Assembly (NCBI RefSeq): GCF_014672835.1
Contig: NZ_CP060244.1
Span: 971,001-1,035,000, forward strand
DNA: 64,000 nt
Direction: 5' to 3'
DNA from: Entomobacter blattae
GTDB taxonomy: Bacteria > Pseudomonadota > Alphaproteobacteria > Acetobacterales > Acetobacteraceae
Shown here: positions 1 to 64,000 of the stretch, piece after piece
Layout: the number at the start of each line of letters is the position of its first letter
Numbering within the stretch: position 1 is the first letter of the stretch
The notes under the pieces: generated by a model
Seen by the model: the letters and a program-made list of their open reading frames with translations, nothing else
What the model was told of the DNA's origin: nothing
Databases searched by the model: none
Program-made: the position numbers and the translations under genes

Positions 1-973
1 AGGCGAGCTGGATCGGGGGCGCTGGGCGCGGATCACAACGAGAGGGGTCAAAGGCCTTGTTTGGGTCGTGGTAGCAATTGGCGGCTTGGGTCGTTGGGGT
101 GGTTACGGGGTAAGGGTCGCATCGTGCGGGGTCGAAAGCCTTGTTGGGATCGTGATAACACCCCCCAGAAGAGCTAGAAGCGCTTGCTGCCGTAATCGCT
201 CTATAATAAGAAGAGGTGGATGCTGTATTATAGGCTGTTTGAGTGCGTGCCTGTGCTGTGCGTGCATAACGTCTGCCTGAAGAGACGGGGGGAAGGGCGG
301 TTCCACTACCCTGGGAGTCATTACTAACGGTTTGATCAGGCCCAGCGTAGCTGGCCAAGGGGCCGCTTAAGGGGAGGTCATTTCCCAGATTAGGGGTTAT
401 GGAGGCCACATAATTTACCGTTTCGTTGGGAAGCTGCTGGCTCTGATAAAGATAACGCTCTAGCCGGGCTGGGCCGGCATTATAGGCAGCAAGGAAGGCG
501 GGTGCTCCGTATTTTTTGTAAAGCCTGCGGATATAGGCTGTACCTGCCATAATGTTATCATGTGGCTCGTAGGCATCGTCCCCAAGGCCATATTGCTCTT
601 GCATGTCGGCATAGGTGGGAGCCATAAGCTGCATCAGCCCCATAGCACCGGCGGAAGAGGTAATGGGGCTGCCATCCATATATTGATACCCCCCTGATTC
701 TTGTTTGATGACGGCACGAATCCACTGATGAGGAATAGACATGCGGCTAGAGGCTTCCTGGATATAGGGCCCCCAGGGGTCGTTGGGGGGCCCTGGGGGA
801 GGATAGGGGTTGGTTCCATCAGGTGGAGCATTGCTAAAGCGGCTGCTGCCTACGCGGGCGCTATCTCCTCCGCATGCTGCCAGGCCAAGGGCAAACAGGC
901 AGCAGAAAGCCAGCCGTAAAAATAGGGGCCATGGGGCAAAAAACGGGGCGAAAGAGGATTTTATAAAAGGCAT
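1..973 (-). CDS. Lytic transglycosylase (SLT domain) lipoprotein, C-terminus cut by window edge
   Basis: Murein lytic transglycosylase that would cleave peptidoglycan glycan strands at the cell envelope. The open frame starts at ATG 973 and runs off the left edge without a stop. The N-terminus has a hydrophobic segment and a lipobox-like LGLAAC, so a lipoprotein is likely. The SLT domain (about residues 70-200) shows the catalytic-Glu motif KQESGG, then GAMGLMQLMAPTY, IRRLYKKYG and AYNAGP. The tail after the domain is Ser/Thr/Ala-rich and carries two copies of a Cys-containing motif, CYHDPNKAFDP(A/S)RCDP, near residues 270 and 295. The start lies inside the end of the upstream DUF1489 gene (13 bp overlap), suggesting translational coupling. 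The family call is confident; the tail motif I do not recognise. Confidence 0.85.
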   Translation of the reverse strand, partial: MPFIKSSFAPFFAPWPLFLRLAFCCLFALGLAACGGDSARVGSSRFSNAPPDGTNPYPPPGPPNDPWGPYIQEASSRMSIPHQWIRAVIKQESGGYQYMDGSPITSSAGAMGLMQLMAPTYADMQEQYGLGDDAYEPHDNIMAGTAYIRRLYKKYGAPAFLAAYNAGPARLERYLYQSQQLPNETVNYVASITPNLGNDLPLSGPLASYAGPDQTVSNDSQGSGTALPPVSSGRRYARTAQARTQTAYNTASTSSYYRAITAASASSSSGGCYHDPNKAFDPARCDPYPVTTPTTQAANCYHDPNKAFDPSRCDPRPAPPIQLA

Positions 974-1413
974 AGCAGTTGCAGCTCGGTTATAAGGTGG
1001 TCGGGAAGGGTAGAAAGACCCTTATTATGGAAGGCCGTAGGGGATTGCAGGTCTGACGGGGCATGGTCAGCTTCAAGATAACGCCAGCCCTGAAAGGGAC
1101 GGATAGGGTGCGGGAGAACCGGAATGATCTCTGGGGAGAGGGTCATGCGAACGCTCTTTTGGCCATCATCGCGCTCGTAATGGGTAATATCTTCAATCCC
1201 TTGCCGCCCTCTGAGCGCCCCTCCCACGACCCAGTATAAAGAGCCCCCATCCAGCAGTTCGGCATGGCGGCGGGGAAAATTTCGGGTGGTGATAAAAGGC
1301 GTGGGAATCGCACCTTCTGCGGTGGTGGGTGCTGAAAGTTTTTGCTGGTGCTGGCATGCTACAATGTCATCCAGAGAAGTTGCACCAACGGCCAGTTTCA
1401 TAAGATGCAGCAC
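961..1413 (-). CDS. DUF1489 family protein
   Basis: A 150-residue protein matching the alphaproteobacterial DUF1489 family as I recall it: N-terminus MLHLMKLAVG, a central ELLDGGSLYWVV segment, an RQGIEDI segment, and a C-terminal RPFQGWRYL block. Function is unknown; the family is small, soluble and has no catalytic motif I can name. Homologues usually begin MLHL(I/M)KLAVG, so ATG 1413 is the natural start. It overlaps the start of the lytic transglycosylase by 13 bp, so the two are probably co-transcribed. Confidence 0.85.
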   Translation of the reverse strand: MLHLMKLAVGATSLDDIVACQHQQKLSAPTTAEGAIPTPFITTRNFPRRHAELLDGGSLYWVVGGALRGRQGIEDITHYERDDGQKSVRMTLSPEIIPVLPHPIRPFQGWRYLEADHAPSDLQSPTAFHNKGLSTLPDHLITELQLLCLL

Positions 1414-1628
1414 AGAGTTGTCCTCTTTATCGAATAATGCTTGGGTCTCTTATATCCTATTACCATAGCCATGATAAAGGAAATGCCTGAAAAAATGGGA
1501 AATTTTAAGGCGTGAACCGGTAAAAATATTCGCTGGATCATTTTAAGGAAACAGCCAATAGAGGAATAAAGGCTCTGGAGATGGATATTGGGCTAGAGAC
1601 TCATATTGGAAACGTCTCCCTCAAGGCC

Positions 1629-1706
1629 CTTCACTTCAAGTATCTTGTTTCACTTCAATAGTTTTGTTTCAATAGTCTTGTTTTGATTTCAAGTGTCTTG
1701 TTTTGA
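1629..1706. repeat. Degenerate tandem repeat, unit about 14-20 bp
   Basis: About four imperfect copies built on TTTCACTTCAATAGTCTTG, with lengths of roughly 14-20 bp. It is one of many decayed minisatellites in the spacers of this window. Confidence 0.55.
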
Positions 1707-1992
1707 GGGGTGGCGCCGTTCTCATCCTCCAAGGTTTGAAAATTATGGGTGATCCCCCAAAAAAAACGCCTTCCAAAAAGCTTCTCCTAAAAAACGTTCT
1801 CCCTAAAAAATTTCTTGGAAGAGTCTTTCCCCTTACGCCGCTAACTTGTTCTGGTAAATCCCACCAAAACAGCTGGAAAGGCGGTTAATGCTTGGCTTAT
1901 GGCTTATGGCTTATGACAAAATTCCTTTCTTGGACAGAGATATGTTTCCCTTTGGGAATAAGGTCATCCGTCTTTTCACCCGTTTCATCATT

Positions 1993-2019
1993 TTTATCCC
2001 CGCGTGTGCGGGGAACACA
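1993..2019 (-). repeat. Single type I-E CRISPR-repeat-like palindrome
   Basis: On the minus strand this reads GTGTTCCCCGCACACGCGGG followed by GATAAA. It has the perfect CCCCGC/GCGGGG stem with a 4-nt loop and the GTGTTCCCC...GGGGATAA frame typical of type I-E CRISPR repeats. It starts only two bases past the hemW stop codon. No second copy or spacer follows, and the downstream flank is not T-rich on either strand, which argues against an ordinary intrinsic terminator. It could be an orphan repeat left from an array, or chance. Confidence 0.45.
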
Positions 2020-2021
2020 CG

Positions 2022-3221
2022 TTAACCCAGTAAAGCCGCAAGGATCGCTTCGAGCCGTAGGCGGCCTTCCAGAGTGGGGGCCAGCTGGTTGTGCGCCATG
2101 GTGAGGTAGCCTTCTTCCAGGCAAGCCTGTAAGGCAGAAGGATTGAGAAGATCGGTAAGGGCAAGGCCTGTTCGGGCTAAAAACTCTTCCCCATTAATCC
2201 CTTTTTGCAAGCGTAATCCCATAAGCAGCATTTCTTCGGCCTTTTCATGGGCTGTAAGGGGCGTGTTCTGGCGGGTGGCCTTTCCCCGTTGTTCCATATT
2301 TTCAAGCCAGTGCTGGGGAGAGCGGTGGCTGCGGGTTGCATAGATATGGCCATCGGGTAAGGTGAGCCTGCCATGTGCGCCTGGGCCAATGCCGATATAA
2401 TCATGATAATGCCAGTAGCCCAGATTATGCAGGCTTTCTCCTTTAGGGCGAGCATAGTTGGAAATTTCATAAGGGAAGAATCCCTGCGCAGCCAACAATT
2501 TATCGGTTAACCGATAAAAGGCAGCGGCCTGCTCATCATCAGGTAGGGTCAGTTTTCCTTGGCGGTGGAGGGAGGCATAAGCCGTATTGGGTTCAATGGT
2601 CAGCTGGTAAAGGGAGAGATGATCTCCTGCCAGGGTGAGGGCCATGGAGAGTTCTTCTTGCCAGTCTTGCAGGCTTTGGTGAGGACGGGCATAGATTAAA
2701 TCAAACGAATAGCGCGCAAAGAAACGGTTTGCTGTCTCCAGGGCCGCGCGGGCCTGCTGAACGTTGTGGGTGCGGCCCAGCCGGGTAAGCTCTTCGGGAA
2801 TAAGGCTTTGCACGCCGATGGAAAGGCGGTTAATGCCAGCAGCCTTAAAAGCCCGCAGCTTTTCGGTTTCGGCACTGGTGGGGTTGGCCTCCAATGTGAT
2901 CTCCACCATGTCAGTGGTGGAGAAAGAAGCGTAGGCCGCCTCTATAAGGGATTCAACGGTGTGCGGTGGCATTAATGAGGGGGTACCTCCCCCAAAAAAG
3001 AGCGATCGTAACTTACGTCCAGCCATAAGGGGGGTGTAGGATTGGAGTTCCGCTTTCAGGGCATTGGCCATACGATCATAGGGAATATCGGCCCAGACAT
3101 GGCTGTTAAAATCACAATAGGGGCACTTGGAGAGGCAGAAGGGCCAATGGATATAAAGCCCAAAGGTTGGAGATGGCGCAGAAGGGAACATTGCAGAAGG
3201 AAACATTACAGGGGGCAACAT
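2022..3221 (-). CDS. hemW: Radical SAM heme chaperone HemW (coproporphyrinogen III oxidase-like)
   Basis: HemW-family protein of 399 residues. Family members bind heme and an Fe-S cluster and act in heme delivery; older annotations call them oxygen-independent coproporphyrinogen oxidase. The radical SAM motif CLSKCPYC (CxxxCxxC) lies near residue 30 within the HemW-type context YIHWPFC. FFGGGTPSL, LEANP and INRLSIGVQS follow, with the C-terminal HemW region after residue 230. The first about 17 residues (MLPPVMFPSAMFPSAPS) are a small internal duplication, so the true start may be a later Met. It lies 195 bp downstream of kup on the same strand. Confidence 0.9.
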   Translation of the reverse strand: MLPPVMFPSAMFPSAPSPTFGLYIHWPFCLSKCPYCDFNSHVWADIPYDRMANALKAELQSYTPLMAGRKLRSLFFGGGTPSLMPPHTVESLIEAAYASFSTTDMVEITLEANPTSAETEKLRAFKAAGINRLSIGVQSLIPEELTRLGRTHNVQQARAALETANRFFARYSFDLIYARPHQSLQDWQEELSMALTLAGDHLSLYQLTIEPNTAYASLHRQGKLTLPDDEQAAAFYRLTDKLLAAQGFFPYEISNYARPKGESLHNLGYWHYHDYIGIGPGAHGRLTLPDGHIYATRSHRSPQHWLENMEQRGKATRQNTPLTAHEKAEEMLLMGLRLQKGINGEEFLARTGLALTDLLNPSALQACLEEGYLTMAHNQLAPTLEGRLRLEAILAALLG

Positions 3222-3352
3222 GCGATGTGTCCATCCCTATGATGATGGCGGGTTTGGAAAAATAGGCGGTCTGCCCAGAGATTTTCAAGCCCGCTCTTTT
3301 CCCCATTCAGGAGCGTGCCGGTGACAGTGTTTGTAGGGTTGGGTCTGAAATG

Positions 3353-3381
3353 TAAGAGGCCCCTTTTTAGGGATTGCCTCT
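3353..3381 (-). terminator. Hairpin downstream of kup, possible terminator
   Basis: AAGAGGC and GCCTCTT pair around an inner CCC/GGG stem, 36 bp past the kup stop. The run of T after it on the minus strand is poor (ACATTT), so termination is uncertain. Confidence 0.3.
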
Positions 3382-3416
3382 TTGGCCAAGTCTTTCCTAA
3401 GGGTGAAAGGTGGAGG

Positions 3417-5564
3417 TTAAATGGCAATTTTAACCCCGAACTCTACCACTCTATCGGCTGGAATACGAAAAAACACCCGTGCCGGTGTGGCATTACGCGA
3501 CATAAACAAGAATAGCCACATTCGCCAGAGTGCAATTTTAGGAACTGAAGACCTTACCACCATCTCATGGCTGAGGAAGTAAGAGGCTTGCAGGCCGTCA
3601 AAATCAACCCCATTATTCTTCAGGTTTTCCAAAGCGCGGGGGAGGTTGGGTATTTCCATAAATCCATAACGCACCATAACCCGGAAGATATTGGGGGCAA
3701 GCTCTTGCAAGGCAATGCGGTGCCCGCGGGTGACCTCGGGCTGATCAAGGTTTTCAACCGTTACCAAAAATATCTGCTCGTGAAGAACTTTGTTGTGTTT
3801 AAGGTTATGCAACAAGCTGCTGGGCACATATTCTGGGGTAGCTGTCATGTAAACGGCGGTACCAGGAACGTGAATGGTTCGAGATTGGGGCAGGCGGGCT
3901 AAAAAGGAGCCCACCGGAAAACTATCTTGTTTTTGTCGGGCACGGATAAGGCTGCGCCCCTTTTTCCAGGTTGACATCATGAGGGTTAGGGTAACACCCA
4001 AGACCAGTGGCACCCATCCCCCTTGTGGAATTTTAAGGGCATTGGCGGCAAAGAAAGTAAAGTCAATAATGAAGAAAAAGCCAAAAACAAGGCCCACAAT
4101 CCAAGCCGGCCATTTATAAATCCGCCGGAAAACAACAATAGCAAGGCAGCAGGTGCAGACAAACGTGCCTGTAACAGCAATGCCATAGGCCGAGGCCAGA
4201 GCATTGGAAGATTGGAAAGTTATCACCAGCAATAAGGCACCTATCATTAAAAAGCGGTTGAATTCGGGCACATAAATTTGCCCTTCTTCGTTAGCGTTGG
4301 TGTGGTGAATGCGCATGCGGGGGAAATACCCCAGTTGAACCACCTGTCGTACCAGAGAGAATCCACCAGAAATTCCGGCTTGGCTGGCAATAACGGTTGC
4401 CAAGGTAGAGAGAACAAAAAGGGGAATCCGCAAAGCGTCTGGGCATAGTAGAAAAAACGGGTTGGAAATGGCAGAAGGGTGTGAGAGCAGTAAGGCCCCC
4501 TGGCCAAAATAATTTAAAACCAGGGCTGGCAAGACATAAAAAAGCCAGGCATAGCGTATAGGGGTGCGGCCAAAATGGCCCATATCGGCATAAAGGGCTT
4601 CAGCCCCTGTGACGGCTAGCACAACAGATCCCAGGACTCTGAATCCCACCCAGCCATGATGGTATAAGAATAAAATGGCGTGGTGGGGCAAAATGGCCAG
4701 CAAAATATAAGGATGCTTGGTAATTTCCAGAATTCCCAAAATGCCCAGGGTTCCGAACCAAATGAGCATAACCGGCCCAAAAACCTTCCCAACCACCCCT
4801 GTTCCATAATATTGAACACTAAACAGGCCAACCAGTACGATAAGGGCAATAGGGATAACCAAATGGGAGGCCGAGGGAATACTCACCTCCAGCCCTTCAA
4901 TGGCGGAGAGAACAGAAATGGCAGGTGTAATCATGCCATCCCCAAAGAAAAGGCAAGTCCCGATGACGCCAATAAAGCCCAATAAAATCTTGGTGCGAGT
5001 ACTGGTGGCCACGCGTTGGGCGAGGGAGGTTAAGGCTAGGATTCCCCCTTCTCCGTTATGGTCGGCCCGCATGATGAGCACAACATATTTGATGGTGACA
5101 ATCAGGATGAGAGACCAGAAGATCAGGCTTTCAATCCCTAAAAGATCGGAAAGGTTGGCGGGTGTGTTGGGAGAGGCCAACAGAAGAGTAGACTTAAGGG
5201 CATAAAGCGGGCTTGTCCCAATATCTCCAAAAACAACCCCCAACACTGCCAGCATGGCCGCCAAGCCGACAGGAGCTTGTTTATGTTCTTTTTCATCCGC
5301 CCCAAATTCAGTAATTTTGCTGTCTTTGGCTGGTGCGGCCTCGTTCTTTTCAGAGGAGGAGGGCGCAGAAGCTTGTGCAGAAGGAGGCGGAGATGACTGA
5401 GCAGCTGACGGGGAATCTGATGGGGAAGAGGACTGGGAAGAAGAGTGAGGTTGGGGGGTCTTTCCTATTGGCTCAGAAGAGGTCATGGAAAACAAACTCC
5501 GTTGCGTTTCCGCATTTATCTTGTTTGGGATTAATGACATTTCTGGTAACGGGGTTAACAGCAA
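3417..5564 (-). CDS. kup: Kup-family potassium uptake protein with a long Ser/Pro-rich N-terminus
   Basis: K+/H+ symporter of the Kup/HAK family in the inner membrane. The core begins near residue 98 with LGVVFGDIGTSPLYALKS, the family signature, followed by about twelve hydrophobic segments and a soluble C-terminal domain ending REFGVKIAI-like (here VVEFGVKIAI). At 715 residues it exceeds the usual about 620-660 because of a roughly 95-residue Ser/Pro/Gln-rich extension before the first membrane helix. An alternative Met at residue 27 (MTSSEP, position 5486) would shorten it. It lies 46 bp after yggS and is probably in the same transcript. Confidence 0.92.
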   Translation of the reverse strand: MLLTPLPEMSLIPNKINAETQRSLFSMTSSEPIGKTPQPHSSSQSSSPSDSPSAAQSSPPPSAQASAPSSSEKNEAAPAKDSKITEFGADEKEHKQAPVGLAAMLAVLGVVFGDIGTSPLYALKSTLLLASPNTPANLSDLLGIESLIFWSLILIVTIKYVVLIMRADHNGEGGILALTSLAQRVATSTRTKILLGFIGVIGTCLFFGDGMITPAISVLSAIEGLEVSIPSASHLVIPIALIVLVGLFSVQYYGTGVVGKVFGPVMLIWFGTLGILGILEITKHPYILLAILPHHAILFLYHHGWVGFRVLGSVVLAVTGAEALYADMGHFGRTPIRYAWLFYVLPALVLNYFGQGALLLSHPSAISNPFFLLCPDALRIPLFVLSTLATVIASQAGISGGFSLVRQVVQLGYFPRMRIHHTNANEEGQIYVPEFNRFLMIGALLLVITFQSSNALASAYGIAVTGTFVCTCCLAIVVFRRIYKWPAWIVGLVFGFFFIIDFTFFAANALKIPQGGWVPLVLGVTLTLMMSTWKKGRSLIRARQKQDSFPVGSFLARLPQSRTIHVPGTAVYMTATPEYVPSSLLHNLKHNKVLHEQIFLVTVENLDQPEVTRGHRIALQELAPNIFRVMVRYGFMEIPNLPRALENLKNNGVDFDGLQASYFLSHEMVVRSSVPKIALWRMWLFLFMSRNATPARVFFRIPADRVVEFGVKIAI

Positions 5565-5610
5565 AAGGCAATATTTTTATTGGCAGGGGCTATAAAAGAT
5601 AAGGGGAGCT

Positions 5611-6366
5611 TTATAATGGTTGGCGCACCCCAAAAATGGCTGTTCCCACTCGGATCATGGTCGCCCCTTCAGCAATGGCCAATTGGTAATCGTGGGACAT
5701 GCCCATGGAAAGAATGGGTAAGGCGTGGTTATGGGCAATATAGCGCAATAGCCTGAAATGGGGAATAGGGTCTTGGTTTTCGGGGGGTATGGCCATAACC
5801 CCTTGCAGGGCCTGGCCAAAGCGTTTTTGCATAAGAGGGATAAAAACATCGGCCTGTTCTGGTAAAATACCCGATTTTTGTGGCTCGCGCCCGGTATTAA
5901 CCTGCACCAGAAGATGAGGCAGCCTTTTATGGGTTTCGGCTGCGCGGGCAATATGGTCGGCCAGTTTTGTGCGGTCAAGGCTTTGGATGGTGTGGGCAAT
6001 TTTTACCGCCTCCATAACCTTGTTGGTTTGAAGAGAGCCAATAAGATGCAGCTCAATATGGGGGAAACGCTCTTGCAGGGGAGGGAATTTTTCAGCAGCT
6101 TCCTGCACCCTGTTTTCCCCAAAAAGGGACTGTCCTGCCAAAATGGCGGCTTCAATGGCTGAAGCAGGGTGAAATTTGGAAACAGCAAGAAGATCGATTT
6201 CTTGTGGGTTCCTATGGCACGCCTGGGCAGCCTGGGCCATGGTGTGCCGCACCTGTTGAAGAGCCTGCACAATCGTTTGGCCTTCAGCTTGGGAGGAAGG
6301 GGAAGTATCTCCCGCAGGATGAGAGAAGGAAGGAGGGGGGGAGGACCCATGATCAGAACGCGTCAT
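5611..6366 (-). CDS. yggS: YggS/PROSC-type PLP-homeostasis protein
   Basis: PLP-binding protein of the YggS/PLPBP family (fold type III), implicated in keeping free pyridoxal phosphate balanced; not a known enzyme. Recognisable blocks are LLAVSKFHP (PLP lysine), LFGENRVQEA, LHLIGSLQTNK, VNTGREPQKSG, and the C-terminal SMGMSHDYQLAIAEGATMIRVGTAIFG. Length 251 is slightly above the usual about 230 because of a Ser/Pro-rich N-terminus. It is first in a likely minus-strand transcript with kup. Confidence 0.92.
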   Translation of the reverse strand: MTRSDHGSSPPPSFSHPAGDTSPSSQAEGQTIVQALQQVRHTMAQAAQACHRNPQEIDLLAVSKFHPASAIEAAILAGQSLFGENRVQEAAEKFPPLQERFPHIELHLIGSLQTNKVMEAVKIAHTIQSLDRTKLADHIARAAETHKRLPHLLVQVNTGREPQKSGILPEQADVFIPLMQKRFGQALQGVMAIPPENQDPIPHFRLLRYIAHNHALPILSMGMSHDYQLAIAEGATMIRVGTAIFGVRQPL

Positions 6367-6735
6367 AACACCCTATACAACCATATTCACCCCCTCTTGG
6401 TAAAGGGGGGTGCTAAAAGTGTACTATTTAAAGTGTGCTATTTAATGGGCCTCCTTGCAGGTGTGGTCACCAGCTCTGGCTCATCCTCATTTGGTCCGTC
6501 CTACTCTGGTTCATCTCATTCTGCCCAACCCCACGGCCCATCTCAGTCCGGGTTGCCCTCATTTGGCCCCCACTCTGGTTTACCCAACGGCCCACCCAGT
6601 TTGGGTTGCTCTTATTTGGTCCTCACTCTGGCCTTACCCCACGATCCATCCCCAGTCCGGGTTATCTACTTTAGCAAACCACCCTTCCTTTAGCATCAAT
6701 TGCTTCATAATGGGCGTGGATCTTGCCACCATGTT
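6367..6735. other. Spacer without a supported gene
   Basis: Two overlapping plus-strand open frames here simply translate a tandem repeat (6479-6667) and show no protein character. I see nothing else supported. Confidence 0.5.
6479..6667. repeat. Degenerate tandem repeat, unit about 57 bp
   Basis: About three copies of a unit containing CCCACGGCCCA, CCGGGTTG, CATTTGGCCC and CACTCTGG in fixed order, clearest from about 6530 to 6667. Open frames through it are by-products of the repeat. Confidence 0.6.
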
Positions 6736-6936
6736 TCATGACACCCCTCTTAAGGGTAGAGGCTCACGCTCCATCTGGGCAAAAGTTGTGGTCTCTGCTT
6801 TATTCGTTGGTTCAATGAGCTGGCTCAGTTCTTCCTCTTTGTTCTTGTCAGGTGAGTGTTTAAAAGCTGAGTTTTTTTTAAAACGGTTTTTTAATAAACA
6901 GCTTTTGATAGCCCTTTCAATTGTGCTTCCTGTCAT
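6736..6936 (-). CDS. Small hypothetical protein (66 aa) with a good ribosome binding site
   Basis: A 66-residue, Lys/Glu-rich reading frame starting MTGSTIERAIKS. The start ATG (6936) is preceded by AAGGAG seven bases upstream, the best Shine-Dalgarno match in this spacer, which is why I list it. Its stop overlaps an ATG that opens a further 22-codon frame (MKHGGKIHAHYEA...), a stop-start arrangement typical of operons. I do not recognise either peptide. It could be a remnant of a larger operon. Confidence 0.3.
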   Translation of the reverse strand: MTGSTIERAIKSCLLKNRFKKNSAFKHSPDKNKEEELSQLIEPTNKAETTTFAQMEREPLPLRGVS

Positions 6937-7024
6937 GTATGTGCTCCTTGCCACGTAGGGGAAACAATCAACTATGGACTTTCTCAAAGGACTCTCTCAA
7001 AAAGCCGTCGACATGTCAGTCGTG

Positions 7025-7113
7025 CCATGGGCTTGAGACACATGGACTGGAGATCCATAGGCTGGAGTGACATAAGTTGGAGAGACATAAGTTGGAACAT
7101 GGGGGCTGGAGAC
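7025..7113. repeat. Degenerate minisatellite, unit about 15 bp
   Basis: About six imperfect copies of a unit near GACATGGGCTGGAGA, in a spacer 220 bp before the sufB relic. Confidence 0.6.
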
Positions 7114-7334
7114 AGGTGAGATAGACTAGCCAACACTTTAACCGCATATTTATGGCCAGATTCATGTATTTATGGCTGGATCTTGGCTCTTACTGCCGGT
7201 TTTGGGTATATAGGTCACTGGGGTGAAGGGCGCTATGGTCTGCTTCATGCTCAGAAGGGGCTTATGAAGTGCTCCAACCGTTTTTCATACTGTCTTTTCC
7301 CACTGTCTCTTCACTATTGATGCCCAAGGCAGCC

Positions 7335-7631
7335 AATAGTCGTAATTTTACACAGTGTGATAGCTTGCTAATTGGAAGTGAGTGTGGAGCGCATACAGTA
7401 CCTTATATAAAAAATAGAAATATGACATCGACGATAGAGCATGAGGCTACCACGTCTAAAATCTCTGACGAGCAAATGTTTTATTGCCGCCAGCGTGGGC
7501 TTTCTGAGGAAGATGCCATTGGTCTTATTGTGAATGGGTTCTGCCGTGAAGTTCTTAAAGAGTTGCCGATGGAATTTGCTGTAGAGGCCCAAAAACTTTT
7601 GGAAATCAGCTTGGAAGGCAGCGTGGGATAG
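7335..7631 (+). pseudogene. sufB: sufB 3' fragment (Fe-S assembly scaffold relic)
   Basis: About 98 codons matching the C-terminus of SufB, the scaffold of the SufBCD Fe-S cluster assembly complex. Blocks seen: NFTQCDSLLIG, CGAHTVPYI, EHEATTSKI, YCRQRGLSEEDA, GFCREVLKELPMEFAVEAQKLL and the usual end SLEGSVG. The natural stop codon is present. Everything N-terminal (most of the usual about 480 residues) is absent; the sequence before 7335 is unrelated. A sufC start follows 10 bp later, so this is an excised piece of a suf operon and not a working gene. Confidence 0.85.
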
Positions 7632-7641
7632 GAATGAGAGT

Positions 7642-7740
7642 ATGAGCAAAAATCACATGCTGGAAGTTAAAAACTTACATGCCCGTGTTGCAGAGGCCGA
7701 GCCAGAAAAACCTATTCTCATAATCCGTTCTGGTTTGGAC
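7642..7740 (+). pseudogene. sufC: sufC 5' fragment
   Basis: The first about 30 codons match the N-terminus of SufC, the ATPase of the Suf system: MLEVKNLHARVAEAEPEKPIL. Similarity ends before the Walker A motif; the frame then drifts through unrelated low-complexity codons to a stop at 7902. With the sufB tail just upstream it preserves a sufB-sufC junction broken on both sides. Confidence 0.7.
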
Positions 7741-8235
7741 TATGAACCCGTTCTGGAAGGGCCGCGGAGCAGACCTGGCAGAACTGCAGACCTGAAAACT
7801 CAAGAAGTTCAAAATAAAGGGGTTCAAAGTCAAGGCAAGAGAGCGCCTACTGGTCCTGGCTCTCATATGGAAGAGGTTGCTAAAATAGACTATCTTGTAT
7901 AGGGCAGAGGATCTCGCTTGTACAGGGCAGTGGATACAGGGCAATGGATATTGCCTAGGGCCATAGGTAAAAACATCGGCTGGGTTTAGGCCCTGTTGAG
8001 GCTGTTGATGGGTAGCAAGCAGACAAAGCAGAGAAGAGGTGTAAATAATTCTGTATTTTATGGGCAAATCCCGTTATTTGTGGCACGTTTGGGTTGTTCT
8101 TCTCCTAAGCTTATATCTTCAGCTAAGCGTTTCTCTCTTGAAAGAGGGGAGGAATAGAGGGCAATAGGGGTGAAGAGTAGGGGATCATGGCTTGGGTGTG
8201 TGGCCCGAAAGGGGAAAGGGTATAGGGATAAAGAT
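7741..8235. other. Spacer between the suf relic and rsmB
   Basis: Contains the drifting end of the sufC frame and short repeats (TACAGGGCA/TGGATA words near 7910-7950). No supported gene. An in-frame GTG at 8170 could start rsmB earlier. Confidence 0.5.
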
Positions 8236-9756
8236 ATGGGAGAAGAGAGAGCAAGTAAAAGGGCCAATAAGCCTCTTGGAAGGGCAGCAAAAGGCCCCCC
8301 CCCTGAAAAAAAGGGAGCCGAAAAAAGAGGAAAGAGAATCCTGCAAAAAAAGGCCATAGCCAAAACACAACCCGAAAATGGAGGCAAGACAGGGGGGGCT
8401 TTTTCCCAGCAGCTCCCAAAGGAAGTGCCAGGTCTTAAGTCTGAAAAAACTTTTCAGTCAGGAGGAAAAAAGGCTCATAAAAAAGGAAAAAGCGTTAAGG
8501 GAACAGGTCAGATAGATCCAACACGCGAGATCGCTTTTGATATTCTTGAAGGGGTGCTTGAAAAAAGCCATACCCTGGAAGGTGGTTTTTCAAGCGTAGG
8601 CCATCATCAGGTAGAGGCTCGTGACAAGGCTGCAGCCCATCGTATTGCCGCCTGTGTTTTGCGCCATCTTGGTACGTTGGAAGAGGTTATCCTTCCTCAT
8701 GTTAAACGCCAGCCTCCTTTGGTAGTTAAGATTATTTTGCTCATAGGGGCAGCCCAGCTCCTGTTTTTGGAAACCCCCTCCCATGCTGCGGTTTCTACCT
8801 GTGTTAACCTGGCCAAGCGGCGTCATCTTGCCCCTTTTGGGGGGTTGGTCAATGCGGTTTTGCGCCGGGTGGTCGAGGGTGGAGCCGTCCAGCTTGAGGA
8901 ACTCGACCAGGACCGGTTAGATGTTCCCGCTTGGTTATGGCGCAGCTGGGGGCGCAAGGCCCGCCTCATTGCCGAGGCTTTGAGCCATGAAGCTCCGTTG
9001 GATATTACCCTTAAAAAAGGAGCCCCCCAGCCTCCAGGGGGGCAGGTTTTGCCCAATGGCAGTATTCGCTTCCCTGCGGGGACCAGGCCTGTTGAATTGG
9101 CAGGCTTTGCGGAGGGAAATTTTTGGGTGCAAGATAGTGCTGCAACCTTGCCAGCACGAGTGCTGAATGTGCAAGCTGGCGAGCGTGTGTTTGACCTTTG
9201 TGCCGCACCAGGTGGTAAAACGGCCCAGCTTGCTGATGCGGGTGGTCAGATTACAGCCGTTGAGCGGGATGCAAAACGCATGCTGCGCCTTGCCGAAAAT
9301 ATGACACGGCTTGGCTTTAAAGTAGAAGAGGTTATAGCCGATCTCTTGCAATGGGCGCCCCCTCAAAAGGCTCAGGCAATTTTACTGGATGCGCCTTGTT
9401 CAGCGACTGGCACGGCTCGCCGACACCCAGATGTGCTCAGAAATCGCAAGGCGCAGGACATTCGCCTTTGGGCGGATCAGCAAGAGCGGCTTTTGAAATC
9501 TATGCCGGGCCTTTTGGAAAAAGGCGGAAGGCTGGTTTATTCAGTTTGTTCCTTGCAGCCTGAAGAAGGGGTGGCCCATTTGGACTATGCACAATCTCTG
9601 GGCTTTGTGATCGACCCTATTCCCCCTGAAGAACTTCCCTTTCTACCGCCTGAGGCCTTCGGGAAGGAGGGGTATGTGGCAACCCATCCGGGTATGTGGG
9701 CAGAAAAAGGGGGGATGGATGGCTTTTTTATCCTACGTTTGCGGAAAGTCTTTTAA
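8236..9756 (+). CDS. rsmB: 16S rRNA (cytosine-967-C5) methyltransferase RsmB-like
   Basis: SAM-dependent rRNA m5C methyltransferase. After a Lys-rich N-terminal extension of about 95 residues comes a NusB-like RNA-binding domain (REIAFDILEGV..., RIAACVLRHLG, FGGLVNAVLRRV) and a Rossmann methyltransferase domain with FDLCAAPGGKTAQLA (SAM site), LLDAPCSATGTARRHPD (first Cys) and LVYSVCSLQPEEG (second Cys). I chose ATG 8236 because AGGGA precedes it by about nine bases; GTG 8170 is in frame and would add 22 unlikely residues. rpe follows after a terminator. In related genomes rsmB and rpe are often neighbours, as I recall. Confidence 0.9.
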   Translation: MGEERASKRANKPLGRAAKGPPPEKKGAEKRGKRILQKKAIAKTQPENGGKTGGAFSQQLPKEVPGLKSEKTFQSGGKKAHKKGKSVKGTGQIDPTREIAFDILEGVLEKSHTLEGGFSSVGHHQVEARDKAAAHRIAACVLRHLGTLEEVILPHVKRQPPLVVKIILLIGAAQLLFLETPSHAAVSTCVNLAKRRHLAPFGGLVNAVLRRVVEGGAVQLEELDQDRLDVPAWLWRSWGRKARLIAEALSHEAPLDITLKKGAPQPPGGQVLPNGSIRFPAGTRPVELAGFAEGNFWVQDSAATLPARVLNVQAGERVFDLCAAPGGKTAQLADAGGQITAVERDAKRMLRLAENMTRLGFKVEEVIADLLQWAPPQKAQAILLDAPCSATGTARRHPDVLRNRKAQDIRLWADQQERLLKSMPGLLEKGGRLVYSVCSLQPEEGVAHLDYAQSLGFVIDPIPPEELPFLPPEAFGKEGYVATHPGMWAEKGGMDGFFILRLRKVF

Positions 9757-10098
9757 AAACCATCAAAATCAGGATAGATAAAGGGTCAAACGAAATGGTG
9801 AAGGGCTTCTCCCCGAAAATGGGCCGAAAGCAAGCCGAAACTAGGGAAAAAGTGGGCTTCCTATTCTGAGCCTTTTAGGTTGGTCGACTTTTCCCCTATA
9901 GCCAGAGAAACACGGTGTGTCCTTGGCAAGGGCAAGGCAGAGAAAACGAGAAGCAGTCACTGAATGTATAAGGATAGATGAGGAAACAGACTAGGATATG
10001 GCAGGGGAAAATCTTAATAAGAAGTTTATTCTAACGATGGAAAAAGAAGCCGTATCTTTTTATAGAAGAGGCAAGTTCTATATTAATAAGCCTGTATA
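9757..10098. other. Spacer after rsmB, nothing recognised
   Basis: AT- and GA-rich sequence with no open frame of protein-like character and no recognisable RNA gene on either strand. Confidence 0.5.
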
Positions 10099-10125
10099 GC
10101 CTTAGCCATTAAGGCAGGTTTTTTG
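10099..10125 (+). terminator. Rho-independent terminator
   Basis: Perfect 6-bp stem GCCTTA/TAAGGC with a 5-nt loop, followed three bases later by TTTTTT. It sits about 340 bp past rsmB and 100 bp before rpe. Confidence 0.65.
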
Positions 10126-10223
10126 TGTGATTGTGATAAAGGCGTTTGATATACCAGCCAGTGATTTGTGCGCGACGTTATAAATGTTACGCTACGTTAT
10201 AAAAAAGGAACAGGATCTAAGCT

Positions 10224-10889
10224 ATGCCAAAACTAACCCCACCCCTTGTTGCACCAAGCCTTCTTTCTGCCGATTTTTCCCGCGCAGGAGAAGAGGCCGC
10301 AGCTGTGGAAAAGGCCGGAGCGGATTGGTTGCATCTGGATGTGATGGATGGTCACTTCGTGCCAAATATTACTTTTGGCCCGCTCATGCTCCAGGCTTTA
10401 CGCCCCCATGTGAAAATACCGTTTGATGTCCATCTGATGATCCAGCCTGTTGACTTATTTCTGGAACCCTTTGTTAAAGCAGGGGCTAACCATTTATTGG
10501 TCCATATTGAATCTGGTCCGCATGTTTACCGCACTCTTCAGCATATCCAAGCTTTGGGGGCAAAACCAGGCATTGTGCTTTGCCCAGCGACCCCCCCTGA
10601 AGCGATTTCGGAAGTGATGGGGATTGTCGATATTATTTTGGTGATGACGGTGAACCCAGGTTTTGGTGGCCAGCAATTTCTTCCTTCTCAGCTGGAGAAA
10701 ATCCGCAAAATTCGTGAGATGATAGAAAAAACTGGTCGTGATATTCGCCTGATGGTCGATGGTGGCATAAACCATGAAACCGCTCCTCTGGCAGTTGCTG
10801 CGGGTGCCGATGTAATCGTAGCCGGCACGGCCGTTTATGGGCAGAAAGATTATGCTGAGGCCATTAAGCGTTTGAAATCGTTCTCTTAA
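10224..10889 (+). CDS. rpe: Ribulose-phosphate 3-epimerase
   Basis: Interconverts ribulose 5-phosphate and xylulose 5-phosphate in the pentose phosphate pathway, a central sugar route in acetic acid bacteria. Length 221 is normal for this TIM-barrel family. Motifs: APSLLSADF at the start, LHLDVMDGHFVPNITFGP (metal-binding His and catalytic Asp), DVHLMI, MTVNPGFGGQ, and MVDGGIN with the catalytic Asp and the phosphate loop AGADVIVAGTAVYG. It is bounded by a terminator upstream; heparinase-like protein follows after 240 bp. Confidence 0.96.
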   Translation: MPKLTPPLVAPSLLSADFSRAGEEAAAVEKAGADWLHLDVMDGHFVPNITFGPLMLQALRPHVKIPFDVHLMIQPVDLFLEPFVKAGANHLLVHIESGPHVYRTLQHIQALGAKPGIVLCPATPPEAISEVMGIVDIILVMTVNPGFGGQQFLPSQLEKIRKIREMIEKTGRDIRLMVDGGINHETAPLAVAAGADVIVAGTAVYGQKDYAEAIKRLKSFS

Positions 10890-11131
10890 AGGCTTTCTTC
10901 AGTTTTAAAAAGGACTCTTCCTTAAAAGGAAAAGAGGGGCTTAAAGGAAAAATGGGGATAAAGATTGCGAATGGAAGAAAATTAAATATATTATCCATTT
11001 TTTTTCGGTATAATTTTCACTGGTATAATTTGCAAAAGTAATAGGGTTTTATATTGGCGTGCCAATATGTATTCATCTGAAATATTCAGACATGGAAAGC
11101 CCGTAAAATCATAGAGGGGAGTAGCAGATCA

Positions 11132-14100
11132 ATGAACAAAAAGGGTAACGCGTATAAAAAACTGCGCATTGCCCTTGCCAGGCTTCCGTTAGTGTTGCGC
11201 CTGGAGCAGGCCCCGGATAGGCCTGTTTTTGTCCTACGTGATTTATGGTCGGGCAGCCCTCTTAAAGGGTCTTCCCTGGTAAGGGGGGAATGGCCTTATA
11301 CCAAAAAACCCTACCCCTTTGGCCCCCAACATTGGGATATCTACCATCGGGACAATTGCCTTGCCGCCCAGTTCTATAGTTTTTCTTGGCTGCGGGATAT
11401 GCGGGCTTTGGGCACGGATACGGCCCGCCTTGCCGTTCGCGCCCAAATCGCAGCCTGGATGCAGAAAAAAGATATTCCCAAGATCGCCTATCACCCGGAA
11501 ATCATCGGGGCACGGCTTTTTTATAGCCTGAGCCATTATGATTTTTTTGCCGCTTCGGCGGATGATCACTACCGCAAAAAATTCATGCGGCTTATCCTTT
11601 CAGAAGGAAAAACCGCGAAAGCTCTTTTATTTTCTGCAGCGAAGGACCAGCATTATTTTGCCCTTATGAAAGGGGTGTTGGCTGCTACCATTGCCATGCC
11701 CGATTGCGAAGGGCCTGTTCTTCGGCTTATGGACGTTTTGGAATCTGAAATTGCTACCCAGATCGATAAGAACGGAACCCATTATAGTTTAAGCCCTCAG
11801 GTGCAGTTTGAAATATTGCGCGATTTGGTGGAGATTCGCTCCCTGTTAAAGGTGGCCTATTTGCCGGTTCCTGATATTCTGGCAGGGCGGATTGAAAAAA
11901 TGTGTGCCATTTTGCGCGGTATGCGTCATGGAGATGGCAAGCTGGTTCTCTTTAACAGTTCCACAGAGCAAGTCGCCGCAGAGATTAATGCCTTGTTGTT
12001 ACAGGCCTCGCGGTTACGGGTTATGCCCACCGCCCATAAACTGAATGGTTTTGTTCGATTTTCTGTGGGGAAATCTCTCCTTTTTCTTGATGCCGGCACA
12101 CGGCCTGCCCCAGCTTTTGCAGAGCTTTCGCATAGTGAGGTTGGCAGTTTTGAATTTTCTGTTGGGGCTCAGAGGATTATCGTGAATTGTGGTTTTTCTT
12201 CTTACCCCCACTGGCAAGAGGTGCTGAAAAGGCCAGAGGCACACTCTTCGGTTGAACTCTATAAACCGGGGAAGGATGTGCCCAGCCTACCGAATGGGGT
12301 GCAGATCCATGAGCATGATGTCTCTGATGAGTTTTTTACCGAAGGGGGAGCGGTTTGGTATAACCTGCACAGCAAATTTTCCGTAGAGGCGCCTGTGCAT
12401 CGGATCAGGCGGCTTTATCTTTCCCCCTCGGGAGAGGATTTGCGGGGGGAAGATATTCTCAGTGCGGCTGAGCCTTTTGATGCCGGGGCCCGGTTTCATC
12501 TTCATCCCGATATCAAAGTAACCCCTAGCTTGCATCAGCAGGAAGTTTTGCTCAGTATGCCTTCAGCACAGTCTTTAGAACAGCACTGGCTCTTCAAGGT
12601 ATCGGGGGGGCGTATTTTTGTGATGGAGAGCGTTTATCTGGGGGATGGCCACCCAAAGCCCTCTATGCAATTGGTGGTGGTGCTTGATCAATGGCTTTCA
12701 AGCGCAGCTGCATCTTCTGCGGGCTTAAAAAGCGATCCAGACAGCCCCTTTGCCGATGCAAGTAATCCCTTCTCTGATTCCGGGGAGCGTTTCTCTCCTC
12801 ACTCTTCGCGCTCACCCTCCGACGCACCGCCTGATGAGGGAAAAGGCCTGGGGGGAGTGGATAAAAACCAGCAGGATTTTGCTTCTCGTGGAGGGGAAGA
12901 AACTCCCCATACTCTAACACCCGATCATTCTGGGATTCGTTCTGAGGTTCGTTTTGGAGCGGGGGAAGACGAAGTGCTCCCTCCGGCCGAGGTTTCCGCT
13001 GAACAGCCTCTGCCCCAAAGGCCGTCTCAGAGATCCTCTCATCAGCCATTTCAGCAGTCATCTCAGAGTCCATCTGGGGAGGGACATGAGGGCCATTTTC
13101 ACGCGGAGAGCCCCTCAAAGCCCTCTTCCTCAAAGGATGGTTTTTCAGAAGGGGACTTTCCTTTGGGAGATTCTCCCCCGAAAGGGTTACGAGAGGAAGG
13201 CTTACAAGGGAGATCTTCTTCGGAAGAAAACGCGCGGAAAAAAATCTCACCAGAGAAGATTGTGCAGCCAGAGAAGATTTCTCAGGCAGAAAACTCTCCG
13301 AAGGCAGAAAATTCTCCGAAACAGGCTTTCTTGAGGTCTTCTTCTTGCCAGCCAACCCGGCAAGAATTTCCCCAAAATCAACAAGATTCTGACTCATCCT
13401 TAGCTGGCACACCCCTAGGTAGCTCACCCCTGATGGATCGGGAGGAGAGGCCCCAGGAAGAGCAGGAGAAAGCCGTTGGGGAAGAAAGCAGGGGGGTCTA
13501 TTCCAGGGGGGTATCACCCCCGTCGATGGTCCCTTTTGCGTTCCAGATGAAAGATTCCATAGGAGAAGAGAAGGCCCTTTCGTCAACCTTTCCTTCAGAC
13601 GGGGTGCTTGTCCCGAAAGATAGGGCAGAGGCTATGGAGAGCCTGGCTGATGAAATTCTTGTTCCCCGGCCTGCGCCTTCCCCCTTTACCTTGGTGGTGG
13701 GTGGGGGGGAAATCCCAGAAGATGTTTCGGTGCATTCAGACTTTTCAGCTGAGAAGGCGAGAAAGTCTGCGGGCCTGAACCGTGCTGCGGGTATGCCACC
13801 ACCTTTGCCCCCCATGCGGCAGCTAGTTTCCTTAACAGGAAAAGGTGAAGATACACCATTTAAAGCCGGGAGGAAGCCAAAGCCAAAGCCAAAGCTGCTG
13901 GTTGACCCCCATGGCAAGGTCTTTCTCAAGGAAGGGGACTCCAAGGAAGGTGGGTTTAAGGAAGGGAGGATAGAAAAAGATTTTACAACTGCACAGGGGA
14001 CAACTGCACAGGGGCATGAGGAAATCGGCCATGAGGCAGCAGATCATGAGGCAGACCATGGGGGGGCGGACCCCGTAGAGTCCATGGAACAAACCCTATG

Positions 14101-14197
14101 GTTACAACACGAAGCTGGAAGATATATTAAAAGGATCCGTTGGCGGCTTGTCCGTATGCGGATTAAGAATAATCCTGGTTCAAACAGAAAAGGGTGA
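11132..14197 (+). CDS. Heparinase II/III-like protein with a ~480-residue low-complexity insertion
   Basis: Member of the heparinase II/III superfamily found next to rsmB/rpe in acetic acid bacteria; likely acts on an acidic or envelope polysaccharide, but the substrate is unknown. Residues about 1-515 form the conserved part: an alpha-helical region (HWDIYHRDNCLAAQFYSFSWLRDMR), then a beta-rich region with SEVGSFEFSVGAQRIIVNCGFSSY and ending QLVVVLDQWL. Residues about 516-995 are Ser/Pro/Glu/Lys-rich and repetitive (for example AENSPKAENSPK). The last about 25 residues (RYIKRIRWRLVRMRIK) resemble the terminal strand of the normal protein, so the disordered stretch looks inserted just before the true end. 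Usual family length is about 550-600, here 1021. Confidence 0.8.
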   Translation: MNKKGNAYKKLRIALARLPLVLRLEQAPDRPVFVLRDLWSGSPLKGSSLVRGEWPYTKKPYPFGPQHWDIYHRDNCLAAQFYSFSWLRDMRALGTDTARLAVRAQIAAWMQKKDIPKIAYHPEIIGARLFYSLSHYDFFAASADDHYRKKFMRLILSEGKTAKALLFSAAKDQHYFALMKGVLAATIAMPDCEGPVLRLMDVLESEIATQIDKNGTHYSLSPQVQFEILRDLVEIRSLLKVAYLPVPDILAGRIEKMCAILRGMRHGDGKLVLFNSSTEQVAAEINALLLQASRLRVMPTAHKLNGFVRFSVGKSLLFLDAGTRPAPAFAELSHSEVGSFEFSVGAQRIIVNCGFSSYPHWQEVLKRPEAHSSVELYKPGKDVPSLPNGVQIHEHDVSDEFFTEGGAVWYNLHSKFSVEAPVHRIRRLYLSPSGEDLRGEDILSAAEPFDAGARFHLHPDIKVTPSLHQQEVLLSMPSAQSLEQHWLFKVSGGRIFVMESVYLGDGHPKPSMQLVVVLDQWLSSAAASSAGLKSDPDSPFADASNPFSDSGERFSPHSSRSPSDAPPDEGKGLGGVDKNQQDFASRGGEETPHTLTPDHSGIRSEVRFGAGEDEVLPPAEVSAEQPLPQRPSQRSSHQPFQQSSQSPSGEGHEGHFHAESPSKPSSSKDGFSEGDFPLGDSPPKGLREEGLQGRSSSEENARKKISPEKIVQPEKISQAENSPKAENSPKQAFLRSSSCQPTRQEFPQNQQDSDSSLAGTPLGSSPLMDREERPQEEQEKAVGEESRGVYSRGVSPPSMVPFAFQMKDSIGEEKALSSTFPSDGVLVPKDRAEAMESLADEILVPRPAPSPFTLVVGGGEIPEDVSVHSDFSAEKARKSAGLNRAAGMPPPLPPMRQLVSLTGKGEDTPFKAGRKPKPKPKLLVDPHGKVFLKEGDSKEGGFKEGRIEKDFTTAQGTTAQGHEEIGHEAADHEADHGGADPVESMEQTLWLQHEAGRYIKRIRWRLVRMRIKNNPGSNRKG
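13842..13926 (+). repeat. Source copy of a segment duplicated past the stop codon
   Basis: This in-gene segment (GGTGAAGATACACCATTTAA ... GGCAAGGTCTTTCTC) recurs imperfectly at 14196-14270, just beyond the end of the gene. Confidence 0.65.
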
Positions 14198-14270
14198 AGA
14201 TATGCCATTTAAACCTAAGGGGGAGCAGAAGCTAAAGCTGCAGCTTAACCCCTATGACAAGGTCTCTCCT
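14196..14270 (+). repeat. Imperfect duplicate of 13842-13926
   Basis: GGTGAAGATATGCCATTTAA, AAGCTAAAGCTG and GACAAGGTCTCTCCT match the in-gene segment in order. The copy straddles the heparinase-like gene's stop codon and marks a local duplication of about 80 bp that has since diverged. Confidence 0.65.
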
Positions 14271-14286
14271 ATAAGATTTGGTGGTT

Positions 14287-15414
14287 ATGAAGATTCTTGA
14301 AATTGCGAATGTTGATTTTTCGTTAAAGCAGTTTGTCCTCCCCTTAATGAAGCAGCTTAGACAGCAAGGTTGCGAGGTGATCGGGGCCAGTGCGGATGGG
14401 CCCTTATTGTCTGATCTTCGTAAGGAAGGGTTTAAGGTTGTAGCCCTTCCTTTAAGCCGTTCTTACTCCCCGTGGCGGAATATACAGGCTTTTATGGCCC
14501 TTGTGCAGCTTATGCGGAAAGAAAAGCCTGATATTGTCCATGCCCATATGCCTATTAGCGGTATTTTGGCCCGCTGGGCTGCCAAGCTTACTGGAGTGCC
14601 CGTCATAGCCTATACAGGCCATGGTTTTTTATTTAACCAACCAGGCCCTTGCTTTCGGAGGGCATTGTCTTTTGTGTTGGAATGGTTGACCGGTAAGATA
14701 ACCGATATTTACTTCACGGTCTCTTCTGAAGAAGCAGAGCAAGCCAGGAGATTTTATATCCATCGCCATACTCGTGCCATCGGCAATGGCCGGGATCCGC
14801 ACTGTTTCCATCCCGATATTTTTGCCCGCCGGGATATTCGTAAGCAACTCCAGGTGAAGGATGATGACGTTGTGGTGGTTATGGTTTCTCGTTTGGTACG
14901 CCATAAAGGATACCCCGAGTTGTTTGCAGCCATGCAGCATGTGCCAGAGGCCCTATTATGGATAGTGGGTGAAAAATTGCCTTCTGACCATGGTGAAGAC
15001 CTCACCGAGGTTTTTGTCGATGCGGAAAAAACCCTGGGCAAACGGTTAAGGCTTTTGGGATACCGAAACGATGTGCCTGCTGTTTTGGCCGCTGCGGATA
15101 TTTTTGTTCTTCCCAGCCTTTTTGAAGGGCTTCCCATGTCGGTTATCGAGGCGATGCTGACAGGTTTGCCCGTGGTGGCCAGCGATATAAAGGGCTGTCG
15201 CCAGTTGGTTAAAAATGGGGTTACCGGCTTGCTTGTTCCCCCTGGAGATAGTGCAGGGCTGGCCAATGCCCTTAATGAGCTGGTTCAGTCTTCACAAAAG
15301 CGTAATACTATGGGGCTTGCCGGGCTGAAAGAGGCTTTTATGCGTTATAATGAGAAAAATATCCTGAAAAATACGGCCAGCAGGTTGTTGTCCAAGGGGT
15401 CTAAAACGCGATAG
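14287..15414 (+). CDS. Glycosyltransferase family 4
   Basis: GT-B retaining glycosyltransferase, probably for lipopolysaccharide or capsule assembly at the cytoplasmic membrane face. The N-terminal Rossmann half has MKILEIANVDFS, DIVHAHMPISG and AYTGHGF. The C-terminal half has the family 4 features VSRLVRHKGYPEL and the EX7E-type donor site FEGLPMSVIEAMLTGLPVVASD, then GLLVPPGD. ATG 14287 is chosen; TTG 14278 is in frame. The acceptor and sugar cannot be told from sequence. It follows the heparinase-like gene by 89 bp. Confidence 0.88.
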   Translation: MKILEIANVDFSLKQFVLPLMKQLRQQGCEVIGASADGPLLSDLRKEGFKVVALPLSRSYSPWRNIQAFMALVQLMRKEKPDIVHAHMPISGILARWAAKLTGVPVIAYTGHGFLFNQPGPCFRRALSFVLEWLTGKITDIYFTVSSEEAEQARRFYIHRHTRAIGNGRDPHCFHPDIFARRDIRKQLQVKDDDVVVVMVSRLVRHKGYPELFAAMQHVPEALLWIVGEKLPSDHGEDLTEVFVDAEKTLGKRLRLLGYRNDVPAVLAAADIFVLPSLFEGLPMSVIEAMLTGLPVVASDIKGCRQLVKNGVTGLLVPPGDSAGLANALNELVQSSQKRNTMGLAGLKEAFMRYNEKNILKNTASRLLSKGSKTR

Positions 15415-15595
15415 TCTTGCAGGAGTAAATATTGTAGGCTCAAAATAAGGGTGGGGTCCTTGCACCTATGGCCTGGCTCTTATGGGGATGGGACGATTTC
15501 AATGCCCCTTATTGGGATCCTGATTTGCAACCCTTATTTGGGCTTATACTGTACTTTAGCTTTATATTTTTCTTTAGGCTTACATTTTTGGTAGC
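15415..15595. other. Spacer without a supported gene
   Basis: Together with 15686-15812 this leaves about 400 bp between genes. Apart from the parC/gyrA scrap I see nothing. The 85-codon open frame over it reads the scrap in the wrong frame. Confidence 0.5.
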
Positions 15596-15685
15596 TGGCA
15601 GGTGGTGGTCACGGAAATTCCTTATCATGTCCAGAAATCCCGTCTTATTGAACAAGTTGCCGATCTTCTATTTGACCAAGCTTAA
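15596..15685 (+). pseudogene. ParC/GyrA fragment (type II topoisomerase A subunit relic)
   Basis: Twenty-nine codons then a stop: [20 protein letters not shown] followed by VADLL. This matches the conserved VVTEIPYQVxKxxLIExIAxL block of ParC, also present in GyrA. No start, no flanking homology. Too short to be functional; it is a scrap of an essential gene. Confidence 0.65.
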
Positions 15686-15812
15686 TTTTATGGAACGTGT
15701 TTTGGCCTATTCGGTTTATATCTAAAAGATAGAGATAAAGAGGGCGTAAAGAATTTTTAGAAAATTTTAGGGTTTCCGTTTTATTTTTATTATTTTTCAG
15801 AGGGAATGGTTT

Positions 15813-16865
15813 ATGTCAGAAAAAAGCACAGCAAAATCCGATTCAGTCAAACCCGAAAAAGATGTTATGGAGCTGATCACTGCTGATATTGGGGGAACCA
15901 ATGCTCGTTTTGCTTTTGCCCGCGTGGCCAATGGGCGCGTTCTTGAAGTAGAAAAGGAGATTACCCTTAAAACAGCTGAGCATGCAAGCCTGCAGTTGGC
16001 GTGGGAGCATTTTGGGCGCCAGGTTGGTCGCACTCTACCGGACTCGGCAGCTATCGCCATAGCCTGTCCTATCCATGGGGAAGTTTTAAAGCTGACCAAC
16101 AATCCGTGGGTGATCCGCCCGGCAGATCTGCCCGCCAAGTTAGGGGTAAAGAACCTGACCCTGGTTAATGATTTTGGTGCTGTAGCCCATGCTGTAGCCC
16201 ATGTTGGTGAAGAGTCTCTCAAGCATCTTTGTGGCCCTAACAAAGCGTTGCCTCAACAGGGAGTTATTACCATTGTGGGCCCAGGTACGGGGTTGGGTGT
16301 GGCTTATCTTACCCTTTATCCAGGGGGGTATATTGTTGGGGAAACAGAAGGCGGTCACATTAATTTTTCCCCTGTCGATGAGCTGGAAGATAATATCCTT
16401 CGCTATTTACGTAGGCGTTTCCGCCGGGTTTCCGTAGAGCGGATTGTTTCAGGGCCTGGCCTTGGCAATATTTACGAAACCCTTGCAGCCAATGCAGGCT
16501 TAGCCGTGGCTCGCCAGGAAGATAAGGTGTTGTGGGATATGGCCCTTTCGGAAAGTGACCATCTGGCTTCGGCGGCGTTCGATCGTTTTTGTATGTGTTT
16601 GGGAACAGCTGCAGGCAATTATGCCCTTGCCCAAGGCGCAAGAGGGGTAGTGATTGCAGGGGGATTAGGCCAGCGCCTGGCAGACTTTCTTCCCCGGTCT
16701 GGTTTTGCTGAACGCTTTGTTGATAAAGGCCGTTTTGAGCGGATGATGGCAGATATTCCCGTTAAGCTCATGACTTACCCTCAACCAGGCCTCTTAGGGG
16801 CTGCGGCAGCTTTTGCCAAGAAATATACAGTGTCAGGCATAGCGGTAAGCGAGAGTAGGCCGTAA
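15813..16865 (+). CDS. glk: Glucokinase
   Basis: ATP-dependent glucokinase (bacterial Glk family, ROK/hexokinase fold), producing glucose 6-phosphate in the cytoplasm and feeding the pentose phosphate pathway with rpe nearby. Motifs: ITADIGGTNARFAFA (phosphate 1), LVNDFGAVAHAV with the catalytic Asp, GPGTGLGVA (phosphate 2), and ETEGGHINF for glucose binding. Length 350 includes about 18 extra residues at the N-terminus (MSEKSTAKSDSVKPEKD). ATG 15813 has AGGGA eight bases upstream. A strong bidirectional terminator follows. Confidence 0.95.
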   Translation: MSEKSTAKSDSVKPEKDVMELITADIGGTNARFAFARVANGRVLEVEKEITLKTAEHASLQLAWEHFGRQVGRTLPDSAAIAIACPIHGEVLKLTNNPWVIRPADLPAKLGVKNLTLVNDFGAVAHAVAHVGEESLKHLCGPNKALPQQGVITIVGPGTGLGVAYLTLYPGGYIVGETEGGHINFSPVDELEDNILRYLRRRFRRVSVERIVSGPGLGNIYETLAANAGLAVARQEDKVLWDMALSESDHLASAAFDRFCMCLGTAAGNYALAQGARGVVIAGGLGQRLADFLPRSGFAERFVDKGRFERMMADIPVKLMTYPQPGLLGAAAAFAKKYTVSGIAVSESRP

Positions 16866-16920
16866 TATCTTGCAGATCCTTTTAAAGGGGTTCTTACGTC
16901 TTCTTGAAAGGCGTTAGGCA

Positions 16921-16946
16921 AAAACCACCTTAACAGGTGGTTTTTT
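16921..16946 (+). terminator. Rho-independent terminator, usable both ways
   Basis: AAAACCACC/GGTGGTTTT stem with a 6-nt loop and T-run. It separates the convergent glk and the minus-strand gene at 17003-17803. Confidence 0.85.
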
Positions 16947-17002
16947 GTCGTTTGGCGGTCTGTTTTTATGACCTGTTTTTATAATCTAGGCAGAAGCGGG
17001 TA

Positions 17003-17803
17003 TTACGGGGTGGCTTGCATGGCTTGGGCTGCTTTTATTAATCCTTCTGTTCCTTGGATATCCTGCTGGAGGAGGGTTATATTGCGAGCAGGGACTTTAA
17101 TAGGCAATTGCGGAGAATGTAGGCTAGCATAGGTGAGAATAAAGCTGGTCATGCCGATCAGGAATTTTTCTGGTGTAAAGTGGCTGGTTTCAAGGATGTG
17201 AAGCAAGTTGGGCGTATGGCGTATAGTTTCGCTTTCCTCGGCAATTGTTCGTCCTTCAAGGGAGGGAAAGTGGATTCCGGCAGTTTTTCCTACCAGAAAT
17301 ACGGTGCGGGCGCGGTTGATAAAATCTGTGGGTAATTCATAGGCCATCGCCTTGGTAATATCCTCGCTAATGGCCTTGCGGGTTTGAGGGGGTAATGGGG
17401 TTCGGTGCTGAGCAGGGGATTGGGGGGCGCTTTGTGGATGGGAGCGGTGGCGCACATCTGCCGTGGGAGGTGTGTGCTGGGCCAGTTGGGTAAAAGAAGT
17501 GAAGGATGTTGAAGAGGAAAGTGTAGTATGGGGAAATGGTGATAGTCTCTTTAAGGCTGTCTTTTGCGCTGTGGTTTTTTGTTCTTTAGGGAAAGAATGA
17601 TGCGGGGTTTTTCCTTCAAAAAAGATCCTTCCTCCGGAGGAAGTGGGAGAGAGGTTCTGCTCAGAACTTGGCCAGGCAAAGGCAGAGGAGAAAAGCTGAA
17701 CGGGGAAGCCTGCTGCTCCTCCAACCAGAAGGGTTACGAGAATAAAAACTCCTGTCTTATAAAAACGGGGTAGTAGGTGGGCCATAGAGGGTAAGCACTC
17801 CAT
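17003..17803 (-). CDS. Hypothetical exported or membrane-anchored protein
   Basis: 266 residues, not recognised. The N-terminus (TGVFILVTLLVGGAAGFPVQL) is a signal peptide or anchor. Residues about 50-140 are Ser/Pro/His/Gln-rich linker. The C-terminal about 125 residues look like a folded domain (ISEDITKAMAYELPTDF, FLIGMTSFILTYASL, ITLLQQDIQG). A periplasmic role is inferred only from the N-terminus. ATG 17785 is a possible later start. Confidence 0.6.
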   Translation of the reverse strand: MECLPSMAHLLPRFYKTGVFILVTLLVGGAAGFPVQLFSSAFAWPSSEQNLSPTSSGGRIFFEGKTPHHSFPKEQKTTAQKTALKRLSPFPHTTLSSSTSFTSFTQLAQHTPPTADVRHRSHPQSAPQSPAQHRTPLPPQTRKAISEDITKAMAYELPTDFINRARTVFLVGKTAGIHFPSLEGRTIAEESETIRHTPNLLHILETSHFTPEKFLIGMTSFILTYASLHSPQLPIKVPARNITLLQQDIQGTEGLIKAAQAMQATP

Positions 17804-18195
17804 TATTATTCTTTTGAGAAAATTCTCTAGTTAGGAAATCCTCTGGGGGAAGGACATGCTCTTTGAGCAGGAATATCTTTGAGGGAGAAAAAGGCGCTTG
17901 CCTCCAATGAGAGGCTGCCCCCCCGAGAGGAGGCTACTCCTTGAAGGAGGTTACCCCTTGAGGGTTCCCTCTGAGAGGGGTTATCCTTCGAGAGAGGTTA
18001 TCCCGAGGGAGCAGCAAGCCATTTCCTGGGCTTTTATTGGTCATCCATTAAGCTTTTCGACCAAAGAGCCATGAGGGATAGGGGGGAAATATGCTGCAAG
18101 AGCCTGGAATGTTCCAACAGCTGTAAAAAATTTCGCTGTAAAAAAATTTCATTGTGTTATGTCTCATTTATGGGTAGCTTTCCGCCGTAAAAGGG
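17804..18195. other. Spacer with a 17-bp minisatellite
   Basis: No gene supported. The middle (17928-18012) is a degenerate tandem repeat; the rest is AT-rich. Confidence 0.55.
17928..18012. repeat. Degenerate minisatellite, unit about 17 bp
   Basis: Five imperfect copies of AGGAGGTTACCCCTTGA, each partly self-complementary (GGAGG...CCTTG), in the spacer between two minus-strand genes. Confidence 0.6.
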
Positions 18196-19437
18196 CTATA
18201 CCCATTCCCCCTTGCGCATTAAAGGCTGCCTTTCCTGGGTTTGGCTTAAGCCATCAACATCGATTTCTCCTGACCCAATCATCCAATCGACATGAATGAT
18301 GCTTTGATTAGCTCCTTTTTCCAGCAATTCCTTATCGCTTAAAGCTTCTGCATTCATCATGCATTTGCTGTAAGACTGCCCCAAGGCGATGTGGCTGGCT
18401 GCATTTTCATCAAAAAGAGTATTTTGAAAAAGAATATTCTGTTGGGCGATGGGAGAGGAGTGGGGAACTAGGGCTACCTCTCCTAGCCGTCTGGCCCCTT
18501 CATCGTTGGCAATCATGCGGTGGAGGGCATCTTCTCCCTTTGTGGCATGGGCTTCGGTAATGGTGCCGTCTTTAAAGGTGACCCGTATGTTATCGATTAA
18601 ATTCCCCTGATAGGAGAGTGGCTTGGTGCTTTGCACGTGCCCGTTAACCCTCAGTCTATGAGGGGTGGTAAATACTTCTTCGGTAGGAATGTTGGGGTTA
18701 CAAATAATACCGTTTTGGGTTTCTTCGGCTCCTGCTGCCCAAAAATGGTCATCAGCCAAGCCAATGGTCATGTCGGTACCGGGGCCGGTAAAATGCAAGG
18801 CAGAAAACCGCTGGGTGTTCAGTTGAGTGGCCTTTTTGTTCAGCTGGGCGTTATGGTCTTTCCACTCCGCAATAGGGTCTGTACCCCGAATGCGCGAAGC
18901 GGTAAAAATAGCCTCCCACAGATTTTCTACGGCCTGATCGATAGGAATATCTGGAAAAACCTTGGCAGCCCATTCCGGAGTGGCAAAGGCAACAATGGTC
19001 CAATTTGTTGCAAAGCTGGTGATAAGCTTCATGGCTTTTTGGTTGGCTATGCTAGAAGCCTTGGTGGCACGGGCAATACGTTCGGGGGCAATATCGCTTA
19101 ATAGCGAGGGGTCTTCCCCCGTAATGGCCATACGGGCGGCACCGTTTTGAAAGGCCTCGGCAATACCATCGGCAAACCACTGGGAAGCATAGTCAAAAAT
19201 AGCTTCATGACCGTAAAGGAATCGGGCTTTTTTAAGGATGTTGTCCGAAAAAATCGGCGTTACCTGGGTTGTTCCCACCTGATAGGCATATTTGGTAATG
19301 GTGCGCACGAGGGGGAGGGCTTCGATGGGAGCGCTGATGATCAGCTCCTGGCCTGGGCGAAGGTTAAGGCCGGCTTTAACTGCTACTTCTCCAAGTTTAT
19401 CAAGGAGTGTGGCAAAGCGTTGGTGAGTGTCGGTCAT
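18196..19437 (-). CDS. M29-family metallo-aminopeptidase
   Basis: Thermophilic-type aminopeptidase (AmpS/PepS/AmpT, peptidase family M29), a cytoplasmic two-metal exopeptidase. Seen: FATLLDKLGEVAVKAGLNLRPGQ at the start, GPGTDMTIGLADDHFW mid-protein, the NIPTEEVFTTP block with metal-binding Glu, and the C-terminal HVDWMIGSGEIDVDG with the His and Asp ligands. A longer frame opens at 19560, but its first 41 residues are not family-like. ATG 19437 has AGGA six bases upstream and gives 413 residues, the normal length. Confidence 0.92.
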   Translation of the reverse strand: MTDTHQRFATLLDKLGEVAVKAGLNLRPGQELIISAPIEALPLVRTITKYAYQVGTTQVTPIFSDNILKKARFLYGHEAIFDYASQWFADGIAEAFQNGAARMAITGEDPSLLSDIAPERIARATKASSIANQKAMKLITSFATNWTIVAFATPEWAAKVFPDIPIDQAVENLWEAIFTASRIRGTDPIAEWKDHNAQLNKKATQLNTQRFSALHFTGPGTDMTIGLADDHFWAAGAEETQNGIICNPNIPTEEVFTTPHRLRVNGHVQSTKPLSYQGNLIDNIRVTFKDGTITEAHATKGEDALHRMIANDEGARRLGEVALVPHSSPIAQQNILFQNTLFDENAASHIALGQSYSKCMMNAEALSDKELLEKGANQSIIHVDWMIGSGEIDVDGLSQTQERQPLMRKGEWV

Positions 19438-19753
19438 AGTCATTCCTGGATAAGAGAGGAGTTTATAAAAACAGAAACACCCCCTAAAGGGAAGCCCAAA
19501 ATGATAAATGATACCGGAATCAAAAACCATTCCTAGAGCTCTATCGATCACAACAACCATAAAGGGTTACCGACCCAAAAGGGTTCTAAGGGGCCTACGG
19601 TTTTCTTAAAGCCAATGCTCTGAAAGCCAAGTGCTGAGCGGTGGGCGGTGGGCGGTGGGATTTTAAGCCTTGAAGTTTTCAAGTCAAAGGTGGAGGGAGA
19701 TTTTCAGCCAAAGTGGTTAACAAGGTGGTTAAGAGGTAAGGCAGAGGGAAAAT

Positions 19754-20170
19754 TTAAGGGGCATTCAGGGGGGGAGGTTGGGAGGAGGAAATATTATGCT
19801 GAATCCATATGAGGATAAAAGCAACGATATAAGTCACTTCGGCGTCTGTCAGGGTTTGGCCTTTGGGAATATGGTGCCATTTTTGCAAACAGCTACGGCA
19901 GCATGTGGCGGTGGCATGCTGGGCTACAAAAACAGGGTGCCCTTTATAGGGGGTTTGTTTGCCATCTTTAGGGGGAAAGGCCGGTTGAAGGCGCTGCTTG
20001 ATAAAAGTTGTGGCATGGTCTTCAATTGTCTTTATCCCCTTTTGCTGTACGTAGGTGCATAATTTAGAGCTGAGGCGAAATTTCCGGCGAAAAGCCGAGC
20101 CTTGCAAGGCTGTAAGACGTTGGGCCATCATCTCTTGAAAAGATGGGTCAGAACGGGGCGGAATGGTCAT
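19754..20170 (-). CDS. DUF4186 domain protein
   Basis: 138 residues matching DUF4186 as I recall it: FRRKFRLSSKL, then GHPVFVAQHATATCCRSCLQKWHHIPKG, ending LTDAEVTYIVAFILIWI. The conserved HATATCCR...C and His/Trp residues suggest metal or Fe-S binding, but no function is known. The C-terminal tail is Pro/Ser-rich. Confidence 0.85.
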   Translation of the reverse strand: MTIPPRSDPSFQEMMAQRLTALQGSAFRRKFRLSSKLCTYVQQKGIKTIEDHATTFIKQRLQPAFPPKDGKQTPYKGHPVFVAQHATATCCRSCLQKWHHIPKGQTLTDAEVTYIVAFILIWIQHNISSSQPPPLNAP

Positions 20171-20261
20171 GTCTAAATGACCATGCCTAAAAGGTTAGCT
20201 TGTTTATGGGCATAGCTGTTTTTAATAGGGCCACGTTTTTAATGAAGTCATCCTTTGTATT

Positions 20262-20645
20262 TTAACGCTGATGGGAGTGCCAGCTGCCGCCGGAACCATA
20301 CCATGGGCGGTGATTTTGCTGCTGTTTTGTATGGGTCTGCTTTCTATCAAAAGGATGGGATTTACGGCTATCTTGGCGGTAATTCCTCTCTTGGCGATCA
20401 TTTTGTTGATAGTCTTGACGGGTCTCTCTTTGAGTACGCTGGTAGCGTTGCCTGCTAAACTCGTCTCGGGGGGAAACCTGGCCCGATAAAGGCTGCTGTC
20501 CAGAGGTAGGGGGCAGGGCCTGGGTGGTTGGCGGAGTGGTCTGCTGTGGGAGGGCGGCATCGTTAGGAGTTTGGGCCTGGGCAATGGAAGTGATCAAGCC
20601 ATAAATGCTTGCAAGAAATAAGGCAGGAATAAAAAGGCGTTTCAT
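20262..20645 (-). CDS. Small secreted Gln/Arg-rich hypothetical protein
   Basis: 127 residues with a clear Sec signal peptide (MKRLFIPALFLASIYGLITSIAQA, cut predicted after AQA). The mature part is Thr/Pro/Gln-rich then Arg/Gln/Asp-rich (RQRYQRTQRETRQDYQQ), highly charged and probably disordered. No family recognised. Signal-peptide quality makes it a real gene candidate. Confidence 0.6.
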   Translation of the reverse strand: MKRLFIPALFLASIYGLITSIAQAQTPNDAALPQQTTPPTTQALPPTSGQQPLSGQVSPRDEFSRQRYQRTQRETRQDYQQNDRQERNYRQDSRKSHPFDRKQTHTKQQQNHRPWYGSGGSWHSHQR

Positions 20646-21145
20646 TGGGGTATTCCTTATTTTCTGTTTGAATTAATAATGAGGGCTTTAAATAATGAAA
20701 GGCGATCAAAAAGGGAAAAGTTTATTACGTTATTGATAACTTATGGCTTTTCCGATTTTTTTACAATGTTGGGATTGCAAGAACATCAGTTCAAGAGAAG
20801 AAAATTCTCGCAGATTTCCTAAAAATTCCTGTTATTGAGCACGTTTTACACAATGAAATTTTTATACAATGAAATTATTGAGCACGTTATTAAAAAACTG
20901 TCTTAAAAAATCCAAAAAACCGTCTTAAAAAAGTCAGTACCGAGCAAACCTCTCTGAAACCTGGTGGGAGAATAGGGCATGGACTCTTCAAAGACTCTTC
21001 AAATTTTTTATTTTTTAAGAGTTTTTTATTTTTTTAAGACCCACGCCTTGAGGCGAATCAGCCCCGTTTTTCTTTTTTCTGCGCCTTTGTTTTCTTCTAT
21101 GCCTTTTTCGATCAAGTTTTAAAAATCATTAAATTTTAAAACTCT
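20646..21145. other. AT-rich 500-bp spacer
   Basis: No gene. TTATTGAGCACGTT occurs twice about 41 bp apart with ACAATGAAATTTTT-like words between, and (TC)TTAAAAAA words recur. Otherwise featureless. Confidence 0.5.
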
Positions 21146-22411
21146 TTATGGCTTTAAGCGCACGAGAATATGCCGTTTTTTGCCAAGGGAGAGTTTGAGT
21201 TGGCCCTCAACAAAATCCTTAAGGGTAATGGCCTGTTCTTCATCTTGTACCGCCATATCGTTTAAGCGCATCCCTCCTCCCCTGATTAACCGGCGAGCTT
21301 CTGCGTTACTGGTGGTCATTGCCGTAAGGGCTAGCAGTTTGAAAGCCGGCAGGCCATTTTCCAGTGCACTGGTTTCGATTTCCTTTACAGGGAGAGAGGA
21401 ATGATGGCCTGTATGGCCCTTTTCAAACTCCTCAATGGCAGTTGCCAAGGCTTTTTGGGCCTTCTCGCGCCCATGGCATAGGGCTGTGGCTTCTGTGGCG
21501 AGGATTTTTTTGGCTTCATTAATTTCAGCACCGGGGAGAGAACCCAAACGTTCACATTCTTTAAGGGGAAGTTCTGTAAATAATTTCAGGAAACGGGTTA
21601 CGTCTGCGTCTTCTGTATTACGCCAGAACTGCCAGTAGTCAAACACTGGGAGTCGTTCTTCTGAAAGCCAGACAGCTCCTTGCGCCGTTTTGCCCATTTT
21701 GCTGCCTGAGGAAGTGGTCAGAAGCGGGGCTGTGAGGCCAAAAACCTGCTGGCCCTCCGTTCTGCGGATAAGCTCAACACCTGAAACAATATTTCCCCAC
21801 TGGTCGGACCCGCCCATTTGCAGGGTAATATTCTGAGTTCGGTAAAGCTCTCGGAAATCGTAAGATTGAAGGATAGAGTAGTTAAACTCCAGAAAAGTCA
21901 GCCCTTGTTCACGCTCAAGGCGAGATTTGACTGAATCAAACGAGAGCATGCGGCTGATGGAAAAATGAACCCCCACATCCTGAAGGAGTGAGATATAGGA
22001 GAGCTGGTCCAGCCAGTCTGCATTATTGGCAATAAGGGGCGTAGGGCCGTGAGCCTCCCCAGAGAAGAGAAGCTGGTGGATGTTTTTGCTAATGCCTTCA
22101 AGGTTTTTTTGAATGGTTTCAGCCGTCATCAGCTTGCGGGCTTCCTCGCGGAAGGAGGGGTCTCCGATGCGGGCTGTCCCGCCACCAAGCAAGGCTACAG
22201 GGGTATGGTGGTGTTTGCGCATAAGCCTTAGAAGCATCAGCTGCACCATAGAGCCTACATGTAGGCTATCGGCGGTGGGGTCAAAGCCAATATAGCCCTT
22301 TATAGGGCCTTTAAGCATGGCTTCATCAAGGGCTGCCAGGTCTGTTGCTTGAAAAATAAACCCTCTGGCTTGGGCTTCCTGAAGAAAGGGGCTTTTAAGT
22401 TCTGTGGTCAT
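21146..22411 (-). CDS. tyrS: Tyrosine--tRNA ligase
   Basis: Class I aminoacyl-tRNA synthetase charging tRNA-Tyr. The HIGH-equivalent is DPTADSLHVGS, followed by LLRLMRKHHHTPVALLGGGTARIGDPSF, tyrosine-binding YDFRELYRT and QMGGSDQWGNI, and the KMSKS-equivalent KMGKT. An S4-type RNA-binding domain closes the protein (ARRLIRGGGMRLND). Length 421 is typical. Essential, and intact here. Confidence 0.97.
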   Translation of the reverse strand: MTTELKSPFLQEAQARGFIFQATDLAALDEAMLKGPIKGYIGFDPTADSLHVGSMVQLMLLRLMRKHHHTPVALLGGGTARIGDPSFREEARKLMTAETIQKNLEGISKNIHQLLFSGEAHGPTPLIANNADWLDQLSYISLLQDVGVHFSISRMLSFDSVKSRLEREQGLTFLEFNYSILQSYDFRELYRTQNITLQMGGSDQWGNIVSGVELIRRTEGQQVFGLTAPLLTTSSGSKMGKTAQGAVWLSEERLPVFDYWQFWRNTEDADVTRFLKLFTELPLKECERLGSLPGAEINEAKKILATEATALCHGREKAQKALATAIEEFEKGHTGHHSSLPVKEIETSALENGLPAFKLLALTAMTTSNAEARRLIRGGGMRLNDMAVQDEEQAITLKDFVEGQLKLSLGKKRHILVRLKP

Positions 22412-22496
22412 CGGAGCAATTTCGTTATGAATATATAAGAAGTATTAGAATAGGGATAGCCGAAAAAACAAGAAAAATTCTTAGGAAGTCAAATTT

Positions 22497-22688
22497 TTAG
22501 GGCGCAAGCTTTCTAGGGCCTCGGTCTTTCAGAATGTCCCAGATCAGAATGCCATAGAAGCGAGAGGCTTGAAAAAACCTGGGAAACAAAAGCCCGAAAA
22601 AAACAAGCCAGAGAAAAGTCAGAGCAATAAAAAGCCAGAGAGGCGCGATAAGATATTCAGGCAGAGAAAGTTTCATCCGAAAAGCCAA
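22497..22688 (-). CDS. Small predicted membrane protein
   Basis: 63 residues: a short basic N-terminus, one long hydrophobic segment (LIAPLWLFIALTFLWLVFFG) and an Arg/Lys-rich end. No family recognised and no clear Shine-Dalgarno sequence. The internal Met at 22676 may be the start. It lies between tyrS and a terminator, so it could also be chance. Confidence 0.4.
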   Translation of the reverse strand: MAFRMKLSLPEYLIAPLWLFIALTFLWLVFFGLLFPRFFQASRFYGILIWDILKDRGPRKLAP

Positions 22689-22760
22689 ACAGAAAAGCTC
22701 ACTTTAACAGTACAAAGCCAATAGCCGGAGTGCCAGGAGTACTAGAAGAAGAGCCGGAAA

Positions 22761-22798
22761 AAACAAAACACCCTGCCTTTTGACGAAGCAGGGGTTTT
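22761..22798 (-). terminator. Rho-independent terminator for the alpha/beta hydrolase
   Basis: On the minus strand, CCCTGC and GCAGGG pair around a 10-nt loop, followed by TGTTTTGTTTTTT, about 20 bp past the hydrolase stop. Confidence 0.8.
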
Positions 22799-22817
22799 AA
22801 GGGGGAGGGTAAAAAGA

Positions 22818-23483
22818 TTAATCAGCGGCCAGCATTAACGGGGCATGTTGCTGGCAAAGGTTGACATGGTGTTCAATCGCTTCACTGACATGCTCGGCAT
22901 GGTTGGCAAAAACATGGTCTGCCCCATTGAAGATCCGATAATCCACCTCAACCCCTTTTTGGGTATTGAGCTTATCTACCAGCTTGCGGACTTCTGGCTC
23001 AGGCACAAGGTTGTCTGCATCGCCTGCAATCATAAGGCCGCCACAGGGACAGGGGGCCAGAAAGCCAAAATCATAATGGTTGGCAGGGGGGGCAACGCTA
23101 ATCCAACCTGTCACCTCAGGCCTGCGCATTAAAAGCTGCATACCAACAAAAGCCCCGAAGGAATAGCCGGCAATCCACAAGGCTGTAGCATTGGGGTTGA
23201 TGGATTGCATCCAGTCCAGGGCTGCTGCGGCGTCGGAAATTTCGCCGTTACCGCCGTCGTAGCGGCCCTGGGAGCGGCCTACCCCGCGGGAATTGTAACG
23301 TAAGACAGAAAACCCCATTTTCTGAAAAGAGCGGTACATCGTATAGGTAATGCGGTTGTTCATGGTGCCGCCGTGAAGCGGATGGGGGTGCAAGATAAGG
23401 GCCAAGGGGGCATCCTCATCAGAAGAATGGTGATAACGACCCTCAAGACGACCCACCGGGCCGGCAAACATGATCTCTGGCAT
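22818..23483 (-). CDS. Alpha/beta hydrolase, DLH-like
   Basis: Cytoplasmic alpha/beta hydrolase of 221 residues. Motifs: LILHPHPLHGGTMNN near the start, LRYNSRGVGRSQG, the nucleophile elbow AGYSFGAF (Ser), a late Asp in IAGDADNLVPEPEV, and the His in FNGADHVF. These make a full catalytic triad. Substrate unknown. It is divergent from the cysteine desulfurase cluster, a neighbourhood I associate with acetic acid bacteria and relatives. Confidence 0.88.
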   Translation of the reverse strand: MPEIMFAGPVGRLEGRYHHSSDEDAPLALILHPHPLHGGTMNNRITYTMYRSFQKMGFSVLRYNSRGVGRSQGRYDGGNGEISDAAAALDWMQSINPNATALWIAGYSFGAFVGMQLLMRRPEVTGWISVAPPANHYDFGFLAPCPCGGLMIAGDADNLVPEPEVRKLVDKLNTQKGVEVDYRIFNGADHVFANHAEHVSEAIEHHVNLCQQHAPLMLAAD

Positions 23484-24103
23484 TATATTACTATTCCGCA
23501 GTCTGCGCTGTTTGTTTAAGGCAAAACAGCCAAGTTATTGGGTGTGTCTTAATGATATAAAACGGCTAGGTTAAGAAAGGAAAAAAACCAATTTCTCCTT
23601 TTTCCGCAAGGTGCTATAGAAAAAGCACAATTTGGAAACGTAAAAACATAGACGCTCTCAGTATAAAATAGTGAATAGGTTTTAGGTATTTATGGAAATT
23701 AAGACCGATTCGATATGCTAAGTTATAACCTCCCTTTTTGAAAAATTATACAAAAAAAACGTTTGGTAAAAGTTTCTGTATGAAAATTTAGGAACCGATC
23801 ACTATTTTTGTGAAAGGGGTGAGTGCTGTAATCTCGCCATAATTATGACTTGGACTCGTTAATGATACGTTAATAAAACAAAAAAATAGCCGACTAATTT
23901 TTTCTAGAAATAACGAACAGGGAGAACGCCAAGGAAGGCTTCTATAAGTCTTGTTAAAAAGTCAATTTTTATTAAATAGGAAGGGTTAAGGACAGTAAGA
24001 AGTAAGAAGTAAGAAAGAAGGGAAGGAAAGGAAAGGAAGGAGGAGAGGGGGTGATCAAACCGCCTTATGAGCGCTAAACTCATAAGTGCTCAAGGGGTTC
24101 CCC
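23484..24103. other. Divergent intergenic region between hydrolase and cysteine desulfurase
   Basis: 620 bp, strongly AT-rich in the middle and GA-rich near 23995-24052 (AAGTAAGAAGTAAGAAAGAAGG-like purine run). It must hold promoters for both directions. I do not see a clear Rrf2/IscR or other operator. Confidence 0.5.
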
Positions 24104-25684
24104 ATGAACAGGCCTTTAAGCGGCTACAGGTTTGTGGGGAGTAATCAGGAAGAAGGAAGAGAAAGAGCCGTGCAGGATAAGGAAGGCCAAAACAGGCAGC
24201 AGGTCAGGCGCGCTGAGGTGGCCTTGAAGGGGCAAGCCAGTGTGTATCTTGATGCGAATGCCACAGAACCTCCCCGTCCAGAGGCTTTGGCAGCCTTAAT
24301 GGAGGCGGCAAGCCTTACGGGTAACCCGTCTTCTGTGCATAAGGCTGGGCGTTTGGCACGTGCTCTGTTGGAAGATGCACGAGAAAACCTGGCCCATTTG
24401 TTTTCTGCCTCGGTTGAAAATTGTATCTTTACGTCTGGGGGCACGGAAAGCAATGTCTTGGCGATGCAGGCGTTAAGCCAGGGCAGGCGCCTTTATGTGG
24501 GGGCAACGGAGCATGATGCCGTAAGGAAGTTTTCTGCTCATTCCCAAATCTTGCCTGTTTTGCCTCATGGTGTTCTTGATCTTGAAAAGCTCGATCAGGC
24601 ACTTTCTGCCCCAACCCCTATGGGATATGAAAGCCCTGCCTCTTTCAACTATAATCATGAAAGCAGGATTTCAGAAACTTTGTTCTCATCGCCTTCCCGA
24701 TCACAGAGCCAGACTTCGGAAAACCTTCCTGTAAAAAATTCAGCGTTAAAAAGAGCGCTCGATGGGGCATCAGAAAGAGGGTCGAGAAAAGAGGTACCAG
24801 AAAAAGGAGCTCTAGAACAAGAAGCCGCCGAACAGTGGGGCGCTTCCCTCTCCCAATCGGGATTCGAGCAACCCACCTTACAGCACCCTTTTAGTCATTT
24901 TCTAGATCGCTCTTCGAGAGCAGGGGAGAATGGGAAACTGGTATGTGTGATGTGGGCCAATAATGAAACAGGCGTTATTAACCCGATCGCTGAAATTGCC
25001 CGTATCTGCCATAAACATAACGCGTTATTGCATGTGGATGCAGTGCAGGCTGCCGGGCGTATGGCCATTAATTTTGCAGAGAGTGGCGCAGATAGCATGG
25101 CTATTTCCAGTCATAAATTGGGGGGGCTTAAAGGCGCTGGGGCTCTTTTTCTTAAGCCGAGCCATTTTCGCCAAACCATGCCCTTAATGCCCCTTTTTGC
25201 AGGAGGTGGACAAGAACAGGGCCGCAGGGGGGGAACACCGGCTTTGCCAGCCCTGGTGGCCTTTGCTGCTGCTGCACAGGCAGCCTTATCAACCCTTGGC
25301 GAGTATCACACTCATCTTCGGGCCTTACGAGATGCCCTGGAGCAGGCAGCTGTAAAAGCCGGCGCGCTCGTAGCAGGCCAGCAGGCCGAGAGGCTGGTCA
25401 ATACGTCAAGCCTGGTTTTAGCGGGCAAGTCTGGGGCAACTCAGCTTATGGCTTTGGATATGCTCGGGGTTTGTGTCTCTGCAGGGGCTGCGTGCTCTTC
25501 GGGTAAGGTGGCGCGCTCTCATGTGCTAGAGGCGATGGGCTATGGGCCTATGGCGGGGTGTGCCATACGGGTATCGCTTCCATGGAATGTGAAAAAGGAA
25601 GAGGTGGCTATTTTTATTGAGCGCTATAAGGGCATGGTGCAAACTTTTCAAAAGGGAGGCTCCCATGCAGCCCATTTATCTTGA
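24104..25684 (+). CDS. Cysteine desulfurase (NifS/IscS-like) with a ~110-residue insertion
   Basis: PLP-dependent cysteine desulfurase, moving sulfur from cysteine to Fe-S or thiolation partners. Core motifs: VYLDANATEPPRPEA, GNPSSVHKAGR, FTSGGTESNVLA, WANNETGVINPI, LLHVDAVQAAG, SSHKLGG (PLP lysine), and the catalytic-loop Cys in GAACSSGKV. Residues about 170-280 are a Ser/Glu/Gln-rich insertion between SAPTPMG and KLVCVMWANNE, where homologues have only a short loop; an N-terminal extension of about 45 residues is also present. ATG 24104 has AAGGGG six bases upstream; GTG 24086 is in frame. Its end overlaps the next gene by 20 bp. Confidence 0.9.
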   Translation: MNRPLSGYRFVGSNQEEGRERAVQDKEGQNRQQVRRAEVALKGQASVYLDANATEPPRPEALAALMEAASLTGNPSSVHKAGRLARALLEDARENLAHLFSASVENCIFTSGGTESNVLAMQALSQGRRLYVGATEHDAVRKFSAHSQILPVLPHGVLDLEKLDQALSAPTPMGYESPASFNYNHESRISETLFSSPSRSQSQTSENLPVKNSALKRALDGASERGSRKEVPEKGALEQEAAEQWGASLSQSGFEQPTLQHPFSHFLDRSSRAGENGKLVCVMWANNETGVINPIAEIARICHKHNALLHVDAVQAAGRMAINFAESGADSMAISSHKLGGLKGAGALFLKPSHFRQTMPLMPLFAGGGQEQGRRGGTPALPALVAFAAAAQAALSTLGEYHTHLRALRDALEQAAVKAGALVAGQQAERLVNTSSLVLAGKSGATQLMALDMLGVCVSAGAACSSGKVARSHVLEAMGYGPMAGCAIRVSLPWNVKKEEVAIFIERYKGMVQTFQKGGSHAAHLS

Positions 25685-26831
25685 CAATCAAGCGACGACG
25701 CGGTGCGATCCCCGTGTGGTGGTAGAGATGTTGCCCTGGTTTGCTGAAGAATTTGGTAACCCCCATAGCAGCCACCATGCAAAAGGGATAAAGGCAGCCC
25801 AGGCTATTGAGGAAGCCCGCCAGCAGGTGGCAACCCTGATAGGGGCAGAGGAGCGGGAAATTCATTTTACTTCTGGGGCAACGGAATCCAATAACTTGGC
25901 CATAAAGGGGGCAGCCCGGTTTGCCAGCCTTTATCGCCCTGAGAGTCCTCGGCGAATTATAACCCTGGCGACTGAGCATAAATGTGTTTTGGAATCCGTT
26001 CAGGATCTGGCGGCAGAAGGCTTTGAGCCCGTTATCCTTCCGGTGCAGTCCGATGGATTGGTGGAGCCTGCTATGTTAGCCCACGCGCTGAAAACGCCCT
26101 CCTTGTTGGTCAGTATTATGATGGCCAATAACGAGACAGGCGTGCTTCAAGATATCCCAGCCCTTGCGGAAATGGTGCATGCGGCTGGGGCCAGTTTTCA
26201 TGTGGATCTGGCCCAAGCGGTAGGAAAAATACCGGTAGATGTCAAGGGGATCAATGTTGATTTTGCCTCAATTTCTGCCCATAAATTCTATGGTCCAAAA
26301 GGGGTTGGAGCACTTTTTGTAAGGCGCAAGCCACGGGCACGCTTGGTGGCGTTATTTTCGGGCGGGGGGCAGGAGCGTGGCTTGCGGGCAGGCACGCTAC
26401 CAACCCCATTAATTGTGGGGCTGGGGGCTGCGTGTAAGCTCGCCCAAGAGGAAATGCCCGCTGAAGGAGAAAGGCTAAAGGCCTTGCGCAACAGGCTGTT
26501 GCAGCAATTGCAAAAGGGTGTGCCCCAACTTTCCATTAACGGGAGTATGGACTATCGCCTGCCGGGAAATTTAAATGTCTGTTTCCCAGGAGTTCGTGCT
26601 CTCGACTTGATGGCTGCTGCCCCTTTGGTGCAATGTTCTACGGGTTCGGCTTGTACATCCAGCACGGTTTCCCCTTCTTATGTTTTAAGGGTCATGGGGC
26701 TTTCTGCAGACATGGCTGCCTCAGCTGTGCGGCTGTCGTTGGGACGTTTTACGACGGCTGAAGAGGTTGATAGGGCGGCATCTCTGTTATGCCGTGCATA
26801 CCAGGTTGTATATTCTGCCGTAAAAGGGTAA
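25665..26831 (+). CDS. iscS: Cysteine desulfurase IscS-like
   Basis: Second PLP-dependent cysteine desulfurase, 388 residues, normal length and without the insertion seen in its neighbour. Motifs: IYLDNQATTRCDP, FGNPHSSHHAKG, FTSGATESNNLAIKG, TEHKCVLES, MMANNETGVLQD, SAHKFYGPKG (PLP lysine) and catalytic Cys in STGSACTSSTVSPSYVL. Start ATG 25665 has GGGAGG upstream and overlaps the preceding gene by 20 bp; the frame could begin at 25617 but that adds non-family residues. With fdx and mnmA it suggests sulfur supply for Fe-S clusters and tRNA thiolation. Confidence 0.93.
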   Translation: MQPIYLDNQATTRCDPRVVVEMLPWFAEEFGNPHSSHHAKGIKAAQAIEEARQQVATLIGAEEREIHFTSGATESNNLAIKGAARFASLYRPESPRRIITLATEHKCVLESVQDLAAEGFEPVILPVQSDGLVEPAMLAHALKTPSLLVSIMMANNETGVLQDIPALAEMVHAAGASFHVDLAQAVGKIPVDVKGINVDFASISAHKFYGPKGVGALFVRRKPRARLVALFSGGGQERGLRAGTLPTPLIVGLGAACKLAQEEMPAEGERLKALRNRLLQQLQKGVPQLSINGSMDYRLPGNLNVCFPGVRALDLMAAAPLVQCSTGSACTSSTVSPSYVLRVMGLSADMAASAVRLSLGRFTTAEEVDRAASLLCRAYQVVYSAVKG

Positions 26832-27094
26832 GAAGCAAAAAAAGATGAACCTCAATAGGAGGAGCTGCCTGGTGCCCAGTTCTTGCAGTGTTCTTGCAGT
26901 CTTGGTATTGCTGGGCTAAAAACCTGTCTTTATCGCATAGCTTGTGATCGTAGAGTTTGTGACCGCAAAGTTTAGTGCCCGTAAAGTTAGTGCTTGGGGT
27001 TTGGTTTTAAGCCCCAGGCTATGAATATTGTTTTGCCGTTTGCCGGTATCTTTTATATCGAGAGCCGGTATGTTTTGTATCAAGAGGTTGTACC
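26832..27094. other. Spacer between iscS and fdx
   Basis: 263 bp with small repeats (TTCTTGCAGT twice; GTTTGTGACCGCAAAGTTTAG-like words). No gene supported. An internal promoter for fdx is possible. Confidence 0.45.
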
Positions 27095-27409
27095 ATGCCA
27101 TCTATGATTTTTGTTGAAGCTGATGGAACCCATCGCGAGGTGGATGCCCCTGTCGGGCTTTCGGTATTGGAGATTGCGCATCAACATGGTGTGGATCTGG
27201 AAGGGGCCTGTGAAGGCTCCTTGGCCTGTGCAACCTGCCATGTGATTGTCGATCCTTCCTGGTATGACAAATTGCCCAAAGCCAGTGACGATGAGGAAGA
27301 CATGCTCGACCTTGCCTTTGGGTTGGAGAAAACATCCCGTTTGGGTTGCCAGATTATTATGACAGAAGAGCTCGATGGCTTGGTTGTACGTTTACCCAAG
27401 TCGGGCTGA
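27095..27409 (+). CDS. fdx: [2Fe-2S] ferredoxin, adrenodoxin type
   Basis: 104-residue ISC-type ferredoxin donating electrons in Fe-S cluster assembly. Cluster ligands lie in [14 protein letters not shown] (C-x5-C-x2-C) with the fourth Cys in RLGCQII. The acidic [21 protein letters not shown] helix is the usual partner-docking surface. ATG 27095 follows AGAGG by seven bases. Downstream lies a broken copy of part of mnmA, then mnmA itself. Confidence 0.95.
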
Positions 27410-27420
27410 GACCCAAATCA

Positions 27421-27577
27421 GGCTGTGCAGGGCATGATATTTATGATGCTCGCAGGGGTGCAGAGCAAGGTTGCAGATAAGCTCAAAATTGCTCATTACG
27501 TTATTGATGCTGAAGAGCGTTTTCACACTTCTGCCATTCAGCTTTTTTCGGAGTTCTATGCCAGGGGCGAAATACTC
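27421..27577 (+). pseudogene. mnmA: Partial duplicate of the mnmA 5' region
   Basis: Nucleotide copy of 28232-28371 inside the intact mnmA downstream: GATATTTATGATG, GATAAGCTCAA, ATTGATGCTGAAGAGCGTTT and CTATGCCAGGGGCGAAA match in order. It carries scattered substitutions and an insertion of about a dozen bases near 27460, and stops abruptly on both sides. Identity is still high, so the duplication is fairly recent. Not functional. Confidence 0.85.
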
Positions 27578-27646
27578 TGAGCACACCGAGCTCAAAGGGT
27601 ATTGGCCACAAAATACTGGCTTGCGGCTTCCCTTATAATAAAGTTA

Positions 27647-27776
27647 CTCTAAGCTCTAAGCTCTAAGCTCTAAGCTCTAAGCTCTAAGCTCTAAGCTCTA
27701 AGCTCTAAGCTCTAAGCTCTAAGCTCTAAGCTCTAAGCTCTAAGCTCTAAGCTCTAAGCTCTAAGCTCTAAGCTCT
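27647..27776. repeat. Perfect heptanucleotide tandem array (CTCTAAG)18.5
   Basis: 130 bp of uninterrupted 7-bp repeats, about 18.5 copies by hand count, between the mnmA relic and mnmA. No substitutions seen, so it is young or kept uniform by slippage. A likely variable-number locus. Confidence 0.95.
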
Positions 27777-28095
27777 TAAGGTAAAAGCAAAAAATTGTGT
27801 AAGGCCCCATTAAGGAGTTTGGGGGTTAAGGCTATGTTTTCTGAAGCGTAGGAGGAGAGCTGACACAATTTTTAGCTGACAAAAACCTTTTTTAGCTGAC
27901 AAGGCCTTGCTGGCTTCTTTATAGAGTGAGGAGGAGATAGTGAGGAAGGAGCGCTTTAATTTAAGGAACGCTTTTAGGGCGTCTCTATTTTAGGGCATCT
28001 CTGCAGCTTCCCTATAAAGGTTACGGCGTTTAAAGGTTATTGCGTTTAAAATTTACTAAAGTCTATTGGGTTACACGGAAAAAAGGGGTCATCAA
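27777..28095. other. Spacer before mnmA
   Basis: No gene. Small repeats (TTTTTAGCTGACA twice; GGTTATTGCGTTTAAA-type words) near 27860-28050. Should hold the mnmA promoter if transcription does not read through from fdx. Confidence 0.45.
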
Positions 28096-29226
28096 GTGCG
28101 GATCATGGTCGCGATGTCGGGGGGGGTAGATAGCAGCGTTGTGGCTGCCCGTCTGGCTGCAGAAGGCCACGAGGTTATCGGCGCAACCCTTCAGCTTTAC
28201 GATTCGCGCGGAGAGGCTAAAAAAGGATCGTGCTGTGCGGGGCGTGATATTTATGATGCCCGCAGGGTCGCGGATAAGCTCAATATTGCCCATTATGTTA
28301 TTGATGCTGAAGAGCGTTTTCGTACTTCTGTCATTCAGCGTTTTGCGGAATCCTATGCCAGGGGCGAAACACCTGTTCCCTGTGTGGCGTGTAATCAGGG
28401 GGTAAAGTTTACAGATCTGTTAAACATCGCTCATGATTTGGGAGCAGAAGCCATGGCAACCGGCCATTATGTGCGCCGCATAAAGGGGGAGGGGCGAGCA
28501 GAGTTGCATCGCCCGGTTGATGACTCACGTGATCAGTCCTGGTTCTTGTTTGCCACCACCCAGCAGCAGCTGGAATTTTTACGCTTTCCCTTGGGCGATA
28601 TGCCTCATAAAGAGGCGGTTCGCGCTGAGGCAGCTCGGTACGGGCTAGATGTGGCCGATAAACCCGATAGTCAGGATATTTGCTTTATTCCCAGTGGGGA
28701 TTATGCCCAGGTGGTGGAGGCTCTTCACCCGGACATGGCTCAGCCAGGCGAAATTGTAAACGCCCATGGCCAGGTCTTAGGTCAGCATGATGGGGTGATT
28801 CGCTATACTGTGGGGCAGAGCAAGCGTTTGGGGAACTTGGCCAGCATTAAAGGGGTGCGCCATATGGTGACCCAAATTGATGCCAAAACCCGCCGTGTTG
28901 TCATTGGTCCTAGGGATACCCCCCATATTCAGTCCTTTTTTCTGCGCGATGTGAACTGGCTGGTTGATGAACCAAGAGAAGAGCCCCTTTCCTGCACGGT
29001 TCAGATCAGGGCTCGTGAAGGGGCCAGGCCGGCTAAAATAAGCATTACACCCCAGGGACACGCACTCCAGGGACAGGTGCAGGTTCTCTTGCACGAGGCC
29101 GCCATGCCTGCCCCAGGTCAGGCTTGTGTTTTTTATACAGGCAGCCGGGTGTTGGGGGGCGGTTTTATTTTACCCAGCCCCACTTCTCTTAGCCATGCTG
29201 TAGACGCAATGGCCTCAACCCCGTAA
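28096..29226 (+). CDS. mnmA: tRNA-specific 2-thiouridylase MnmA
   Basis: Uses ATP and sulfur relayed from a cysteine desulfurase to make 2-thiouridine at position 34 of tRNAs for Lys, Glu and Gln. PP-loop MSGGVDSSVVAARL, the CVACNQ catalytic Cys region (first Cys), TGHYVRR, DKPDSQDICFIPSGDYA (second Cys) and VGQSKRLG are all present. I chose GTG 28096 (VRIMVAMSGG) because GGGG lies eight bases upstream and the family starts there; a TTG at 28066 is possible. Position after cysteine desulfurases and ferredoxin fits the pathway. Confidence 0.95.
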   Translation: MRIMVAMSGGVDSSVVAARLAAEGHEVIGATLQLYDSRGEAKKGSCCAGRDIYDARRVADKLNIAHYVIDAEERFRTSVIQRFAESYARGETPVPCVACNQGVKFTDLLNIAHDLGAEAMATGHYVRRIKGEGRAELHRPVDDSRDQSWFLFATTQQQLEFLRFPLGDMPHKEAVRAEAARYGLDVADKPDSQDICFIPSGDYAQVVEALHPDMAQPGEIVNAHGQVLGQHDGVIRYTVGQSKRLGNLASIKGVRHMVTQIDAKTRRVVIGPRDTPHIQSFFLRDVNWLVDEPREEPLSCTVQIRAREGARPAKISITPQGHALQGQVQVLLHEAAMPAPGQACVFYTGSRVLGGGFILPSPTSLSHAVDAMASTP

Positions 29227-29532
29227 ATTTTGCCCTGGTGATAAAGGCCCCTTGTTATAAAATTGTTATAAGGGGGGATTAACAGGCTTGAAAACTAAAT
29301 GGAGGAGGGAGTGATTCGGGCTTGCCATGGCCTCGCTGATGAGCAGATTTGGCTAAACTCTACAGGGCAAGTTCCACAGGAGCTCCATAGGGGCCAAGCA
29401 TTATAGGGTTAAGCATTACAGGGTTACAGGGCCAAGATCATAGGGAGTGGAGGAAAGTGTAAAAATTGGCCGACTGGTTTCTGTAATTTCCCAAGCTCCA
29501 TAGGGGGTAGAAGAAAGGGTGAGGGCACAACC
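29227..29532. other. Spacer with short repeats
   Basis: No gene. AGCTCCATAGGGG and GGTTAAGCATTA words recur two or three times. A bulged hairpin CCCCTT...AAGGGG near 29248-29276 follows mnmA but lacks a T-run. Confidence 0.45.
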
Positions 29533-30657
29533 ATGCGTGTTTTAAGCGTATTGCCCCCGCGGGAGGGGTTTTCAGACCATAATATTGGGGCTATTGGATT
29601 ATTGGTGGCCCATCAGGCTGTTCCGGGCGATAGGATTGTAGGCCGAAGCTTGCCCCCTGGGGTTAAACCTTATAGGCAGAAGGTGTTTTTGCCAGTACCC
29701 TCTCCACCGTGTTGGTTGAGCCCTTTTCCCCTTAAGGCGGCAGCCCGTTATGCCGCAGGGGTGAGCAAGCTTATTAACCGTGTGAAGCCCGAGCTGGTCG
29801 AGGTGCATAACCGCCCGGAAATTATGCTCAGGCTTATCCGTCGTTTTCCTACTCTTCCCTTTATTCTCTATATTCATAACGACCCGCAGGGGATGCGAGG
29901 GGCAAAAACAGTGCGGCAACGTAGCCTGTTACTGCGCAAAAGCCAGGTCATGTGTGTTTCGCACTGGTTAAGGGCGCGTTTGATTGAAGATGTGCCAGAA
30001 AAATTGGCAAATCAGTGTGGGGTTTTACCCAATAGTATTGCTGTTCCCCCCATTGAGGACGTTCTGCCTCTAAAGCAACGGCAAAAAACTCTGCTCTTTG
30101 CTGGCCGCCTGGTGGCTGATAAGGGAGTGGACCTCCTCCTTAAGGCATGGGAGGGTGTAAAGCCCCATAGGCCAGGGTGGCAACTGAGGCTGATTGGTGC
30201 TGACAGGTTTTCGCCAAACAGCCCTACAACGCCCTTTCTGAAAGAGTTTTTACCTATGGCGCACAAGGCTGGGGTTCGTGTGGATGGCTATCGCCCTCAT
30301 CAGGATGTGCTGCAGGCGATGGCTGAAAGTGCAGTTGTGGTGGTGCCTAGCCGGTGGGAAGAACCTTTTGGCATGACAGCGCTTGAGGCGATGGCTGCAG
30401 GAACCCCCGTGATTGCGGCCAATCGTGGGGGCTTGCCGGAGGTTGTAGGCCAGGGGGGGCTTGTGCTCAACCCCGAAGATACGCAAGGCCTTATTCAGGC
30501 CCTTTTATCTGTCACTGGTGATCAAGCCTTATGGGGCGCTCTTTCTGCCAAGGGCTATCAACAGGCCTGCCAGTTTGCTCGTGAGGATATTGTCAGGCAT
30601 AGGCAATCTTTACGGCGGGCTGTTTTAAGGAAATACCCTTTTGGGCCCTTACGGTAA
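29533..30657 (+). CDS. Glycosyltransferase family 4
   Basis: GT-B glycosyltransferase of 374 residues, likely for lipopolysaccharide or exopolysaccharide synthesis. The donor half shows LLFAGRLVADKGVDLLLKAW, VDGYRPHQDVLQAMAES and the EX7E motif WEEPFGMTALEAMAAGTPVIA, then GGLPEVVGQGGLVLNP. The acceptor half starts MRVLSVLPPREGFSDHNIGAIG. An O-antigen ligase-like gene lies 2.1 kb downstream on the same strand, which supports a surface polysaccharide role. Acceptor and sugar unknown. Confidence 0.88.
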   Translation: MRVLSVLPPREGFSDHNIGAIGLLVAHQAVPGDRIVGRSLPPGVKPYRQKVFLPVPSPPCWLSPFPLKAAARYAAGVSKLINRVKPELVEVHNRPEIMLRLIRRFPTLPFILYIHNDPQGMRGAKTVRQRSLLLRKSQVMCVSHWLRARLIEDVPEKLANQCGVLPNSIAVPPIEDVLPLKQRQKTLLFAGRLVADKGVDLLLKAWEGVKPHRPGWQLRLIGADRFSPNSPTTPFLKEFLPMAHKAGVRVDGYRPHQDVLQAMAESAVVVVPSRWEEPFGMTALEAMAAGTPVIAANRGGLPEVVGQGGLVLNPEDTQGLIQALLSVTGDQALWGALSAKGYQQACQFAREDIVRHRQSLRRAVLRKYPFGPLR

Positions 30658-30888
30658 AGCGGTAAGGCGTAGAAAAATTTACGGGAATTATTACGGGAAA
30701 TTTTATAGGAATTATTTTATTACGAGAAATTTTACTGGGGGAGGATCACATGATAACCTCCAATAGCTGCCTCTGCCAAAGTGGACATACCAGAGTGGAC
30801 ATAAGAGAAAGGCACATGCTCTAAAAGGATAGGGTTTCAAACTTGAGAAGGCAGAAGCGCCGAAGCCATTCTCAGTGGTAGCCTTCAG

Positions 30889-31320
30889 GACCCCCATCTT
30901 TTTGAGTTACCCCCTATGGCGGTAAAAACTATCGAACATGGGGCAGTGTTTATAAGAAATGGGATGGGCTATGATAACTGGTTTGAAAAAATATTGACCT
31001 CTCATGTTATCTCGCGCGATAAAATGATCTGTGTGAGTTGCTTTCTGGCTTTAAAAGAAAATACCAACCCGCATTTGTGGTTTTCTGTGCCAGATATGAA
31101 AAAATTAGCCATTCGGTTATCAGAAAAATTTTCGGCCCTTCTTCCAACCCAAAAGGTTGTCTTTGCTGATAACTTGGCTCGATTTGAGAAGACCTTAGAT
31201 CAAATAGAAGAGAAGCAGCAGGAGATTCGCCAGCGTTTCTCGGATTTATCCTATGCGGCGACAGAGCCGGTTTTTAATATCATGCTGGATAGTTTAGGGT
31301 TTCATACCATAAATATGACT
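30889..31320 (+). pseudogene. znuA: znuA relic (zinc ABC transporter binding protein, internal fragment)
   Basis: About 144 codons matching the middle of a ZnuA/TroA-family metal-binding lipoprotein-like periplasmic protein: DPHLFELPPM and NPHLWFSVPDM each carry a metal-ligand His; between them ILRNG-like AVFIRNGMGYDNWFEKIL; later FEKTLDQIEEKQQEI and MLDSLGFHTINM. The signal peptide and about the first 60 residues are missing (a possible remnant, KAEAPKPFSVVA, lies in another frame at about 30850), and similarity ends at 31320 before the C-terminal lobe. The frame runs on through unrelated sequence to a stop at 31419. Confidence 0.8.
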
Positions 31321-31480
31321 GTGCTACCCTTTTGGAGAAACACGCTCAGCTCTTCTATCAGGGTTTTCCTGCCTGTTGGGGTTTGGCCGTGGGAGGATTT
31401 GGCAAAGTTTGGGCAGTGATATCTCTCTGTTCAAGAAGGGGATTTTATCCTGCAGGCGATCTTTTGGTGGGGTCTCCAGG

Positions 31481-31543
31481 GTGCCGCATGATATCTTGAA
31501 AGGGCTTGGGATTGAAGCTTTGTCGGAATATCTTATTGAAATT
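31481..31543 (+). pseudogene. rpoC: rpoC relic, piece 1
   Basis: Twenty-one codons, [20 protein letters not shown] plus I, matching the RpoC segment PHDxLRVxGxEALxxYLV just before [11 protein letters not shown]. In RpoC the next residues are those found 460 bp away at 32007 (piece 2). Confidence 0.6.
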
Positions 31544-31713
31544 TTAGAACTTGGTGACAATGAACTGGGTGGTCTTAAAGAAGGAATAGCCAATATCACT
31601 GGTCGAACTGTGTTTGCCAGGCATAAATATGAAACAGGCGTGCATCGGGTACAGCGTGTAATTGTCACTGAAAGTCAGGGGCGTATCCATACGTCTACTG
31701 TAACGGGTGCGGT
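31544..31713 (+). pseudogene. prfA: prfA relic (peptide chain release factor 1 fragment) inside the rpoC relic
   Basis: About 56 codons matching RF1: [32 protein letters not shown] and [13 protein letters not shown]. The GGQ loop is absent. It continues in frame directly from the rpoC piece upstream, so a 174-codon open frame (31376-31900) translates as a chimera of two essential genes. Not functional. Confidence 0.8.
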
Positions 31714-32006
31714 TTATAGTATTCCCTCTCACAAATCTTGGCTTTTGCGATATCTGGGGCAATATCGGCCAATTCAATGGGGATTCTCACAGGTTATTCT
31801 CACAGGCCCTATTGAACGCCACCACTCTTCTCTACCTCCTGCTCCCCTGTATAGTCCACCGTGGAACTCACCCTTTCTATGTAACTCGCCCTTTCTATAA
31901 CGTCGGCACCTATTATTCTTGCCAGTGAAACAATCTGTGGTAAAACAGCCTACAATCGGGATCTTAATATTAGCCTCAAGAACGAAATATCACCGCTTAC
32001 AGAGAA

Positions 32007-32132
32007 AATGACATTCAAAGTGTTTACAGGCTTTAGGGTGTAAAGATTAATGATCGCCATATTAAAGTTATCGTGGGGAAGAGGCTGCAAAAGGTCGAAA
32101 ATCAAGAGCCCAATGATGCAACAGATCGATGA
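32007..32132 (+). pseudogene. rpoC: rpoC relic, piece 2, with an internal amber stop
   Basis: Reads NDIQSVYRL-stop-GVKINDRHIKVIVGKRLQ then KVENQEPNDATDR and a stop. RpoC homologues have [31 protein letters not shown], so the Gln codon after YRL is now TAG. It is the direct continuation of piece 1 at 31481 in RpoC order. Confidence 0.8.
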
Positions 32133-32800
32133 TATAACAGGTTTTAGTGCTACGGGGAGAGAAAGGCTGTATATCAACCAGCTCCTGAAGGAGTATAATA
32201 CTTCCTTGGGGTAACTCCTTGGGATAATACTCCGTGGGGATACGCCCTTGCAGCTTGCCCTTAAAGCCAGTATTTAAAGGCTGAGCCCTAAACGGCAAAG
32301 GTTTTTCTCATAGTGGAAGCAGGTGATCAGCTGGATTTTCGGTTTTATATGTCGAAGGGTTTGGGAAGAAAGAGTGTGGGTAACCCAGAGGGAAAAGAGG
32401 GGCTTAGATATAACCACCGGTTATAGGTTGCAACAGGGTTTGAACAGCGATAGACACTGGGTGTTGATGGGCCTATTTTGATGAAGCCCAAATTTGAGTG
32501 TGGAGTTGGAACATGTCCTTTTGAGCGCTAAGGTGAATTACAAAAAGAAGAAGCCTAACTGGAAATTGAACATTTATTTTCTGGAGCGTGGTTTTTAGGG
32601 AGCCCTTCTATAGAGGGAAGAGTGCAGCTTACTATACGCTCCATGATATGCCCCACAACTCTTTTTGGTTCACAACATTTTTGGCCCATATCTTTTTGGT
32701 CTACGACCTTTTTGGAGAGTATGTTTATTGATTTAAGGGGCTTATCCCAATGATGCCAGCCTAATACAGAGATAGCCTAACACAGAGGTAAGAGAAAAGT
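32133..32800. other. Spacer, probably more decayed coding sequence
   Basis: No open frame of protein-like character. Short stretches look coding (for example LEHVLLSAKVNYKKKKPNW near 32505) but I cannot name a parent gene. ACTCCTTGGGATAATACT-type words repeat near 32195-32240. Confidence 0.45.
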
Positions 32801-34195
32801 GTGAAGAGTAAAAATTTTGTAGCTCCCCTTGATGCGCAATTAAAAATAGTAGGCTGTGGAGCCGTTTTGCTACTGCCTTTCTTTTTAACCCATTTTCGGG
32901 GTGGGGCAGAGGTGATCATAACCCTTACGAGCCTGTTATTTCTTCTTCATTCGACCCTTACTGCCTCTTGGGGGTGGATTAAACAGCCTATAGTGGTGGT
33001 GATGGCCTTATGGTGGCTCTGGGGGGTTATATGCTCCCTTCCGGTAAGGCCCATTTATGGTGGCCAGGTGGGGAGTTTTTTTCAATCTCTCGTCGTTGTA
33101 CGGTTCTTGCTTTTTGTTGTGGCCATGCAGGTATGGCTGCTGGTCTCTACGCGGATGCAGACTCTTTTGAAAATTCTGTTATGTGTGTGTTGTGCTTATA
33201 TTGTAGGCCAAATTCTCTTTCAGGCGATATTTGGGGTTAATTTTTTTGGTCAGCCCCGTTATTTTGATGGTACCTTAACAGGCCCCTATACCAAACCCAG
33301 GGCAGCGGCTCCTTTATCACGCCTGTTATTGCCGGTTTTACTTTTGGCCTGTTCGGCTTGGTGGCAGAAGGTTGACGATAAAACCAGACATGAAGGAAAC
33401 ACTTCCCTCCTGGTGCGATTGGGAACAGGAGCAGGCATGATAGTTTTACTGGCAGGGGGGTGTACGGTTATGGCCCTCGCTGGCCAGCGCATGCCTTTTT
33501 TACTTTTTGGATTGGGGGTGTTCATAGCCGCCTTGTGGATTAGCCAATTGCGTTGGGTTGTCGGTGTTTTAGCTGTTCTGGTGCCGGTTATTTTAGCAGG
33601 GGTGTATTATGCCTCACCGGGTAGTTTCCAACATTTGGTGATTTTGTTTGAAAATCAGATAAGCCATTTTTCTTCCAGCCATTATGCCCGTATCTATGCC
33701 AGAACCTGGCAGATGATTGAGGCCTACCCTTGGCTAGGGATAGGGTTTGATGGTTTTCGCTATGAATGTGCAAACCCTGCTTATTGGCATGACATGGTGC
33801 TTGTTCCTACCCCAGTAGGGAATGGGGGTGGAGCTGAAATTTGTGTGCAGCATCCTCATAATCATTATCTAGAGGCCTTAAGCAATGCGGGCTGGCCGGG
33901 CCTTCTCCTGTTTGGGGGGATGGTGGTAAGCTGGTTGGTGGTGCTGGCCAAGGGGTTGGCAGCCCTGCCAAGACAGCGGATATTCAGCGATAAAAAGGCC
34001 TGGGGTGTTGGGATTTTTGCTGCGGTTTTTATTCAGGAATGGCCTATCGCTTCTACCAGTTCTTTTGTGAATATGCCTTTGGGAGGGTGGTTTTTTTTAT
34101 TGCTGGCTATGGGAATGGCAGAGTTTGCCCCTATATCCACTACAAGGACATCTTCACCTTATGGCCGCCAGAGAAATGAGAGGTTAGAGGAATGA
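32801..34195 (+). CDS. O-antigen ligase-like polytopic membrane protein
   Basis: 464 residues with about ten to twelve hydrophobic segments and a large periplasmic loop holding YARIYARTWQMIEAYPWLGIGFDGFRYEC and HPHNHYLEALSNAGWPGL, which is the Wzy_C/WaaL signature (Arg and the conserved HNxYLE-type His). Such proteins attach O-antigen to lipid A-core or polymerise it. Start GTG 32801 is weakly supported. The glycosyltransferase gene upstream is separated only by relic DNA. Confidence 0.82.
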   Translation: MKSKNFVAPLDAQLKIVGCGAVLLLPFFLTHFRGGAEVIITLTSLLFLLHSTLTASWGWIKQPIVVVMALWWLWGVICSLPVRPIYGGQVGSFFQSLVVVRFLLFVVAMQVWLLVSTRMQTLLKILLCVCCAYIVGQILFQAIFGVNFFGQPRYFDGTLTGPYTKPRAAAPLSRLLLPVLLLACSAWWQKVDDKTRHEGNTSLLVRLGTGAGMIVLLAGGCTVMALAGQRMPFLLFGLGVFIAALWISQLRWVVGVLAVLVPVILAGVYYASPGSFQHLVILFENQISHFSSSHYARIYARTWQMIEAYPWLGIGFDGFRYECANPAYWHDMVLVPTPVGNGGGAEICVQHPHNHYLEALSNAGWPGLLLFGGMVVSWLVVLAKGLAALPRQRIFSDKKAWGVGIFAAVFIQEWPIASTSSFVNMPLGGWFFLLLAMGMAEFAPISTTRTSSPYGRQRNERLEE

Positions 34196-34341
34196 GAGGC
34201 CCAAGGAGCGAGAGGCCAGAAAAGTGAGAGGAAAGAGTATTTTCCCATAAGACCAAGACCATAAGAGTATATTTTAAGTTATTAAGACCAGGTTTTGAAG
34301 TTATAAGACAGCTTGTTGATCAGCTTGATAGGAAAAAACCC

Positions 34342-35400
34342 ATGCCAGAGAGCCCCATGTCACAGAGTCCCATGTCACAGAGCCCCACACCAAAGATATC
34401 TATGCCAGAGACTTTGACCTCTCCTCATCCCGCTTCTGCTGCACAGCAGACTATTCCTGTAACAGTGCTGACCGGTTATTTGGGAGCAGGCAAAACCACT
34501 TTGCTCAATCATATTCTTACTGCCGACCATGGGCATAAATATGCTGTGGTTGTGAATGAGTTTGGGGAACTGGGGATTGATAATGACCTGGTCGTGGATG
34601 CAGACGAAGAAGTGTTTGAAATGAATAACGGTTGTATATGTTGTACAGTCCGTGGTGATTTAATCCGTATTTTAGGCAGGCTTATTAAGCGCAAGGGCCG
34701 GTTTGATGGCATTATTATCGAAACCACTGGCCTGGCAGATCCAGCTCCCGTAGCCCAAACCTTTTTTGTGGATGAGGAAATAGGCCGTCAGACCCGTTTG
34801 GATGCGGTGGTAACGGTGGTTGATGCCAAGAATTTTCTGCAAACTCTGCAAGAAAGTCAGGAAGCCTCTAACCAGATTGCTTTTGCTGATGTGATTATTC
34901 TCAATAAGGTGGATGTGGTTGATGAGGAGACCCTTAAGGCCGTGGAAGCCAAAATCCGTACTATTAACCCTTTAGCCCCTTTGCATAAAACGGCCAATGG
35001 TCAGGCCAGGCTTGAGGATGTACTGGATCAGGGTGGGTTTGATCTTGAGCGTGTGTTAAAAAAAGTGCCAGACTTTCTAGAGTCTGATCACCATGACCAT
35101 AATGAGGATATTATCAGCATGTCGTTTGAGATGCATGACCCTATTGATGGTCGGCGCTTTCAAGCTTGGATTGGCGAATTGCTCCAAGACAAAGGAGGCG
35201 ATATGTTACGGACAAAAGGCATTCTCGATTTTGCTGGAGAAAACCAGCGTTTTGCTTTCCAGGCCGTGCATATGATGGTGAATGGCGATTTTATTGGCCC
35301 TTGGAAAGAAGGCGAACCACGGGTTTCACGCTTGGTTTTTATTGGTCGTAACCTTAACCGCCCGCAGTTACGCCGTGGTTTTGAAGGCTGCAAAGCCTAA
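34342..35400 (+). CDS. COG0523/CobW-type GTPase (G3E metallochaperone family)
   Basis: G3E GTPase, probably a metal (often zinc) chaperone or insertase. Walker A GYLGAGKTTLLNHIL, the metal-binding CxCC motif GCICCTVRGDL, Walker B region GIIIETTGLADPAPV, NKVD as base-specificity motif, a His/Asp stretch (ESDHHDHNED) and the CobW C-terminal domain ending RPQLRRGFEGC. The N-terminus is a run of MPESPMSQSPMSQSP, a short tandem duplication; true start may be later. It lies just upstream of the WD40 gene, a pairing I know from alphaproteobacteria. Confidence 0.9.
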   Translation: MPESPMSQSPMSQSPTPKISMPETLTSPHPASAAQQTIPVTVLTGYLGAGKTTLLNHILTADHGHKYAVVVNEFGELGIDNDLVVDADEEVFEMNNGCICCTVRGDLIRILGRLIKRKGRFDGIIIETTGLADPAPVAQTFFVDEEIGRQTRLDAVVTVVDAKNFLQTLQESQEASNQIAFADVIILNKVDVVDEETLKAVEAKIRTINPLAPLHKTANGQARLEDVLDQGGFDLERVLKKVPDFLESDHHDHNEDIISMSFEMHDPIDGRRFQAWIGELLQDKGGDMLRTKGILDFAGENQRFAFQAVHMMVNGDFIGPWKEGEPRVSRLVFIGRNLNRPQLRRGFEGCKA

Positions 35401-35451
35401 CAGGGAAAGCCTTCTTCTCCCTTTATTGTGCCTTTAGTCAGGAACCAGGAT

Positions 35452-36594
35452 ATGCCTCAAACACCTTCTCCTCATATGTTGCCCCAAGGGGTTTCTTCTA
35501 TGCCTCCTTCTGCTTCAGCAAGGGGAAAGGGTTCAGCACCTTTTTCCTCGTTGATCGATACCCGGGGTACTTTTTTAAAGGTTGAGCGTTTTATTGAATC
35601 CTGTGCGGTTTCCCAAAATGGGCAAAATTTTCTTTTTGCCACTTCAGAAGGGGATGTCTGGCTGGTGGCGCGTAAGGGGTTGAAGGATATCTCTTCTTGG
35701 CAGCAAATGGCTGTTCATGAAGGGCCAGTCTTGTGCCTTTCTGCCGATTGTAAGCCCGAGAGTTTCTTGACAGGGGGGGAAGATAACAGCCTGCGCCGTA
35801 TTCATGCCGATGGACGTGTAGAGATTCTTTATACGGGCAAGCGCTGGGTGGAGCACTGCACCAGTTGGGTTGATGAGAAAGGCAGGAATGGGATGATCGC
35901 CTTTGCTTCTGGCAAGGAAGTGGTCTTGCTTAACCCAGAGGGAAAGGTCATCAAACAGCTTTCGCATGCCTCAACCGTCAGTGGCCTGGCTTTTGATGCC
36001 AAGGGCAAGCGTTTAGCCACCTCGCATTATAATGGGGCATCGTTATGGTATGTGCATGCGAGTGAAGACAAACCTCAGGAATATCACTGGAAGGGCAGCC
36101 ATATCGGGGTGGTCCTTCACCCACAAGGAGAAGCCCTGGTGACCACCATGCAGGAGAATGAGCTTCATGGTTGGCGGCTGTCAGATGGCCATAATATCCG
36201 TATGAGCGGCTACCCTCGGAAGGTGCACTCCCTATCATTTTCCCGAAATGGAAAATGGTTGGCCACCAGCGGGGCCGATACAGTGGTCATGTGGCCCTTT
36301 TTTGGGGGTGGGCCCATCGGCAAGCCGCCGGTAGAATTGGCCGGCATTCCAGGCGTAATCTGCAATAAGGTGGCATTCCATCCCCAATTTGACCTGGTAG
36401 CAGCAGGCTTTTCCGATGGTACGGTCTTCTTAGCTGACACAAAGTCAGACCGTATGATGCCCGTAAGCCTTTCAACCCATCAGTTAGGGCCTGTATCCTG
36501 TCTGTGTTGTTCGCCTGACGGGGAGATTTTAATGTTTGGCACAGAGGACGGCACCATGGCCGTGGTTGACCTCTCCCTGAGTGCAGTATCCTAA
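35452..36594 (+). CDS. WD40 repeat protein
   Basis: About 380 residues forming a beta-propeller of roughly seven blades: repeated units such as EGPVLCLSADCKPESFLTGGEDN, ASTVSGLAFDAKGKRLATSHYNG, PRKVHSLSFSRNGKWLATSGAD and GPVSCLCCSPDGEILMFGTEDG. Likely a cytoplasmic scaffold working with the adjacent COG0523 GTPase, inferred from conserved pairing only. ATG 35452 has AGGA eight bases upstream; GTG 35428 is in frame. Confidence 0.88.
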   Translation: MPQTPSPHMLPQGVSSMPPSASARGKGSAPFSSLIDTRGTFLKVERFIESCAVSQNGQNFLFATSEGDVWLVARKGLKDISSWQQMAVHEGPVLCLSADCKPESFLTGGEDNSLRRIHADGRVEILYTGKRWVEHCTSWVDEKGRNGMIAFASGKEVVLLNPEGKVIKQLSHASTVSGLAFDAKGKRLATSHYNGASLWYVHASEDKPQEYHWKGSHIGVVLHPQGEALVTTMQENELHGWRLSDGHNIRMSGYPRKVHSLSFSRNGKWLATSGADTVVMWPFFGGGPIGKPPVELAGIPGVICNKVAFHPQFDLVAAGFSDGTVFLADTKSDRMMPVSLSTHQLGPVSCLCCSPDGEILMFGTEDGTMAVVDLSLSAVS

Positions 36595-36829
36595 CATCCT
36601 AAGGGATGGTATTTCTAGATGGTATTTCTAAAGGAATGGTGATTTCTATCGAATAGGGGAATGGAACACGAATAGGGTGCCTGGAAAGAGGGTGCTGGAA
36701 AGGCTGGGAGGGGGGCATTTTTTACGGCCGTCTAAGAGGGATTTTGTCATGATGAGAGAGATCATGGGTGAGAGGAATAGAGGGATAATAGGCAAGAGGA
36801 ATAATGACCCGATAAAACGGGGATAGCCT

Positions 36830-38083
36830 TTATGGCTTCGGTAGGCTGGGAGAAACTGCGGGGTGTTCTTGCACGGCAAGCATGTTTTTTGCCAGTGAGC
36901 TGTAGAGGGGGTGGCTGATAAAGCTGGAAATCCCATAGGCAGCAAAAGAGGTGGCAAGAAGGGCAAGAAGGATCTGCTGGTTATCCGTCATTTCCATAAC
37001 AATAACAGCAGCGGTCAGCGGGGATTGCACAACGGCTGAAAAATAGGCAACCATTCCCAGTAAAACCAGGGTTCCCACTGTCGCATGGGGAAAGAATTGG
37101 GCTACCCATCCCCCAAGCCCTGCACCAATGGCCAATGAGGGGGCAAATATTCCCCCCGGAATGCCCGAACAGTAAGACACAATAGTGGCCAGAAATTTAA
37201 AAATAAAAAACGAAGCCGGATAATGGGCATCACCAATGACAATTTCCTTGGCTTGTTCATAGCCCGTGCCATAGGTGGTACCGTGGGAAATCAGCCCGAT
37301 CATGGCCAGAACCAAACCACAAAGAGCCGCAAAGCTTACGGGGTGGCGGTTGAGCCATCCCCCTATTTTTCCGGGTAATCCCTTGGAGGTGGTGATAAGG
37401 ATGCGGGAGAAAAGGCCGCCAGAAATTCCGCCCAGTATGCTACAGGCCATAATCCCTAGCCACTCTACCCCCACAGGCAGCCCCACATTGGCATGGCCAA
37501 AATAGGAGTAGTTTCCAATTAGCGCAATGGTGGTTACCCCAGAGATAACAACAGCGGCCAAAACAGTACCTGTTGTTTTTTGTTCAAATGAATGGCTCAG
37601 TTCTTCAATAGCAAAAACAATTCCCCCCAAGGGTGTGTTAAAGGCAGCGGCAACACCTGCCGCCCCACCCGCGAGAATAAGACTGCGGCGTGCGCCAATA
37701 GCAGTTACTTTGCCGAGTTGGCCAAAATTATGCAATAGGCTGGCCCCCACCTGGCATGTGGGCCCTTCACGGCCAATGGAAGCCCCACAAGCCAACCCCA
37801 ATAGGGTGAGCAGAATTTTCCCCAGGGCTGTTTTAAGGGCCAAGATTTGATCTACCGTTTTCATGTCAGACATGTGTAGGCTGGCAATAACCTGGGGGAT
37901 GCCGCTTCCCTGTGCGCCTTTAAAATAATTTCGTGTGAGCCAGATGGATAAGGCAAGTCCAGCTGGTGAGAGGGCAAGCATGATCCAGGCGTTTGTGTGG
38001 ATGAGCTCCTTTTGCCATTGGGCAATAAGGTTGGCGATACTGGCAAAAACTACGGCAACAAAACCCACCAATATAGCCCCCAC
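36830..38083 (-). CDS. ClC-family chloride channel/antiporter, 5' end broken by an amber codon
   Basis: ClC-type Cl-/H+ exchanger or channel in the inner membrane, 417 residues from GTG 38083. Signature motifs are intact: GSGIPQV, GREGPTCQVGA (the gating Glu), and GIPGGIFAPSLAIGA. About ten membrane helices. In-frame sequence upstream continues the protein to ATG 38176, but codon 24 is TAG (38105-38107) where homologues likely have Trp. Either the gene is newly dead, or translation restarts near 38083 and loses about 31 N-terminal residues (helix A). All other motifs look selected. Confidence 0.8.
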   Translation of the reverse strand: MGAILVGFVAVVFASIANLIAQWQKELIHTNAWIMLALSPAGLALSIWLTRNYFKGAQGSGIPQVIASLHMSDMKTVDQILALKTALGKILLTLLGLACGASIGREGPTCQVGASLLHNFGQLGKVTAIGARRSLILAGGAAGVAAAFNTPLGGIVFAIEELSHSFEQKTTGTVLAAVVISGVTTIALIGNYSYFGHANVGLPVGVEWLGIMACSILGGISGGLFSRILITTSKGLPGKIGGWLNRHPVSFAALCGLVLAMIGLISHGTTYGTGYEQAKEIVIGDAHYPASFFIFKFLATIVSYCSGIPGGIFAPSLAIGAGLGGWVAQFFPHATVGTLVLLGMVAYFSAVVQSPLTAAVIVMEMTDNQQILLALLATSFAAYGISSFISHPLYSSLAKNMLAVQEHPAVSPSLPKP

Positions 38084-38104
38084 CCAGTAGGTCAGCTGCT
38101 TACG

Positions 38105-38107
38105 CTA
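38105..38107 (-). other. In-frame amber stop near the 5' end of the ClC gene
   Basis: Minus-strand reading from ATG 38176 gives 23 codons ending WFAPEQ, then TAG, then RKQLTYWVGAILVGF in the same frame. One base change (TGG or CAG to TAG) would explain it. Confidence 0.75.
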
Positions 38108-38441
38108 CTGTTCTGGTGCAAACCAGGCGGTTCGGCGAAGAGAGAGAAGAGGTTTATTGGGATGGAAAGATGGCATGGCCCTGAAACAAGAAAATGAAAC
38201 TCTGAAGGTTGCGATAAAAGGAAGCGGTTTGCTGAATTCAATATGACCTGAATTATCTGAGATAGATATTTATCACTTTTTCTAAGAAAAGGTAATATTT
38301 GTTAAAAGATGAAACTGTTTAAATCCCTGCTTTCACGCTTTTCCGTTTCTTCTCCTTTCCTTGAGTGTTCTTCTTGAGCTCCAGTGCTGCGGTTTTAGGG
38401 GGTGGTTTGGCAATGGTTTTGGGGAGAATCTCGGGGAGTAT
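38108..38441. other. Spacer upstream of the ClC gene
   Basis: Apart from the first 23 codons of the interrupted ClC frame (to 38176), nothing recognisable. Confidence 0.45.
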
Positions 38442-38567
38442 TTAGTGATTATTGGTGTAAATGCTGGCTTTGTGTTTTATCCGTGAAATACCAGCGTAAT
38501 AGACCTCTTTGGTTGTAGTATAGGAGCAGGTTTCAATATTGACCAGCACCCGATCAGAGCTAAAGAC
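38442..38567 (-). pseudogene. Probable MobF relaxase/helicase C-terminal fragment
   Basis: About 41 codons then a stop: SSDRVLVNIETCSYTTTKEV, YYAGISRIKHKASIYTNN. This fits the C-terminal helicase motif of TraA/TrwC-type conjugative relaxases (QGLTxDRVL...YVxISRAR...IYT). If right, a mobile element once sat here. Identification rests on one motif block. Confidence 0.5.
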
Positions 38568-39408
38568 ACTGAGGAGAAATGAGAACAGGAGGCATGAGAA
38601 GAAGAAGGTTAAAAAATGAAAGAATGGGAGAAAGTGCTTCTAAAAAATAAAATAGTCTAAGGATTATGGGTCTATAAGGATTAAGGCTCTAAAAGAAAAG
38701 GGTTGGGAGGATAGTTGAGGGGATAGATGAGGAACATTTTATCTCAGATGATAGAGCTTTTTAGTTGTGAATGTTTTTATAAAGCTTTTTAGAAAGAGTG
38801 CATAGCGTATCGTAAGCCTTAATAAGGCGTGTTTGAAAGAGAGATATTTCAACCATGCTTGATAAGAGCAGATGGTGGAAATGCTTGTGGTAAAAGTCTT
38901 CTGAATATGCGCATTTTTTACCACAGCCCGTTTGGGAAATGTGCCCTATCTTTGCACAAGGTTATATATCGCTCCAAAAATTCTGAAACAGGTAAAATAC
39001 CCTTTATGGAGAAAGATCCCTTAATGGTAGAATCGTTATTTTGCTCGTAGAAAATATGGTTAGCCTGGGTATTAAAAACGCCATAGCCTGAGCCGTCTAA
39101 CAAAGGTAATGGCATTCTGTTCGCTGTATCCGAATAGGCATTTTTAAACCCTTGTTTGATCATAGGCTGTATGCCACCATCAATGCCCGGGAAAAGTGGG
39201 CAAGCCTAGGGTTTTTCTGAAATGCCCTTGCTAAGGGAGAACACTGCGATCAACTTGCTTAAGACCTTCGACTAGCTTGGAAATTTCCACATCGTAAGGG
39301 AAAATTGCCATTGAAGACATTTTTTGGAGATTTATTAGCCGAATTTACAGGAAAAGATGTTGGCTTTTCTAACCGAGAGGTTCAAAATACTTTCGCTGCC
39401 AAATAAGG
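38568..39408. other. Spacer with unrecognised frames
   Basis: An 81-codon minus-strand frame at 38918-39163 (containing GYGVFNTQANHIFYEQNNDS) has plausible composition but no family I know; it may be another relic. A stretch near 39303-39400 on the plus strand (LPLKTFFGDLLAEFTGKDVG) also looks formerly coding. Nothing else. Confidence 0.4.
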
Positions 39409-39945
39409 TCCTCCTCTTGTGAGTCCTCCTCTTGTGAGTCCTCCTCTTGTGAGTCCTCCTCTTGTGAGTCCTCCTCTTGTGAGTCCTCCTCTTGTGAGTC
39501 CTCCTCTTGTGAGTCCTCCTCTTGTGAGTCCTCCTCTTGTGAGTCCTCCTCTTGTGAGTCCTCCTCTTGTGAGTCCTCCTCTTGTGAGTCCTCCTCTTGT
39601 GAGTCCTCCTCTTGTGAGTCCTCCTCTTGTGAGTCCTCCTCTTGTGAGTCCTCCTCTTGTGAGTCCTCCTCTTGTGAGTCCTCCTCTTGTGAGTCCTCCT
39701 CTTGTGAGTCCTCCTCTTGTGAGTCCTCCTCTTGTGAGTCCTCCTCTTGTGAGTCCTCCTCTTGTGAGTCCTCCTCTTGTGAGTCCTCCTCTTGTGAGTC
39801 CTCCTCTTGTGAGTCCTCCTCTTGTGAGTCCTCCTCTTGTGAGTCCTCCTCTTGTGAGTCCTCCTCTTGTGAGTCCTCCTCTTGTGAGTCCTCCTCTTGT
39901 GAGTCCTCCTCTTGTGAGTCCTCCTCTTGTGAGTCCTCCTCTTGT
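39406..39945. repeat. Perfect 15-bp tandem array, about 36 copies
   Basis: Unit GAGTCCTCCTCTTGT repeated 35 times exactly from 39421 to 39945, preceded by one nearly complete copy. No substitution seen. It ends 14 bp from the stop codon of the TonB-dependent receptor on the minus strand. A 15-bp unit keeps frame: plus-strand reading gives an apparent (SPPLV)n protein at 39419-40033, which I regard as a by-product because it has no start context or homologue. A strong variable-number-repeat candidate. Confidence 0.95.
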
Positions 39946-39958
39946 GAGAGGTTCGTTT

Positions 39959-42907
39959 CTAAAAATTCAGTTTAATGCCGCCATAAAAGCTCCGTCGGGT
40001 GCCAGCAAAAATAGATGGGCGGCTACTTGCTAACACGCTGGCTGGGCTTTCCAGCCCATTTGAAGCTAAAGTGTTACGAATATTGTTGGCAGAGGCAATA
40101 TAGGTGGTATCAAGCAGGTTCTGAATATTTAAAAACAGAGTTATTTTTTTAAAAAAGGCGGCAGCGGTGGGCACAGTATAATGCAGGTTTAGGTTAACCA
40201 GCCTATAGCCATCTGCAGAAATAAGGTTGGCATTATCAAGGGGGAAGGCGCTACGCCAGTTCAGTTCAATAAATCCACCAAGGCCTTGCAGGGGGCCTTC
40301 TTTTTGCTCATAAATAAAGCGTGCATCCAGAAAATGCGGAATAACCCCAGGAATTCTGCGGCCCGCCCGGTTCAGCATAAGCTGTTGGGCGGCATTGGTG
40401 AGTGTTTCATGAAAATTGGTAAAAATCTGGTCATCATACGTGTAATTAACACTGAGCTTCATGCTAGGCAATTGTTCAGGTAAGGGGGTGAGCTCGGTGA
40501 GGAACTCTATACCCCTGTGCTGGGAGTTGGGAACGTTAAAGCTATAGGCATTGGCATTGTTAGAGGAATATTGGGTAATGAGCTCATTGGTATGGAATTC
40601 GTAAAAGCCGGTGGTTTGAAGGTGAAGGATCTGACCGTAATGCCAGTCTTCCCCAATATCAAGGCCCAAGCTCTTTTCACCCTTTAGGTCTGTATTGTTA
40701 CCAAACAGGCCATCTGGCCTGACAAACAAGGCAGAAGTGCTGGGGGTATTATACCCCATGGCTACGCGTCCCAATAGGGCAAGGTCTGCCATTGGGTGAT
40801 AGGTTACGGCAGCCTCTGGGGCAATGTTGGTAAAGTCACGCTGGACTGGCACATAGGTGGGGGAGAGAATGCCCGCTGGGGTATAATTGTAAATGGTTTG
40901 CAAGGCTTGCGTGCCAGTATGCTCCCCTCCTACTCCAACGACAACCTGCCATTGCTTGTTGATTTGCAAGGTTTCCTCAAGCCTTGCACCAGCATTCCAC
41001 TGGTTTCCATAATTGGTTTGGGCTAAGGCGCCCACGCTGGCCTGCCCCGCAGGGGAAACATTATAGACCTTGGAGCCATAATCGAGATAATTGAAGTTGG
41101 CTCCGGTAAAAGTGGTAATATTGTACCCTGCTATATTATCTATCCGGGTGAGGTCACTCATATAATTATAAGAGTTATAAGGCCCCCGGTAGCTTAGGGC
41201 CGTGGTGGGTTGGCTGATATGGCGCTCATCATAGGTGAATTGGTTGCGCCATAAGGTTTGGGAGGTAAAATTATGCTCCCAGCGCACGCCAATAATGGTA
41301 CGCCGGTCAAATCGGCCTAAGCCGGCTAGCTCGGCACTCATGGTATGAGATGAGCCATAGGCCCCGTTATCGTAAAGAGAGACAGAAGCACACCCCGCCC
41401 CTTGCAAGGTGAGGCAGTTTTTCTGAAAAGGGTTTTGATGATATTGGTCAAACGTTAACCGAAGGGGTTGCAATGTTTTGGTAATGTTGTTGATGGCTTT
41501 AAAAATCAGCTTGTCTTGCGGGCTGAGGGTAAAGGTCATCAAGCTATTAAGGGTAGAGGTTTCGTAAGCGGAATTGGCTGTTAGGCCGGTTCCTCTGACA
41601 TCGCTGCCAAACAAGCTTATATCGTAATTCTCGCCGGCCTTGCCAAAGGTGGCATAATTGTTGAAGGTGGCATAGGAGCCAAAATCTGAACCAACCTGAA
41701 GGCCATCAATCTCCTTACCGCGATGGGTATGAAAATTAATAGCCCCGTAAAGGGCGTAATTGCCAAACACTGTCGAGGAAGGCCCTTGGAACACATCGAC
41801 ACTTTCATAGGCATGTGGGTCTATAAGATCCGCACGAGAAGTACCATCGGGTTGGGTTACGGGAAAACCGTCATCAAAGAGGACGATATTGCTAATCCCA
41901 TAGCTGCGCTGGCTGTTAGACCCTCGAAGAGAAAGGGACGTATCGCGTGGCCCATTGCCGGTGCGGTAGGAAAAACCTGGGACGGTAATGAGCATATCGG
42001 CAACGGTGAGGGCCGGGGTAAGGTTATAGGTTTCTTCCGTTACGTTATAGTGCGTTTGCCCCTGTGGATGTAAGAGTGAGGGCTGCGGCTTTCTTTGTGC
42101 CTTGATGACCACAGTTTCAGAAACAGTTGGTGGCGGGGCTGTTGGGCTTGGGGCTGGGTGGTGGGTGGATGCGCTTACCTTGAAGGAGGCTTGATGCGGG
42201 AAATCTGCGCGGGAGAGTGTTGTTTTTATGCCTGTTTTAGGCGGAGGCTTGGGGGGTAGGGAGGCGACTTGAAGGGGATTGCGGGCTTTCCCCTTCCTTT
42301 TGGCTTGGGAGCTGGCCTTTAAAGAGACGGGGAGTGTGTTTGTTTTAGGGCTTGTTCTATCGGCGTTGCTCAGATGTGCTTTGCCAAGATGTGTTTTGCT
42401 AAGAGGGGTCTTGCCAGAATATGTTTTGCTCAGGCTGCTCTTATGGGGGCTGCTTATGCCAGGGCTCACAAGGGCCTCTCGGGTGGTAGGCCTTATGCGG
42501 GCTTTGGCAACGCCTGGCAGTGATATCATGGCGATGGGGATTATATAAACCAAGGCTTTTCCCAAGGTTTTCCCCAAGTCTTTTTTCAGAGTTTTTCCCA
42601 GAGTTTCACCCAGAGCTTTTCCTAGACCCTTTCCCAGGCTTCTTCCCAAACCTCTTCCCAGGAATTTTGTCAGAAACTTTGTCAGAAATTCTGCTGAAAT
42701 TTTTGCCAGAAATTTTACCGGAAATTTTGCCAGAAAAATAATGTGAAAAATAATGTGAATAATAACTGGAACAATCGATGGAAAGGCCGTGTTCTTTCTG
42801 CCGTAGGGTGTATTCAGTTGGAAGGGGAAAAGGTGAGTTGGGATGGCAAGAGAGGACAATAAGGGGGAGAGGCAAGAAGAGGAATGTGCCCGTTTTGGAT
42901 ACGTCAT
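39959..42907 (-). CDS. TonB-dependent outer membrane receptor with a repeat-derived N-terminal extension
   Basis: Outer membrane gated transporter, probably for a siderophore or other metal chelate. Plug domain from about residue 290: PALTVADMLITVPGFSYRTG, LSLRGSN, VLFDDGFPVTQPDG, YESVDVFQGPSSTVFG. The remainder is the 22-strand barrel, ending with aromatic terminal F (SFYGGIKLNF). The signal peptide (VYIIPIAMISLPGVAKA) sits about 130 residues in, preceded by repeats of GKxLGKxLG/KFLAKF type, so the real start may be an unannotated TTG or GTG nearer the signal peptide. A Thr/Pro-rich linker with TonB-box-like sequence follows. Substrate not identifiable. Confidence 0.85.
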   Translation of the reverse strand: MTYPKRAHSSSCLSPLLSSLAIPTHLFPFQLNTPYGRKNTAFPSIVPVIIHIIFHIIFLAKFPVKFLAKISAEFLTKFLTKFLGRGLGRSLGKGLGKALGETLGKTLKKDLGKTLGKALVYIIPIAMISLPGVAKARIRPTTREALVSPGISSPHKSSLSKTYSGKTPLSKTHLGKAHLSNADRTSPKTNTLPVSLKASSQAKRKGKARNPLQVASLPPKPPPKTGIKTTLSRADFPHQASFKVSASTHHPAPSPTAPPPTVSETVVIKAQRKPQPSLLHPQGQTHYNVTEETYNLTPALTVADMLITVPGFSYRTGNGPRDTSLSLRGSNSQRSYGISNIVLFDDGFPVTQPDGTSRADLIDPHAYESVDVFQGPSSTVFGNYALYGAINFHTHRGKEIDGLQVGSDFGSYATFNNYATFGKAGENYDISLFGSDVRGTGLTANSAYETSTLNSLMTFTLSPQDKLIFKAINNITKTLQPLRLTFDQYHQNPFQKNCLTLQGAGCASVSLYDNGAYGSSHTMSAELAGLGRFDRRTIIGVRWEHNFTSQTLWRNQFTYDERHISQPTTALSYRGPYNSYNYMSDLTRIDNIAGYNITTFTGANFNYLDYGSKVYNVSPAGQASVGALAQTNYGNQWNAGARLEETLQINKQWQVVVGVGGEHTGTQALQTIYNYTPAGILSPTYVPVQRDFTNIAPEAAVTYHPMADLALLGRVAMGYNTPSTSALFVRPDGLFGNNTDLKGEKSLGLDIGEDWHYGQILHLQTTGFYEFHTNELITQYSSNNANAYSFNVPNSQHRGIEFLTELTPLPEQLPSMKLSVNYTYDDQIFTNFHETLTNAAQQLMLNRAGRRIPGVIPHFLDARFIYEQKEGPLQGLGGFIELNWRSAFPLDNANLISADGYRLVNLNLHYTVPTAAAFFKKITLFLNIQNLLDTTYIASANNIRNTLASNGLESPASVLASSRPSIFAGTRRSFYGGIKLNF

Positions 42908-43228
42908 GAAAAATCCTGTTTTACAGTAGGCCCTGTTTATTTTTGTGGGATGGTATTTTGATTGGAAGGCCTTTGTCTTTTTTTTAATTTTACAGAGGGA
43001 AGTTCGTAAAATAAACCTTAAAGGCAGTGTGTTTTATGGATTTTTCTGATAGGAAACAGAATTTTTCAAAGCTTTGTTATAGTATTACCTTGCCAGGGTG
43101 TATAAGAGCCAAGGTATTTGTAAGTGCCAAGGTGTTATAAGCATCAGAGTATTACTAAGTGCTAGGGTGTTATAAGCCTGTTTTTTTGAAGGATAAAGAA
43201 GGTTTGGAGGCTGAGGGTATGCGAGCTC
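42908..43228. other. Spacer with a 17-bp minisatellite
   Basis: No gene. The tandem repeat is at 43095-43177; the rest should carry the receptor promoter. I see no convincing Fur box. Confidence 0.45.
43095..43177. repeat. Degenerate minisatellite, unit about 17 bp
   Basis: Five imperfect copies near AGGTGTTATAAGTGCCA, between the receptor and the CDF transporter gene. Confidence 0.6.
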
Positions 43229-44218
43229 TTAGTCTTGAAGGCAGGGGGAAATGATAATGGCATTTTTATTTTTTGCTTCCCGTTCGGGCTCCACATGAAT
43301 GCCAATAAGGGCTGGCCCAAGTGCAGCTTTTAAGGCGTGTTCAATATGGTCGCAAATGGTGTGGGCGTTTTCTACACTCAGCTGGGCAGGAACAACAAGA
43401 TGAAAATCAATAAACAGAATAGCGCCTACCGCTCTGACGCGTAAATCGTGGGCTTCGATAGCGCCTTTACCATTTTGTTGGATAAGAGTGCGTATGGTCG
43501 CACGTGTTTCGGTATCGGGGGCTTCATCCATGAGGCCGCCAATGGAATGGCGTATCATGACAAAGCCTACCCGAAGGATATTACACGCGATAAGACTGGC
43601 CAGCAGGGGGTCAATCCATAAAAACCCGGTAAGAGGCACAAGAGAGAAAGTGCAAACCAGAGTAAGGCTTGTCCAGACATCGGACATAACATGCCGGCCA
43701 GCAGCCGTTAACGCTGGTGAGCGCCAGCGTGCGCCCTTATTGAGCAAGATACGGGCCCAGGCAAAATTAAGAACCCCCGCTGTCCCATTTAGGGTAATGC
43801 CTAATAGTGAAGAGTCGGGCATAATGGGGTGTTGCCAGCTGATCCATGCTTCGCGGGCAATGCTTACAGCGGTGACCACAACCATGGCAGATTCCATGAC
43901 CGAGGAAAGATACTCTGCTTTGAAATGGCCGTACGTGTGGTTATCATCAGCGGGTTTGCTGGCAATATACAGGGCAATGAGCCCCCCAAAAGCTGCGACA
44001 ATATTGATAACGGTTTCCAGCGCATCAGAATAAAGTGCCACACTTCCGGTAACGGTCCAGGCGGCGTATTTCAGGGTAAAAGCCAGCAGGCTGACCCCCA
44101 CACTTATCCAGGCAATATAGATTTTGGAGGATGTGTGAAATGCTACATCATGTTGAGAGAGGGGCATGGCACTTTCTAGAGTTGGAGAAGGAGTGATCAG
44201 CCCGTAGGGCAGACTCAT
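43229..44218 (-). CDS. Cation diffusion facilitator (FieF-like)
   Basis: Metal/H+ antiporter exporting divalent cations, 329 residues, six membrane helices then a cytoplasmic domain. Metal-site motifs: YSDALET in helix 2 and GRHVMSD (HxxxD) in helix 5; HTYGHFKAEYLS is the conserved loop after helix 2. The C-terminal ferredoxin-like domain shows HDLRVRAVGAILFIDFHLVV. It is downstream of a second CDF gene with 48 bp between, filled by four copies of a 14-bp repeat. An alternative start is ATG 44167. Confidence 0.9.
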   Translation of the reverse strand: MSLPYGLITPSPTLESAMPLSQHDVAFHTSSKIYIAWISVGVSLLAFTLKYAAWTVTGSVALYSDALETVINIVAAFGGLIALYIASKPADDNHTYGHFKAEYLSSVMESAMVVVTAVSIAREAWISWQHPIMPDSSLLGITLNGTAGVLNFAWARILLNKGARWRSPALTAAGRHVMSDVWTSLTLVCTFSLVPLTGFLWIDPLLASLIACNILRVGFVMIRHSIGGLMDEAPDTETRATIRTLIQQNGKGAIEAHDLRVRAVGAILFIDFHLVVPAQLSVENAHTICDHIEHALKAALGPALIGIHVEPEREAKNKNAIIISPCLQD

Positions 44219-44219
44219 G

Positions 44220-44272
44220 GAGGTATTAAATGGGAGGTATTAAATGGGAGGTATCAAACGGAGGTATCAAAC
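44220..44272. repeat. Four-copy 14-bp repeat between two CDF genes
   Basis: GGGAGGTATTAAAT-type units repeated four times (the last two with C for T). They fill the gap between the two exporter genes, where a ribosome binding site and leader should be. Confidence 0.75.
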
Positions 44273-45616
44273 CGTGCTGTTGGAATCAAGGGTGCAGGAA
44301 AGGGTCTCTTGCTCGGTTTCAACTTGGAAGGTGGCATGGTCGATCTTAAAGCGTAGACGCAATTGGTGGGCAAGCTCTGATAGGCTGAGTTGTTCTGCTG
44401 GCCCTGGATAGACAAGATGGGCTGTTAAGGCTGTTTCTGTGGTGCTCATGGGCCAGATATGGAGGTCATGAATAGCCATTATGCCAGGGTATGAGCGTAG
44501 GAACTGGGCAATTTCATCAAAATCTATGCCTGGGGGAACGGCATCAAGGGCCATATCCAGAGAATAGCGCAGTAAGGACCAGGTGGCCAGAATAATGGCG
44601 GCTGAAACCCCCAGACTGATGGCAGGGTCCAGCCACAGCCACTGGGTAAAATAGATTATCCCTCCCCCAATCACCACTGCCAAAGACATCAGGGCATCAG
44701 CAGCCATATGCAGGAAGGCCCCACGGATATTCAAGTCTTCCTTCTGGCCTGCCATAAACAACATGGCCGTTCCCCCGTTAACGAGAATACCCAGACCAGC
44801 GACAATCATCACAGTCAGGCTGGCAACAGGCTGAGGGTTGAAAAGCCTGAGGATTGCTTCCCAGATAATCCCCCCCGTTACCAGCACCAGTAACAGCGCA
44901 TTGGCCAGCGATGCCAGGATCGATGAGCGCCTAAGACCATAAGTATATCGATTAGAGGGCTTGCGGCGACTAAGGACTTCAGCCGTCCAGGCAACCGCCA
45001 GGGCCAAAACATCTGAGAGATTGTGGCCTGCATCGGCAAGCAGCGCCAATGAGCCAGCAAAAAGCCCCCATAGAGTTTCTATGCCAATATAGAGGCTGTT
45101 AATGATAATTCCCAAAGCAAAAGCGCGCCCGAAAGAGGTAGGGGCGTGAACATGGTGGTGCCCTACTCCATGGGTATGGGTGTGATGGCTATGAGGGGTG
45201 TGCTCATCATGGCCATGGTCATCATGATTCTCAGGGGAGTTGTGTGGATGATCATGATGATGTCCCTCGCTATGGTTCTCCGCATACCCGTTGTTATGCT
45301 CATTGTCATATCCATTATCGTGTTCTCTATCATGGCCACTATTATCGTTTCTGCCGTAGCCTTTGTTATCGTAGGCTTTGTTAAGGTCTTTATCATGGCT
45401 TTTGTTATGGGGGTCCTTGTCAGGGGAGTTCTTGCCATGGGGAAAGTTCTTGTCGTGGGTGGTATGATTATGGTTATGATCCTGAGGCCCTTCCTTCCCT
45501 TGGAGGTGATAACCACTGTGATCTTGTTGCCCAGGGTCGGGGTGGGGGCTCTGGCCTGCGGGGTCATCAGGGGAGAGAAGCGGGGCTGGGGGCCTGGGCT
45601 GCAAAAAAAGAGGCAT
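44267..45616 (-). CDS. CDF zinc exporter (ZitB/CzcD-like) with a long His-rich N-terminus
   Basis: 449 residues. The first about 155 are extremely rich in His, Asp, Asn and Gly (HDHNHNH-, HHHDHPH-type runs), likely a metal-buffering tail. The conserved part follows with ALLADAGHNLSDVLALAVAW (HxxxD) and FLHMAADALMSL (HxxxD), giving the Zn2+ site, six helices, and a C-terminal domain with HDLHIWPMST. It probably forms a metal-resistance pair with the FieF-like gene downstream. The tail is far longer than usual and looks repeat-expanded. Confidence 0.92.
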   Translation of the reverse strand: MPLFLQPRPPAPLLSPDDPAGQSPHPDPGQQDHSGYHLQGKEGPQDHNHNHTTHDKNFPHGKNSPDKDPHNKSHDKDLNKAYDNKGYGRNDNSGHDREHDNGYDNEHNNGYAENHSEGHHHDHPHNSPENHDDHGHDEHTPHSHHTHTHGVGHHHVHAPTSFGRAFALGIIINSLYIGIETLWGLFAGSLALLADAGHNLSDVLALAVAWTAEVLSRRKPSNRYTYGLRRSSILASLANALLLVLVTGGIIWEAILRLFNPQPVASLTVMIVAGLGILVNGGTAMLFMAGQKEDLNIRGAFLHMAADALMSLAVVIGGGIIYFTQWLWLDPAISLGVSAAIILATWSLLRYSLDMALDAVPPGIDFDEIAQFLRSYPGIMAIHDLHIWPMSTTETALTAHLVYPGPAEQLSLSELAHQLRLRFKIDHATFQVETEQETLSCTLDSNSTV

Positions 45617-45930
45617 GGGCAGGGTTAAACTTTCATAGAGAGAGTTTGAAAGAGGCTTGTTATTCTGCTTTTATAAGGAGGTCTTCCTTACGCTCTTACT
45701 ATATACATGACTGTTTTCTGGAAGAAAAAGAAAAACAACCTCTCCCCTTATACTTGCCCGAATCCCACCCCTGGTTGAGTGTCATGTTCTGCTCATCCAC
45801 TCCCATGCAAGACAGAGCTGCATTTTTTCCCAGATCGAGTCAGGTTTCCCCAGATCAAATCAGGCGATTTTTCTCTCTTTGTTACAGTAGCATCTTTTAC
45901 CCCCAAACTCTGCAGAAGACCCAATACTTC
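45617..45930. other. Spacer upstream of the His-rich CDF gene
   Basis: An open plus-strand frame (45646-46035) overlaps the relA/spoT relic in antisense and lacks protein character. No gene supported. Confidence 0.5.
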
Positions 45931-46170
45931 CTAACGGATATCCTCAATAGCATCTACCCCCTGGCCACGCAGATCATTCAAGTGGATGAGGGGAAAAAAC
46001 AGAAGATGAAACCCATCTGTTTCCTGAGCACGTAGATCATTCAAACGAGCGCGTATGGGAGAATTCGCTTTGGGTTCCAGCTCTGCAAAAGAGAGATTTT
46101 GCAGTTCTGTCTTAACCTTATCCATCCCAATACGCGCTGCTAAGGGGACAAGGTTTCTGATATCTGGATG
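45931..46170 (-). pseudogene. relA/spoT relic ((p)ppGpp synthetase fragment)
   Basis: About 80 codons matching the RelA/SpoT region after the HD domain: PLAARIGMDKVKTEL, LSFAELEPKA, RARLNDLRAQ, then GVDAIEDI. The LNDLRxQ segment occurs twice with 15 foreign residues between, a small internal duplication. Catalytic HD and synthetase motifs are missing. It is a scrap in a spacer, not a gene. Confidence 0.8.
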
Positions 46171-46505
46171 AGCCGGAATAATTTTTATCCAATCTTGCTG
46201 TTTTTTTCCTGATATTAAAAACCTGGCATCAAAAATCTTGGTATCAAACAAACATCTTGGCATCAAAAAAGTGGGACTGATCCATGGAAGAGATTCCTTG
46301 CAAGATGCTAGTATCCTGCATGGGGAAGACTCTCCAGGAGAAAGCTGTGTAGGATAATTAGGTGGGAGGCTGCTAGTACCCTGTACGAGGAAGATCCCTT
46401 TGGGGATAAGGATATTAAGAGCAAAAATGGATCATCCCCCCAGTGTTATAAGAACCCAGTGCAGAAAAAATCCAGTGCGGTAAGACCTTAGTGTAGAAAG
46501 AATCC
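46171..46505. other. Spacer with partial duplications
   Basis: GCTAGTATCCTGCATGGGG (about 46309) and GCTAGTACCCTGTACGAGG (about 46371) mark a degenerate direct repeat about 60 bp apart. A 16-bp minisatellite follows. Confidence 0.45.
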
Positions 46506-46517
46506 AGAGCAGTAAGA
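46437..46517. repeat. Degenerate minisatellite, unit 16 bp
   Basis: On the minus strand, five imperfect copies of GGATTCTTTCTACACT. It abuts the end of the dacA relic. Confidence 0.65.
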
Positions 46518-46807
46518 ACGAGCCTTGCGCTGGTGGGTAGATAAAGGAGCTTCTGCCACTTCTGAAGTATTAGGAGAGGCCAAATGACGTACAGTCTTAC
46601 GCCGATGCCGCACAGTATGGGCGGGGTAAGATGACGAAGCCCGGGGCGAGTACCAAAGGATGCGCCACTACAGGGGGCCCTTTTCGAGCGAATCCATCAT
46701 CAAGGATATTGGCCCATAATGGAGCTTCTTTGCGGGTTGTTATGAGCCCCTAAAACAACGCCAATCAACCGAACATCTCCCCGCTGGGCTGAGGTCACCA
46801 GATTATG
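46506..46807 (-). pseudogene. dacA-type D-Ala-D-Ala carboxypeptidase relic with a frameshift
   Basis: Begins NLVTSAQRGDVRLIGVVLGA, the segment after the KTG motif in DD-carboxypeptidases (PBP5/6 type), then shifts frame near 46700 and continues ILDDGFARKGPPVVAHPLVL into a basic tail (HTVRHRRKTVRHLA). The catalytic SxxK, SxN and KTG parts are missing. A dead 3' fragment. Confidence 0.7.
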
Positions 46808-47889
46808 CTATGTGATTGGCTAACTACCCCCTGGATGGGAACGATCATCCGACCCAGTGCGGCCACGCAGTGCGATAAGAATCCCCAGCCAGGCGGAGTG
46901 TGGTGTACCGCTCATGGCATAGAGTATGGTATAGAGGGCCCCCAAGAACGATTCCTTCCCCTCTCCCTATAAAACCATAATGTCAGCCAAGGAGAGGATT
47001 AGTGGAGAGGATCAGTGGGAGTGTAAATAACGTAATAACACGTATGAGCAGCTAGGGAGCTAAAACTTTCTCAAATAGGTGACTGGCACAGAGAGGAAGA
47101 TTCTCTTCCTCCCTCTGAAAACCCACCAGAAGATCAGGAACAGTCTTCCTCCGAAGAAATAGCCTCTGAAGAAACCGCAGGCTTGCAAGCGTAACTTCAG
47201 CAGATCAGCAGTCATGATCAGTCTGAAACATCTGAATGATAGGTTGGGGAGACCAAAATGAACAATCAGACCGCTGGCAGCTCAACAGGCCCAGGTCAGA
47301 CAAACTAGATCAGACAAACCCGACCAGACAAAAAGGAAATACACCTATCGTTGAGCACGCTCCTTATCGTAAGTATGAAGAGAGGCAGAGATCAGGCTAA
47401 AGCCAAACTCAAGATAAGGGAATACGCAAACAGGTTGCCACAGAATAAGCAGAATGTAGAATAAGGAGGGATATTGGTAACCAGCAGATGCTGAGGAAAG
47501 AGGCACTGAGGAGAGAAGATAACGGCAAAAACTGGCCCTGGCTCAGCAAGATCAGCAAGGGTGGCAGGGGAGGCTGGAAGAAGGAGCCAATGTTTTGGCA
47601 AGTTTGGGGGTTTGACAAGTTTTGGATGATAGCCCTTTGATGCGGCTGAGGAAGAGAGCATGGTGTTTTCCTCTTTTGGCCCTTCTCTTTTAACTTTACC
47701 TTCTGGTATTACCTTCCTGGTATTGTGACTTTCTGGTATCGTTTTTTCTCCTCGTCTGATCAGTATAACGCTGAATGTAAAATACGATGCTGCGCTGTTG
47801 TCGTGGTTTTATTTGGACAATGGTGACGGAGATTTTGTCATCCGGCATGAAACTGGCGAGCTCTCTTCAGACGGGAAGTATTTTAACAG
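46808..47889. other. Long spacer, partly decayed coding sequence
   Basis: An acidic frame near 47080-47195 (EDQEQSSSEEIASEETAGLQA then stop) and one at about 47780-47895 (YLDNGDGDFVIRHETGEL) look like former coding sequence, but I cannot assign them. CAGACAAAC words repeat near 47295-47330. No intact gene. Confidence 0.45.
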
Positions 47890-47960
47890 TTGGCCATAGT
47901 GCACGAGATACATTTGCCATGCTCCACCAGCAGGGGGTTGTGATGCACGTCAAGCCCTTT
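47890..47960 (+). pseudogene. Partial duplicate of the downstream FAD oxidoreductase gene
   Basis: A 71-bp near-identical copy (I count only a few mismatches) of 48944-49014 within the intact gene that starts 160 bp later. Same orientation, abrupt ends. Confidence 0.85.
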
Positions 47961-48120
47961 AACAGGAAGTATTTATATGCCCTTTACGGAGGAATATAGG
48001 GCCACGCTGCTGGTTGCGTAAAGGGGCGGGACGTTCTACCTTACGCCATGTTTGAGCAGACGATGATGGGTCTTATGAGATTGTGCGTTGAGTGTGGTTT
48101 TTTGGGAGTGAGTTTTTTAG

Positions 48121-49767
48121 ATGTTGCGTTTAACTGAACTGAAATTACCCCTGGACCATTCCCCCCAGGCGTTGACAGAGGCGATCTGTAAGCGGCTTGG
48201 CATTGCCCCCCATGCCCTTGAGCGCTACGAGGTAACCCGTAGGGGGTACGATGCTCGTAAACGCGGTCAGATCAGCTTTGTTTACACGTTGGAATGCTAT
48301 TTGAAAGACCCAGCCTTAGAAGCCCAGCTGCTAGAAAAGGCCAAGGGCCAAAAAGGGGTTAGCCTTGCTACACCCCGCCTGTATCATTTTGTTTTAAAGA
48401 ATGGGGCACAGCTTGCCAGCCATCCGGCATTTTTGCGTCCGGTTATTATAGGGGCAGGCCCGTGTGGGGTTATGGCAGGCCTTATTCTGGCACAAATGGG
48501 GTTACGCCCCTTGATTTTGGAGCGGGGCAAAGTGGTGCGTGAACGTACAGCCGATACGTTTGCCTTTTGGCGCCAGTCTATTCTTAACCCGCAAAGCAAT
48601 GTGCAGTTTGGCGAAGGGGGAGCCGGTACATTTTCCGATGGTAAGCTGCATAGCCAGATTAGTGATCCTCACCATTATGGCTACAAGGTCTTGCAGGAAT
48701 TTGTTAAAGCGGGCGCTCCGGAAGAAATTCTCTACCTGTCTAAGCCCCATATTGGCACTTTTCGTCTGGTGTCTATGGTCGAGCATATCCGCACTGAGAT
48801 TGAGGCCCTTGGGGGGGAGTATCGTTTCAATACGCAGGTCACAGGGTTAAGGTTAGGAAAAACCGCAGAAGGCCAGCACCATATAGAGGCGGTTTGTACG
48901 CAAGAGGGGGAAGAAATTGCGGCAAGCCATGTGATCCTGGCTATTGGCCATAGTGCACGAGATACATTTGCCATGCTCCACCAGCAGGGGGTTGTAATGC
49001 ACGCCAAGCCCTTTTCGATTGGCGTGCGCATTGAGCATCCCCAAAGCTTGATTGATCAAGCCCGTTTTGGGGCCTATGCTGGCCATTCAGCGCTGGGCGC
49101 AGCGGACTATAAGCTGGCTTGGCATACAGATGATGAGCGCGGTGTGTATTCCTTTTGTATGTGCCCAGGGGGAAGCGTTGTGGCAGCCACTTCAGAGCCG
49201 GGCCAGGTTGTAACCAATGGGATGAGCCAGTATTCTCGTGCAGAACGCAATGCTAATGCTGGGTTGGTGGTGGGGGTAACCCCTGGAAAGGATTTTCCCA
49301 ACCAGGTTCTGGCGGGGGTGGATTTTCAGCGGAAATGGGAAAAATTGGCCTATGAGGTGGGTGGTGGCCAGTATTTTGCGCCTGCCCAAAGGGTTGAGGA
49401 TTTCCTAGCCCATAGGGCTTCCACTCATATAGGGGAGGTTATCCCTTCCTATAAACCTGGGGTTACACCAGCGGATTTGCGGGCTTGCCTGCCAGCTTTT
49501 GTGAGCAATGCCCTACAAGATGGGATTGCGGTTTTTGAGCGTAAGCTGCCTGGCTTTTCCAAAAAGGATGCCATGATGACGGGGGTGGAAACCCGCACCT
49601 CTTCGCCCGTGCGTATTCCCCGGAATGAAAAGGGGCAAAGTCTGGGCGTTAAAGGGCTTTATCCCGCAGGAGAAGGGGCAGGTTATGCAGGGGGAATTCT
49701 CTCAGCGGCGGTGGATGGTATTCGGGTCGCAGAATGGTTGGCCCAGGATATGTCTGATCAGGCGTAA
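48121..49767 (+). CDS. FAD-dependent oxidoreductase (COG2509 family)
   Basis: 548-residue flavoprotein. An N-terminal about 95-residue domain (LKLPLDHSPQALTEAICKRLG) precedes the FAD-binding Rossmann motif VIIGAGPCGVMAGLILAQMG, then ILERGKVVRERTADTFAFW, FGEGGAGTFSDGKL, and the C-terminal GLYPAGEGAGYAGGI. This is the COG2509 uncharacterised dehydrogenase layout; the substrate is unknown. A fragment of this gene lies duplicated upstream. Start ATG 48121; upstream GTTTTTTAG lacks a strong ribosome site. Confidence 0.88.
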   Translation: MLRLTELKLPLDHSPQALTEAICKRLGIAPHALERYEVTRRGYDARKRGQISFVYTLECYLKDPALEAQLLEKAKGQKGVSLATPRLYHFVLKNGAQLASHPAFLRPVIIGAGPCGVMAGLILAQMGLRPLILERGKVVRERTADTFAFWRQSILNPQSNVQFGEGGAGTFSDGKLHSQISDPHHYGYKVLQEFVKAGAPEEILYLSKPHIGTFRLVSMVEHIRTEIEALGGEYRFNTQVTGLRLGKTAEGQHHIEAVCTQEGEEIAASHVILAIGHSARDTFAMLHQQGVVMHAKPFSIGVRIEHPQSLIDQARFGAYAGHSALGAADYKLAWHTDDERGVYSFCMCPGGSVVAATSEPGQVVTNGMSQYSRAERNANAGLVVGVTPGKDFPNQVLAGVDFQRKWEKLAYEVGGGQYFAPAQRVEDFLAHRASTHIGEVIPSYKPGVTPADLRACLPAFVSNALQDGIAVFERKLPGFSKKDAMMTGVETRTSSPVRIPRNEKGQSLGVKGLYPAGEGAGYAGGILSAAVDGIRVAEWLAQDMSDQA

Positions 49768-49831
49768 GGGCTTTTGATCAGGCACAAGGGTTTTTGATGA
49801 AGTATAAAGGAAGGCGTAAGGGAGAAGAGTG

Positions 49832-50071
49832 TCCCGTACCGGCAGCAATAACAAGCACGTTCTCCTCTTCCCTGACATCATTTAGCTGGAGCATTCGGCC
49901 AGTAATGCGGGGCTCTGTCAATACGCGACCTTCCCCTAGAGAAAGGTTTCCATCAATATAGGAAAAATCCTTGAGAGAGTCTGGGGTGCATTGCTCTCGT
50001 GGGAGATGGCGCATAATAGAGACAATACGCGGATCGTTAATTTGTTGTGGACGGATTTGTGCGTCAACCAT
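49832..50071 (-). pseudogene. pcm-type relic (protein-L-isoaspartate methyltransferase, N-terminal fragment)
   Basis: Eighty codons starting MVDAQIRPQQINDPRIVSIM, through FSYIDGNLSLGEGRVLTEP, to VLVIAAGTG where the SAM-binding motif I begins. After GTG the frame is unrelated and stops at 49778; the rest of the enzyme (over 100 residues) is gone. A longer frame begins at 50200 but those residues are not family-like. Non-functional. Confidence 0.8.
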
Positions 50072-50200
50072 TTTCTGAAGTGTAAAAATGTGTCTTTCCT
50101 GTTTACTTATTTTTCTGTTGCTTTTTATTCCCCTTATCAGTGATTGGAGTGGCCCATTCGGCAGTGTGAGGGCTTTGGGGGCATAAGATAAATGGGGCAC

Positions 50201-50721
50201 TCACTAAGGGTTCTTCTTTTCTATTTTCTATTTTCTATTTTCTATTGTCTTCAAACAGGATTTTAAAGGAGAATAAGAATAAAGAAGTGGGAGAATCCTG
50301 CCTTTTTCATCGTCAATTTTTCGAAGGATCGTTAACAGTAACAGTGATAACCCCATTCAAATTGGTTGGGGGGTGGTGGGGATAGAAATATGGCTTACAA
50401 TCCCACCCTAAAGCCTCCCCATCAAAACCTTCCCATCCCTATCATTTCCGCATTACAGCGGACTGGATTTACAGTAGACTGGAGGGGAGAGGTCGTCCTT
50501 TGTGGAAAGGACTTTTCCGAACTATAGTTTTTACATCGTTAGAACTAAAACGCTGTCATGGCATTGCCTTTTCTTTCCTTTTTCGTAAGCACAAAATTTC
50601 TCGTTCTTACTTTCCTTTTAGTTCCGCCCTCATCTTTTTGAGCTTCCCGTAGGTTGCGCATAAGCAGCATTGGGAATGGTTAAAATGAGGAAAAAATTTC
50701 TCATTTTTTTAAAAAATTTTC
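50201..50721. other. Spacer before hsp20
   Basis: Holds a short (TTTTCTA)4 array at about 50217-50244. Otherwise AT-rich with no gene. Confidence 0.5.
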
Positions 50722-50749
50722 TTGAAATGCCCTGTAAGAGAATTATATC
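50722..50749 (+). promoter_or_regulatory. Promoter-like elements of hsp20
   Basis: CTTGAAA (50721-50727) and TATATC (50744-50749) with a 16-bp spacer. CTTGAA also fits the -35 of heat-shock sigma RpoH; the -10 is not a clear RpoH match (lacks CCCAT), so either sigma could use it. Confidence 0.5.
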
Positions 50750-50754
50750 AATTT

Positions 50755-50853
50755 TAACCGATGAGATAATTATTGTTTATCGGTAATTCTTATATAACTC
50801 GCCATGATGGGAGTTAATGAATTTTCTAACCTTGCTTTTGAAGGAGGTTTGTC
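50755..50853 (+). promoter_or_regulatory. ROSE-like RNA thermometer in the hsp20 leader
   Basis: The leader folds by eye into a first hairpin CCGAT...ATCGG (50758-50783) and a last hairpin (50828-50849), AACCTTGCTTTTGAAGGAGG plus TT. In the last one the ROSE hallmark TTGCT faces the Shine-Dalgarno AAGGAGG, closed by AACCT/AGGTT with the expected weak G-G and C-A positions inside. The start codon follows at 50854. This is the layout of ROSE elements that free the ribosome site on heating. Confidence 0.7.
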
Positions 50854-51387
50854 ATGATGATGACCTATGATTTTGCACCACTTTTAAGAAATACCATTGG
50901 GTTTGACCGGCTCATGAATATGGTGGGGGATGTTGTCCAGCAAGGCAGCACATTGCCCTCAAGCTATCCCCCTTATAATATTGAAAAGTTGGCTGAAGGC
51001 GAATATCTGCTAACGATGGCCGTTGCAGGATTTGATCGGCAGGATATTGATATTGAGGTAGAAGGCAATAGCCTTACTGTTTCTGGCCGTATTGATGAGG
51101 CCCCCAAAACGGGCGAAATCCTCCATCGTGGTATTGCCTCGCGCGCTTTCCAACGCCATTTCACCTTGGCTGATCATGTTGTGGTCGAAAAGGCAGAGCT
51201 TTCTAAGGGGTTATTGCATATTGGCTTAAAGCAGGTGCTGCCTGAAGCTCTTAAACCCCGTAAAATTGCAGTTGTTGAAGGTCAAGAGAGGAAACGCGTT
51301 ATAGAATCAGCGGGCTCTTCCTCTCAGGCCAACGCCCAGCAGGCTAGTGAAAGAGCGTCTGAACCATCTTCTTCCCTGCAAGCCTAA
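50854..51387 (+). CDS. Small heat shock protein (Hsp20/IbpA family)
   Basis: ATP-independent holdase of 177 residues binding unfolding proteins in the cytoplasm. The alpha-crystallin domain spans about residues 45-135: YNIEKLAEGEYLLTMAVAGF, LTVSGR, RGIASRAFQRHFTLADHV, and GLLHIGL. The first about 20 residues (YDFAPLLRNTIGFDRLM) are the IbpA-type N-terminus. The tail is Ser/Ala/Glu-rich and longer than usual. A ROSE-like leader suggests translational heat control. A strong terminator lies downstream. Confidence 0.95.
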   Translation: MMMTYDFAPLLRNTIGFDRLMNMVGDVVQQGSTLPSSYPPYNIEKLAEGEYLLTMAVAGFDRQDIDIEVEGNSLTVSGRIDEAPKTGEILHRGIASRAFQRHFTLADHVVVEKAELSKGLLHIGLKQVLPEALKPRKIAVVEGQERKRVIESAGSSSQANAQQASERASEPSSSLQA

Positions 51388-51535
51388 CCTCGCCAATAGC
51401 TCGTAGCTTAAGCCTTTTTTGTTCTTGAAAAATTGCGTTTGGGCTATGGGCCCCTGTTGGGGGCTATGAGGAGCAGTCTCTGGTTCTATGGTCAAGAAGG
51501 ACGATAGATTGTGTGCCTTCCTCTTCGAGAATGAA

Positions 51536-51567
51536 ACAGGATCCTGAAAATAGGGTCCTGTTTTTTT
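51536..51567 (+). terminator. Rho-independent terminator after hsp20
   Basis: ACAGGATCC/GGGTCCTGT stem with an 8-nt loop, followed by TTTTTTT. About 150 bp past the hsp20 stop. Confidence 0.88.
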
Positions 51568-51602
51568 GTCTAGAAGGTTTCTTGCTGTTGTATCTGCCTG
51601 AG

Positions 51603-51839
51603 TTAGGGGCAGCTGGCCCCCACCAGGGCCAAGGCCCCTGAGATGCGGGAGAAGAGCCCGGAATGGTCAACCGTATAAATGGTTATTTCCGTTACCCCTC
51701 GTGCAGGTAGATGCTGGGCTTGAATGGTAAGGGGCTGTTTATTACGTTCGATCTCAATAATCATAGAGGTATGACGCAGATGGGTTTCCTGATCGAAGGA
51801 GAGCCAATACCCCTCATAGTCTAAAAAGAAGAGAATAAG
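51603..51839 (-). pseudogene. glnD: glnD relic (PII uridylyltransferase fragment)
   Basis: Seventy-eight codons then a stop: GYWLSFDQETHLRHTSMI, LTIQAQHLPARGVTEITIYT, VDHSGLFSRISGALALVGAS. This is the segment joining the HD region to the first ACT domain of GlnD. Nucleotidyltransferase and HD catalytic parts are absent. The reading frame is clean but has no start; it is a fragment. Confidence 0.85.
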
Positions 51840-52167
51840 GAGACTTCTGGGAGGGCAAGGAGAACCACCGGTGAATAAACACCCTTTATTTTCCTGAGAA
51901 TGAGGCGTTAGAATGAGGCATTAGGAGCCAAGTTTCTCTGATCGGGCTGAAGTGAGGCACTCAGAGGAAGAAAGTGGAGCAGCCTGGGGGTGGGTTACTG
52001 CCCTTGTAGAGAGTTTGCTTGCTCTAGTGATATTTTTGTTTGGTAGGTCCCGTTCTACGGGGGTAGACTCATACTGGCCAAGCTAAACGCTTTACTAGGC
52101 AACCTCTTTGAGGGCTCTCTTCATGAAGTGCGCTGCCCTTACAAACATTTCTTATGGGGAAGAGATG
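51840..52167. other. Spacer before the priA 3' end
   Basis: GAATGAGGCGTTAGAATGAGGCATTAG is a short direct repeat near 51898-51925 (given here as two words, GAATGAGGC twice). No gene supported. Confidence 0.45.
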
Positions 52168-54612
52168 TCAGAAAAAGGAATAAGGGTCTACATCAATATC
52201 AATATGTTTTTGGCTTTCTTTGGGAATAAGGCTCAGCCAGTGCTGAATAATGGGTTGGAGAAAAATGGTTTTTGGTGCGCGGATGAGCATTCGCCTGCGG
52301 TGCTGATCCCGGAGGATGGCCAAAACGGGGGTGCTAGGGCCTAATATCTGGAGGTCAGTGCGGTGATGAGGGGCTGTTTTGGCAAGCTGTAGGGCAATGA
52401 GCTCGGCCTTTTGTTCAGTTTCAGCGGTAATGATCAGGGCAATCATTCGCCCATAGGGGGGCCAGAAGCCGGCCTGGCGGATCTTGCTTTCCTGTCGGAG
52501 GAAAGCGGTGAAATCCCCTTTGGCCAGGGCCTGGATAACGGGGTGCTCTGGCATGTAGCTTTGGATGAGGACATGGCCTTGCACCTGCTCGCGCCCTGCT
52601 CGCCCTGCAACCTGGTGCAGTAATTGTAATGTATGTTCACCGGCTCTTAAATCCCCACCGGCAAGGCTTAAATCGGCATCAACAATCCCAACCAGGGTCA
52701 GGTGGGGGAAATGCCAACCCTTGGCTACACTTTGGGTGCCAATAATAATATCTTTTTGCCCCGCGGTGATCTGCTCCACAATCTGGGAGGTCTTTTGGGG
52801 AGATGTTAGGGTATCACTGGCCATAATAGTCACCCGCTTTTGGGGGAAAAGGGTGTGTACCTCTTCTGCAATACGCTCAATTCCAGGGCCAATGGGGGCT
52901 AGGTTATGGTCTGCTCCACAGGCGGGGCAAACCGAGGGAAGGGGTTCTTGGTGGTCACATTGATGGCAGATCAGGCGGGGTGGGTTATGGTGGGCTACAA
53001 GCCACGCCGTGCAATGCGGGCATTGCAACCTGTGCCCGCAACTACGGCACAAGGTAAGGGGGGCATATCCGCGCCGGTTTAAAAAGAGCATGACCTGCTG
53101 GTTTTTATCCATGGTTTCTGCCATGGCCTCGGTCAAGAGGGGGGAGAGGAACATCCCCCGTAAGGGCGGGTGTTGACGCATGTCAAGCAGCTTAATCTGC
53201 GGGGTGGTGGCGTGGCCATGGCGGTTGGGCAAAAGCACATGGCGATATTTGCCAGCCTGGATATTGGCATAGGTTTCTAAACTGGGGGTGGCAGACGCCA
53301 AAATGACAGGTGCTTGGCTAAGCTGGGCGCGAATAATAGCCATATCCCGGGCGTTGTAAGAAAAACCCTCTTCTTGCTTAAAGGTTGTTTCATGTTCTTC
53401 GTCAACCACCACCAGGCCAAGGGTAGCAAAGGGTAAAAACAGGGCCGAGCGAGCTCCTACCACCACTTTGGCCTGGTGGGTTATGCAGCCTTGCCAAACT
53501 TTTCGGCGCTGCTTGGGCGTCATGTCTGAGTGCCATACCGCAGGGGTCACACCAAAACGGTGCTGGAATCGGCTGATCCACTGGGCAGAAAGGGCAATCT
53601 CCGGCAATAATACAAGAACCTGGCGGTTTTGAGCCAGTGCTTCAGCCATGGCTTGAAAATAAACTTCCGTTTTGCCAGACCCTGTGACCCCTTCTAGTAA
53701 GGTGACACAAAAAATATTTTGTCGGATGGGCACACTTAAGGCTTCAGCGGCTTTGGCCTGATGTTCTGAAAGAGTTGGGACGTTATAGGTAAGATCAGGA
53801 GGAGAAAATAAAGGGGCAGCAGGCCCGGCTCCTTGTTTAATCAGCCCTGCCTTGCTCATGGCCTTAATAACGGTGGGGTTGGTTTGGGTCTGCTCGGCCA
53901 GTTCGGCGGTAGACAGGCCTGTTTTTCCCTCTTCAATGGCCTGGGTTAAACATTGTAGGATTTTGCTGCGCTGTGGGGTGATCCGTACGGATGGGCCGGA
54001 AAGTTTGGCAGGCTGTAAGTTTGGGGAAGGTTCAGGCTGAGTAAAGGAAGGGTAAGCAGAGTGATGCTGAGAATATTCAAAGGGGCCGGGTTTATCCGTC
54101 TTGGCCAATGGGTGTTTATCCATATTAGCCAATGGGCTGAATGGGGTGGGGGGCGTAAAGGAGAGGGGTTGCCACAGCCAGTTGGCCTTTTCCATGACGG
54201 GCTTTGCCGGCATGGCCCGTAGGCTGGTTGCCAATACCAAACCCAGAGGAGAAAGGGTATAGGCAGCGACCCAGTCAATAAATTGGCGCAAGGTTTGTGG
54301 TAAAGGGGGCAGAGGCAGACACGCTATAACAGGGCGTAGGCGGGCAGGATTAAGGGGGGGCGCTGCAGGGGGCCTGAGGGGGGCTGGCAAATGGGTAGGC
54401 TCTTCCCACACAATGCCAGTTTCCACCCTTTTGCCTAAGGGGACGTGTACAATATCGCCTGGGCGGAGTGCCATTCCCTGAGGGAGGCTATAATGAAACC
54501 CCCAGCCCGGTAAGGGGTAGGGGAGGGCAATCAGGACAGTCTTTTTTTGCCTGGCATTCGTATCGGTTACCGCAGGGGAGGAAGTGGCAAGGGGTGGCGC
54601 AAGAGTTGGCAA
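52168..54612 (-). CDS. priA: Primosomal protein N' (PriA helicase)
   Basis: Replication restart helicase, 814 residues. N-terminal DNA-binding domain (VLIALPYPLPGWGFHYSLPQG), winged-helix region, helicase Walker A LLEGVTGSGKTEVYFQAM, DEEH box VVDEEHETTFKQ, Walker-like motifs VILASATPSLET, and the zinc-binding Cys cluster CRSCGHRLQCPHC...CHQC...CPAC inserted between helicase lobes. C-terminal IGTQSVAKGWHFPHL and AGRAGR motifs follow. A Pro/His-rich linker of about 60 residues sits near residue 170. Slightly long (usual about 730). Confidence 0.95.
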   Translation of the reverse strand: MPTLAPPLATSSPAVTDTNARQKKTVLIALPYPLPGWGFHYSLPQGMALRPGDIVHVPLGKRVETGIVWEEPTHLPAPLRPPAAPPLNPARLRPVIACLPLPPLPQTLRQFIDWVAAYTLSPLGLVLATSLRAMPAKPVMEKANWLWQPLSFTPPTPFSPLANMDKHPLAKTDKPGPFEYSQHHSAYPSFTQPEPSPNLQPAKLSGPSVRITPQRSKILQCLTQAIEEGKTGLSTAELAEQTQTNPTVIKAMSKAGLIKQGAGPAAPLFSPPDLTYNVPTLSEHQAKAAEALSVPIRQNIFCVTLLEGVTGSGKTEVYFQAMAEALAQNRQVLVLLPEIALSAQWISRFQHRFGVTPAVWHSDMTPKQRRKVWQGCITHQAKVVVGARSALFLPFATLGLVVVDEEHETTFKQEEGFSYNARDMAIIRAQLSQAPVILASATPSLETYANIQAGKYRHVLLPNRHGHATTPQIKLLDMRQHPPLRGMFLSPLLTEAMAETMDKNQQVMLFLNRRGYAPLTLCRSCGHRLQCPHCTAWLVAHHNPPRLICHQCDHQEPLPSVCPACGADHNLAPIGPGIERIAEEVHTLFPQKRVTIMASDTLTSPQKTSQIVEQITAGQKDIIIGTQSVAKGWHFPHLTLVGIVDADLSLAGGDLRAGEHTLQLLHQVAGRAGREQVQGHVLIQSYMPEHPVIQALAKGDFTAFLRQESKIRQAGFWPPYGRMIALIITAETEQKAELIALQLAKTAPHHRTDLQILGPSTPVLAILRDQHRRRMLIRAPKTIFLQPIIQHWLSLIPKESQKHIDIDVDPYSFF

Positions 54613-55075
54613 GGAAAAATCTTAAAATTCAAGAAAAGGGAGTAGGAGGAGAGATAAGTGAGAAGAAGGAAGTAAGAAAGGCTGGAACAGGAAGGAAAGG
54701 GTGTTGATGGCGCTATTTTACCCCGATTGTGGGGTTATAATAACGTTATTGGGTGGAGAATACCATAAAAAGTGCTAAGCTTTTTGATAAAGGATCTCAT
54801 AGCGCATGCTCTGGCCCTTTCTTCTCGCGTAAGGTCTGGAGCATAAGATTTGGGGCGTAAGATTGGGAACATAAGATTTGAGGGATAAGGCCTGGGGTAT
54901 AAAGTGTGGGGCGTAAGGTCTGGTCAATATTTCAGAGAAAACTGTGGGGCAAGGCTTTGATGGCTTTGGGTTGGTCGCTGGTCTGGTGAGGATCGATCGG
55001 GTTAATGTTGGGCAGTGCAGTGAACAAAGGCTCAGTGACAAAACAGTGACAAAACAAAGATACGGATGAACAGAT
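54613..55075. other. Divergent spacer between priA and the recombinase
   Basis: Contains the 14-bp minisatellite at 54831-54923 and an AT-rich part that should hold both promoters. No gene. Confidence 0.5.
54831..54923. repeat. Phase-true degenerate 14-bp minisatellite
   Basis: Six full units and nine bases of a seventh, every unit exactly 14 bp, consensus AAGATTTGGGGCAT. Substitutions are many but indels are none, so it decayed by point mutation after expansion. Confidence 0.75.
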
Positions 55076-56638
55076 ATGGCTGAATTATCAGCACGAAAAA
55101 GGCAGCGTTATCCATTCCAGAACGGAGCGTTAGAACCCAAACCTGGTCCGTTTGAGCCAGCTCAGTTTGAGTCTGGTCAGTCTGGGCCTGGCCAGTCTGA
55201 GCCTGATAGGCTTAAGTCTGACAAACCTCAGCGTGATAAATCCAAGCCTGATAAACCCCAGCGTGGTCATGCCTCCGTGTTGGAAGGGTCAATAGTGGGA
55301 GCAGAGAAGCACGAAAAGACAGATTTTTCCTCTTATGAGAGTGACACGGCGAGGGATTCCGTAGCGGGTGGTGCAGTCCATGGCCAGGCGATAGAATCGC
55401 CCCCCATAGGCCATAATGAGTTGGAAAATCACGAGGAGCTCACTTTTTCGGAACTGGTGACCTGCTTTTTGTCCTGGATGCGCCTAGAGCGTCGAATGGC
55501 CCCCAATACGATTATGGCTTATGCAGAAGATCTAAGGCGTTTTGGGGTATTTTTATCCCTTCACCTTGGGGGGGAGTGTAGCCTTTCTCATCTTAAAACT
55601 CTTACTCATATGGATTTGCGTGCCTGGCTGGTTTATGAAACAGAAGCCCCTCTGCCAAAGGGCCATCATCAAGGGGGTTACCATACAAGTGAAGGGGCCT
55701 TGCGAACTCGCAGGCGTAGGCTTTCCTGTATTCGTTCTTTTTTTCGCTTTTTAGGAAAAAGGCATGGCTATACGGGCAATGCCCCCGCCCTGGTCAGCCG
55801 TATGCGGGCCCGTGTGCCGTTACCACGCCCCTTAGATAAAGCGCAGGCCGAGGATGTGGTAACCCATATTGGCGATTTTGCCCGCCATCCAGAGGCAAGC
55901 TTGCGCGATCATGCCCTTTTTATTTTGCTTTATGGTACAGGTTTGCGTATTTCCGAGGCGCTGGGGCTGGATATTGCCGATATCAAGGCTGCCTCCTTAA
56001 CAGGGGATGGAGAGGCTATTTTTACCGTGAGGGGAAAAGGGGGCAAAGAGCGTTTGGTGCCATTGCTTCCGGAAGTGATGGCAGCCATAACCCAATGGTT
56101 AGTGGTTCATCCCCAAAGAAATCATCTGGCTGCTCCGCTTTTTGTAGGGGCCAGGGGGGGGCGCTTGCAAGCAGCGATTGCCCAAAAGGCCCTGCGAGAT
56201 TACCGTAGGCTGACAGGGTTGCCAGAATATACAACCCCACATAGCCTACGCCATTCTTTTGCGAGCCATTTGATGACAGAAGGTGGGGATTTACGCACTA
56301 TTCAGGAGCTTTTGGGCCATGCCAGCCTCTCTTCGACCCAGCGTTATGCCCTAGCGGATGAAGACTATTTAAAAAAGGTCTGGCAACAGGCTCATCCCCG
56401 TGCCGGATCTGCTCCAAATCCCGTTATAACATCCTCAGGAACGGAACCTGAAACAGGATTAGGGATAAGGGAAGAGCCAGGTGTTGGATTGGGCATAAGA
56501 TCGAGGATCGGGTTAGGGCCCACTGAGTCAAAAACACGTATAAAAAGTCCACAGGCAAAAGCAAGCCCGCAGGCTAAGGCTAAGGCTAAGGCTAAAGCCA
56601 AGGCTGGGGCAAGGGCAGGGTTTCCGGTAAAGCGGTAG
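55076..56638 (+). CDS. xerC: Tyrosine recombinase XerC-like with N- and C-terminal low-complexity extensions
   Basis: Site-specific tyrosine recombinase, most likely the chromosome-dimer resolvase XerC. The N-terminal SAM-like domain starts near residue 125 (FLSWMRLERRMAPNTIMAYAEDLRRF). Catalytic residues are visible: Arg in YGTGLRISEALGL, Lys in GKGGKERLVPL, HSLRHSFASHL (HxxR), LLGHASLSSTQRYA (His/Tyr). Length 520 versus the usual about 300: the first 120 residues hold FEPAQFESGQSGPGQSEPD-type repeats, and the tail is Lys/Ala-rich (KAKAKAKAKA). True start may be internal. Confidence 0.9.
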   Translation: MAELSARKRQRYPFQNGALEPKPGPFEPAQFESGQSGPGQSEPDRLKSDKPQRDKSKPDKPQRGHASVLEGSIVGAEKHEKTDFSSYESDTARDSVAGGAVHGQAIESPPIGHNELENHEELTFSELVTCFLSWMRLERRMAPNTIMAYAEDLRRFGVFLSLHLGGECSLSHLKTLTHMDLRAWLVYETEAPLPKGHHQGGYHTSEGALRTRRRRLSCIRSFFRFLGKRHGYTGNAPALVSRMRARVPLPRPLDKAQAEDVVTHIGDFARHPEASLRDHALFILLYGTGLRISEALGLDIADIKAASLTGDGEAIFTVRGKGGKERLVPLLPEVMAAITQWLVVHPQRNHLAAPLFVGARGGRLQAAIAQKALRDYRRLTGLPEYTTPHSLRHSFASHLMTEGGDLRTIQELLGHASLSSTQRYALADEDYLKKVWQQAHPRAGSAPNPVITSSGTEPETGLGIREEPGVGLGIRSRIGLGPTESKTRIKSPQAKASPQAKAKAKAKAKAGARAGFPVKR

Positions 56639-58648
<2,010 letters not shown>

Positions 58649-58669
58649 AACATTATGCGCGCCTTTATT

Positions 58670-58790
58670 GGCTTTAGGATGCTCTGGGGTTTTAAGGTGC
58701 CCTGGCGTTTTAGGGTGCCCAGGGGCTTTAGGATGTCCAGTGACTTTAGGATTTACGGGGGCTTTAGGGTGTTTAGGGATTTTGGAAAGG
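58670..58790 (+). repeat. Degenerate 18-bp minisatellite
   Basis: Six to seven units near GGGCTTTAGGATGCCCAG, almost all exactly 18 bp, in the short gap between two plus-strand genes. It translates as (xFRxxx)n, which inflates the upstream end of the protease frame. Confidence 0.75.
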
Positions 58791-58954
58791 TCTTGCCATT
58801 TTCTGGCCGGCCGTGGCAGCCCTTTTTACAGGCGGTGCAGAACCTCCTTTACAGGCAAGGCTATTTTTTCTCCTTGCAGAGAGTCCTTAAGAACGTTTCT
58901 ATAATTTGCCCTGTCCTTAGGCCCCATCGAGGAAATGGTGTTGATGGAAGCGGG

Positions 58955-59986
58955 GTGCAGAAGAGTTTTTTCTGGGCCTATGGGTGGGTGATGGCCTTCT
59001 TGATGGCGGGTATTATGCCAGCTTCTTTATACGCTAAACCTCAAGCTCCTTCTCTGGTTGGCCATAATATTGCTGGCCACAACACCACGCCCCAATTGGC
59101 CCAGTTCCATAATATTTGTGCCATGCAAAAAGTGGGCGAAGCCCCTTTGCGGGATGATGAAGGCTATCTTTCAGTACCTGTTCATATTGGAGGGAAGGCC
59201 TTTCGTATGATTGTTGATACGGGCTCGGAAGGCAGCCTGATAAGCCCGCAAATTGCCCGGGAACTTACCCTTAAGCCAGACCCAAACCGAAAAACAGTGA
59301 TTTACGGCTCTCGGGGGAACAGTCATGTCACCAGTAACGTGCAAATTCCTGAGGTGGAAGTGGGTGGAGTTTCTTTCCATCATGTCTCGGTTCCCTTAGG
59401 GGAACTGCCCGGTAGGCCGCGTATTTTCCCCCCTATTGTGGGGCTGATCGGGGGGGATATGCTCTCCAATCTGGAAGTAGAGTTTGACGTTGCCAGGGGG
59501 CGACTATCATTTTATGCTCTTTCGAAGCCGGCTTTTACCTGTAATGTTAAGCCGTTATGGACGGGGGCTTATTCCAGTGTTCCCCTCAGCCGTGTAGGGC
59601 ATAGGGTGATGTTGGAGGTGGCGCTGGACTCAAAACCCTTGGTGGCGTTACTTGATAGTGGAGCTCGTACCCTGGTTCTCAGCACCCAGGCAGCCCATAG
59701 AATCGGCATTAGTGAGGCGGCTTTGGCCAGCCAGCCGGGGGGCACTGCCAGTAGTGTTGCAGGCCAGGAGGTGGTGTATCACTGGTATCGGTTTAAGACG
59801 TTTGCCGTGGGAGACTATAGGGAGAAAACCCCTGTCATTACCGTATTACCGTTAAATGATCTGGTCGATATGTTGCTGGGCGCGAGTTGGTTTGCCAACA
59901 AGCGTATTTGGGTTTCTTATGGGAGTGGCCAGCTTTTTGTTCAAGGAGAAGCTGAGAGTAAGAAAGACTTTCGGAAAGAGCGGTAA
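58955..59986 (+). CDS. Retropepsin-like aspartyl protease, exported
   Basis: 343 residues from GTG 58955, with a signal peptide (MQKSFFWAYGWVMAFLMAGI then MPASLYA) and two retroviral-type aspartate motifs: VDTGSEGSLIS near residue 85 and LLDSGARTLVLS near residue 225. Two copies of the fold in one chain suggest a self-contained two-lobed protease in the periplasm. A longer frame begins at 58655 but reads through the 18-bp minisatellite and lacks protein character, and GGAAG precedes the GTG. Substrate unknown. A strong terminator follows. Confidence 0.85.
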   Translation: MQKSFFWAYGWVMAFLMAGIMPASLYAKPQAPSLVGHNIAGHNTTPQLAQFHNICAMQKVGEAPLRDDEGYLSVPVHIGGKAFRMIVDTGSEGSLISPQIARELTLKPDPNRKTVIYGSRGNSHVTSNVQIPEVEVGGVSFHHVSVPLGELPGRPRIFPPIVGLIGGDMLSNLEVEFDVARGRLSFYALSKPAFTCNVKPLWTGAYSSVPLSRVGHRVMLEVALDSKPLVALLDSGARTLVLSTQAAHRIGISEAALASQPGGTASSVAGQEVVYHWYRFKTFAVGDYREKTPVITVLPLNDLVDMLLGASWFANKRIWVSYGSGQLFVQGEAESKKDFRKER

Positions 59987-60100
59987 GCCGAGTATCGGCA
60001 AGAACCAGGAGAATCCTCAAAGAGGATATAAGGGAAGGGTGTAAGGAAGACGTGGCAAGAGGTTATCGCTACACCGCTACGGTTTGTTGCAAGATAATGG

Positions 60101-60130
60101 AAAAAGGGCCTCCTAACGAGGCCCTTTTTT
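60101..60130 (+). terminator. Rho-independent terminator, usable both ways
   Basis: AAAAAGGGCCTC/GAGGCCCTTTTTT with a 5-nt loop, between convergent genes ending at 59986 and 60328. Confidence 0.9.
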
Positions 60131-60327
60131 AGAACTACTCTTTAGCCGGTATTTAATAAAATAGCCGATGTTTAAAAAATAGCCGGCGTTTGATAACCTT
60201 ACGGTCTTTATGCCGTTCAACTCACCTTACTCTGGCCCTGCCTGCCCAGAAAGATCCTGTCTTATATGCACTGTCTTATATGTACTGGCAGAAGCCTTGT
60301 AAAAAGGGGTGGTTTTAGGGGGGTGGC

Positions 60328-60804
60328 TTATGCAGTACCCTTCAGTTTTTTAACACACTGGCTGTAGTAACCGCCTCCTTTTTGAATCCATTTAAGGGTC
60401 CCGTTGGCATTGGTGGCTTTATTAAGCCTGTACTGGTCAAGACAGGTATGCATTCTGGCTTTGCCAGCAGATTCTTTGGTATATTTGGGGGAGATTGCGG
60501 TAGGAAAGGTCACCCCGGCAGTAGTTGCGGTATCGGTTGGTTTTGATGTTGCCGCAGGGGCATCTGCTGCTGCGGCAGCAGCTGGTGTTGTAGCGGCAGC
60601 GCTTTCTTCAGAGGTTGTGGGGTTTTCACAGTTTTTCGCCTTGAAATCTTTAAACTTCAGGCCATTCAGGGTGCCTGCCTTCCGGGCGGCTTCAAACTGG
60701 GTATGACACTCTTTGTTGGAAAGGGGTGCGGCCTGAGCCGAAAGGCTGACCCCTGTAGAAAGGAGGGTTATAGCGGTAGCACAGCCAAGAAAATATTTTT
60801 TCAT
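60328..60804 (-). CDS. Small secreted Cys-containing protein
   Basis: 158 residues with a signal peptide (MKKYFLGCATAITLLSTGVS, cut after AQA). The mature part has two similar units, each Cys-...-Cys: NKECHTQFEAARKAGTLNGL/...KNC and HTCLDQYRLNKATNANGTL/...SQCVKKL, joined by an Ala/Thr/Pro linker. It resembles small periplasmic proteins common in alphaproteobacteria whose role is unknown. Confidence 0.75.
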   Translation of the reverse strand: MKKYFLGCATAITLLSTGVSLSAQAAPLSNKECHTQFEAARKAGTLNGLKFKDFKAKNCENPTTSEESAAATTPAAAAAADAPAATSKPTDTATTAGVTFPTAISPKYTKESAGKARMHTCLDQYRLNKATNANGTLKWIQKGGGYYSQCVKKLKGTA

Positions 60805-60984
60805 TATGGATATTCCTGAAGAGCGAAAATATTAAAAAAAGGTCGAAATGGAAAGCCAGAACGCAGAATAGTAGAGATGTCAAAAAGTTTTTCCTACATA
60901 ACGCTCCAAACATGGCAATTCTATGTATTACACCTCACATAGTTTGACATAGTTTGACATAATAGGAAAGAAACAACTTGACTC
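60805..60984. other. Spacer upstream of the secreted protein gene
   Basis: AT-rich with CATAGTTTGACATAGTTTGACATA-type words at about 60937-60960. No gene. Confidence 0.45.
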
Positions 60985-60992
60985 CCTATGCT

Positions 60993-61120
60993 CCCTACCG
61001 TGAGCAAAGCCTTCCTGCCAGCCGTCACGCAAGAGTCCCTATCCCCCTACCGTAGATAAAGCGGCAACATTACCCTTAATGTGGCAGATATTACCCCTCT
61101 ATCCCTACCATGGGCAAAGC
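60993..61120. repeat. Three-copy interspersed repeat, period 52-58 bp
   Basis: CCCTACCGTGAGCAAAGC (60993-61010), CCCTACCGTAGATAAAGC (61045-61062) and CCCTACCATGGGCAAAGC (61103-61120), the last two preceded by TAT(C)C. Spacings are 52 and 58 bp and intervening sequences are unrelated. Spacing resembles a CRISPR array and the unit starts like a reversed I-E repeat (TATCCCC), but homology to the repeats at 61421-61757 is weak. Confidence 0.55.
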
Positions 61121-61145
61121 TCTAAAAGGCCCCTCTCTTGGTGCA

Positions 61146-61409
61146 TTAAAGGGTCTGAACGGAGGCACGGCCTTTAAAACTTGCTTCCTGTGGAGAGGTT
61201 TCAGCTTTCCTGTGGTTTTTAATTTCAAGCGTTAGGGCTTTCCATAGGGGATACTCGTTGGTAATGGTTTTTTCGAACAAACCCATAGCCAGGGCAATAG
61301 ATGGAGGAAATACCATGATTTCTGGTTTATCCGCCTCTTGGCTGTATTCAGCATTTCCCCTAGGGAGGGGCTTCTCGTCAAACTTGTTCCAATAATTTAA
61401 TTCTAACAA
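61146..61409 (-). other. 87-codon frame, not recognised
   Basis: Contains PEIMVFPPSIALAMGLFEKT, which has plausible protein composition. No family identified, no good ribosome site. Possibly another relic. Confidence 0.2.
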
Positions 61410-61420
61410 TTTATGATGAC

Positions 61421-61757
61421 CAAGCCCCCCTTATGCGAAAATGTTTCATATGGGGTGGGGTTACGCGGAGGAATATTATCCAACCTCTCTCCATATGAGG
61501 GGATAGCCCGTTAGCTTGGATGAAAAAATAAACAATGGTGCAAAGCTCTCCCCATGTGAGGGGATGCCCCAGTGGTGAAATCGCTTCCATTGAAGCCAGG
61601 GTATTGAAGCCAGCGTCAAATTTTCCCCGTATGAGGGGATACCCATGGGCTGCCTGGTTGGTGGCAATGAACCGAAGCTCTCCCCGTATGAGAGGATACT
61701 CGGCCGTGGGCGTGTTGAGGGCTACGGGGCAAATAAGCTCTCTCCATATGAGGAGAT
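61421..61757 (+). CRISPR. Degenerate type I-E-like CRISPR array (5-6 repeats)
   Basis: Repeat core near CTCTCCCCATATGAGGGGAT (stem TCCCC/GGGGA). Copies end at 61442 (very degenerate), 61504, 61565, 61640, 61697 and 61757, giving steps of 62, 61, 75, 57 and 60 bp; a 29-bp repeat plus 32-bp spacer would give 61. Intervening sequences are unrelated to one another. Repeats differ from each other at several positions, so the array is old or inactive. No cas gene is visible within the window. Confidence 0.55.
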
Positions 61758-62338
61758 GTTCCCGCAAACCTCTATAAGATTTTTAGCTTTTTCCGTGTGG
61801 CACGGAGCGCCTGTTGAATTTTTTGAAGAAGTTGAGATAAACCGCTTGGTTTGTAAGGTCATTTCATCGCGTCGATCTTTCTTTATGACCCCCTTTGTTT
61901 AGGCAATAGCCTATTCTGTTCATGAGGGGCCATGGATGATCCACATGGCCTTTTGCCCCTTCGGTAAAGGGAGTAAGGCTGGGCTCATTTTTTCTGAATG
62001 GCGTGGAGGGCATCAGAGGGGGTCTCAGAGAGCGGCTGATATAGTAGCAGCTTATATCATAATATGATTGTTATATAGAGACGTGTCTTTACGCAGAATT
62101 TTCTTAGCAAGAAAGAGGGATGACACAGAATCGTTCACTGCTGTCTGGTATTAACGATCCCTATCCCTCTGTCAGTAATAGCTGACGCTGATCCTACCGG
62201 TTCCCACTAGGGCTTATCATAATAGCTTGATCCAACGGCTTATTCAGCAGAGAAACCTGACTGAGTGCATTGGTGGTTGAAGCAGGAAGGCCCAGTTGAA
62301 TGAATCTCAAAACGGCAGTGGCTTTCCCCCTATGCCCT
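61758..62338. other. Spacer after the CRISPR-like repeats
   Basis: AT-rich, no gene supported. Confidence 0.45.
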
Positions 62339-62456
62339 TTGGTAGAGCTGTTTGAAGCCTGCCAGCCGAAGGATCATGCTATTATTGTTGAAGCACCGGG
62401 GTCATGTTGAATTTGGGAAGGACTATAAGGCCAAGCATCGTAATGACCCATCGGCT
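62339..62456 (+). pseudogene. rpoC: rpoC relic, second locus, with a frameshift
   Basis: LVELFEACQPKDHAIIVEAPG then, after a frameshift near 62400, HVEFGKDYKAKHRNDPS. This matches RpoC PRVxELFEARRPKDxAIIxEIxGxVxFGKDYKxKRR. In RpoC order it precedes, by under 100 residues, the pieces found 30 kb away at 31481 and 32007. Confidence 0.75.
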
Positions 62457-63124
62457 TTTTCATAAAGAGTATTTTTATAGAAAATATCGTAGTTCGTTTG
62501 AAGAGGGGCAAGGCTTGATCGAATAAGGTGGTTGGCAGAAGAAGGGCAACCCGTTCTTCCTTAAAGAAGGGTAAGGGATAAGGCTGTTTGGTAAAGGCTC
62601 ATACTGTCTTTCCTTGCAGGGATAGTTTTTGGGCAGTAATAGACAGTTTTTAGTTCAGGGTTATGATTAGCTCTCTAGCAAAGCCTTACTCTAGACAGGA
62701 CCCTGTAAACTGGACTCTGTGAGTTTTTTACAGACCAGAAATTAAGATAAAATAAGATAAATAGAACTTATAACCCGTGCGCGTGCTCTATTGGGCCCGT
62801 AATAGCTAGTGGGAAAGGGGTTAAAAGCGGGATTATTTTATTATAAGAGTTGGCCTGTATTTTTTTAGTTACGGAACTATAGAAATAGTACCCAAAACAA
62901 ATAGAAAAAGAAAAGAAATAAAAGCCTTATAAAGCAAGGAAAAGCCACCTATGGCCAATAGAATGTAGTATATAAGCAACATATAAAAACTTCATTATTC
63001 TTACGGTATCCAAATAATGGGAATTTTTAGTAACTAATTAATGATCTTGTATAACTTAAAAGTTATGTTGAGAAATAATTTTTTTTTGTAATCTACCGGT
63101 TAGATTTTCTGATTAAAAGCTCTC
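62457..63124. other. AT-rich spacer before the OprB porin
   Basis: No gene. GGGTAAGGGATAAGGC-type purine words near 62570, then strongly AT-rich sequence that should hold the porin promoter. Confidence 0.45.
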
Positions 63125-64000
63125 ATGATGTATCAAGGATTGTTGAAGTTGAACACTCGAAACAAAGCAACGAAAAAAAAAACTTTTAAAAACAGCTTAT
63201 TGGCTAAAAACCGTGCCCCTATGCTCAAAGGGTCTTTGCTTGCCTCGGCATTCTGCATGGCTTCTTTGTTGAGTGTTGGCCCCATAAAGGCCCAAACACT
63301 CGAACAAGGGGTGCAGTCCAGTTACAGGGAACGGGTTGATACGCCCTTAACAAGCGTAAGCGAGAAAAATTCTTCCCCGATTGTTCCTCCTTTTGCCAAC
63401 CCAGAATCTATGATTGGGGATGCCGGTGGGGTAGATCCTTGGCTGCGTAGCCATGGAATTGGGATTATTCTTGATACGATTAATGAGTTTGCCCAAGGGA
63501 TGTCCTCGGTTACACCGGGGAAAAACCTTAAAGGTGGGGGGTCAAATGCGGGGCAGGTTGGTTTTCAGCTTGATTTGGACTGGGATAAAATTGCCGGGAT
63601 CCCAGGGTTTGCTACCCACTTGGTTACAACAAGCCGTTACGGTCGCCCCTCAAACCGTTATTACGGGGATTGGCTTGCTCATACATCAGAAATTTACGGC
63701 GGTGGGGGAAATGTTGCTGTCAAATTGGTTATCCTTTCTGCCGAGGAAAACCTGTTGGGGGGGCGTATTTCCATTGCTGCAGGCCGTATCCCCTTGCTGA
63801 CAGATTTTGCTTCAAGCAATCTTTTTTGTAACTTTATGAACAATTCTTTTTGTGGGCGGCCTAAATCTGCTGGTGATAACGGCTATATTTCCACTTATCC
63901 TGGTTCTAGCTGGGCGCTTAGGGTTCGTGGTCGGCCTGCAAAGGATCTCTATATCCAATCAGGGATATATTTTCCTGAAAAGGGGATGTTTCCTGGGCCA
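63125..64000 (+). CDS. OprB-family carbohydrate porin, C-terminus cut by window edge
   Basis: Outer membrane carbohydrate-selective porin (OprB family), first 292 residues. After a basic start comes a signal segment (MLKGSLLASAFCMASLLSVG, cut near KAQ) and then WLRSHGIGIILDTINEFAQG, QLDLDWDKIAGIPGFATHL, LGGRISIAAGRIPLLTDFASS, LFCNFMNNSFCGRP and the strand pattern SWALRVRGRPAKDLYIQSGIY, all typical. ATG 63221 (residue 33) is a plausible later start. It would import sugars, matching the glucokinase and pentose phosphate genes elsewhere in the window. Confidence 0.9.
   Translation, partial: MMYQGLLKLNTRNKATKKKTFKNSLLAKNRAPMLKGSLLASAFCMASLLSVGPIKAQTLEQGVQSSYRERVDTPLTSVSEKNSSPIVPPFANPESMIGDAGGVDPWLRSHGIGIILDTINEFAQGMSSVTPGKNLKGGGSNAGQVGFQLDLDWDKIAGIPGFATHLVTTSRYGRPSNRYYGDWLAHTSEIYGGGGNVAVKLVILSAEENLLGGRISIAAGRIPLLTDFASSNLFCNFMNNSFCGRPKSAGDNGYISTYPGSSWALRVRGRPAKDLYIQSGIYFPEKGMFPGP

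Follow-up and report, generated by a model that had tools for sequence, protein, structure and literature searches.

A perfect 36-copy minisatellite with a 15-bp unit beyond a TonB-dependent receptor gene of Entomobacter blattae, a genome rich in short tandem repeats

A perfect 15-bp array lies just beyond a TonB-dependent receptor gene

The window analysed here is a 64,000-bp stretch (971001-1035000) of the Entomobacter blattae genome, which is a single 2,701,842-bp contig. On its minus strand it carries a gene for a TonB-dependent receptor, which is followed beyond the stop codon by a short spacer, a perfect tandem array, a 1.3-kb stretch and a chloride channel (ClcA-like) gene (Table 1). 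The receptor matched the Pfam plug (1.2e-13) and barrel (1.4e-29) domains. Its best solved sequences were YncD and a pyrroloquinoline quinone transporter, and against the NCBIfam PqqU model it scored 123, far under the model's cut-off of 1200. The best 80 of 209 relatives were 42-50% identical to it, many of them from Acetobacteraceae and Bradyrhizobium and a few from other groups, including Edaphobacter. The C-terminus of the receptor aligned with two relatives through its final residue, and the array therefore lies outside the gene. The N-terminal extension of the receptor, which consists partly of degenerate 12-bp repeats, is absent from two aligned relatives.

Table 1. Features of the array locus and a second perfect array in the window (positions are those of the window; a dot marks features given without a strand)
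Feature	Position	Strand	Details	Source
Second perfect array	27647..27776	.	CTCTAAG x18.6, outside kept ORFs	TRF
Chloride channel (ClcA-like) gene	36830..38083	-	next large same-strand ORF beyond the array	ORF list
1.3-kb stretch	38084..39407	.	array to ClcA-like gene	ORF list, Pfam, genome similarity
Perfect tandem array	39408..39948	.	36.07 x GTCCTCCTCTTGTGA (+) / TCACAAGAGGAGGAC (-)	TRF, exact-period scan, sequence
Spacer	39949..39958	.	10 bp, array to receptor stop codon	sequence, ORF list
TonB-dependent receptor gene	39959..42907	-	982 aa, TAG stop 39959-39961	ORF list, Pfam, alignment
Degenerate 12-bp tandem repeats (coding)	42557..42765	-	receptor N-terminal extension	TRF rows

TRF reported the array with period 15, 36.1 copies, a 100% match and a score of 1082, and an exact-period scan returned the same limits (541 bp, 36.07 copies). 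These results confirm the unit and the perfection of the 36-copy array described in the original prediction, which had set its limits two to three bases off (39406-39945) and had placed it 14 bp from the receptor stop rather than 10 bp. All three unit frames are open on the receptor strand, as had been stated, and the receptor's own frame reads HKRRT. On the plus strand one frame has a stop in each unit, leaving five of the six frames of the array open.

An order-1 Markov resample of the window (n = 1) gave no TRF rows compared to the 67 observed, which excludes chance as the source of the repeats. An exact tandem pair of the unit was found at no second site in the E. blattae genome, and in only one of 397 family genomes, its own; the 396 others, in which it was absent, and the 39 other genomes compared here include none of the same species or genus. 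Location of the array in a mobile or viral element was rejected, as the exact two-unit pattern had no matches in IMG/VR and no other genomic site. No match to Rfam at gathering scores and no tRNA were found in the window. The units abut without the unique spacers that separate the repeats of CRISPR arrays. Bacterial minisatellites, or variable-number tandem repeats (VNTRs), are head-to-tail arrays with a unit of roughly 6-100 bp, and the array, at 36.07 copies of 15 bp with 100% match, is a minisatellite of this known kind that is extreme in size.

The surroundings of the receptor relatives were compared with this locus. Across 91 loci of other genomes (L010-L100; 960 kb, mostly around receptor relatives) no comparable array was detected, and the strongest TRF score was 102 versus 1082 for the 15-bp array. 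A PepSY-like gene lies directly downstream, starting within about 400 bp, at 47 of 82 receptor loci, a count in which L010 and L056 are apparently one locus counted twice. A decayed PepSY-type gene beside the E. blattae receptor was considered and rejected, as the query matched nothing in 36801-43000 of the window and left no remnant to report. The 1.3-kb stretch between the array and the ClcA-like gene contains a single ORF of at least 80 aa (81 aa), which has no Pfam match. Pieces of this stretch recur at nine other places in the genome at 69-90% identity, and it possibly belongs to a degraded dispersed repeat family.

The E. blattae genome contains many exact arrays

Exact arrays (at least four copies, at least 28 bp, periods 4-40) were collected from 56 stretches of 20 kb and from the window up to its position 60 kb, giving 59 stretches and 1.18 Mb. 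This sample contained 32 arrays, of which the 15-bp array was the longest and the next was 278 bp. Their periods were 7 bp in 13 arrays, 6 bp in six, 8 bp in four, 5 bp in three and 9 bp in two, with one array each of 10, 12, 13 and 15 bp. The original prediction had noted that every 15-bp unit stays in frame. Periods divisible by three are not a common feature of the genome's arrays, 22 of the 32 having other periods, and unit length is thus not tuned to three. Fourteen arrays lie between ORFs of the same direction, five between convergent and four between divergent ORFs, and six are inside ORFs; three are unassignable at stretch edges. In this classification the 15-bp array was cut from its receptor; by the ORFs of the window it stands between two same-strand ORFs. 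The 31 stretches that start at 0.8-1.6 Mb hold 25 of the 32 arrays (binomial P 0.003), a value to be read with the facts that these limits were picked after the data had been seen and that two of the 25 arrays are copies of one duplicated locus.

A scan of the first 464 kb of E. blattae and of 400 kb from five control genomes (at least three copies, at least 18 bp) revealed 15 arrays in E. blattae, nine of them with at least 6.6 copies, and four in the controls, none above 4.0 copies. TRF rows per 100 kb were 104.7 in the window and 26.8 in the other E. blattae DNA sampled (first 400 kb), compared to 15.0, 6.7, 2.5, 2.0 and 1.7 in controls G008, G035, G037, G021 and G032. The highest of these, G008, includes a 5.6-copy, 98% array with a 14-bp unit. 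Because the controls have a higher GC content and less non-coding DNA, rates were also computed per non-coding base. Along the E. blattae chromosome, the 28 stretches sampled outside 0.8-1.6 Mb had 0.5-4.5 TRF rows per 10 kb, compared to 7-14 in nine stretches starting at 0.97-1.30 Mb, pieces of the window included.

Short tandem duplications are densest in a zone that holds the window

To count short tandem duplications, we recorded runs of at least nine matching bases at offsets of 8-30 bp and masked arrays of at least three copies. A zone of about 0.89-1.34 Mb, which holds the window and whose limits were set after the data had been seen, had 7.1 duplications per 10 kb of coding and 25.4 per 10 kb of non-coding DNA (20 stretches). 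The corresponding values were 3.1 and 17.7 in the shoulder (11 stretches), 2.0 and 10.3 in the rest of the genome (28 stretches) and 2.3 and 3.0 in the five controls (20 stretches). The zone differed from the rest of the genome with Mann-Whitney P values of 2e-6 for coding and 2e-7 for non-coding DNA; relative to the chromosome outside 0.8-1.6 Mb, and with arrays masked, its excess was 3.5-fold and 2.5-fold, respectively. Unmasked counts put the regions in the same order. At the background offsets of 200-291 bp there were about 2-8 runs per stretch both inside and outside the zone. Outside the zone the excess over the controls was confined to non-coding DNA, the coding rate being 2.0 versus 2.3 in the controls. 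Non-coding rates among the controls ranged from 0.9 per 10 kb in G021 to 11.5 in G008 (five runs in 4.4 kb). The G008 rate is close to that of E. blattae outside the zone and G008 also has the 5.6-copy array, and a duplication excess is therefore not unique to E. blattae.

In non-coding DNA of the zone the remainders 0, 1 and 2 after division of the offset by three occurred 114, 108 and 129 times (chi-square P 0.62), showing no frame preference. In coding DNA of the zone they occurred 149, 16 and 20 times, thus mostly in frame, and likewise 60, 11 and 9 times in coding DNA of the controls, where such a bias is expected from selection and repetitive proteins. The pattern is what a frame-blind process filtered by selection would leave. 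With arrays left out, non-coding duplications of the zone peaked at 13-18 bp and were highest at 15-16 bp, although the lower side of this peak is uncertain because the nine-base threshold cuts duplications shorter than about 11 bp. Per 100 kb, the zone had 26.7 duplications of 15 bp and 27.5 of 16 bp; the rest of the genome had 13.4 and 10.9, and the controls had 7.0 and 1.8, respectively.

The zone also differs in base composition. GC content was 0.501 versus 0.423 in the comparison DNA at third positions and 0.438 versus 0.398 in non-coding DNA, and across the 59 stretches duplication density (arrays included) correlated with non-coding GC (Spearman 0.53 for non-coding and 0.63 for coding duplications). 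GC skew is positive throughout the zone, with sign changes near 0.6 and 1.9 Mb; dnaA is at 1.965 Mb. Whichever of these changes marks the origin, the zone lies within one replichore. These observations raise the idea that a distinct mutation process in this roughly 0.5-Mb zone both generates tandem duplications of about 15 bp and increases GC, an idea that we regard as doubtful and offer tentatively. Frequent fork breakage and repair, with GC-biased repair, is a possible cause, and under such a zone-specific process the 36-copy array would be the most conspicuous case in the zone. A small search of open-licence papers gave no precedent for a regional hotspot of short duplications in a bacterial chromosome.

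Two other arrays differ in size between paralogous copies

We examined whether arrays of this genome change in length by comparing paralogous copies of their loci. A TTTGGTG array (L153) has 14 units at 2472-2569 and four units at 8095-8122 in an inverted copy 5.5 kb away. The two copies are 98.1% identical over 268 aligned bases and their difference is a clean 70-bp gap. A second array, CATTGGCCCT x5.7 (L173), has no full unit in its paralog (L146), which is 91.1% identical over 247 bases. Three further pairs (L106/L184, L171/L155 and L173/L158) aligned along part of one side only and were left out as uninformative. The flanks of the 15-bp array had no paralogous copy in the 1.18-Mb sample. 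The recent or ongoing expansion proposed for the 15-bp array thus gains indirect support from the two other arrays that differ between paralogs, while no change in size was seen at the 15-bp array itself.

The array is probably a neutral product of short tandem duplication

Taken together, these results make it probable that the array is a neutral minisatellite, the largest product of the genome's short-duplication process, rather than a device that acts on the receptor. A 15-bp stretch just past the receptor gene may have been duplicated by this process, in DNA where insertions would be tolerated. The duplicate could then have grown through strand slippage or unequal exchange between units, and a fast turnover that replaces mutated units would keep all 36 copies identical. 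Such a history needs no effect on the receptor, and copy number would be expected to drift.

Loss of repair functions was considered as a global cause of slippage and rejected for the four genes or domains sought first, as MutS (open frame of 933 aa), MutL (651 aa), RecA (348 aa) and the PolA 5'-nuclease domain (in a 979-aa frame) are all present. No Ku match was found in 15 of 24 genomes and no SbcD match in 13 of 24, E. blattae included in both cases; because many relatives also have no matches, these absences do not set the genome apart. Given the lack of a Ku match, Ku-dependent end joining is a less likely source of the duplications. No repair defect was found that would account for slippage in this genome. 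Among the long arrays, 7 bp rather than 15 bp is the prevailing unit (13 of 32), so the duplications and the long arrays may differ in cause.

The original prediction had suggested that the array could affect termination or mRNA stability. No evidence was found that it acts on the receptor, which ends where two relatives end. A role for the array as a regulatory 3' element of the receptor mRNA, with copy number tuning termination, decay or ribosome behaviour, is improbable. The start of the array 10 bp beyond the receptor stop codon fits such an element, and on the receptor strand the unit carries AGGAGG, a Shine-Dalgarno-like hexamer, 36 times. The unit has no ATG, GTG or TTG on this strand, and a putative use of the hexamer finds no support. 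A search of 37900-40100 revealed no terminator-like site on the receptor strand, and receptor transcripts may therefore enter the array; the two such sites on the plus strand in the same interval are within chance. On the receptor strand, the array's far end has a moderately better fold than most shuffles (z -2.4), whereas the fold at the end nearest the stop codon is unremarkable (z -1.1). Against a regulatory element stand the varied gene positions of the genome's 32 arrays and the absence of such an array from the 91 loci of other genomes, where a PepSY-like gene often lies downstream of the receptor instead.

In other bacteria, perfect repeats next to the gene of a surface receptor are a typical mark of switching loci, and the array could in principle be a contingency locus in which changes in copy number switch receptor or ClcA-like gene expression as a form of bet-hedging. 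The size differences between paralogs of two other arrays would suit this explanation. However, at phase-variation loci the array is within a reading frame or promoter and its copy number alters expression. Judged from ORF positions, the 15-bp array lies past the receptor stop, and 1324 bp separate it from the start listed for the ClcA-like ORF. In addition, the genome's arrays have no common gene context and 15-bp units cannot shift a reading frame, all of which makes a contingency locus very improbable.

It is also highly unlikely that an assembler invented the copy number or the perfection of the array. Short reads cannot bridge a perfect 541-bp array, but an artefact is hardly expected to yield a one-contig genome in which many arrays differ in unit and length, and two-copy duplications, which short reads can resolve, follow the same regional pattern. 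Lastly, the notion that the array belongs, or until recently belonged, to a protein, either a receptor tail of HKRRT or a plus-strand frame of PPLVS, can practically be dismissed: five of six frames are open and a plus-strand ORF of 204 aa spans the array, but this ORF is mostly the repeat itself, the receptor ends where its two relatives end and other arrays have periods of 5, 7, 8, 10 and 13. Loss of the receptor stop would indeed add a tail, as originally predicted, of about 207 residues with 36 HKRRT repeats; this describes a hypothetical mutant and not a function.

Relation to known bacterial repeats

The array resembles the VNTR loci used in MLVA typing, being tandem, located between genes and built of a unit in the size range that is typed. 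In our judgement, its 36 identical copies are long and uniform for such a locus. The array population of the genome recalls the long simple sequence repeats (LSSRs; Mrazek et al. 2007, as cited in PMC4679880 and PMC4692102), which are described as scattered among bacteria; in many genomes heptamers are reported to be over-represented or the most frequent class, and polymerase slippage is the proposed cause (PMC4692102, PMC4679880). Heptamers are likewise the commonest class in E. blattae (13 of 32). LSSR units are given as 5-11 nt (PMC4679880), a range that includes the periods of 29 of the 32 E. blattae arrays (5-10 bp) and leaves out the 15-bp unit. The Xanthomonas GGGAATC and Nostoc GGGGA(C/T)T heptamers likewise form many, mostly intergenic arrays of variable length within a genome, but there a single G-rich motif is repeated genome-wide (PMC4692102), while the units of E. 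blattae vary, several sharing CTCTA. The TAACTGA repeats of Beggiatoaceae are also abundant intergenic heptamers and are one motif mainly upstream of start codons (PMC4679880), unlike the E. blattae arrays, which have no fixed motif or position.

The 15-bp array may serve as a variable typing marker, and it warns against assuming a function for every perfect repeat that adjoins a gene. More important than the array is the regional pattern of duplications. If duplication is truly concentrated in one zone with higher GC, the influence of chromosomal location on the rate of one mutation class could be tested directly in this species, and, to judge from our small literature search, such a regional hotspot of short tandem duplication would be new for a bacterial chromosome.

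Several further repeats were observed. The CTCTAAG array of the window is 289 bp before an ORF whose N-terminus looks like that of MnmA. Heptamer arrays sharing CTCTA are located at 435019-435289, 998647-998770, 1523382-1523470, 2201403-2201505 and 2328621-2328709, with AA, AG, GT, AG and AT, in this order, as the last two letters; the CTCTAAG array near 2.2014 Mb is outside the 1.18-Mb sample. Because these five arrays share CTCTA, their units may not be random. A coding-region counterpart of the long arrays is found in a 1187-aa ORF (L175, 10114-13674, minus strand), in which the 6-bp unit CCTGAG forms a perfect array with 39.5 copies. The TRF output also contained CRISPR-like repeats, GTGTTCCCCGCACACGCGGGGATGAACCG (L108, 13622-14809), which may resemble type I-E repeats.
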